This document shows, piece after piece, positions 1 to 31,887 of a stretch of 31,887 nt of DNA. The translations under genes and the position numbers were made by a program. Source of the stretch: a virus; the IMG/VR virus record IMGVR_UViG_3300013125_000026, positions 1 through 31,887 of that record; one strand, 5' to 3'. The notes below the pieces were generated by a model. That model worked only from the letters and a program-made list of their open reading frames with translations. It searched no databases and had not been told where the DNA came from. The stretch's first letter is position 1. Each line of letters begins with the position of its first letter.

Positions 1-1103
1 ATATATTCATCGTTATTGCGATATCTTCGATCTGGAAAATAATCTTGGAACAATTTCAATAGCCCAACTTCAGCGTTATTTGTTCTTGCATCTGAATATT
101 CTCCACCCAACAGTTCAAAATCGTTTGGATTCAGATTTTTTGGTAGTTGAGGATCTTGAACAGAATGCAGCCAACTATCAAAATCTCTCTTAAAACTGTC
201 GATCTTTGTACCGTACATTTTCTCTTCTGGCAGAGCAATCGAGTAGTTGTCTTTCTTGCTATAAAATTCTCTTGCTCTTGCTCTTGAAATCGCTGAAATC
301 CCTGGCACATCACGTTGAGTATCTGAAAAGATCTCTTGATAGGAATCTATTTTGTCTTTGATTTTATCGAACTCTTTCTTGTCAACCAAATAAGCAACAA
401 ATCCGTGACCTTGAGCTTCTTCAATGGCACATTCAAAGTAATCGCCACCTTGAGAATGGCAAGATCTAAAATGAGTACCATTGCCGACATCGCTCATTCG
501 AAGAACATCAACAGGATGCCTGGAAATGATGATTATAGCGTTCTGAATTAGATGTGCTCGCTTTTCCCAACGTTTTGAATGATATTCACAGCCATATACA
601 AAAGCTCTAGCGTCTTCGGCAAGTTCTTTTCGATTCTTTAGTTGCTGATTGTTAGTTGGTGGATTGGCTTCTGTTTCTTTCTCGATCTGCTGCGCTTTCT
701 TCTCATATTCTGATGCTGCCATTGCAAAGAACTTATTGATCCTCATATCGACAACTTGCTCAAAAGGCATGTTGTTTTTTGGGTTGACACCCTTTTTCTT
801 GACTTTAACCAGCTTGTTGTCAATGTCTAGTTTGGCTACGTTGCCTCCCATGTATCGATCTTCGATAAACGACTTCATATCTGACAACCAAGCATATCCC
901 ATTGTTGCAAGATACGTGTGAGAGAAATCATTCCATTTCATTGAAGAAGGAATAACGATTCGCCAATGCTTTCCGAACAGGTTATCAAAAGCATGATGAC
1001 CTTGCATCATTCGTTTATCTGAAGAAGCAACTTGATCGATATATTCTTGACGCATTTCGCCAAGATAGGCACGCCATTTACGTTCTGAAAAGATTGTAGA
1101 CAA
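1..1103 (-). CDS. Conserved phage protein, paralogue of the gene at 8273-9823 (partial, runs off the left edge)
   Basis: An open frame runs without a stop from TTG at 1103 to base 1, giving 367 codons. The first in-frame ATG is at codon 17, but GGAGG at 1115-1111 lies 7 nt before the TTG and the first codons are TTG-TCT, as in its paralogue. Residues 39-50 (FDNLFGKHWRIV) match the paralogue's FNDMFGGMWRIA. A core near residue 196 (HPVDVLRMSD, then SCHSQGG and YFECAIEEAQGHG) matches the paralogue at the same residue number. A third shared block is RARAREFY with YGTKID. The N-terminus (KWRAYLGE-M) resembles a T4-type capsid-targeting peptide with an L-x-E cleavage site; that is inference. A CTATTTATA promoter-like motif lies just upstream. 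I recognise no catalytic family. Confidence 0.85.
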   Translation of the reverse strand, partial: MSTIFSERKWRAYLGEMRQEYIDQVASSDKRMMQGHHAFDNLFGKHWRIVIPSSMKWNDFSHTYLATMGYAWLSDMKSFIEDRYMGGNVAKLDIDNKLVKVKKKGVNPKNNMPFEQVVDMRINKFFAMAASEYEKKAQQIEKETEANPPTNNQQLKNRKELAEDARAFVYGCEYHSKRWEKRAHLIQNAIIIISRHPVDVLRMSDVGNGTHFRSCHSQGGDYFECAIEEAQGHGFVAYLVDKKEFDKIKDKIDSYQEIFSDTQRDVPGISAISRARAREFYSKKDNYSIALPEEKMYGTKIDSFKRDFDSWLHSVQDPQLPKNLNPNDFELLGGEYSDARTNNAEVGLLKLFQDYFPDRRYRNNDEY

Positions 1104-1132
1104 GAAGAAGCCTCCGAGGTGAGAATTTCTGA

Positions 1133-1141
1133 TATAAATAG
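1133..1141 (-). promoter_or_regulatory. CTATTTATA promoter-like motif
   Basis: The minus strand reads CTATTTATA, preceded by TCTCTTCTAGC. It lies 29 nt before the TTG start at 1103 and upstream of that gene's GGAGG site. It is one of three exact copies in the window, each within 30 nt of a start codon. The roughly 100-base gap at 1104-1203 otherwise shows nothing I can call. Confidence 0.45.
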
Positions 1142-1203
1142 AGGCTAGAAGAGACTAAAGAGATCGAATAAGTTGGTTATGCAAGATGCCTAAGATGTGA
1201 AGT

Positions 1204-2850
1204 TCAACATTTTGAGTATGAACAACTGCTGCACTGGACGCAGCCTCCTTGATAAATCAATTTCGATTGACATTCTGGACAAACATCACCAGCAGCAACA
1301 GAGCCATCTTTGATATATTTCTTCAAACAACGAGCTAGACCCTTACAGAAGGTAAACATATCAGCTTCTTTGTCGCTTCTCAAAAGTTGCTCAACGACTC
1401 GTTCAACTGAAGCACCTTGACGAAGACTAAGAGAAATCATTCGACATAGAGACAGGTTGGTCGGATTGTCAAACACGTCAACAACGTCTTGAATGACCAA
1501 TTCACCTTCGCCTACGGGAATCACAAGATCATATGTTGATTTTGCCGTTTTTCTAACATGCTTAACCACAAAGCCGTGATCGGACTTCTTTGGAAGCTGC
1601 ACCTTGCTACTTAAGCCACCAAAAACCTCATATGGTTTTCCATCATACATGCCAACCAAGATTGTCCACTTTTCGCTCTTCACTTGAAGATGATGAATTT
1701 CACACTCCAATCTTTCTGGTCTAGCTGGAGCTTCACACTGAACGAATTTTGCTTCAGTCTTCTCGCCCTTCGTAAGCAACACTCCATCTCTAGACCCATC
1801 AACATAAACAGTAATGCCTTTCAGCCCAACCTTCCAGGCTTCAAGGTAAATGTCGCGTACTGTTTGCCATGTAGTGCCGCGTGGTAGATTAACTGTTGAA
1901 CTAATCTGATGATCAATATGCCTCTGACAAGCCGCTTGCATGGCCAAGCGTTTATGATAATCGATTTGATCGCTAGTCACGAAATACGATGGCAGTTGTG
2001 CAATATCAGTAAGCCCGTTTTTTACCATATATTCTTGTGCATACGGATGATAAACGCTATAGTGCTTCCACGATGTTCCGTTTTCGTCTGTATAGTCTGG
2101 AGCCTCCGAATCACCCGGATTAAGCTTCTTGCGACGATCATATTCCAATCTAAACACTGGTTCAATGCCTGATGTTGTTCTCGCTTCAATGGCTACACTA
2201 CCTGTTGGAGAAATAGTTAACAAAGCGCCATTGCGACGACCAACCTGACTCATCTTTTCATAAACTTTGGGATCTAGCCCAAGCAAAAATTCATTATCTT
2301 TTTCTTTGTTCCACTCCCAAACGGGAAATGCTCCGCGTTCCTCTGCCATTGCAACAGAAGACATATATGCAGCGTTCTTGAACGTACTCATCATTTGATC
2401 AACAAAAGCAACAGCTTCATCGCTGTCGTACCTTAGACCCATTCTCAAAAGTGCATCACCTAGCGCAAAGACTCCCAATCCCGTTCTGCGACCTGCAATT
2501 GCAGATCTCTTTAGCCGACTAAAAACGTGCTCAACATCATCTTCATTACTGGCGTCGATAATCCCTTGAAGCTTTTCAATCTCCAGATCAATCAAATCGT
2601 CACACAATCGCTGCGCTTGTCTTACGACTTCCCCAAACTGCAACATATCAAATTCGTCATTAGTGACAAACGACGAAAGATTGATAGTAATAAGACGACA
2701 ACCATCATCTGCGGATAATACCAATTCGGAACAATTATGCACCAAAAGTCCATTTGCAAAAAAGTTGTGATTATCATCGACAGTCAAATCGTATACGGCT
2801 TCTTCGCCACAGTCTTCAATGGATTCAATCTCGATAAACTCTACCATCAT
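1204..2850 (-). CDS. nrdJ: Class II (B12-dependent) ribonucleotide reductase, C-terminal half with split intein IntC
   Basis: This 548-residue protein starts with a 39-residue C-terminal intein fragment: block F is YDLTVDDNHNFFANG and block G is LLVHN, ending in the penultimate His and terminal Asn. It is followed by the C-extein CSELVLSADDG, with Cys40 as the +1 nucleophile. Cys40 and Glu42 complete the reductase N-x-C-x-E active-site motif, and Cys40 should be the thiyl-radical cysteine. Further reductase signatures are NGALLTISPTGSVAIEA and HIDHQISSTVNLPRGTT. The C-terminal CPEC...CSSCSYSKC ribbon is typical of NrdJ. The ATG overlaps the TGA of the endonuclease gene (ATGA) and has its own GGGGAG site, so it is translated as a separate protein. 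Trans-splicing with the 3535-4872 product should give about 797 residues. Confidence 0.9.
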   Translation of the reverse strand: MMVEFIEIESIEDCGEEAVYDLTVDDNHNFFANGLLVHNCSELVLSADDGCRLITINLSSFVTNDEFDMLQFGEVVRQAQRLCDDLIDLEIEKLQGIIDASNEDDVEHVFSRLKRSAIAGRRTGLGVFALGDALLRMGLRYDSDEAVAFVDQMMSTFKNAAYMSSVAMAEERGAFPVWEWNKEKDNEFLLGLDPKVYEKMSQVGRRNGALLTISPTGSVAIEARTTSGIEPVFRLEYDRRKKLNPGDSEAPDYTDENGTSWKHYSVYHPYAQEYMVKNGLTDIAQLPSYFVTSDQIDYHKRLAMQAACQRHIDHQISSTVNLPRGTTWQTVRDIYLEAWKVGLKGITVYVDGSRDGVLLTKGEKTEAKFVQCEAPARPERLECEIHHLQVKSEKWTILVGMYDGKPYEVFGGLSSKVQLPKKSDHGFVVKHVRKTAKSTYDLVIPVGEGELVIQDVVDVFDNPTNLSLCRMISLSLRQGASVERVVEQLLRSDKEADMFTFCKGLARCLKKYIKDGSVAAGDVCPECQSKLIYQGGCVQCSSCSYSKC

Positions 2851-3668
2851 TCTTTAATCTCCCCAAGATGCTTGCGAACACTTTTCCATTCCCGAAGATT
2901 CTTACAATAAGATGTTCCGATCAACTCATAAAGTTCCTTGTCAAGCAAAACTTCGGTCGTAATTTCTGGATACTGCCGCTTAAAATCATAATATTTTTGC
3001 AGCCTTAGAGCCGCTTCAAAGTTGTACATCGATTTAATTTCTACGATTTTTTCCAAAGTCCAATTTTGATCATAAACGAAAAAATCAGGACGATAATATG
3101 CACCAGAATTCAACAAATATGTTCTTTCCTCGACGCCCCAATTTTTGTTAGCCAGAGTAAGATACTTTGCATATGCAAATTCATAACTACTTCTTAAAAA
3201 TTCATATTTCTTTTTGGATGCATTATAATAAAATCCATTTGCTGCGCGGGAGGAACCGACCAGCCAATCTTGGTGTTTTTCTGGCCAATTCTCGAAGGGA
3301 CACTCTTTTGCTAGCGCATTTTGACTTCTTACGCTTCGCAAAAGTTCTGTAACTACAGACGTACCTTTACGAAAATCTATTTCCAAATACCCAAAAATCT
3401 TTCGCAGTTTACTATACGACAAATGAGAATTTTCCAATACACGTAAAATCAACTTAAATCCAAGCTGATTATCAAAATATAATTCCGACAACAAAACTTT
3501 AAGTTCTGAACGATGTACTTCAAGCGCCGGAATATCAACAAACTGTCGAAGTACTTTTCGGTTCCCCCGATGGTTCGACAAGCTTGTTGCACTCGGAAAC
3601 ACTGTTTCCAGTAATGTATTGATTTTCTGAATTTTGCTCTTTTCCAATTCCAAGTTGTATAGCTTCAT
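2847..3668 (-). CDS. PD-(D/E)XK-type homing endonuclease between split-intein halves
   Basis: This 273-residue protein is encoded between the two nrdJ cistrons. A C-terminal nuclease domain shows E163 (SYEFAYAKYL), the PD pair at 194-195 (YYRPDFFVYD) and the E-x-K at 210-212 (KIVEIKS), the PD-(D/E)XK arrangement. The middle (about 80-115, LSYSKLRKIFGYLEIDFRKG) looks like a helix-turn-helix DNA-binding segment. I chose the ATG at 3668 because GGAG lies 7 nt before it; the open frame runs back to 3776 with no better site. The start overlaps the 3' end of the N-terminal nrdJ cistron by 134 bases in another frame, and the stop overlaps the next ATG. By position it should cut intein-less nrdJ alleles and spread the locus. 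A Vsr-like (EDxHD) affiliation is the alternative. Confidence 0.75.
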   Translation of the reverse strand: MKLYNLELEKSKIQKINTLLETVFPSATSLSNHRGNRKVLRQFVDIPALEVHRSELKVLLSELYFDNQLGFKLILRVLENSHLSYSKLRKIFGYLEIDFRKGTSVVTELLRSVRSQNALAKECPFENWPEKHQDWLVGSSRAANGFYYNASKKKYEFLRSSYEFAYAKYLTLANKNWGVEERTYLLNSGAYYRPDFFVYDQNWTLEKIVEIKSMYNFEAALRLQKYYDFKRQYPEITTEVLLDKELYELIGTSYCKNLREWKSVRKHLGEIKE

Positions 3669-4872
3669 TTTCGTTCTCCAATCCGTGTACATTATAAATA
3701 GGTGACACGGATTCATTCGACCGCATCGACAAAATTTTATCTTCAACTGTAAGTTCGCCAGCCTTAATCCATCCACGATTAGTGTAGACTAGATGATCTG
3801 ATGTTAAACGAAGACTTTTTCCGTCTTTCGTTTTAATCTTCAAAATCTTAGCACGATCTTTCGTTTTAAATGCCGTTGCTCTCTTAGGTTCCACTAGTCC
3901 GGTCTTTTCGTTATAAGATTGAACGTAAAATACAGCTTTATTGTCAGATAACTCTTTGACTGTTTTCTGACCACCATTTGTATCCACAACTGTATCGCCA
4001 GTTACACATGGATTTACACCAACATGATTGAAACCTACATCGGCGTAACACTGCAAGGGAACACTCTTGAGAATGTTGTCCCAAAACAAGATTCCCGGCT
4101 CTCCTTCATCACAAGCTGCCTTGCAGATTTTCTCAAATAGAAGCTTTGCGGACACCTTTCGCTCTGCATATCCATTCCAAGATAGCATATATTCGCGATC
4201 TTCAACCACCGCATTCATAAAATCATTGAAAAGCTTAACGGAAACATTGGCGTTGTCTACTTTGCCCTTTGTACGTTTCATATCGATAAACTTTTCAATA
4301 TCTGGATGCTTGATTCCCATAGACAACATTAAAGCTCCACGTCTGCCAGATTGACCAATCATTCCAGTAATATAGGAGAAAAAATCAGCAAAAGACCAAG
4401 CTCCAGTAGTTGTCTTTGCTGCGTTATTAACGCTCATGCCACATGGACGAAGATTGTCAAGATCGTTTCCAACTCCACAACGATACTTGTAAAGATTGGC
4501 AATGTCGCGACCGGTATTCATAATCCCAGACACAGAATCCCTCGGAGGTGATACGACCACACAATTCGAAAGACTCATTAACCCATGATTGTTGCCAATA
4601 CCATAAAGCGGTCCACCTTGAGGCACAATAAATCGAAAATGACGAATAAGACCATAGATTTCAGCTTCCGACATAGGGTTTGAATACTTTTGCTCAATGC
4701 GAGCAAACTCTTTTGCGATTCTCGCAAACATATCATCTGGACAAAGCTCCAAAAAATTGCCCTCTTTATCTCGAAGAGCATATTTGCTCATCCAAACATC
4801 AGTTGCCAAAGAATCGTTATCAAAGTAAGCAAGCGTATATGCTTTTACCTCATTCTTGTCAAAAATTGTCAT
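3535..4872 (-). CDS. nrdJ: Class II (B12-dependent) ribonucleotide reductase, N-terminal half with split intein IntN
   Basis: Residues 1-288 are the reductase N-extein: SKYALRD, SNCVVVSPPRDS, RCGVGNDLDNLRP, NNAAKTTTGAWSF and IGQSGRRGALML are typical of adenosylcobalamin-dependent NrdJ. The extein ends at VNP288. Cys289 begins an intein N-fragment with block A (CVTGDTVV) and block B (TSDHLVYT, the T-x-x-H motif), followed by WIKAGEL. The frame closes at 3535 after a 157-residue intein portion. About 95 of those residues look like the splicing domain; the last 60 or so are low-complexity and overlap the endonuclease start. The intein interrupts the active site between Asn287-Pro288 and the radical cysteine, which is supplied by the other cistron. 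Neither half could be active alone. An AAGGGACA ribosome site precedes the ATG. Confidence 0.9.
   Translation of the reverse strand: MTIFDKNEVKAYTLAYFDNDSLATDVWMSKYALRDKEGNFLELCPDDMFARIAKEFARIEQKYSNPMSEAEIYGLIRHFRFIVPQGGPLYGIGNNHGLMSLSNCVVVSPPRDSVSGIMNTGRDIANLYKYRCGVGNDLDNLRPCGMSVNNAAKTTTGAWSFADFFSYITGMIGQSGRRGALMLSMGIKHPDIEKFIDMKRTKGKVDNANVSVKLFNDFMNAVVEDREYMLSWNGYAERKVSAKLLFEKICKAACDEGEPGILFWDNILKSVPLQCYADVGFNHVGVNPCVTGDTVVDTNGGQKTVKELSDNKAVFYVQSYNEKTGLVEPKRATAFKTKDRAKILKIKTKDGKSLRLTSDHLVYTNRGWIKAGELTVEDKILSMRSNESVSPIYNVHGLENENEAIQLGIGKEQNSENQYITGNSVSECNKLVEPSGEPKSTSTVC
3693..3701 (-). promoter_or_regulatory. CTATTTATA promoter-like motif inside the intein N-fragment
   Basis: The minus strand reads CTATTTATAATG, 24 nt upstream of the endonuclease ATG at 3668 and ahead of its GGAG site. 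It lies within the coding sequence of the nrdJ N-terminal cistron. It could give the endonuclease its own transcript, as the homing endonuclease genes of T4 have. The overlapping TATAAT could alternatively act as a sigma70 -10 box. Confidence 0.45.
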
Positions 4873-4885
4873 TTAAGCTGTCCCT

Positions 4886-5173
4886 TCAGTATGTCACAAT
4901 TGTATAGCTATCTGTCTTTTCTACTTCTGGATGCTCTCGATATTCTTTGTTGGCTCTAATCGACTTCTCAACAAATTGAAGATAATACTCGACAGGAATT
5001 TCATCCACCATTTCTTTGAGTTCTTTAGCAATTGCTGAGTTGCCATCAACATTACAGTTTTCATGTGGACATCGAGCCTTTAATTTTCGATTAAGCGTAA
5101 TCCTTAAACTTTTCATCGGATTATCATCAACAATTTGACCAGATTCCAACGTCAACATAACTGTACTGCTCAT
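4886..5173 (-). CDS. Small conserved hypothetical protein (95 aa)
   Basis: The ATG overlaps the helicase stop (ATGA) and the gene ends 13 bases before nrdJ, so it sits in a tight helicase-reductase operon. Residues 35-40 contain CPHENC, a possible half metal site, but no second pair is present. The C-terminal half is charged and probably helical (EYYLQFVEKSIRANKEY). I do not recognise the family. Confidence 0.75.
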   Translation of the reverse strand: MSSTVMLTLESGQIVDDNPMKSLRITLNRKLKARCPHENCNVDGNSAIAKELKEMVDEIPVEYYLQFVEKSIRANKEYREHPEVEKTDSYTIVTY

Positions 5174-6564
5174 TTAGTTGTTTGTCCCTTCGTTTCTTTT
5201 CTGAAATCACTATAGATTTTCTTGAGATTAAGCTTCTGCTGTTCTAGTGATGTTTGTGCGCTAGCAGCAACACTTTGTTCTCGATCAAACACTTGAATTT
5301 TTGCACGACTCCAATCAATAAACGCTTGAAATACCACATTTGCTCTACCAGATCTAGACTTGGCAATATAGAGCCTACCAGAGTTGGTTTCCATTTCTTG
5401 TTGATTTCTGGAAAGGCTCAATACCGTATCGGCGCACCACACCTTACCATATGATTCAGCAATCGATTCCATCGTTACCAAATCATCAGAACTGGCACTT
5501 CGATTGGATTGACTAGCTGTTACGACAGCACAATCATAAATTTGAGCAATCTGTCTCAATTCTTCAAAGATACTAGAAAGATCGTGTCTAACAGCTTCTT
5601 TGCTTGGATGCAAACTCTTCAAAAGATCGCCATAATCTACTACAACAACATCTGGCTTGAATCCTCGCATCTTAAGACGTTCAAGATGATTGCGAATTGT
5701 CTGAGTTGTAGCAGATTTGGTTGGATAAGTCTTGAGAACAAGCTTTCCCTTAATATTGCTTACGATTCCTCTTACGACCTCTTTTTCACTCTTCAGATCG
5801 TTCATTGGAATATCAGTCAGCAAGCTATCATAACGCAAAGCAGTGTTTTCTGCTGACATTTCAAGGCAATAATGTGCTACATCCAGATCTGTTAGTAATG
5901 CTTGTGCTCCCAAATGCACCAGCACAAAGCTCTTGCCAACATTCGTTCTTGCAAGAACAATCGTTAGTTCTTGCTTGGCAATTCCTCCACCCAAAATGAC
6001 ATCGACAGGCTTCCAACCGGTTGAAATACAAGAACGAGCGTTTTCCTCAAATCTCTTCTCTAGATCAAGCAAATAATCATATGTATCATCTTGATCTCCA
6101 CCAGCCTTGAGAGCATCATTCAAAACTTTACTTACTTCATCGAAACTGCTTGTCTGAACAAGTTTGATTGACTTGAGCATTGCTTCTTTGACAATTTGGC
6201 GACGACAAAAATCAATTGCTGTATCCATCACGTACTGAGCATCATCAGCTATGTTCTCTGTATATGCTCTGGCAAAGAATTCTCTTACTTGTTTTTGTAC
6301 AACTTCTGTTTCTACCTCAATTTCTGGAGCAGTACGAAGCAAGGTTGTCATTGTATCAATTGATGGATGGGTCTTATATTTTTCTCGATAAGACAACAGA
6401 ATATTCGAAAATACCTTTAGATATTTTGTCTCAAAATAATCTTCTTTGATTACCTCACTCATACGATCACAAAATGTTCGATCTCTGAGCAGCAGAAACG
6501 CTAAAGTCTCTTGAAAGTGCTTTCCATATCGCGAAAAATCATCTTGATTTGGAGAAAGAGTCAT
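5170..6564 (-). CDS. DnaB-type replicative DNA helicase (gp41-like)
   Basis: This 464-residue protein has a helical N-terminal domain and a RecA-like motor from about residue 180, introduced by ISTGWKPVDVILGGG, the usual start of the DnaB core. Walker A is ARTNVGKSF (Lys211) and Walker B is DVVVVDYGDLL. A later motif, VVTASQSNRSASS, carries the glutamine of motif H3. The SYGKVWCADTVLSLSR segment and the following basic stretch (YIAKSRSGRANVVF) fit the arginine-finger region. It should unwind DNA as a hexamer at the phage fork. Length matches T4 gp41 and DnaB. No primase domain is fused and none is seen nearby. AAGGAAG lies upstream of the ATG. Confidence 0.92.
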   Translation of the reverse strand: MTLSPNQDDFSRYGKHFQETLAFLLLRDRTFCDRMSEVIKEDYFETKYLKVFSNILLSYREKYKTHPSIDTMTTLLRTAPEIEVETEVVQKQVREFFARAYTENIADDAQYVMDTAIDFCRRQIVKEAMLKSIKLVQTSSFDEVSKVLNDALKAGGDQDDTYDYLLDLEKRFEENARSCISTGWKPVDVILGGGIAKQELTIVLARTNVGKSFVLVHLGAQALLTDLDVAHYCLEMSAENTALRYDSLLTDIPMNDLKSEKEVVRGIVSNIKGKLVLKTYPTKSATTQTIRNHLERLKMRGFKPDVVVVDYGDLLKSLHPSKEAVRHDLSSIFEELRQIAQIYDCAVVTASQSNRSASSDDLVTMESIAESYGKVWCADTVLSLSRNQQEMETNSGRLYIAKSRSGRANVVFQAFIDWSRAKIQVFDREQSVAASAQTSLEQQKLNLKKIYSDFRKETKGQTTK

Positions 6565-6599
6565 AGAAATTGCTTCCTTCTTGTCTTGAGAGACACAGG

Positions 6600-7586
6600 T
6601 TACATCGAAATGGGACTGCCGTTAAACACCATTGAGTTGAAAGTTGCAAACATGTTGTCTAGACTGACGGTTCCTAGCCCATCTTGAATGCCTAGTTTGG
6701 TAAACTCCAACTTACCGAAAGATGGAACGTAATCTGTCAACGTTTGTCTCAGTTGAAGCTTGTCTTGAATTGACATCGAAGAACAATAAAGCTGCATCAT
6801 CTTATAATTGGTTCTGACAGTATCTTTATTCTCAAGAATTGTCGAATAACATTTGGCAGCATCTTTTCGTTCTTCACAAAGCTCCCAAAGCTTTTCAAAG
6901 GTCACACTCTCTTCTGATTCAAACTCAGGAAACCGCTTTGCAACAGTTGGCAGACCTACTCCACCAACACCCTTCAGGTTATCGCTAGAATCCCCTGCTA
7001 TAGCTCTTGCAAGGGCAAAATTAGAAGGATGAATATGATACTCGTCTAGTACTCGGGGTAAATTAACAAAATGCTTCTGAATGGGTCTATAGAGCAAAAC
7101 GTGATCATTACATAGTTGGTAAAAATCATGATCCGAACTTATGACAACAGTATCCCACGTCTTAAATGCTGGCATGGTTGCCAACTCTGAAATAATGTCG
7201 TCTGCTTCTGTGTTCTGAAATCTAAACTGAATTACAGGCATCGTATTCAGATATTCGATCAATCTGATTTGCTGATAAACTCTGTTGTCTGCGTCTTCTT
7301 GTTCCGTTAATTGACTGTTCGAACGATTAAGACGAATTGGTTTGCGTCCTTCCTTGTATTCTTTGACAATCGACTTACGTTTTGAAGAACCACCTTCACC
7401 ATCCCAACAAACTATAATCAGATCTGGCTTGAATTCTCTGCAAAACTTGTTGAGATCTTTGATAAACCCAACAATGCCACCAACAGGAATACCGTTGTCA
7501 GAAAGAGAGGGATTACAGACAAAATGGCGAAGATAGTTTGACAAAGAATCTATAACAATTAATCTTTTTGGTTGCTTATTGCTCAT
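6600..7586 (-). CDS. 5'-3' exonuclease / flap endonuclease (T4 RNase H-like)
   Basis: This 328-residue protein has the metal-binding acidic residues of the FEN/5'-exonuclease family in order: LIVIDSLS, IIVCWDGEGG followed by the basic KRKSIVKEYKEGRK helical-gateway segment, NTEADDIIS, VVISSDHDFYQL and AIAGDSSDNLKGVGGVG, the last being the helix-hairpin-helix start. It should remove RNA primers and 5' flaps during lagging-strand synthesis, complementing the polymerase at 15519-16709, which has no 5' nuclease domain. Its start overlaps the stop of the 75-residue gene upstream. Length fits T4 rnh (about 305). Confidence 0.9.
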   Translation of the reverse strand: MSNKQPKRLIVIDSLSNYLRHFVCNPSLSDNGIPVGGIVGFIKDLNKFCREFKPDLIIVCWDGEGGSSKRKSIVKEYKEGRKPIRLNRSNSQLTEQEDADNRVYQQIRLIEYLNTMPVIQFRFQNTEADDIISELATMPAFKTWDTVVISSDHDFYQLCNDHVLLYRPIQKHFVNLPRVLDEYHIHPSNFALARAIAGDSSDNLKGVGGVGLPTVAKRFPEFESEESVTFEKLWELCEERKDAAKCYSTILENKDTVRTNYKMMQLYCSSMSIQDKLQLRQTLTDYVPSFGKLEFTKLGIQDGLGTVSLDNMFATFNSMVFNGSPISM

Positions 7587-7813
7587 TAAATCTCCACTAC
7601 ATCATATGTTTCGATCATATTTAACGGACCCCACCCTGCGACAGTATGAATTTGCAATGACTCTATATCTAACACTCGATGCAATCCATTTTGATGAATC
7701 TTTAGAACAACAAAATGCGGTTCTTCTTTAACGTAAAAATTCCAACCTGATTTTGTCATATATTGAGCGGCTTTATCGGAAAACTTAATTACGGTACCGA
7801 CTGAAAAATTCAC
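7586..7813 (-). CDS. Small hypothetical protein (75 aa)
   Basis: It lies between the deaminase and exonuclease genes and overlaps both by a few bases, so the three are probably co-translated. The sequence is rich in beta-type residues (VGTVIKFSDKAAQYM, HFVVLKIHQNG, RVLDIESLQIHTVAGWG) and resembles a small SH3-like barrel, which is inference from residue pattern only. No family is recognised. Confidence 0.75.
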   Translation of the reverse strand: MNFSVGTVIKFSDKAAQYMTKSGWNFYVKEEPHFVVLKIHQNGLHRVLDIESLQIHTVAGWGPLNMIETYDVVEI

Positions 7814-8217
7814 AGCTTCATTACCTCAATATCACCTTCATTGGTACTATAATAGATCTTTTTGATTCCTACAAAAGCAGTAGAACATTTACACATAGAA
7901 CAAGGCTTGCTCATTCTTAGTTCACCTTTACGATTAATTCTAACAACAAGCAAGCTGGCTCCCTCAGTAAGAGTGCGATCAAGATTTAAGATAGCCCTCA
8001 ATTCGGCGTGCATGCTCGCTTTAGATGGCACTTTGTCTGCTTCAGAATGAAATCGTCGACCAAAAGAAGAAAATCCAAGTTTGTTGTGAGAAACGTTAAT
8101 AACTCTACCAGCTTTGATCAAAACGCAACCGTGGCGGTGTGGTAGATTTGAATCTGCCTGTTGAGCCTGTCGAATCGCCAAATCAACATACGTTTGAATT
8201 CGCTTCGATATTTGCAA
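7810..8217 (-). CDS. Cytidine/deoxycytidylate deaminase-like protein
   Basis: The zinc-dependent deaminase signature is complete: His70-Ala-Glu72 (SMHAELRAI) and Pro105-Cys106-x-x-Cys109 (SKPCSMCKC). The protein is 135 residues from the start I prefer, normal for the fold. The substrate is not settled: free cytidine or dCMP is likeliest beside a ribonucleotide reductase, but the C-terminal part (FVGIKKIYYSTNEGDIEVM) also occurs in uncharacterised viral deaminases. The open frame extends to a GTG at 8247, but that codon falls on the promoter and ahead of the expected transcript start. TTG at 8217 has AAAGAGG six bases before it. The stop overlaps the next gene. Confidence 0.8.
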   Translation of the reverse strand: MQISKRIQTYVDLAIRQAQQADSNLPHRHGCVLIKAGRVINVSHNKLGFSSFGRRFHSEADKVPSKASMHAELRAILNLDRTLTEGASLLVVRINRKGELRMSKPCSMCKCSTAFVGIKKIYYSTNEGDIEVMKL

Positions 8218-8247
8218 AAGAAACCTCTTTAGAAGTTCACAAGACAC

Positions 8248-8276
8248 AGTATAGGACGGATTCAGTCAAATGTCAA
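8248..8276 (-). promoter_or_regulatory. Sigma70-type promoter, TTGACA-17-TATACT
   Basis: On the minus strand TTGACA (8276-8271) is separated by exactly 17 bases from TATACT (8253-8248). Transcription should begin near 8241 and read through deaminase, exonuclease and helicase. The -35 box overlaps the TGA of the upstream gene (8275-8273). It is the best match to the bacterial consensus in the window and is probably used early by host polymerase. Confidence 0.75.
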
Positions 8277-9823
8277 GAGGCAAGTTCTTGACAGAGTTCC
8301 TTTCGAGCAGCATTTCGAATATGCTGCAATTGCATTTGGATATAACGAAAATAGTTGTGCAAATCTTCACCATCATCAGTTGATTTGTAGATCACTTTTT
8401 GGAAATAACAGATAATATTGCCATAATCACTAATCGCAGAAGTAGAAAGCTTTACTTCGTCAACCAACAACGGGTCATAATCGTGTACATGACGATTGGC
8501 ATTCTTAGCGTACTTTATAAGAGCTTGTGTTGCATCATCTTTAGCATCTCTGGAAGTATAAATTGATGTATCGCAAGGAATATCCAGAGGTTGAAGAGTC
8601 ATTGAAAGCTCCCAATGATCTTGAAACATTTCAAGATCATAGTCTTGTTCAACAACTTCTTCATTTTCTCGAACATAATCTCTAACAACTTCTTCTACTG
8701 TATTAACTGAATACACACCTCTAACCTCTCGAACAATATAGTCTGAAACTAACTCATATGGCTCTGAATCCTTATAGCTGCCTCCATGAAGCTGAAGATC
8801 GTCTTTGGTTATATTCTTTCGATATGTTGCATCTCGATAAATTGGACTTGTTTTTGCCCAACTCATCAAAATGTCTCTAAAACCAGCAATATCCGTTCCA
8901 TACTGCGTTCGTTCTGGTATTGGAAAACTGCCGATTCCTTTAATCTCGATTTCTCTGAATCGTATACGACAAATTGGAACCATTCCTTCAACATTACGCA
9001 TTTCGATAGTATCGTCATCATCTTGTACTGGATCTGGAGCCATAGAAAGATTGTCTGCAAATACTTCTTGCTCTTGCAATCGATCCTTATATTTCTCGTA
9101 ATCTGACAATCTCACGACATAAGCAATCGGTCCATGTGCTTGCGCTTCTACGATAGCACACATGAAAAAGTTTGCTCCTTGAGTATGACAAGATTCAAGA
9201 CTATGGAAATCGCTCATTCGAAGAACATCGATTGGATGCTGAGAGATAATTATCATCAACTTGCCAGTTTGGATTAGTTCTGACTTTTTATTCCAAAGTT
9301 CTTGAGCTTTTTTGCACCATTCGATTCTACCACGATTAGTTAATATAGAACTATTTGCAGCGTCATATGCTCTAATTTCTTTATTTTGCTTGTACGCTTC
9401 TAACTCGATCCCTAACTTTTTATTCAATTTTTCGTATTGAGCAATGACTTTTGGAAATAGTTTGCCCAATCGAATCTGTACTTCTCGATCAATCGTTTCG
9501 CCGGTTAACCTGTTGGTTTCTTTGACGATTTTTGTGGCAATTCCATTCTTGAAATCACTTGTCCAACGATCGATTGAATTGGCAAACAAAGCAAAATACT
9601 TTAATATTCGTTGATCGTTTTCACTTAAAGTTGCCAATACGTTTTTTGTTTCTAATGGTATAGCAATTCTCCACATACCACCGAACATATCATTGAAAGG
9701 ATAATCTGCTGGAACGGCGTCACTCATGAATTCGAGGATCGTATTAATTGACCCTTGATCCATCTCGGTCAACAAATGATTATGCCAAGTATTTCGATAT
9801 TCTTTGAGGATTTTGGAAGACAA
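8273..9823 (-). CDS. Conserved phage protein, full-length paralogue of the gene at 1-1103
   Basis: This 516-residue protein is counted from TTG at 9823, which follows GGAG by 8 bases and opens TTG-TCT like its paralogue. The frame continues upstream to 9904, but that part is the tRNA-like gene. With this start the HPIDVLRMSDF core falls at residue 196, exactly where the paralogue has it. The core is followed by SCHTQGANFFMCAIVEAQAHG and later by ICRIRFREIEI with YGTDIAGF. The C-terminal third is acidic (EENEEVVEQDYDLEMFQDHWE). An N-terminal WHNHLLTE-M segment has the L-x-E form of a T4-type prohead protease site. I cannot assign a reaction. The conserved Ser-Cys-His and Cys pair may be catalytic or structural. 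Confidence 0.85.
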   Translation of the reverse strand: MSSKILKEYRNTWHNHLLTEMDQGSINTILEFMSDAVPADYPFNDMFGGMWRIAIPLETKNVLATLSENDQRILKYFALFANSIDRWTSDFKNGIATKIVKETNRLTGETIDREVQIRLGKLFPKVIAQYEKLNKKLGIELEAYKQNKEIRAYDAANSSILTNRGRIEWCKKAQELWNKKSELIQTGKLMIIISQHPIDVLRMSDFHSLESCHTQGANFFMCAIVEAQAHGPIAYVVRLSDYEKYKDRLQEQEVFADNLSMAPDPVQDDDDTIEMRNVEGMVPICRIRFREIEIKGIGSFPIPERTQYGTDIAGFRDILMSWAKTSPIYRDATYRKNITKDDLQLHGGSYKDSEPYELVSDYIVREVRGVYSVNTVEEVVRDYVRENEEVVEQDYDLEMFQDHWELSMTLQPLDIPCDTSIYTSRDAKDDATQALIKYAKNANRHVHDYDPLLVDEVKLSTSAISDYGNIICYFQKVIYKSTDDGEDLHNYFRYIQMQLQHIRNAARKELCQELAS

Positions 9824-9854
9824 ATAGGATTCTCCAGTTGCTTTTGTTTGCTGA

Positions 9855-9863
9855 AGTAAATAG
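9855..9863 (-). promoter_or_regulatory. CTATTTACT, degenerate copy of the CTATTTATA motif
   Basis: The minus strand reads CTATTTACT directly after the tRNA-like 3' end and 31 nt before the TTG at 9823. It matches seven of nine bases of the motif upstream of the paralogue gene at 1103 and at a similar distance. It is weaker evidence than the exact copies. Confidence 0.3.
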
Positions 9864-9865
9864 TC

Positions 9866-9940
9866 TGGAAAGCCAGTCAGGATTCGATACCTGAAACAGC
9901 ACAAACATAAACGTGCAGTTTTAACTTAAACTACTGGCTT
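9866..9940 (-). tRNA. tRNA-like gene with intact stems but irregular loops
   Basis: The minus strand from 9940 folds as a cloverleaf. The acceptor arms AAGCCAG and CTGGCTT pair over all 7 bp, followed by T73 and an encoded CCA at 9868-9866. The D stem is GTTT/AAAC with a 6-base AAGTTA loop. The anticodon stem is GCACG/TGTGC with one G-U and an 8-base loop TTTATGTT. The variable region is TGTT. The T stem is TCAGG/CCTGA with an 8-base loop TATCGAAT in place of the usual 7-base TTCGAAT type. The D loop lacks the GG pair, and the anticodon is ambiguous (TAT for Ile is one reading). A strong promoter ends 12 bases before it. It may be a non-standard tRNA, a decaying one, or a tRNA mimic. Confidence 0.55.
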
Positions 9941-9952
9941 CAAAGTAAACAC

Positions 9953-9981
9953 AGTATACACCAGCAAAGTACGCTGGTCAA
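9953..9981 (-). promoter_or_regulatory. Sigma70-type promoter, TTGACC-17-TATACT, with an internal dyad
   Basis: On the minus strand TTGACC (9981-9976) lies 17 bases before TATACT (9958-9953), predicting a start near 9946, just ahead of the tRNA-like gene. Its -10 context (TATACTGTG) is the same as in the promoter at 8248-8276. A 6-bp inverted repeat, ACCAGC...GCTGGT, with a 7-base centre fills the spacer and touches both boxes, so it could be an operator or the weak end of the recombinase transcript. Confidence 0.7.
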
Positions 9982-9993
9982 GAGAAATAAATT

Positions 9994-11154
9994 CTAGTCT
10001 AGATCTGCTGGTGGGGTATAGTCTTCTTCGTCAGAGACATAAAAATCGGCAGCCTTTCCGCTCTTATGAGCAAACTTGTCAATAAGCTCTTCTTCTAGAA
10101 GCTTTAATACTCGTTCTTCAAACTTCTTATCTTCAAGTTTCTTGTGGAAATTAGCACTAGTAAACTCTTCCGAGGTTCCATCCTCAAACGTCAGCGTCCA
10201 CTTGCCCTTTCCAGATTGAGCAACCGAATCAGAAGTTAAAATGGCTTCCTGCCAAGTCTCGTGCTCACCATACGAAACCGATCCACCGCCCCAAATCAAT
10301 TTTACAGAAATCTTACGACCTTGCGTTCCATATCTCGACTTGATAATAACGGCTTCTGTCTCGATACCAATCCTAAAGCCATTTTCATCAAGTACAAATG
10401 AGCTTTTGGCATTCTTCGCCACAAGCCAAACACGCAAATTGCTGAAATACTTGATCGCACTTCCTCCTGGCTCTGCAAACTTCTCTGAAAGCGGAGAATA
10501 CTTCTGATCAACTCCAATCGCGACCTTTAGTTGATTGAGCAGCAAAAGTGTTGATTTGGTTGTTGCCAAGGGAGTAATAAGCTTTGACAACCCCTTCGAC
10601 AACACGCGAGCTTTCACGGCAACGGTAGAACTTGGGTCATAATCTGATTCTAGCTCTGCCTTGGCTGGAATTGAAGCTACAGAATCAACAACAAACAAGA
10701 ACTTTTGATCTTTTGTCGCTTGACCGGCTAGCTCTTCAATTGTCTCAAGTATAGTCTCCATATCTGGAGGTTGAATGTAAATGAAATTATCCAAATTGAT
10801 TCCAATTTCTTCAAGGAAAGAGAAATCAATCGCCGCTTCTCCGTCAAACCAAACAACTTGAATCTTCTGTAATTGCGCGCACTTAACTGTCTGTAAAGCC
10901 AAAAAAGTTTTACCGGAAGAGCTAGCACCACTCAACGAATGAATATGTCCACACTCCCAGCCGCCCTTATGTCCTTTGACAAGAACATAATCAAGTGCTT
11001 TTGAACCGGTTGAAATGAATTCTTTTGGTCCATTTTGGCTTTCAATAGAACGCGCTAGTTTAGTTCCGGCACGAGCATTAATTAATCCTCTTAATTCGTC
11101 GACTGATAGCGCTCCAGCCTTCTTTTCCTTTGGTTCTTTCTTAGCGTTTGCCAT
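9994..11154 (-). CDS. UvsX/RecA-type recombinase
   Basis: This 386-residue RecA-fold ATPase has a Walker A at 76-83 (GASSSGKT) and a Walker B at about 150 (LFVVDSVAS), preceded by the DGEAAID segment. The LLLLNQLK strand and the GGSAIKYFSNLRVWLV segment correspond to the DNA-binding L2 region and following strand of UvsX and RecA. It should form a filament on ssDNA and drive strand exchange, working with the SSB at 12422-13213 in recombination-dependent replication. The C-terminus is acidic (DEEDY), as in many RecA proteins. AAGGAG precedes the ATG, two bases after the upstream stop. An assignment to bacterial RecA is less likely given length and context. Confidence 0.9.
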   Translation of the reverse strand: MANAKKEPKEKKAGALSVDELRGLINARAGTKLARSIESQNGPKEFISTGSKALDYVLVKGHKGGWECGHIHSLSGASSSGKTFLALQTVKCAQLQKIQVVWFDGEAAIDFSFLEEIGINLDNFIYIQPPDMETILETIEELAGQATKDQKFLFVVDSVASIPAKAELESDYDPSSTVAVKARVLSKGLSKLITPLATTKSTLLLLNQLKVAIGVDQKYSPLSEKFAEPGGSAIKYFSNLRVWLVAKNAKSSFVLDENGFRIGIETEAVIIKSRYGTQGRKISVKLIWGGGSVSYGEHETWQEAILTSDSVAQSGKGKWTLTFEDGTSEEFTSANFHKKLEDKKFEERVLKLLEEELIDKFAHKSGKAADFYVSDEEDYTPPADLD

Positions 11155-11156
11155 AT

Positions 11157-11600
11157 CTACTCCTTCAAAAGAATCTTATTAACAAACTCTTCTGCAATAA
11201 CAGATTGCTCATACCGCATTTCTGCTCTATCCTTGTCAATCATCTTGGTATACTTTTCAACGACTTCCTGTGGGCTAATGTCTGCCTTACCAACAGGAGC
11301 AAGAAGCTTATTGACGATTGGATCTCCGTATTCTCCTGTTGCTGTCTGAGTTAGTACATCACGAAGAGTTTCCTTGTCAAGCTTGATAGGAGGCTTGCCC
11401 TCTTCACCAATTGGGGCAACATATTCACCATAAGAGCCGTTGAGAATATATGTCTCTACCTTCTTGGCATTCTCAAGAACAGTCATTAGATTGCCCTGAT
11501 GAGGAAACTTTAGGGCAACATCAAAGCAATATACTCGTAGTTCTTGATTCTTCTGCTCTAGTTGTCGATTAATAACGTCACGTTCAGTCACAATCACCAT
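11157..11600 (-). CDS. Hypothetical protein upstream of the recombinase (147 aa)
   Basis: This soluble, mostly helical protein ends two bases before the recombinase start, so the two share an operon. Features are an N-terminal coiled-coil-like stretch (VINRQLEQKNQELRVY), a central GSYGEYVAPIGEEGKPP segment, and a charged C-terminal helix. The first ATG at 11600 has AGAAGGG almost touching it; GTG at 11591 is spaced better from that site, so the true start may be three codons in. I do not recognise the family. Translational coupling to the small gene upstream is likely. Confidence 0.75.
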   Translation of the reverse strand: MVIVTERDVINRQLEQKNQELRVYCFDVALKFPHQGNLMTVLENAKKVETYILNGSYGEYVAPIGEEGKPPIKLDKETLRDVLTQTATGEYGDPIVNKLLAPVGKADISPQEVVEKYTKMIDKDRAEMRYEQSVIAEEFVNKILLKE

Positions 11601-11748
11601 CCCTTCTTTCTTTTTCGGTCTGCAAAAATTCTGGTGAAATTAAATTTTGCCAAATATACGTTACTAACGCATCTGCTGGAAACATAGTACCAACGTCATA
11701 TTTGTATTTGATTAATAGCTGTTTAAGTTCTTCCCCTAAAGAACTCAC
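11584..11748 (-). CDS. Small hypothetical protein, GTG start (54 aa)
   Basis: A frame from GTG at 11748 to TGA at 11584 encodes 54 residues and fills an otherwise empty interval. An AGAAAG-type site lies five bases before the GTG. The 3' end overlaps the next start by 17 bases. The protein begins SSLGEELKQLLIKYKYD and contains MFPADALVTYIWQNL, a normal soluble helical composition. No alternative frame in this stretch is longer. Function unknown. Confidence 0.6.
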   Translation of the reverse strand: MSSLGEELKQLLIKYKYDVGTMFPADALVTYIWQNLISPEFLQTEKERRDGDCD

Positions 11749-11760
11749 TTGATCTTTCTG

Positions 11761-12015
11761 TCATAATCCACAACCTTGACAAAGCCCACGATTATGACAA
11801 GCGTGAGGTTTTGTGGCCATTGCAGTTAGCGTTTCAGTGTTGACAGCTACTTCAGTCAGACAATCACGAATATAATCCGCCAATTGATATAAATCAAACG
11901 CCTGTTCTAATCGATGACGCCGACAAAGCTGTAAAAGCTCTGCTGTAAACTTGCCTTTCTCTTCATCTGAAGAATAAAGCATTGGCAATTCTTGCCCATG
12001 ATCAATATCGCACAT
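11761..12015 (-). CDS. Small cysteine/histidine-containing hypothetical protein (84 aa)
   Basis: The C-terminus carries HACHNRGLCQGCG, a His/Cys cluster that could bind one metal ion, for example as a small zinc knuckle. The rest is helical (GKFTAELLQLCRRHRLEQAFDLYQLADYIRDCL). It overlaps the upstream gene by 14 bases. I cannot name a family. Confidence 0.7.
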   Translation of the reverse strand: MCDIDHGQELPMLYSSDEEKGKFTAELLQLCRRHRLEQAFDLYQLADYIRDCLTEVAVNTETLTAMATKPHACHNRGLCQGCGL

Positions 12016-12328
12016 TTGGATTAACTTCTCCAGTCTTCATTAGGGTTAGTTCAAGAAAATCTTCATCGATTGCTCGAATATGAGTTAAAACATACCATTT
12101 TGTATTGTTCTCGTATAGCATTTCAACAAGTTGATCGTTCCAAAACAATCTCGGAATATCTAAGGCAATAACAAGCTTCTTGATTCCATCAACTCTGCAT
12201 TGTAGAGTTTGTTTTTTTGGAATCATAAACTTCTCAAAATTGCTTGGATTGATTACCGTAGATGGTCTTGTTGTTCGAAAAGCAGACTTGATGATTTCTG
12301 TTAGTTTAGAAAAGCATTGACACTTCAT
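12002..12328 (-). CDS. Hypothetical protein (108 aa)
   Basis: This small basic N-terminus (MKCQCFSKLTEIIKSAFRTTRP) is followed by a beta-rich segment (KQTLQCRVDGIKKLVIALDIPRLFW, KWYVLTHIRAIDEDFLELTLM). It follows the SSB terminator region and begins a run of small genes leading to the recombinase. No family is recognised. Confidence 0.7.
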   Translation of the reverse strand: MKCQCFSKLTEIIKSAFRTTRPSTVINPSNFEKFMIPKKQTLQCRVDGIKKLVIALDIPRLFWNDQLVEMLYENNTKWYVLTHIRAIDEDFLELTLMKTGEVNPNVRY

Positions 12329-12342
12329 TTGATTTCTCGAAT

Positions 12343-12405
12343 AAAAAGAATGGCAGGACTTACGTAAGTATCTATTCCGTACTGGTTAAGACTTGCTGCC
12401 TGCCA
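12343..12405 (-). terminator. Candidate terminator after the SSB gene
   Basis: On the minus strand TGGCAGG (12405-12399) pairs over 7 bp with CCTGCCA (12357-12351) and is followed by TTCTTTTTAT. The loop is long (41 bases) and contains the palindrome ACTTACGTAAGT. The stem position and T-run fit an intrinsic terminator, but the long loop lowers confidence. Confidence 0.5.
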
Positions 12406-12421
12406 ATTCACTTATTGCTTA

Positions 12422-13213
12422 TCACTTGCTCTTCTTCGAAGACTTGCCCTTTAGCTCGGCAAAGGCGGCATTGATATCCTCTCCAGTGGCAGGGGCAGCA
12501 ACGTCACCATTTCCAGCATAATGCTCAGTCTCGGTTGAATGCTCTTCAGCATTCGCAGGATCAAGCAGAGCAGCGTCAAGAATGTTCTGAACATCATCAG
12601 TGGTCTTGCGCTCAAACAGAGAATTGAAATCAGGCATCGTACCAAGTACTGTAGCAGGATCTTCACACATAACCGAAGGCTTTGGCTTAAGCACGACATC
12701 GGTGTCAGGGAAAGACTTGCCAGCAACCTTTGTCATCGTCACCTTAACGTCATAGCCCTGATCGATATCAGTAAAATCGCCATAATCAGGATCTAGCATG
12801 AAGTTAAGAAGCTTCTCGTAAACTCGCTTTCCATAACCCCAAAGCTTGACGCCTTCCTCTTCCTTGCCACGAACCACAACGAAACTAAAGAAACGCTCAC
12901 GAACGAACATTTCCTTGGCACTCTTCATGTTCTCGGCATCACCGGACTTATAGAGCTTGGTTGCAAAGCCACACACGGGACAATCATCACCGAAATTGCG
13001 CTTTGGGCAAAGGAATCCGTTTTCCTTGCCTACATTGTAGTGAAAGTGAAGCTGCTTGAAAGGATCGCCATCAGGAGTTGGCAGAATTCGCACAACCGAT
13101 TCACCGGTTTCGGGCTTCCAGAAAATATTCTTCTTTCCACCACCCTTGTTGGGATTACGTAGTTCTTCGAGCTTCTTGCGGATTAGGTCCATGTTCGTTG
13201 CATTTGTTGACAT
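12422..13213 (-). CDS. Single-stranded DNA-binding protein (gp32-like)
   Basis: This 263-residue protein has the gp32 plan. A basic N-terminal LAST-like region (IRKKLEELRNPNKGGGKK) precedes an OB core with NIFWKPETGESVVRILP. The zinc site has His56/His58, Cys69, Cys78 and Cys81 (HFHYN...FLCPKRNFGDDCPVC), like the H-C-C-C ligands of T4 gp32. Aromatic residues (FFSFVVV, LWGYGKRVYEKL) would stack on DNA. The C-terminal tail is acidic and alanine-rich, ending KGKSSKKSK. It should coat ssDNA and recruit replication and recombination partners. AGAAGGAG lies 8 bases before the ATG, the strongest site in the region, as expected for an abundant protein. Its leader holds hairpins that may control translation. 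Confidence 0.92.
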   Translation of the reverse strand: MSTNATNMDLIRKKLEELRNPNKGGGKKNIFWKPETGESVVRILPTPDGDPFKQLHFHYNVGKENGFLCPKRNFGDDCPVCGFATKLYKSGDAENMKSAKEMFVRERFFSFVVVRGKEEEGVKLWGYGKRVYEKLLNFMLDPDYGDFTDIDQGYDVKVTMTKVAGKSFPDTDVVLKPKPSVMCEDPATVLGTMPDFNSLFERKTTDDVQNILDAALLDPANAEEHSTETEHYAGNGDVAAPATGEDINAAFAELKGKSSKKSK

Positions 13214-13231
13214 TTTACTGTCTCCTTCTTA

Positions 13232-13256
13232 GGTAGCCGACAAATCTCTCGCTACC
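13232..13256 (-). promoter_or_regulatory. Leader hairpin just upstream of the SSB ribosome site
   Basis: On the minus strand GGTAGC (13256-13251) pairs with GCTACC (13237-13232), extendable by GA/TC across one bulged G. The AGAAGGAG site starts only two bases later. T4 gp32 represses its own translation through a structured leader, so this could be the equivalent; that link is inference. Confidence 0.4.
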
Positions 13257-13264
13257 ATGTGTTT

Positions 13265-13296
13265 AGCTTGTCGACTTAATTGTCGAGAATCAAGCT
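13265..13296 (-). promoter_or_regulatory. Two-tier inverted repeat in the SSB leader
   Basis: AGCTTG pairs with CAAGCT (outer 6 bp) and TCGAC with GTCGA (inner 5 bp), with a one-sided ATTC bulge and a 6-base AT loop. It is a long dyad in an intergenic region, so it may be an operator or an mRNA structure. No protein can be assigned. Confidence 0.35.
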
Positions 13297-13306
13297 TGTA
13301 GACTAA

Positions 13307-13323
13307 ACTCTCCCAATGAGAGT
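13307..13323 (-). terminator. Weak terminator-like hairpin
   Basis: ACTCTC/GAGAGT (6 bp, 5-base loop) overlaps the stop codon of the 13323-13580 gene and is followed only by TTTAGTCT. The short T-run makes termination uncertain. Confidence 0.3.
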
Positions 13324-13580
13324 TAATCAGCCGATTGTGGAGCATCTAGTCTTTCGACTTCTCCAATCGTGGTGCTATAGTTAAATAGCCTCAAGCCACG
13401 TTTTTCAACATCATATACCAATTCTTGCCCTTCGTTAAGGACTCGCTGCTTTCCTGTTCCCTTGATCAGGGAATCCATCATCTTTTGTGGCATATCCGAC
13501 AACTTTACAAAAATCATGGTACGTAAAGTGCCGTCATTCTTACGATATGTTGCTTTATAGGTCGGTTGTTTATAGCTCAT
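13323..13580 (-). CDS. Small conserved phage hypothetical protein (85 aa)
   Basis: The N-terminus (TYKATYRKNDGTLRTMIFVKLSDMP) and the end (GLRLFNYSTTIGEVERL) have the look of a small all-beta phage protein that often occurs near replication genes. It starts 11 bases inside the upstream gene and is the last gene before the SSB leader. No function can be given. Confidence 0.75.
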   Translation of the reverse strand: MSYKQPTYKATYRKNDGTLRTMIFVKLSDMPQKMMDSLIKGTGKQRVLNEGQELVYDVEKRGLRLFNYSTTIGEVERLDAPQSAD

Positions 13581-13749
13581 TTTTCAAATCCTCTAAAACA
13601 GCTTGCGCTGCATCAGCAGTATTGCGAACAATATCCCAGGAAGTTTCCACATAATTTTTTGGATGCGGCTCACTTCGAGCAATGGTCGCAATAGCTCGAA
13701 TGTAGGCAATCGCGTGATCGATATGCTCAACCAACTCTTCATTAATCAT
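13570..13749 (-). CDS. Small helical hypothetical protein (59 aa)
   Basis: From ATG at 13749 the product is INEELVEHIDHAIAYIRAIA and onward to DAAQAVLEDLKNEL, almost wholly amphipathic helix. GTGGG lies 8 bases before this ATG and the codon overlaps the upstream gene's end. An in-frame ATG at 13770 would add seven residues but has no good site. Function unknown. Confidence 0.65.
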   Translation of the reverse strand: MINEELVEHIDHAIAYIRAIATIARSEPHPKNYVETSWDIVRNTADAAQAVLEDLKNEL

Positions 13750-13951
13750 CTTTGCAGCCCACTTGAACATAAAATTCTAGATCTTGCATTGCTGCCGTAA
13801 CATCACCAACTGAACCTCTTACCTTTGCAAATAGCTCTCGATAAAGTGCTCTCTGCTTCAAAAGCCTGAGAATTACAAGTTCTTTTCGCAAAAGCTCACT
13901 ACGAGCTTCGTTATGATCGTAAATGACCGGTACGTAAGCTTTTCGAGACAT
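13742..13951 (-). CDS. Small helical hypothetical protein (69 aa)
   Basis: I take ATG at 13951, which overlaps the TAA of the Tad2-like gene (TAATG), rather than a TTG seven codons upstream. The protein is charged and helical (NEARSELLRKELVILRLLKQRALYRELFAKVRG) and could form a short coiled coil. It lies between Tad2 and another tiny gene, a typical early accessory cluster. Function unknown. Confidence 0.65.
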   Translation of the reverse strand: MSRKAYVPVIYDHNEARSELLRKELVILRLLKQRALYRELFAKVRGSVGDVTAAMQDLEFYVQVGCKDD

Positions 13952-14175
13952 TATAGCGGCACCGTATCCCAATCATCACTAAGCAAATCAGTCTGAGAGC
14001 ACAACCAAGGAACAAAATCTTCTGTTGCTGTGCGCATATACACATATGGAAGAGTCATCTTTGAATTTGCATCTGGCTTCTGCAACATAATCCACATATT
14101 CTTCCCGTTCCAGCCACGACGAGCAACCCGTAAATCACCCTTCAAACAATTTAGCGCTTCAGAAAAATTCATCAT
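13951..14175 (-). CDS. tad2: Tad2-like anti-Thoeris protein (DUF2829)
   Basis: The 74-residue protein matches the DUF2829 pattern closely: MNFSEALNCLKGD at the start, RVARRGWNGKNMWIML with the family's R-GWNGK motif, and VPWLCSQTDLLSDDWDTV at the end. Members of this family (Thoeris anti-defence 2) bind the cyclic ADP-ribose signal made by ThsB and keep it from activating ThsA. The PYVYMRTATEDFVPW segment fits the ligand-facing part of the family as I remember it. It begins a small-gene cluster behind a 47-base gap with AGAAGGA before the ATG. Family membership is firm; the activity here is inferred. Confidence 0.85.
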   Translation of the reverse strand: MMNFSEALNCLKGDLRVARRGWNGKNMWIMLQKPDANSKMTLPYVYMRTATEDFVPWLCSQTDLLSDDWDTVPL

Positions 14176-14222
14176 ACTTTTTCCTTCTCAACCGTTATGA
14201 ATACAGTCTACACGAGTCTACA

Positions 14223-15134
14223 TCACTTGTTCAGCGATGCCTCATATAAAAGTGGTTCATCGAAGACACTCAAACAGAAACCGTAATCGTTTTGCAAAAA
14301 CTCTGCATCGTAGACAGCATACGACACCTTATTTCGCAAGTCACTCTTATTGTTGACGATTTCTCGCACTCTGGAAAGGGTCTGCGGATCGTCTAGACTC
14401 TTTCGATTCAATGCAAACAAATAAGCAGAATTGCTTGAAGCATATTCCAACTTAAACATCGGATCATAATACCACTTTTCTTCGCCATCATTTACATCAA
14501 AGACACCTAGACAAAAGATTCTGTTCTTTTCTGGCAGCTTTCCAATTGTACCATAGACCGGCTTGAAGGTCAAGAGTGATTCGACAGACAAAATGCTAAA
14601 AGCTAGAAGAGCATTGATTTTCTCATGATAATTCGTCAAGCTCAGACCATCAAGAGCCAATTCCATCATTGAATTGCTTGTAACGAAGATTCTGGCACAC
14701 TCTCCAGAGCGAACATACTCTTGAAGCACTCCAAATGTCAATCGATCCATGTTCTTTCTGGATTCATTGGCATTGTTCATTTCTTCTGGACGAACATAAA
14801 GGATATTGAGGTTTTCCGAGCTAATTTTCTTTGATAGGATTTCAAGCGTTCTAAGGCTGCTAGGAACGATTTTGCCTGTTCCTGCCAGTACGACTAGGGT
14901 ATTGCCCTTGATCGCTCTAAAAAGGGCATTTAAACGCACAACAGGGGTATGCTTCTCTTGCTGAACGGGATCAAGATTGACAGGCACGACAAGTAAGCCT
15001 TCTTTGTCAACATTTTCTTCTGTGCCAATATAAAAATACTTTCGATTTTGATCTGCGCAAGTTGCTCTGATTGCTCTCACAATCCGACAGCCTGCATCAC
15101 CATAACCAACAAAGTTGTCAAATTTATCGAACAT
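14223..15134 (-). CDS. Divergent tubulin/FtsZ-like protein (tentative)
   Basis: This 303-residue protein opens with a Rossmann-like VGYGDAGCRIVRAI (9-22), comparable to the first nucleotide loop of FtsZ. Residues 84-94 (AGTGKIVPSSL) stand where tubulins have GGTG[ST]G. Then follow VRPEEMNNANESRKNMDRLTF and IFVTSNSMMEL (Asn154), resembling FtsZ KPF...KKRMAFAEQG and ITIPNDKL. Asn174 lies in a helix 20 residues later, like the guanine-contacting asparagine of helix H7. The spacings are close to those of FtsZ. The catalytic T7 loop N-x-D is not visible, so GTP hydrolysis may be lost. It overlaps the upstream gene by 11 bases. A generic Rossmann protein is the alternative. Confidence 0.45.
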   Translation of the reverse strand: MFDKFDNFVGYGDAGCRIVRAIRATCADQNRKYFYIGTEENVDKEGLLVVPVNLDPVQQEKHTPVVRLNALFRAIKGNTLVVLAGTGKIVPSSLRTLEILSKKISSENLNILYVRPEEMNNANESRKNMDRLTFGVLQEYVRSGECARIFVTSNSMMELALDGLSLTNYHEKINALLAFSILSVESLLTFKPVYGTIGKLPEKNRIFCLGVFDVNDGEEKWYYDPMFKLEYASSNSAYLFALNRKSLDDPQTLSRVREIVNNKSDLRNKVSYAVYDAEFLQNDYGFCLSVFDEPLLYEASLNK

Positions 15135-15519
15135 TTTGAATCTTTTCCAATTCTTCTGTCTTTTTAATTGCTGCTTCGATCTCTTGTCGAGTCATTTCGA
15201 CATCTTCGAATCGAACAACAATACGAAAAAAGTAAATTTGTTTACGACGAATCATACACATAGAACCATCATAATAGTGAAAAACATAAGAAGCAGAACC
15301 GTTCGGATTGTTCCACCACAAAAGAAAATCTTCAATAGTAGATTTTTTCTCTTTGTTTTCAAAATCGATTTGAGACTCTGGGAATGTATTCGGGGCGTTC
15401 TCTCTCAAACCGCCAATCAATACATCATGGGTATTATAAAGCTCAAGTGTGCGAAGCTTCATTGACTTGATTGGCTTGTTAATTTTGATTGACTCTTTCT
15501 TCCAAAACTTCCACTTCAT
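15124..15519 (-). CDS. Hypothetical protein (131 aa)
   Basis: This basic N-terminus (MKWKFWKKESIKINKP) is followed by a beta-rich middle (LRTLELYNTHDVLIGGLRE, ASYVFHYYDGSMCMIRR, YFFRIVVRFED) and a C-terminal helix (MTRQEIEAAIKKTEELEKIQ). AGGAAACT precedes the ATG, which overlaps the polymerase stop. It links the polymerase to the tubulin-like gene. No family is recognised. Confidence 0.75.
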   Translation of the reverse strand: MKWKFWKKESIKINKPIKSMKLRTLELYNTHDVLIGGLRENAPNTFPESQIDFENKEKKSTIEDFLLWWNNPNGSASYVFHYYDGSMCMIRRKQIYFFRIVVRFEDVEMTRQEIEAAIKKTEELEKIQNVR

Positions 15520-16709
15520 TACAGTTTCCTCATTTCTCCGTAGTTTTTTCCAACGCTGACATTTACCAGATATTCACCAAACAAAGTATCGGCAAAAATC
15601 TCTTTACATTTTGTCAAGACTTCCGTTCCATCAGAATCCGCATAATCAAGAACCATTGCATCATGCATTAAGAATGCAATCTCTGACTTAGCTTTGATGC
15701 TCTTCAAATATTCTCTGACAGCTAATGTTCGATCATAGAATACGTCTGCTGCTGTAGATTGTGCAGCATAATTCAAAGCATGTTCATAGTCAGCCAATAC
15801 TTCTCGATTGAACGGCGTGATAATACGATCAAATTGATAGACTCGATCAAGAATTACTTCTTTGTCATAGAGCTTTTCAAGCTTAATGTCTCGCTTATTG
15901 CCATCATACAACCAAGAAAACGTCTTTTGCTTTGCTTCATCCCTGGAACAACCAATCTTGCTTGCGTTCCAAGCGTGAATATCTTCTTCTGGTTGTTCTT
16001 GCTTAAGCAATCCAACCAAAGCTCTTAGATCTGCTCCATTTTGATCAAATTCGACATACCAATTGTTCGTTGGATGCAACAACCCTCGATATCGCTTTGC
16101 CATCGTAAGCACAGGCAACCCAACGTCAGTATTTGTGAGTCTACCGGTTCGCGTACCAAACAAATTGTACTTGACGATATTGGTTTTTGCACAAATGTCT
16201 TGAATTTTCTTGAGAGAAATCTCTTTTGAAGTAAAATCGACTCCCTTTGTTGATAACTTGACTTTTCGTTCTTCAATCTCGCTCAAAAGCACTTGGATTC
16301 TGACGAGAAAGTCATGATTTTGAGGTTTACAATTCGAATCAAAAATGCTTTCTGTGATTGCATTCAACACGTCAAAGTAACGCAAATAAATGTCTGTTGG
16401 CAGTACTTCATACAAACAAACGTCATTTAGTGGCACTCTGGCAACTTTAAGAGTATTCAGATGCAAACGCAACAGATCTGTTACGCTTGTCCAGTCTTTT
16501 TGCAAATTCTCTGGTACATGTTCATCGAGATCTGCTCCGGAAACCAAAATCCAGGCATATTCGATATCTTGCCTTGAATTTAGTACAGAATAAGGCTTCC
16601 ATGTTCTACAAATGCCTTCTGGCAATGATTTGTTGATTGTTCCATCGGCTAGATAAAACCCTGCGCATTGCTTTTTGTAATCGAGAACCTGAAAGTAAAA
16701 CAAATCCAC
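15519..16709 (-). CDS. Family A DNA polymerase, polymerase domain only
   Basis: This 396-residue protein carries the family A motifs: YNLFGTRTGRLT (181-192), motif A WYVEFDQNGADLRAL with Asp222, motif B RDEAKQKTFSWLYDG (Arg256, Lys260, Tyr268), the ALNYAAQSTAADVF helix and motif C FLMHDAMVLD with Asp350. The usual glutamate after the catalytic Asp is alanine. There is no 3'-5' exonuclease domain in the 180 residues before the palm, and the fingers insertion is short, so proofreading must come from elsewhere or be absent. It should be the replicative polymerase, with the exonuclease at 6600-7586 supplying the 5' nuclease. The start is GTG, directly after the upstream stop. Confidence 0.85.
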   Translation of the reverse strand: MDLFYFQVLDYKKQCAGFYLADGTINKSLPEGICRTWKPYSVLNSRQDIEYAWILVSGADLDEHVPENLQKDWTSVTDLLRLHLNTLKVARVPLNDVCLYEVLPTDIYLRYFDVLNAITESIFDSNCKPQNHDFLVRIQVLLSEIEERKVKLSTKGVDFTSKEISLKKIQDICAKTNIVKYNLFGTRTGRLTNTDVGLPVLTMAKRYRGLLHPTNNWYVEFDQNGADLRALVGLLKQEQPEEDIHAWNASKIGCSRDEAKQKTFSWLYDGNKRDIKLEKLYDKEVILDRVYQFDRIITPFNREVLADYEHALNYAAQSTAADVFYDRTLAVREYLKSIKAKSEIAFLMHDAMVLDYADSDGTEVLTKCKEIFADTLFGEYLVNVSVGKNYGEMRKL

Positions 16710-17759
16710 CTATTTCAAGCAGTTTTCTAGAAACACCGACGCATACTGCTCGCCAAACTTTTCCTTCAGCACAACAGCATCATAGATCACTTTGGAGGGG
16801 TTGTCAAGCGGCTTAAAATTCTTTTCCAATTGCCGAACAAATACATACAGTTCCATCCATTCTGTCTCGTTCAGATCGATTTGTTCTGGCTTTGAATCTT
16901 CAGCCATAATTGAATTGTAATATCCGACAAGATATCTTCTGAAAGTATCCATATTGACTTGATCGACGGCTAGGAATCTGCCTTCTCCATCAAGGACGAA
17001 CACGTCTTTTGCAGAATTCATGCCGTATTGTTGAAGATATGGCTTCATGGCTGGAGAGTTAAGATCTGCAACGAGTCTCCACGGTGCGTTCTTGTCGATT
17101 ACAAAACCATGCTTAACGGCAATATCCGCAAACATCTCAAAATTTGGATCTGACAAGAAATTCTGCTTTATTCGATCATCGTCATGAGCATCTTTGTAAA
17201 CTTCAATGATTAGCCCAGTATTCTTTGGATCTACATAAGGCGAAGACAAATAACCCATGAAAGTATACGGAATCGTATGAGCAGTCTGAGAAGCAAGCAC
17301 TTTAAAGTCTTCTAAGAACACTCTAAAGCTGACTGGTTTGTTCAGTTTGGTATATTTCTTCTGAATTCCAGCAAACACGCCAGTACAATGCGAATTGTAA
17401 TCTTTGTGTGGACTTGTCCAAGCAGCTAGAGCCTGAACAGTTACTAACTTTGATTTATTGATATCTCGCTCTGTTCCAATTGCAGTTTGAATAACTTGAT
17501 TGTAGAAATCAGCGAAATCATTGAAAGCTTCTGCAACAAAATCGATTGCTAGTTGAATTCGTCCGTTATTGCTGAAAACTTGACGGAAATGTGCTTCGTT
17601 TGGGTAAATTACGTGTCCATATACGTCAATAAACCCATAATTCGGATTCAGATACCAAAAATCAATTGGTTTTGCCAAAGTAGACGGATATATACAATTC
17701 TTGTACTGTATTCTGCCATCAAACAATGCCTTAGCTGAATTTTGGTTATTTACAAGCAT
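16710..17759 (-). CDS. Conserved phage protein, probably virion-associated (349 aa)
   Basis: It lies between the baseplate hub candidate and the polymerase, with 10 bases to the former, so it probably ends the tail operon. The sequence is rich in aromatic residues (PIDFWYLNPNYGFIDVYG, YTFMGYLSSPYVDP) and contains KHGFVIDKNAPWRLVADLNSP, a segment I associate with structural proteins of large marine myoviruses. No signal peptide, membrane segment or catalytic motif is evident. The structural role rests on position and this resemblance. A DNA-metabolism protein co-expressed with the polymerase is the alternative. Confidence 0.7.
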   Translation of the reverse strand: MLVNNQNSAKALFDGRIQYKNCIYPSTLAKPIDFWYLNPNYGFIDVYGHVIYPNEAHFRQVFSNNGRIQLAIDFVAEAFNDFADFYNQVIQTAIGTERDINKSKLVTVQALAAWTSPHKDYNSHCTGVFAGIQKKYTKLNKPVSFRVFLEDFKVLASQTAHTIPYTFMGYLSSPYVDPKNTGLIIEVYKDAHDDDRIKQNFLSDPNFEMFADIAVKHGFVIDKNAPWRLVADLNSPAMKPYLQQYGMNSAKDVFVLDGEGRFLAVDQVNMDTFRRYLVGYYNSIMAEDSKPEQIDLNETEWMELYVFVRQLEKNFKPLDNPSKVIYDAVVLKEKFGEQYASVFLENCLK

Positions 17760-17769
17760 TCAATGGTTC

Positions 17770-20118
17770 CTAGAATGGAGTTGCGGCTTCACCCATTTGT
17801 TGATCGGTGAGCCTAACGATATTCTTTCTTTCTTGTTGCGACTGAATTGATTGATTGACAATCTTTTGACACTTATCTGCCAAGGCAACCGTTTCTGGAG
17901 CCAATCCAGATCCATCGCCCATTGCTTCCCATTTGGTTTGTAGCACTGTTTCAAATTTTCCTCGTTCGATAGACGATTCAACCTTGATAACTCGATAGTA
18001 TCCACCCAAGCCAATCAAGCTTGCTACTTTTCCCCTGGCTGCTACGCTTCCCATTCCCATCATAACAGGATCTACAAATACAAGCTGACCGGGATAAAAC
18101 AACGCATTACCATGCAACGTAATTGTGGCATTATATTTTCCTCTTAAACGAGCCAATTGTCCGACACCACTTTGATATGCCTGAGAGATTCTTGATTCTC
18201 TGTTGTATTGCATATCTTCTTTATTAAATTCGATCTTCTTGACTAAACCGCGATCTGTGCCAAGCTTGAAATATGCTATTTTATCAGAAACATCTTTGAA
18301 TTCTTCAGCTTTCCTGTTTTCAAGAAATTTTCTCGAATACAACACCAAATATTTATCATCATGAATTCCAAGAGCACTATTAACGAAAGGTACTAATTCT
18401 GTAACAGGATAGCGATATCCTTTAAAAATTCCTTGAGTGCTTTCAGCAGCCAAGTTGAACGTTTCCATTGCAACCGTCATGTTAATCGTGGCAGTCTCAG
18501 CAAAACAAGTAGAAGTCAAAGCTGGTTCGACTACTTCTGTAAGAACATCTTTTAGAAACTGATCGAGAGGATAACTGTACTTCTGAGGTTTAATCACGTT
18601 GTTGGTGAACCATGCAATGAATAAATCCAGAGAAATTGGAACGTCTGCAAGGTTTACAATCTTCATATCCTGGCTATTTGCTGGCGTTCTAGGTTCTCTG
18701 AAAACAATTGGTCCACAAATGACCTTGAATTTTGGATCGGCTTTTACTAGTCGGTCTAAAGCAAGGTTGAGAATGTCTCCAAAGTAGACATAGTTGATAA
18801 TGACATTATTACCATCCAATTCAGCCACAAACTGATCATTTGTAACTTCTTCGGCATTTTCGATCATCTCTTTAGAATCACTTTTTGCTTCGGTCAGATC
18901 CTCAAACTTTTTTTCAATGTCGGACCTACGATTAAGATTGCTCAAAGAAGTCAACTGTGATTGCCATCTTGTTGAATCCCTTGTTGGTTGCGTTTTCTGT
19001 CTTGTCTGTCCTTCTTCGAACCAAGAATCTGTCCAAGCGCCAATATCTTCCGATGGAATCGAAACCCATCGAATCAAACTATTTTTTGTTAGTTTACTCA
19101 AGAAGTTACCATAAAGATTGACCTTTTGAAGTCGATCAATATCTTTCTTTTTGATATCTTCTAAATCTTTTTCTGCTTGTTCTTTGGCAGAGTTTAAATG
19201 AGAGTTTCCTGCATATTTATCTTTTTTCAAACACTCATCAATATCGTCTATCTTTTTTGTTTGATTTTCTTTGTTTTGCAAATCATTTTCAATTATCGCT
19301 TCTTTTTCAGAGCTAGCCAAAACATTGCTGTCTGGATTTGCGGCGCCGGTTAAAGCTTCGATCCAAGCCTGATATGTTACCTTCATATCAATTGAACCAT
19401 CTTGATTGAAACTGAAATCATGATCGATCAAGCTTAGATCAAGCGTTAAGGTACAATCTGCAATAGCATTTACTTCTTCACTAGTGAACAATTCTCCGGC
19501 TTTCAGAGTAGCCCAACCAACAACGGCTTTAATTCGAAAATATTCTGGACTAAACACATATTGGTTGAGTTTATATTTTTGTGCTGGCAAAATCAAATCG
19601 ATAAGCTTTGCTCTTTCATCAGCTACTTCTAAGCCGCCCAATAGTTCTTCCATTGTTTGCAAACGAATTGACAACTCTGCCTTGATGTTGGAAAACGTTT
19701 CAGCTTCGTTCTTTCCGGCAAACTCAAAATTGAAGGACTTAATGCCATAACCAGTATTTTTACCAGAATGAGATTCAGTAATTCGATTGATATCGTCTAT
19801 TGCTAGATTTTCTGGAAAAATAAACTCTTCTGTCTTTTCGATGCTGACATAATCGTTTCCCAACTTGGGATATACTTTGTATAACCGAATCTTTGGAACT
19901 AAGGCAGCAACTTGATATGGCGTAAGATTCGACAACAAAGCCAAATTTCTGCTGCCAGTCAAGCGATTCATCAAGAATGTACCATCGCCATCAACAATGA
20001 TGAAATTTTTGTAAGCTCTGCTTGAATTCGCAGCGGAAAAAACTTGCCAATAGTCAGTCAAAAAACACTGAGCTTGAAATCTCTTTTTACTGGCTAATGT
20101 ATTCTTGGTATCAGACAA
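17770..20118 (-). CDS. Large baseplate protein, hub candidate (782 aa)
   Basis: It follows the LysM/gp53-like gene in the place where myoviruses put hub genes. TTG at 20118 has GGAG eight bases upstream and reads TTG-TCT. Residues about 290-345 are a charged helical linker (KEAIIENDLQNKENQTKKIDD and on), probably a coiled coil between two beta-rich halves. The C-terminal part (YNATITLHGNALFYPGQLVFVDP, followed by GLGGYYRVIKVESSIERGKFETVL) resembles the OB/tube-like domains of gp27/gpD-type hub proteins. No lysozyme domain is visible. The exact hub assignment is inference. Confidence 0.65.
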   Translation of the reverse strand: MSDTKNTLASKKRFQAQCFLTDYWQVFSAANSSRAYKNFIIVDGDGTFLMNRLTGSRNLALLSNLTPYQVAALVPKIRLYKVYPKLGNDYVSIEKTEEFIFPENLAIDDINRITESHSGKNTGYGIKSFNFEFAGKNEAETFSNIKAELSIRLQTMEELLGGLEVADERAKLIDLILPAQKYKLNQYVFSPEYFRIKAVVGWATLKAGELFTSEEVNAIADCTLTLDLSLIDHDFSFNQDGSIDMKVTYQAWIEALTGAANPDSNVLASSEKEAIIENDLQNKENQTKKIDDIDECLKKDKYAGNSHLNSAKEQAEKDLEDIKKKDIDRLQKVNLYGNFLSKLTKNSLIRWVSIPSEDIGAWTDSWFEEGQTRQKTQPTRDSTRWQSQLTSLSNLNRRSDIEKKFEDLTEAKSDSKEMIENAEEVTNDQFVAELDGNNVIINYVYFGDILNLALDRLVKADPKFKVICGPIVFREPRTPANSQDMKIVNLADVPISLDLFIAWFTNNVIKPQKYSYPLDQFLKDVLTEVVEPALTSTCFAETATINMTVAMETFNLAAESTQGIFKGYRYPVTELVPFVNSALGIHDDKYLVLYSRKFLENRKAEEFKDVSDKIAYFKLGTDRGLVKKIEFNKEDMQYNRESRISQAYQSGVGQLARLRGKYNATITLHGNALFYPGQLVFVDPVMMGMGSVAARGKVASLIGLGGYYRVIKVESSIERGKFETVLQTKWEAMGDGSGLAPETVALADKCQKIVNQSIQSQQERKNIVRLTDQQMGEAATPF

Positions 20119-20121
20119 TTG

Positions 20122-20460
20122 TTAGACTCCGTAGGCATGCAAAACTCGATCAATTGGCAAAGGAATCATCAACGTGTCTCCAACGCTAATATGAGCTTCT
20201 GTTGGCTTTTGATTCCACCAAGCAATTACCCACCAAAGTTCTGAACGTCCATTATAGTACTGATAGGCTAACTTGTACAATCTATCGCCTGCCTTCCAAA
20301 TGTGTCCAATAGTTGTAATCATTTTTATTTCATCAACAGTTGGAACTTTAAATTTTGGAGTATTATATTGATCAATATATTTTACGGAACGATTCTTCAA
20401 CACTTCTCGGTATTGTTCATGATCGTTTCGAAGCACTTGTCTGTTTGCATAGCGATTCAT
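20122..20460 (-). CDS. LysM-domain baseplate protein (gp53-like)
   Basis: The 112-residue protein ends in a LysM-like fold: HIWKAGDRLYKLAYQYYNG, LWWVIAWWNQ and HISVGDTLMIPLP give the beta-alpha-alpha-beta pattern. T4 gp53, a baseplate wedge protein, and related tail proteins carry such a domain, where it serves assembly rather than cell-wall binding. The position between the tube-like baseplate gene and the hub gene agrees. The N-terminal 50 residues are polar and unclassified. Confidence 0.8.
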   Translation of the reverse strand: MNRYANRQVLRNDHEQYREVLKNRSVKYIDQYNTPKFKVPTVDEIKMITTIGHIWKAGDRLYKLAYQYYNGRSELWWVIAWWNQKPTEAHISVGDTLMIPLPIDRVLHAYGV

Positions 20461-21161
20461 TATGTTCCACCAGTCATTTGAGAAGTTCTTGCCTGATTAT
20501 CAAGAGCAGCCATAGCATCCAAATCATTCAGATCTGATTGATTTGTTGCCCTTTCGGTTTCTGTCGTAACATCTTCAAGAGTACTTACACTATATGGATA
20601 ATTTTTCTGTCTAAATGTCTGTGTTTTCCAACCAAGAGGATGCGTATGAAATACCGTAAACTCACAAGACAATTTGATTGTCTGAGCATATGCATTATGA
20701 TCTGAATCACCAAAGAAACCAGAATCAAGATCTGGACTATATTTAAAGCCGTTCACTCGACCGACAAGACCAGAACCACTTGGATCTGCAATAAGATTAG
20801 CAAATTTGATCCTGAACAAAGGACTTGCATCCATTCTGGTTGCATTTCCAATGGGTCCATCTTCATATGATGGATAAAGCATCCTCAAAAGCTGTTCTGC
20901 TTTCGCAATATTGTCTTTGGCTTCTTCTTGACTTTCTGAGGCAACTACCCAAGTAAAAGATATCGTTCGTTTTGTTCCCTGGAATGTCTCTAAAGGGTCC
21001 ATTCGACCCAGCACTTCTTCGGACTGCCAAGAAGAATCGTAATTGTCAGAAAACTCTTCCAAAGCTGCAACAAACTCGACTTTTGTATTTGAAGGAAGAT
21101 GCTCAAACTTGAGCGTCATCCCCATGCTTTCATAAATTGAATATAGAGTCGATTTTGCCAT
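20460..21161 (-). CDS. Tail tube-like baseplate protein (tube initiator candidate)
   Basis: The 233-residue protein has a pattern typical of the tube-fold proteins at the tail tip: FSDNYDSSWQSEEVLGRMDP, FQGTKRTISFTWVV, a helix carrying LLRMLYPSYED, then PLFRIKFANLI, GRVNGFKYSPDLDSGFF and LSCEFTVFHTHPLGW. It follows the tape measure, the usual place for the gp48/gp54-type proteins that cap the baseplate and start tube polymerisation. The N-terminus (MAKSTLYSIYESMG) is short. Which T4 protein it corresponds to is uncertain. Confidence 0.65.
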   Translation of the reverse strand: MAKSTLYSIYESMGMTLKFEHLPSNTKVEFVAALEEFSDNYDSSWQSEEVLGRMDPLETFQGTKRTISFTWVVASESQEEAKDNIAKAEQLLRMLYPSYEDGPIGNATRMDASPLFRIKFANLIADPSGSGLVGRVNGFKYSPDLDSGFFGDSDHNAYAQTIKLSCEFTVFHTHPLGWKTQTFRQKNYPYSVSTLEDVTTETERATNQSDLNDLDAMAALDNQARTSQMTGGT

Positions 21162-21163
21162 AT

Positions 21164-23917
21164 TTATGCCATCTCCGGAGTGACGGTCATTCGATTATTC
21201 AATGCTTTTGCGACCACTTTTCCAAAACGATAACCATCCAACTCTAGAACAATCTCGTTATTGGCTGTTTGCTTCTCTTTGTTGTTTGCTGTTCCATCAA
21301 TACCTAATGCGCTTTTCAATACTGTAACAAATGCATCGGTATCTGGAGATTTCATTGTCGCCTGTACTTCGACATACTGCTTGGCAGTATTAACAAGCGC
21401 TTGAGTACGCTTGACTGATTCGTCTGTCACAGAATTAGCAACAGTTAGCATTTCTTGGAAGCTCTTTACATTTTCATTCTTTGAAATCGCTTCTGAGGTT
21501 TCGACAATTGCCTGTTTAATGCTCTTGAAACTGACAGTAAAGTCAACATCTTTAATTTGAGATAGAGCGCTTACCAAATTTGTAATATTCAAGGTCATAT
21601 TGCTGATGCTATTAGTAGCTACTGCGACTGCCAACGCAATTGCTCCAACTACTAGACCTACAGCAAACAATCCTGGCGTGGCAGCAATACCGGCATAGCC
21701 CAAAGCCAAAACAACAGCAATTAGACCATAAAAGAAAGCTAACATACCAATGACTTGTTCCCATCCATTAATCGACTTCATCAACTCGGACATTCCCCAA
21801 GCTGCAAGCCCAATTCCGCCACCAAGAAGCAAAAAACCTGCACCAAGAAGCGAAAAACCTGCTCCAAGGGCGAGTACTTTGGCAGGATTGACAGCCTTGA
21901 AAAAGCCTTTCATACACTTTACCCAACCACATGCGCCACCTTTTGCCTTATCTCCGGGCAATGTTGGTCCCGCTCCACCCGGTATTGGAGAAGCTGACGG
22001 TGCTCCTGTTGGAATTGGCGTTCTAGTCGTCCATTGTTTCAGCTTTGCCGTTGCTTTGGTTGCTGCATCACCAATCATAGAGGCAACTTTGCCAAAACCT
22101 TTCTGCAATCCCTCCAAAACAGGACCAACAAGTTTCAAGTTCATGATGCTAACGCCAAGCAACTTAAAAGCACCAACCAACGTCATGACACCACCAGCAA
22201 TTGTAGCAAAAGTACCGAAAGACTTGCTGCTGGTAATACCAACGATTACATCAAGAACCTTATTAAGTACGGTCAATAGCGGTCCAACTGCTACCGCAAA
22301 CCCTCTAACCATATTTGCTAATTTTTCAACAATCGATGTAGCGGCTTGTGTCACTTCTTTGAATCGTTCTTCCGTCATTGCTGCTTTTTCTGATTTCTTT
22401 GCAAAATCATCATAGGCTGTCAAACTCATTCCGAACAGATTGTTGGCTTCCGCCATATCTGTAATGCCAACAGCAGCAGCAATTGCTTTCTGTTGATACT
22501 TGCCAAGCTGTCCAAACTGAATATTGCCTAAATCAAGTCCTTTTTTGATAATTCGTATACGTTCTTCTTCGCTAGCATTCATCAATTCCATTGAGTTAAA
22601 CAAATCGCCGCCCAACAATGCATTTAGATTGCCAGCGGCTTGAGCAGCACCTTCAAATGTATCAAACTGAGACATAAGCGAAATTAATCGATCTGTTGCA
22701 ATACTAGTTGCTTTTGCAGCAGCAGCAAGATCTTTATAAATCTTGATTGATTGTTTTCCATAAGCAGCAAGAGTCGGCAATGCAGAATTGAAACCATCAA
22801 TCATCTGAAAAGGTACGATACCAATTTCTGATGCTGAAGCGTATAATCCTTTTGCGATACTATCTGCTTCAGTACCAGTCAATTTTAGCGATTGAACAAG
22901 TCCACTGACTAGTTTTGCACTAGATTCTGAAGAAATTCCCAAAGAACTTAATCTTGCAGCAGTCGTCACCAACTGTTCTTGCATTGGCTTGCCCAATGTC
23001 GTAAATTGAGCAAATGAGCCATATAATGCCTGCATTGCTTCGCCAGTTTTTCCAGCATCAACGTTAAATTCTCGATTGTTGGCTTGAACGCTGATGATCA
23101 TTTCATCATATGAACCACCAGCACCAGTAAGCTTGTTAAATGAAGTTGTTGCAGAGTTTACTTCCTTTGCGACCAAAGCTGTCGATTCTGCAACCTTGGA
23201 AAGTATGGATGAGCCAATATTCCCGATACCTCCAAGTGAAAACACGGCTTCCTTTAAAAAGCCGCCAGCAGCCTTAAAAGAGCCTGCAATTCCGCCAGCA
23301 TTTTTGCTTAACAAAATCGCCTTTCCAAGCATTGATTCTTCAAAACGATATGACATTCCAAGTGTCTTGGCCAGTTTATTTTGTAAAGTATTTTGGATTT
23401 CACGTTGCTTTGTTAGTTGTTTGGCTTGCTTATACATTGCTTCCGCGTCTTTTAATTCTACTGCGGCTGCATCCGCGCGCTCTTCATCAGCCTTAGCGAA
23501 CCTTTTTCGCTCTTCATCTTCCTTGTCTGCATATTTTTGTCTTAATGCTGCAAACTCTGTCGCACTTTTACCAGCTTTTCTGTAAACATCTTCTTCGGCG
23601 GCTAATTGCGTAGTTAAATCCGCCATAATTCGATTATGTTTTTCTTGCTCTGCTGTAGCCTCATCTTCATTGGCTGCATACTTAGCTTCAAGTACTTCTC
23701 TCCACTTTTTCTCTACTTCTATTTCAAACTCCATACGAGACTTAAGTTTGTCATTATATTGTCCAGCAACTTCAGCAACTCTCAATTGAATTGCTTTTTG
23801 TTCAGCTAGCTTGGTATTGATGATAGTAATATTCTGATTTACATTTTCCAAACCAGCCAAAAGCTGTTGTATGTATTTTGATGATTCAGGATCAATCCGT
23901 GTGATATCGAATGACAA
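21164..23917 (-). CDS. Tail tape measure protein (917 aa)
   Basis: It is the longest gene of the tail module, sited between the chaperone genes and the baseplate as tape measures are. Residues 20-180 are charged coiled coil (TAEQEKHNRIMADLTTQLAA and following). A glycine/alanine-rich middle follows, with a Pro-rich linker (TPIPTGAPSASPIPGG). Two strongly hydrophobic stretches (VLALGAGFSLLGAGFLLLGG and LAFFYGLIAVVLALGYAGIA) could insert in the host membrane. The start is TTG at 23917 with GAGGA seven bases before it. The protein should set tail length and pass into the cell ahead of the DNA. Confidence 0.88.
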   Translation of the reverse strand: MSFDITRIDPESSKYIQQLLAGLENVNQNITIINTKLAEQKAIQLRVAEVAGQYNDKLKSRMEFEIEVEKKWREVLEAKYAANEDEATAEQEKHNRIMADLTTQLAAEEDVYRKAGKSATEFAALRQKYADKEDEERKRFAKADEERADAAAVELKDAEAMYKQAKQLTKQREIQNTLQNKLAKTLGMSYRFEESMLGKAILLSKNAGGIAGSFKAAGGFLKEAVFSLGGIGNIGSSILSKVAESTALVAKEVNSATTSFNKLTGAGGSYDEMIISVQANNREFNVDAGKTGEAMQALYGSFAQFTTLGKPMQEQLVTTAARLSSLGISSESSAKLVSGLVQSLKLTGTEADSIAKGLYASASEIGIVPFQMIDGFNSALPTLAAYGKQSIKIYKDLAAAAKATSIATDRLISLMSQFDTFEGAAQAAGNLNALLGGDLFNSMELMNASEEERIRIIKKGLDLGNIQFGQLGKYQQKAIAAAVGITDMAEANNLFGMSLTAYDDFAKKSEKAAMTEERFKEVTQAATSIVEKLANMVRGFAVAVGPLLTVLNKVLDVIVGITSSKSFGTFATIAGGVMTLVGAFKLLGVSIMNLKLVGPVLEGLQKGFGKVASMIGDAATKATAKLKQWTTRTPIPTGAPSASPIPGGAGPTLPGDKAKGGACGWVKCMKGFFKAVNPAKVLALGAGFSLLGAGFLLLGGGIGLAAWGMSELMKSINGWEQVIGMLAFFYGLIAVVLALGYAGIAATPGLFAVGLVVGAIALAVAVATNSISNMTLNITNLVSALSQIKDVDFTVSFKSIKQAIVETSEAISKNENVKSFQEMLTVANSVTDESVKRTQALVNTAKQYVEVQATMKSPDTDAFVTVLKSALGIDGTANNKEKQTANNEIVLELDGYRFGKVVAKALNNRMTVTPEMA

Positions 23918-23947
23918 CTATAAATCCTCGTTATTGTTTCTATCTTA

Positions 23948-24295
23948 TTACTTAAATGGCCACTTAATCTTTGTGGCTCTTTCGAATTCTGCAATTGCCT
24001 TATCTAAACTGGCTCTCTGAAAAGCTGTTTTGGGATCTTTCATTCCAAAACTTGTCCAAGCCTCAAGATACTTCTTTTCGCTTCCAATAGCCTTGGCAAA
24101 TGCTTCAACTTGTGCTGGAGTACCTTTGATTTTAACTGGAAGCTCTGCGTTGTCTTCTGATTCTGACAGAGGTTTATCGCCCATCATCATTTTGAGAATA
24201 CCTTTGATAGCACTTCCGAACATCTTAAGCCAACTTTCGCTTAAGACCCTTGATTTTGCAACTTCATTTAGATTTAATGTAATCTGATTGGACAT
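23948..24295 (-). CDS. Small conserved tail-module protein (115 aa)
   Basis: It lies between the chaperone-like ORF and the tape measure. The N-terminal half has a hydrophobic helix (LSESWLKMFGSAIKGILKMMMG). The second half (GTPAQVEAFAKAIGSEKKYLEAW, ending in a WPF tail, TKIKWPF) is a pattern I have seen in unassigned T4-superfamily tail-region proteins. It has its own CTATTTATA motif and GGAG site, suggesting strong late expression. Function unknown. Confidence 0.75.
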   Translation of the reverse strand: MSNQITLNLNEVAKSRVLSESWLKMFGSAIKGILKMMMGDKPLSESEDNAELPVKIKGTPAQVEAFAKAIGSEKKYLEAWTSFGMKDPKTAFQRASLDKAIAEFERATKIKWPFK

Positions 24296-24323
24296 TATGA
24301 ATGCTCCAGTTATGGGTTTCTCC

Positions 24324-24332
24324 TATAAATAG
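24324..24332 (-). promoter_or_regulatory. CTATTTATA promoter-like motif
   Basis: The minus strand reads TTAAGCGCTCTATTTATAG, 28 nt before the ATG at 24295. The preceding bases resemble those before the sheath copy at 28858 (TTAA-CG-TC). It lies in the short gap after the frameshift-extension ORF. Confidence 0.45.
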
Positions 24333-24337
24333 AGCGC

Positions 24338-24535
24338 TTAATGTTTCTTAGACTTTTTCTTCTGAGCGTCTTCCGTTGCTTTGTTCTCGGCATCTAATTG
24401 TTGTTTTAGACGTTCAACAAACCAGCCTCTAAGACCAATTGGAAGATTGTATAATTCAAAGATCGACCAATTCCCATGATATTTCATTTGAAAGAATTGC
24501 TCGTAAACTGACTTTTGATATTCGTTAGTTAGGCC
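24338..24535 (-). CDS. Frameshift extension of the gp26-like gene (65 codons, no start of its own)
   Basis: A frame of 65 residues (GLTNEYQKSVYEQFFQ, KYHGNWSIFELYNLPIGLRG, WFVERLKQQLDAENK, lysine-rich tail) follows the gp26-like gene in the frame +1 (or -2) relative to it. Upstream the frame closes at a TGA, and between that stop and the conserved residues there is no ATG, GTG or TTG. The only internal ATG (FFQ-M-KYHG) lacks a ribosome site and would remove conserved-looking sequence. It is therefore probably expressed by ribosomal frameshifting on the T7 run at 24536-24542. In content and place it resembles the small gp51-type or GT-extension proteins of tail assembly. A tiny gene with a CTG start is the alternative. 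Confidence 0.7.
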   Translation of the reverse strand, partial: GLTNEYQKSVYEQFFQMKYHGNWSIFELYNLPIGLRGWFVERLKQQLDAENKATEDAQKKKSKKH

Positions 24536-25442
24536 AAAAAAAGCCCGCAGTCATTGGGACCGCTACCTCCTTCTCGAATCCACAGTTTGAACAAACATAA
24601 TTCTGACGTAGATCCACGTTAGGAATCAATTTGCCATATGTACTGCGAAGGAAAAGAGAATCTGAGGATGGGAAATATTCACTAACCAAGAAAGCATTGA
24701 TTTTGGCTCTATCTGTTTCTCCGTCAAGCGACACAACAAATGCGCGCATGTTCTCAATCAGGTTGGTTTCACCTAGATTGTTCTTCTTGCGAGCTTCTAA
24801 TGTTCTTGTAATTCGTTCTTCGTCGTTTCCGTCAAGAAGCTTGCAACCAAATACATGCTTTGTCTTTGGAACAGTAATATAGAACAGATTATCTTCAAAC
24901 TTTACGCTATCTGTCAGAGGATTGATTCCTGGCTCTGGATTCTCTTCTGTTGGTTCAAATGGCTTTAGAGAGTTAAGAACATCGGTTAGTGTTGTTTTCT
25001 TAAGCTTACCGAGATCGAATGTATGCTCTTTGACTGCCTGCAAACAATACTGACAAGTTACGTCTTGTACTTTATAGTCTGCTCCATAAGCGGCAATACG
25101 AGTGGCAATCAAAAGAGCGTTCTTATCACCAGAAAGCAACGTATTTGGCTCCACTCTGGTAATCAAAAGACTATCTAGAAGCTTATCAAGCACTAGTCCC
25201 TTTTGAATAAGAGAACGAGACATAAGAATGTCTTCTTCCTTGGCTGTCATTTCCTTTAGCTCGACATATTCTCGCATATGAAGAGGATGACCCTCTGGAT
25301 AAAACTTGCCCTCTGATGGCAAGTCTACAGCAATTGTTTGTCGAATATATTCAACATGTTGAGTGACTTCAGCGCCAGATACATTTGCCCCTGCTGTCTG
25401 AACGGGAACACCAGACAAAAGACGATCAGAATTTCGTGACAT
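24525..25442 (-). CDS. gp26-like baseplate/tail assembly protein
   Basis: This 305-residue protein matches the T4 baseplate gp26 family pattern: LPSEGKFYPEGHPLHMREY, MTAKEEDILMSRSLIQKGLVLDKLL, LSGDKNALLIATRIAAYGADY. Two CxxC pairs, Cys130/Cys133 (VTCQYC) and Cys284/Cys287 (VCSNC), probably bind one zinc. Its position between tube and tape measure is that of the tail assembly chaperones in other phages, whose genes commonly frameshift into a short second domain. A seven-T run five codons before its stop leads into just such a frame. The role as chaperone rather than structural baseplate protein is inference. Confidence 0.8.
   Translation of the reverse strand: MSRNSDRLLSGVPVQTAGANVSGAEVTQHVEYIRQTIAVDLPSEGKFYPEGHPLHMREYVELKEMTAKEEDILMSRSLIQKGLVLDKLLDSLLITRVEPNTLLSGDKNALLIATRIAAYGADYKVQDVTCQYCLQAVKEHTFDLGKLKKTTLTDVLNSLKPFEPTEENPEPGINPLTDSVKFEDNLFYITVPKTKHVFGCKLLDGNDEERITRTLEARKKNNLGETNLIENMRAFVVSLDGETDRAKINAFLVSEYFPSSDSLFLRSTYGKLIPNVDLRQNYVCSNCGFEKEVAVPMTAGFFWPN
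24536..24542 (-). other. Candidate slippery sequence for programmed frameshifting (T7)
   Basis: The minus strand reads GGC-TTT-TTT-TGG in the gp26-like frame, a run of seven T. A +1 or a -2 slip by tRNA-Phe on this run enters the 65-codon frame just before its conserved part, and the original stop lies four codons on. The slip directions cannot be told apart from sequence. Confidence 0.55.
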
Positions 25443-25470
25443 TATTTACCTCGAAATGAGAATTATATGA

Positions 25471-26037
25471 TTACTTTCCTAGAGGGAAGGTCTTGGCATC
25501 TACAACTGAAATTGAACCGCCATGAATTGTGACGTTTTGATTTACGGTAACATATGCATAATCGTATCGAAGTTCGATTTCAATATTTGTTAAACCATCT
25601 TCTTCATAAGATAGTTCACCAAACTTTGCACTTGAAATCCAAGCGCCATGCAATTCCCAAACTTCAATATCATCGCCATCGCCATCAATCTGCTTGATCT
25701 TTACTTGGCCAAGAGCGCCTGTTGCACCACGCTTTTCAACAGTCTTCAGCGAATCCTTATCTTTAGGTGGCTGATATCCAGAAGCAGAGATAATACCCAT
25801 TACGATACCAGCAGCATCAGGATCGGCAGGATCTACTAGCGTGCAGCTTACTTTGTCCCACTCAACTTTGCCTGGAAAGTAGTATGTGTGATTGAGGTAT
25901 TTGTGTCCTACATCGGAAATCGTAAAACTCGGTTTTGTCACCTTCGACAAGAACCAAGCGGGAATATCGCTTACTTCCAAGACCCATCTAAACGCACGTT
26001 TCGGATCTTTTCCTGTTACATCATCCCAAAAAGCCAT
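25471..26037 (-). CDS. Tail tube protein (gp19-like)
   Basis: This 188-residue protein has the length and motifs of myovirus tube proteins: FRWVLEVSDIPAWFLSKVTKPSF near the start, NHTYYFPGKVEWDKVSCTLVDP in the middle, and the ELHGAWISSAKFGELSYEEDGLTNIEIELRYDYAYV end. It polymerises into the inner tail tube through which DNA passes. It lies directly after the sheath gene, the conserved order. GGAGGAA precedes the ATG. Confidence 0.93.
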   Translation of the reverse strand: MAFWDDVTGKDPKRAFRWVLEVSDIPAWFLSKVTKPSFTISDVGHKYLNHTYYFPGKVEWDKVSCTLVDPADPDAAGIVMGIISASGYQPPKDKDSLKTVEKRGATGALGQVKIKQIDGDGDDIEVWELHGAWISSAKFGELSYEEDGLTNIEIELRYDYAYVTVNQNVTIHGGSISVVDAKTFPLGK

Positions 26038-26089
26038 ATTATAGTTCCTCCAGTTTCTTATTCATCACTTGCTTCATCTTAACTAGAAC

Positions 26090-28810
26090 TTAGTCTTGGA
26101 AAGAAGCGCCAGTATTCGAAATAACAAAGTCGATTGCGATATGCTCAATAGTCTTGGTTGGAATCAAGATTATCTTTGCGTATACAATATTGCGATCAAC
26201 CAAATCAGGTGTCGTAGTAGTTTCATCAAGAATCAGCGTGTAACCGCTCAATCCGTAACGGCTTCGAACGCTGTTCAAGAACGGCTCGGCTTGACCAACA
26301 AAGCGATTCCAAGTCACCTTAACGTTTGGATCGAACAGTACCGTTGAAGCCATCTTTGAAATTTCTTTCTTGACATATAGCATCAATCGACGTACATTGA
26401 TTCGATCTGTTGCAGAACGAGTTACTTGCAATGTTTTCTGTCCAAGAATCATGATACCTTCTGCCGGGAAAATACCAATTGGGTTGATGTTTGCCTCGTA
26501 TAGCTTATCGCGATCATCTTTGTTTAGACGATCAGCAATATTCACAACTGGCAGACCACCAGCACCAGCATTTAGACCACCACGATTAAAACCGGCAGGA
26601 GCAAACCAAATTTCTGTCTTCTTTTCGCTTGAAGCAAATGTTCCAAGCGCTAGAACAGAAGGTGGCATCCAAACTAGACTATTTGTGATAGTATCTTTGG
26701 TTTGCAGCCAAGGATAGTAGCAGCAACCATAGCTGGTATTCAACTGTAAAGTATCTTTTACGTAATCTACAGCACTAGCGACTGTTCCCTGACGAAGCTC
26801 GAAATCATCAGTATTTTCTGTATTTGCTCGATAACCACTATCAACATCAGCGATATAAAGAGCATCAGCACGATTCTCGCACACACCAATAGCATGAGCA
26901 ACCAATCCAGAGTTGTATACGCCTGGAATGGCCATTAAGTTGTATTCTACTGTCTCTGGATCTGAAACAGTATTGATTGCGCGTTTGATTGTGTTGTAAG
27001 CGTAACTGTCTGTTTCACTCTTTCCTTCTAAAAGCTCATTGCGGAAAGGTTCTTTCTCGGTGATATCTAATCCATCGAATCCACCGAACATTGGTAGAGT
27101 AAACTTATTGAACTCAGCGCTTAATACGCTCTTGTAAGAGCCACCAACTGCTGTAATCGAAGTTCCAGCAACACGAGAGCTACCACTGTACATTGCATTT
27201 ACGTTATTTCTGCCTGTCCAGCAAATATCATCTAGCGTGAACGTAAACGATGGAACCATATCGGCAACATCGAACGTTCGAACGCGAACCATATCAGCAT
27301 ATGATTCATCGAAACGAACATAGTTTGTAACACGACCGGTTGTAACGCCCCAATATGCACGCTTTGGAGAACTTAGCTCACCAAGAGTCGAATATTCGCG
27401 AAGACTTAGTGTTGGATATTCGAAAGTGCAGTACATATCAGCCGGAGCGCCGACGATATCCACGTTTTCAATGAACTTGCTGCCAGTAATTGCAGAACCG
27501 CTTGTGAAAGAAGTTGCAATTGGTACGTCTGGTCCATAGAAACCGAAAGGTAGAAGTTGTGTATCTGTAGTACCAGCTTCTACGTCGGGATTCATTTCGA
27601 CACGAACAAACTTTGACTTATTCGTATAGTTTCCGTACCAACGATAACGATTGTCAGTGTAATCCCAAACTTGGTACATATCACCAATCTTGCGAGCCAC
27701 ATAATCTTCTGAAGCTGGATCTAGTGTGCATCCAGTAAAACGTTCAACAACTTGTGGTTTGCTATCAGAATCGTTTGCCTTTCGAATCTCTACAGTGAAA
27801 GTGCCGTAAGTATTGAAATCGCTTACAGGAGCCTTTACGTCAGAAATCGAAATCTTGAGATTCTTCTGATCCCACTCACCAGTCTCTAGAGATACTAAGC
27901 GGAACAACTTTGTCATAAGTTCTGAATCGTAAGAACCAGTATTGGTACTTAGATCCTGAGAGAAAATCCAACCAGTACGCGCAGGGTTCGACGAGAAACG
28001 ATAATTTGCACCACTCCAGCTAGCACCATCAGAAAACTTTGTCAACACTGCAAACTGTTTGTCAACAGCAGTGTTATTGGTGTCAAGATCTAGATTTGCA
28101 AACAGTGCCTTCTCAAATGTCTCGCCCAACCAATAAGGCTTAACTGCATCAGTCTGAGTAATTTCTGTATTCGATAGTGTAGGATTAGTGTTGAATACCT
28201 TTCGAATAAAACGTTCTGAATTCTTATCAAAGTTGAACGAGCTTGTGTACTCAAATGAGTTTGGACCAGCAATACCAATCTGGAAACCACAACTACCAGC
28301 ATTTGAAAGTACGAAAGCATCTGTAGCTGGTGCGGAACCACTCAATAGAGCGATACTAGAACCAGAATTCAGATAAAATACTGCGCTTAGTACTGCCTTC
28401 CCATAATCATCACCAGAACCAGTGCTGCCAATAAAGAGTCCATAAGCAGAATCAGCTTCCCAACCAGCAAGACCATCTTCTGTCGCATCAGGATGCTCTT
28501 CGCCAAGCAAACGAACGAACGTTGCAGGCGAAGCACTCTTTAGCCAAGCTTGAGCAGCATATGCAGCATAGGTTGGAGCAGTATAGTTTCCGTCGCGCCA
28601 CACATCACCACCCTTACCGCCGGCAATTGGATTCCCAAAGACTTCAACGAAGTCAGAAAAAGAATTGACAGTTGTTGGTCGAGCAGGACCACGCTCGGAA
28701 CGTCCAATGATTACTGGACCATAGCCTACTGGCTCATTTGGAATCTGCGAGTTGTCAATTTCAGCAACTTGCACGCCAGGACTAACGAATTTGTATTTAG
28801 AAACGCTCAT
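26090..28810 (-). CDS. Tail sheath protein (gp18-like, 906 aa)
   Basis: The N-terminus (YKFVSPGVQVAEIDNSQIP, GYGPVIIGRSERGPARPTTVNSFSDFVEVFG) and the C-terminus (VRRLMLYVKKEISKMASTVLFDP, then VRSRYGLSGYTLILDETTTTP and KTIEHIAIDFVISNTGASF) are the conserved sheath core. The C-terminal segment includes the FAPAGFNRGG and LYEANINPIGIFP regions typical of contractile sheaths. It contracts around the tube at infection. At 906 residues it is well above T4 gp18 (659), so the extra residues probably form surface domains in the middle third. GGAGGA lies before the ATG and a degenerate promoter motif further upstream. Confidence 0.95.
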   Translation of the reverse strand: MSVSKYKFVSPGVQVAEIDNSQIPNEPVGYGPVIIGRSERGPARPTTVNSFSDFVEVFGNPIAGGKGGDVWRDGNYTAPTYAAYAAQAWLKSASPATFVRLLGEEHPDATEDGLAGWEADSAYGLFIGSTGSGDDYGKAVLSAVFYLNSGSSIALLSGSAPATDAFVLSNAGSCGFQIGIAGPNSFEYTSSFNFDKNSERFIRKVFNTNPTLSNTEITQTDAVKPYWLGETFEKALFANLDLDTNNTAVDKQFAVLTKFSDGASWSGANYRFSSNPARTGWIFSQDLSTNTGSYDSELMTKLFRLVSLETGEWDQKNLKISISDVKAPVSDFNTYGTFTVEIRKANDSDSKPQVVERFTGCTLDPASEDYVARKIGDMYQVWDYTDNRYRWYGNYTNKSKFVRVEMNPDVEAGTTDTQLLPFGFYGPDVPIATSFTSGSAITGSKFIENVDIVGAPADMYCTFEYPTLSLREYSTLGELSSPKRAYWGVTTGRVTNYVRFDESYADMVRVRTFDVADMVPSFTFTLDDICWTGRNNVNAMYSGSSRVAGTSITAVGGSYKSVLSAEFNKFTLPMFGGFDGLDITEKEPFRNELLEGKSETDSYAYNTIKRAINTVSDPETVEYNLMAIPGVYNSGLVAHAIGVCENRADALYIADVDSGYRANTENTDDFELRQGTVASAVDYVKDTLQLNTSYGCCYYPWLQTKDTITNSLVWMPPSVLALGTFASSEKKTEIWFAPAGFNRGGLNAGAGGLPVVNIADRLNKDDRDKLYEANINPIGIFPAEGIMILGQKTLQVTRSATDRINVRRLMLYVKKEISKMASTVLFDPNVKVTWNRFVGQAEPFLNSVRSRYGLSGYTLILDETTTTPDLVDRNIVYAKIILIPTKTIEHIAIDFVISNTGASFQD

Positions 28811-28857
28811 TGTTCAAGATCCTCCACTAAGAGAACATTCACTTCTCAAGATTCAAG

Positions 28858-28866
28858 AATAAATAG
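28858..28866 (-). promoter_or_regulatory. CTATTTATT, near-exact copy of the CTATTTATA motif
   Basis: The minus strand reads TTAATCGGTCACTATTTATT, 47 nt upstream of the sheath ATG. One base differs from the exact motif and the flanking bases resemble those at 24324. A promoter is expected here for a highly made structural protein. Confidence 0.4.
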
Positions 28867-28891
28867 TGACCGATTAAGCCAAAGGGAGCTT

Positions 28892-29950
28892 TCAGAAACC
28901 AGCACTAACCAGAAACATCAACATCTCGTAATCTTGCTCTGATAATTCACGATCATATAGGTCGTTTACAAAATCTTCAATTCTATTAATTTCACTGTCA
29001 CTAAAAGCGTTGATATCATTTCTGTTCTTTGCTGTATTGTATATATTTTGCAACTGTTGCCTCTCGCGATTATCAAGTGGAGTATTTGCTTTATTTTTTT
29101 GCCAACTTCGATACTTTTGAAGATCTTCGCTACCTCGATAATCCTTTTCTGGTTCCTTATCTTGCATACACGTTGGCAAATCTGTTCTAGACAACCAAGT
29201 TCGAATATGATTGAGAGTATTCAGCCATTCAGATACAACAAGATATTCTTCAGGACTATGTTCGTTGTAATAACCTACAGAGAGATTGACTCCACATATA
29301 TCAGTGCAAAGAAAGCTAATATCGGTAAACGAACTTCGATCTGGCTCATTATAATCTTTTAATTGACTAGTAATGTGTGCTCGAAAGTCTTTCGAACCTA
29401 CATCATAACACTTAAAATCTTTTGCATTACGACGATCTAATTGTACAACAAAAGCATGCTTTTTATTAATCTCTCCATATATATCTGGTTGAGATTTGAC
29501 AATAAAGTTGCTTGCGATTCCACCAATCTCTTCTCCACCAGTAATAAGCAGAGAATGACCAGAGTTTCGCATCAACCATACCATTGCACAACCGGCTCTG
29601 TCGTCTGCACCTAAACCAACTTGAGGATCGTTGGATTTAAAAATGCCTTTTTCGTAATAAACTCGATTCTTTCTTTCTCCTTCATCTTCCCATACAGTAT
29701 CCGCATGAGCAATTAACAGAACACGATTCGCTCTAGAACCTGGGACATATACGTACTTACTGCTTCCAGAACCATTTGTAATCACTCCTGGCAAAGCTTC
29801 AAATTTTGCAAAAACTGGTTCTGAAGAATTGATAGTCATATTCAAAAATTCTACTAGCGTTCGAATATCGGAACGATTGTCTTGTCCGATCTGCACCTCT
29901 TCGTGCTTTGGCATTGATTCGTATAATTTTTGATAAAACGTATTTCGCAT
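28892..29950 (-). CDS. M20/M28-type zinc metallopeptidase
   Basis: The ligand pattern of co-catalytic zinc exopeptidases is complete, at about: His82 and Asp84 (LLIAHADTVW), Asp116 (GLGADDRAG), Glu140/141 (ITGGEEIGG), Asp172 (VVQLDRRNA) and His231 (YYNEHSPEEYL). It would act as an aminopeptidase, carboxypeptidase or amidohydrolase; the sequence does not say which substrate. About 100 charged helical residues follow the catalytic domain. The N-terminus YQKLYES has an L-x-E that could be a prohead protease site. It lies between the neck and sheath genes, so it may be a virion protein. ATG at 29950 is preferred over the adjacent GTG at 29953. Confidence 0.8.
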   Translation of the reverse strand: MRNTFYQKLYESMPKHEEVQIGQDNRSDIRTLVEFLNMTINSSEPVFAKFEALPGVITNGSGSSKYVYVPGSRANRVLLIAHADTVWEDEGERKNRVYYEKGIFKSNDPQVGLGADDRAGCAMVWLMRNSGHSLLITGGEEIGGIASNFIVKSQPDIYGEINKKHAFVVQLDRRNAKDFKCYDVGSKDFRAHITSQLKDYNEPDRSSFTDISFLCTDICGVNLSVGYYNEHSPEEYLVVSEWLNTLNHIRTWLSRTDLPTCMQDKEPEKDYRGSEDLQKYRSWQKNKANTPLDNRERQQLQNIYNTAKNRNDINAFSDSEINRIEDFVNDLYDRELSEQDYEMLMFLVSAGF

Positions 29951-29953
29951 CAC

Positions 29954-30772
29954 TTATTGCAATTCGCTCTTAAGCATTGTACGTTCTCCGGTAATCTTGA
30001 CCTCTGTAACACCTTCTCTTACGGTTACAATCGGTCTTTCTTCGTTTTCTCCAGCACCAATCACATATCCGAGCACCTTTAGCTTGACTGTTGTTTCAAA
30101 TCTTCTTCGATCTTGGCCAAGATTTGCTCCATTATTTTTTGCATCAAAACCTTCTTCGATGAAACCTTCATACCTATGACCATTTCGAACTAGGCTAATC
30201 CAACTAAAGCCATAACCATCAGTAACGAACGGCTGAACTAAATCATTCATCTGTTGTTGATATTCGGTCGCAATGTTGATCTCGTAATGAGCAACAACAT
30301 AAATTGGCATTGGCATTGTAATGTATTCATAGACTACTTTGTTGTTCTTTTTTCTTGGAAAATTAAGCCGACTATAATTCTGCATGCTGTCTGCATTCTG
30401 AAAATTAGCTGTCTTATCTTGCTTGATTCTATGAGCAACTGTAATCATGCCGCCTCTAGGATCATAACCTTTTTCTGGCATCAAAAAACGTCTATATGAG
30501 CCTTTATCTTTGAGATCTCTTTCGAAACCTGTTCGTTCAACTGCAATTGCTGGAAGGATCATTGTTCCAAACTTATCTCTTAACTCTTTTCGATTCTTTA
30601 CTTGATGGGAACGTTCTTCAGACACCCAAAGTACGGGAACAGTACTGAATCCTTCATTTGTAGTTGTCTGTAGTTTCTTATCCTTCACCCAATCCAACAC
30701 AGAAGCATCAATATCTTCTAATTTCGATGGATTTAAGGGAAATGAACCTTGTCTGCTCTCTATGTCTCTCAT
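29954..30772 (-). CDS. Neck / proximal tail sheath stabiliser (gp15-like, tentative)
   Basis: The 272-residue length equals that of T4 gp15, and the ordering before the sheath and tube genes agrees. Resemblances include GTMILPAIAVERTGFERD, the MPMPIYVVAHYEINIATEYQ block comparable to the gp15 block with a P-I-x-x-x-Y-E-L-x-I pattern, a helix leading to VQPFV, and the RRRFETTVKLKVLGYVIG strand near the end. Such proteins cap the upper end of the tail for joining to the head. The overall identity to T4 is low. A different tail-completion protein is possible. Confidence 0.6.
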   Translation of the reverse strand: MRDIESRQGSFPLNPSKLEDIDASVLDWVKDKKLQTTTNEGFSTVPVLWVSEERSHQVKNRKELRDKFGTMILPAIAVERTGFERDLKDKGSYRRFLMPEKGYDPRGGMITVAHRIKQDKTANFQNADSMQNYSRLNFPRKKNNKVVYEYITMPMPIYVVAHYEINIATEYQQQMNDLVQPFVTDGYGFSWISLVRNGHRYEGFIEEGFDAKNNGANLGQDRRRFETTVKLKVLGYVIGAGENEERPIVTVREGVTEVKITGERTMLKSELQ

Positions 30773-30773
30773 A

Positions 30774-31691
30774 TTATGATTCCAAATTGCTAAAATCTAT
30801 TCCGTTCTTCTCTAAATATTGTCTCGCGTGACTTGTTATTACAATTTCTCCAATGTGATTATATCCTTGCATTACCAGTCGACCAAGATACATTAATGTG
30901 GTATCTTGAGGACTCCATTTTTCATGTGTGATCTTAGCATCTGGTACACAGGAATACCAAGCGTCTTGGTAGTCCTTTGGAAGCTCGGAAGGCGCCATCT
31001 GGAGCGTAAAGTAATCATCTGGATCTTTCGGAATTTTATTTAGGGATAGCGGAAAATTGCCATATATCATTTGACGCAATATGCCACCAGAACGATCATT
31101 TTCTCGTTCATATTCCATCCAATCGCGATCATTCCAATCGGTTGACGGTGAAGATGGACCATAATAGAATAATCGTTCACCTCGTCTAGCAACTTCATCC
31201 ACAAACCATTCAAGCGCCTGATCATCGTAGAAATTGCCGCGTTCAGCAGCGCTATTATTTCCGTACTTCTTGTATGGACAATTATCCCAAGTTTTTTCTA
31301 CGTCAACAATTGGGATATCGTCTTTTTTCGTGTTTTTCAGATCACCAGCATAAACGTATGGTCCTTTCGCCCCGGCTTTAACGGCATCTTCAATTTTTGG
31401 GGCTAAAGATACTCTCTCTGTAAAATCATCTTCCCATTGAGCAGGATATCTTGGTATTTGAGCGCTAAAGGTGAAAGCATCATCACCTAACTTCTTTGCT
31501 GACAAATGAAAGTATCTGAACATACTTTCAGCATCTTTAAAAGTGATAAAAGTCTCCCTTTCTCTTGGCAAAACAGTCTTATTTGACGACTCTCGTTTTT
31601 TGTTTGGAATTTGTCGAAGAGTGTCTTTAAAAACATCACTTGATTCGCTGATGAAACTTCTCCACTTAATCCAATAGTGATTATTCTTCAT
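30774..31691 (-). CDS. Hypothetical virion-associated candidate with a duplicated C-terminal module (305 aa)
   Basis: ATG at 31691 has GGAG nine bases upstream; a TTG at 31706 would overlap that site and is rejected. The C-terminal 70 residues repeat the end of the adjacent gene, including an 18-residue identity (AWYSCVPDAKITHEKWSP) and similar following sequence (LMYLG, TSHARQYLEKNGI). The middle (TFITFKDAESMFRYFHLSAKK, GPYVYAGDL, GERLFYYGP) is unfamiliar. The N-terminus WIKWRSFISE-S resembles a T4 capsid-targeting peptide with an I-x-E cleavage site, so the protein may be packaged in the head. No enzyme motif is recognised. Confidence 0.8.
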   Translation of the reverse strand: MKNNHYWIKWRSFISESSDVFKDTLRQIPNKKRESSNKTVLPRERETFITFKDAESMFRYFHLSAKKLGDDAFTFSAQIPRYPAQWEDDFTERVSLAPKIEDAVKAGAKGPYVYAGDLKNTKKDDIPIVDVEKTWDNCPYKKYGNNSAAERGNFYDDQALEWFVDEVARRGERLFYYGPSSPSTDWNDRDWMEYERENDRSGGILRQMIYGNFPLSLNKIPKDPDDYFTLQMAPSELPKDYQDAWYSCVPDAKITHEKWSPQDTTLMYLGRLVMQGYNHIGEIVITSHARQYLEKNGIDFSNLES

Positions 31692-31887
31692 TAAAAACAA
31701 CTCCAACTTTAATCAAGAACTGCTTCATATGATCGGTGAGAATAATATCCTTGTTTCGACTATCCATTGCTCCAACATACATTAATTTAACGTCTTTTGG
31801 ACTCCACTTCTCGTGAGTAATCTTTGCATCTGGTACACATGAATACCAAGCCTTTTGGTATTTTTCAGGCAAAGAAATAGATGGATC
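31681..31887 (-). CDS. Hypothetical protein, C-terminal end only (partial, runs off the right edge)
   Basis: The frame is open from base 31887 to TAA at 31681, giving 68 residues beginning DPSISLPEKYQKAW. It is the C-terminal module of a second copy of the gene at 30774-31691. The preceding residues (PSISLPEKY) continue the alignment to the other copy (APSELPKDY), so the real gene extends beyond the window and the first TTG is not the start. The genes overlap by 11 bases. The pair is a tandem duplication. Confidence 0.8.
   Translation of the reverse strand, partial: DPSISLPEKYQKAWYSCVPDAKITHEKWSPKDVKLMYVGAMDSRNKDIILTDHMKQFLIKVGVVFNEE

Follow-up and report, generated by a model that had tools for sequence, protein, structure and literature searches.

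The gp26-like gene in the viral DNA analysed here raises the question of how a second coding frame, which overlaps its 3' end and lacks a start codon of its own, is expressed. The window, that is, the whole stretch of 31,887 nt (IMG/VR record IMGVR_UViG_3300013125_000026, positions 1 to 31,887), contains a single gp26-like gene with an out-of-frame second domain and not the two full-length genes of the T4 arrangement. The most probable answer, to which a probability of about 0.88 is assigned, is that the locus encodes a G/GT-type chaperone pair of a T4-related contractile-tailed phage and that the longer product is made by +1 frameshifting.

Two overlapping frames at a run of seven Ts

The features of the locus and its neighbours are as follows.

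26090..28810, minus strand: tail sheath (phrog_23, E 1e-60)
25471..26037, minus strand: tail tube protein, the upstream neighbour (phrog_4542, E 2.6e-20)
24525..25442, minus strand: gp26-like tail assembly chaperone, short form, 0 frame, 305 aa (PF12322; phrog_150, baseplate hub; AF2 model match to the HK97 tail assembly chaperone, 2ob9)
24543..24545, minus strand: GGC codon preceding the T7 run; the third base at this place is never T at 100 TTT TTT sites, and no U_UUU_UUU -1 heptamer is formed
24536..24542, minus strand: T7 slippery run TTT TTT T(GG), its form and position conserved in the +1 relatives
24539-24537, minus strand: putative slip point, P-site TTT moving +1 with TGG in the A site
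24525..24527, minus strand: 0-frame stop TAA of the short product
24338..24535, minus strand: +1-frame domain, the gp51-type 'T' domain, 65 codons plus a TAA stop, no usable start codon
24338..25442, minus strand: predicted gp26-gp51 fusion, the putative frameshift product, 367 aa, presumed junction AGFF/GLTNEYQ
21164..23917, minus strand: probable tape measure protein, 917 aa, downstream, so named from position and length, with a weak phrog_2013 tail match (E 0.0038)

The gp26-like ORF ends in ACT GCG GGC TTT TTT TGG CCT AAC TAA. The +1 frame, which is also the -2 frame, begins GGC CTA ACT AAC GAA TAT CAA and runs open through 65 codons (24535 to 24341) to its stop at 24340-24338. The original prediction placed this frame immediately after the gp26-like stop; the frame and its +1/-2 relation are real, but it overlaps the stop instead of following it, and its conserved part begins at the T run, with a GL dipeptide four codons ahead of the 0-frame stop. 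The seven Ts at 24542-24536, read GGC TTT TTT TGG, lie where the two frames can be exchanged, as had been noticed, and the lack of a usable start is also confirmed: from the upstream stop to about residue 18 of the domain there is no ATG, GTG or TTG, and none stands ahead of 'QMKYHG', well inside the domain.

The genes run in the order sheath, tube, gp26, second domain, small ORF and 917-aa probable tape measure, which is the annotated gene order in Flavobacterium phage immuto. The small ORF in this series (23948-24295, minus strand, 115 aa), which separates the chaperone from the probable tape measure gene, shows no Pfam or PHROGs family at a useful score. Elsewhere in the window, the gene of the ribonucleotide reductase large subunit (1204-4872, minus strand) is broken by a split intein. 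Its N part (3535-4872) ends in the intein N-half and its C part (1204-2850) starts with the intein C-half, which ends ..LLVHN/C; PF14890 is found on both intein halves. A 309-aa ORF with a nuclease-like RPDFFV..EIK stretch lies between the reductase halves (2847-3776).

In the proposed +1 mechanism, the majority of ribosomes would read GGC TTT TTT TGG CCT AAC TAA and release the 305-aa short form. In a minority, tRNA-Phe would occupy the second TTT in the P site while the single Trp codon TGG waits in the A site; these ribosomes would re-pair one base forward, from TTT to TTT, and continue with GGC CTA ACT AAC GAA. The resulting long form would comprise the short part and a 65-residue three-helix domain, 367 aa in total, and the ratio of short to long form would be set by the slip rate. 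By analogy with lambda gpG/gpGT, coating of the tape measure protein may fall to the short form, and recruitment of tail tube subunits to the long form. The tryptic junction peptides predicted from the window sequence are EVAVPMTAGFFGLTNEYQK for a +1 slip and EVAVPMTAGFFFGLTNEYQK for a -2 slip.

Conservation of the frame relation and of the proposed slip site

Approximately 230 loci were collected from four scans of viral contigs, one scan of genome contigs and annotated phages, and the frame was called with a profile of the second domain at the 211 loci with a complete 3' end. Relatives had been proposed as a check of the frame relation, and the second domain lies in the +1 frame at 204 of the 211; six are in the -1 frame, and one contig ends at the site. 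Counted by cluster, the +1 relation is found in 164 of 171 at 90% identity and in 42 of 44 at 50%. The profile likewise places ten further loci, from genome contigs and SP-15, in the +1 frame. RM378, whose second domain has diverged too far for the profile to recognise, is +1 by inspection: its +1 frame opens at TTT TTT TGG with FFG, a site still identical at 26% identity. Isolates with the +1 relation include Mel-JY01, Flavobacterium immuto, RM378 and SP-15.

Miscalled bases in the T run would break one ordinary ORF in just this way, and such an error had been named in advance as an outcome that would overturn the prediction. Homopolymers are error-prone in sequencing, but the split frames recur at more than 160 distinct loci, among them loci in finished isolate genomes and sites that lack a long run, and the relatives thus refute this explanation, whose probability is negligible. 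Judged from the sequences, the conserved frame relation is explained neither by chance nor by sequencing error.

Two of the collected loci are recorded here for their own sake. One (L224) lies on contig JABHXC010000041.1, binned as a Woesearchaeota archaeon, and has the same +1 chaperone locus with the site TTTTTTTGG; it is either a binning error or an archaeal virus. The other (L227, about 3660-3711, from a Winogradskyella MAG) has the eight-T variant AAC TTT TTT TTC CCT, with the second domain still in the +1 frame.

The 170 distinct +1 loci carry the site types TTTTTTTGG (148), TTCTTTTGG (12), TTTCTTTGG (4), TTTTTTTAC (3) and CTTTTTTGG (3). In the long ORFs of the window, TTTTTTTGG occurs in frame once among 8,291 codons, at 24542-24536 only. 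The variants seen are TTC TTT TGG, TTT CTT TGG, CTT TTT TGG, TTT TTT TAC, TTT TTT CAC, TTC TTT CGT and TTT CTA, among which TTT TTT CAC (SP-15), TTC TTT CGT (GXN1) and TTT CTA (LR756508) come from remote relatives. The only feature common to all variants is a P-site YTT followed by a pyrimidine (YTT_Y), and this common minimum is the pattern expected for +1 re-pairing.

The variants also bear on the direction of the slip. The +1 and -2 frames are identical, the P-site tRNA-Phe at TTT TTT TGG can re-pair two bases back as well, and the chaperone of phage Mu uses a -2 shift (PMC5009743); a -2 ribosomal frameshift at the T7 run would yield GFFFG in place of GFFG. At TTC TTT TGG, TTC TTT CGT and AAC TTT CTA, however, a -2 slip would set the Phe anticodon on UCU or ACU with a mismatch in the middle position, which indicates that the two-base-back re-pairing of the Mu type is not available at the sites of all members. 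These sites still keep the +1 relation and the second domain, and a single mechanism for all of them favours +1, which renders a -2 slip unlikely. The choice between +1 and -2 that the original prediction had left is thereby decided for +1, since TTC TTT TGG, TTC TTT CGT and TTT CTA permit only +1 re-pairing in the P site.

The same variants weigh against slippage of the RNA polymerase on the T7 run, in which mRNAs with six Us would give the fusion by ordinary translation. Loss of one U would lead to the same protein, and the run length is seven in most relatives. Runs of seven bases are short for polymerase slippage, and the frame relation is unchanged at TTCTTTTGG, with a run of four Ts, and at TTTCTTTGG, with a run of three, so that a long homopolymer is not conserved; transcriptional slippage is accordingly given very little credence.

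The synonymous codons at the site are constrained. Among 164 clusters, the second site codon is TTT in 161, CTT in three and TTC in none, compared with a TTT:TTC ratio of 1190:392 for Phe elsewhere in the same genes (TTC 25%). UUU and CUU are among the P-site codons most prone to +1 slipping, with UUU ranking after CUU (PMC10885494). The base ahead of the T run is T in none of the 100 cluster representatives with TTT TTT, against 45.8 expected from codon usage; the codon at this place is GAC in 32 of 32 cases of Asp (GAT is 73% elsewhere) and AAC in 16 of 16 cases of Asn (AAT is dominant elsewhere). A T ahead of the run would make the tandem -1 site U_UUU_UUU, and its absence therefore blocks a tandem -1 slip. 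The -1-using relatives have GAT or another T-ending codon at exactly this place. Avoidance of an eight-T run for mutational stability could contribute to the missing T.

Additionally, the +1 frame evolves as a coding frame. Past the overlap with the 0 frame, 77 disjoint pairs show 421, 200 and 1151 substitutions at +1-frame codon positions 1, 2 and 3, respectively. Within the overlap, 106 of 112 representatives retain the +1-frame Gly that directly follows the slip and 107 the Leu that comes next, compared with 99 for the 0-frame Pro, and changes of this Pro to Ser, Phe or Ala preserve the +1-frame residues. The third base of the Pro codon (CCT) is T in 96%, whereas a conserved Pro located six codons before the P-site codon shows no such restriction at its third base. 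The conservation of Gly-Leu and the fixed third base of CCT indicate that the +1 frame is read from the T run on, ahead of the 0-frame stop.

This constraint has to be set against the idea that the second domain is a separate small gene, translated by re-initiation past the gp26 stop or from an unusual start codon. The domain is annotated as its own CDS in Mel-JY01 and in cyanophages, three relatives (L038, L210 and L214) have an ATG at the stop, and T4 has two distinct genes. Re-initiation past the stop does not explain a +1 constraint that begins ahead of it, however, and the fixed +1 relation and the synonymous choices at the slippery site also argue against separate translation. The window offers no usable start, and an ATG with an SD-like sequence for the second domain is present at 4 of 170 loci. 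A separate gene is consequently considered improbable. The original proposal, in which a programmed frameshift fuses a short domain to a gp26-type protein, is strongly supported by the conserved frame relation and slippery codons, the coding constraint in the +1 frame, the avoidance of T ahead of the run and the missing start.

A search for stimulators of the slip found no SD at the prfB spacing of three bases upstream. SD-like 4-mers peak at about -24, where GGAG is present in 46 of 112 representatives; this GGAG was rejected as a stimulator because it is tied to Leu/Met-Glu-Val codons and is absent in the other representatives. Compared with shuffled sequences, RNA folding downstream gives a mean z of -0.19 (50 nt) and -0.34 (90 nt), with no convincing structure, and that of the upstream stretch gives -0.91. 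The long ORFs of the window contain seven further in-frame copies of YTT_TGG, which indicates that this sequence is not sufficient alone; the T7 form, the Trp codon and the following GGCCT are candidates for raising the efficiency.

Departures from the +1 relation

Three loci (L092, at 3430-3600, L100 and L109) group together as one clade with a support of 0.998, inside a clade of 42 members (0.895) in which every other listed member is +1. All three have the second domain in the -1 frame, and each carries an in-frame canonical heptamer, A AAT TTC, that lies a single codon upstream of the second Phe codon. These loci appear to have switched the same gene from +1 to -1 shifting. L100 keeps the +1-type TTT TGG beside A AAT TTC, and both L100 and L214 retain YTT_T though their second domain is not in the +1 frame. 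L210 and L214 are a sister pair (support 1.0) that is in turn sister to the +1 phage immuto (0.98); in these two and in L038, the second domain forms a separate ORF that begins with an ATG at the gp26 stop. The exceptions suggest that either a change of direction or a split of the gene can lead to the same output.

In three Bacteroidota loci (L243, L244 and L245), a DUF6760 domain adjoins the gp26-like domain. The two parts are fused in frame as one ORF in L244 and L245 and overlap in different frames in L243. These loci are possibly extracellular contractile injection systems.

A separate -1 branch is formed by P-HM1 (L250, 8677-9557), S-PM2, S-CRM01, LG08, Aeh1 and the KVP40-like PVA8 (L250, L251, L252, L253, L254 and L255). 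The heptamer T TTT TTC is in frame near the end of gp26 in these phages, and from it onward the -1 frame stays open through the gp51 domain. Annotations of this branch treat gp51 as a gene of its own that starts at an internal ATG, and that of Aeh1 lists no gp51 at this place; 'gp51' is probably mis-annotated as a separate gene, or missed, in many phage genomes. A passage in PMC12846349 credits poly-T -1 sites in T4-like chaperone genes to Vladimirov et al. 2022, so the -1 branch may already be known, and no novelty is claimed for it.

Considered together, these cases make it somewhat more plausible than the opposite that one homologous pair of Phe codons, at the end of a single family of chaperone genes, acts as a switchable frameshift signal, in which GAT TTT TTC would direct -1 and [not T] TTT TTT TGG would direct +1. 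The direction would be set by one synonymous base ahead of the run and by the next codon, without an SD or RNA structure, and would have changed in evolution, or the shift would have been replaced by splitting or fusion, with both products kept. The mix of +1, -1, split and fused forms renders the determinants of slip direction and the need for both products directly testable.

Protein relationships and known systems

The two parts were folded separately by AF2. The first domain passes the PF12322 threshold (27.9 bits against a gathering cut-off of 24.5), and its model has a pLDDT of 91. In VIA-align, this model ranks 2ob9_B (HK97 gp13, a tail assembly chaperone) first, with a modest Z of 5.1 and an rmsd of 2.9 over 74 residues (model residues 34-120); the Foldseek E-values are all above 0.4. 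This modest match agrees with the position of the gene between tube and tape measure and is consistent with a chaperone role.

The second-domain model comprises three helices with a pLDDT of 90. The second-domain profile matches the 53-aa gp51 of the Prochlorococcus phage P-HM1 with an E of 8.7e-7 in a two-protein search. Foldseek gives weak matches (best E 0.023), which include P-HM1 gp51 and two proteins named tail assembly chaperone; VIA-align gives only small helical folds, mostly histones, at a Z of about 3, and a PDB sequence search returned nothing useful. From sequence comparison, the second domain is of the cyanophage gp51 family. Its relation to T4 is more distant: single-profile HMM searches of T4 gp26 and gp51 give no significant match, and profile-profile comparison is needed, in which the alignment of the fused +1 family to the T4 gp51 family extends through both domains (probability 83%, E 9e-6) and the second domain alone matches T4 gp51 only weakly (P 0.014). 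From the alignment over both domains, T4 gp51 looks like an in-frame, stand-alone long form. Some T4-like phages have one short and one fused chaperone gene (PMC10885494), which agrees with this reading of T4 gp51. The suggested link between T4-type gp26/gp51 genes and the G/GT system thus holds for the sequences of the second domain and of the fused family; on the fold side, the HK97 chaperone is the best solved match of the gp26-like model, with the modest score given above.

Lambda G/GT is among the closest known systems (Xu, Hendrix & Duda 2004; PMC5009743). As in lambda, the gene lies between the tail tube and tape measure genes, two overlapping frames meet at a conserved slippery site, and the predicted products are a short one and a frameshift-extended one with a short second domain. 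Chaperones of the lambda type usually use -1 (PMC5009743), whereas here the shift would be +1 at UUU_UGG, in a PF12322 protein, and conserved across a very large T4-related group. The Mu chaperone uses -2, and that of haloarchaeal HSTV-2 very likely +1 (PMC5009743).

The cyanophage, Aeh1 and KVP40-like gp26-gp51 pairs have homologous domains and slippery Phe-Phe codons at the same place ahead of the gp26 stop but differ in the -1 heptamer T TTT TTC and in having gp51 in the -1 frame. The bacterial prfB gene (release factor 2, CUU_UGA) also re-pairs a P-site YUU by +1 onto UUU, and four relatives of the present locus have CTT_T. The P-site YTT followed by T or C is thus shared with prfB, but the A site here holds the Trp codon TGG, not a stop, the SD three bases upstream is absent, and autoregulation is not expected. 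In Listeria PSA/A118/A500 and in SPP1, a +1 shift likewise adds a C-terminal extension to the product of a phage tail or capsid gene, but the sites are CCC followed by a stop or UCC, and the extended proteins are tail tube or capsid proteins, not chaperones (PMC5009743, PMC6316719).

The T4 hub assembly chaperones gp26/gp51 (PF12322, phrog_150) share the passed PF12322 threshold and the likeness of the fusion to gp51 across both domains. T4 differs in having two genes on opposite strands, with gp51 as one continuous ORF. For T4-like phages, Vladimirov et al. 2022 (Virology 566:9-15) reportedly propose that something other than frameshifting is at work. Within the searchable literature, which does not include that paper, no account of a conserved +1 frameshift in the gp26/gp51 family turned up. 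G/GT frameshifting has been described as conserved in long-tailed phages 'except T4' (PMC5009743), and shifts of -1, -2 and rarely +1 are already known in phage tail chaperones (PMC5009743). Against this background, the T4-type gp26/gp51 chaperone family would be one that uses frameshifting widely and in the rarer +1 direction, and its loci would supply a single +1 site in well over 100 naturally occurring versions; few families of this kind are known.
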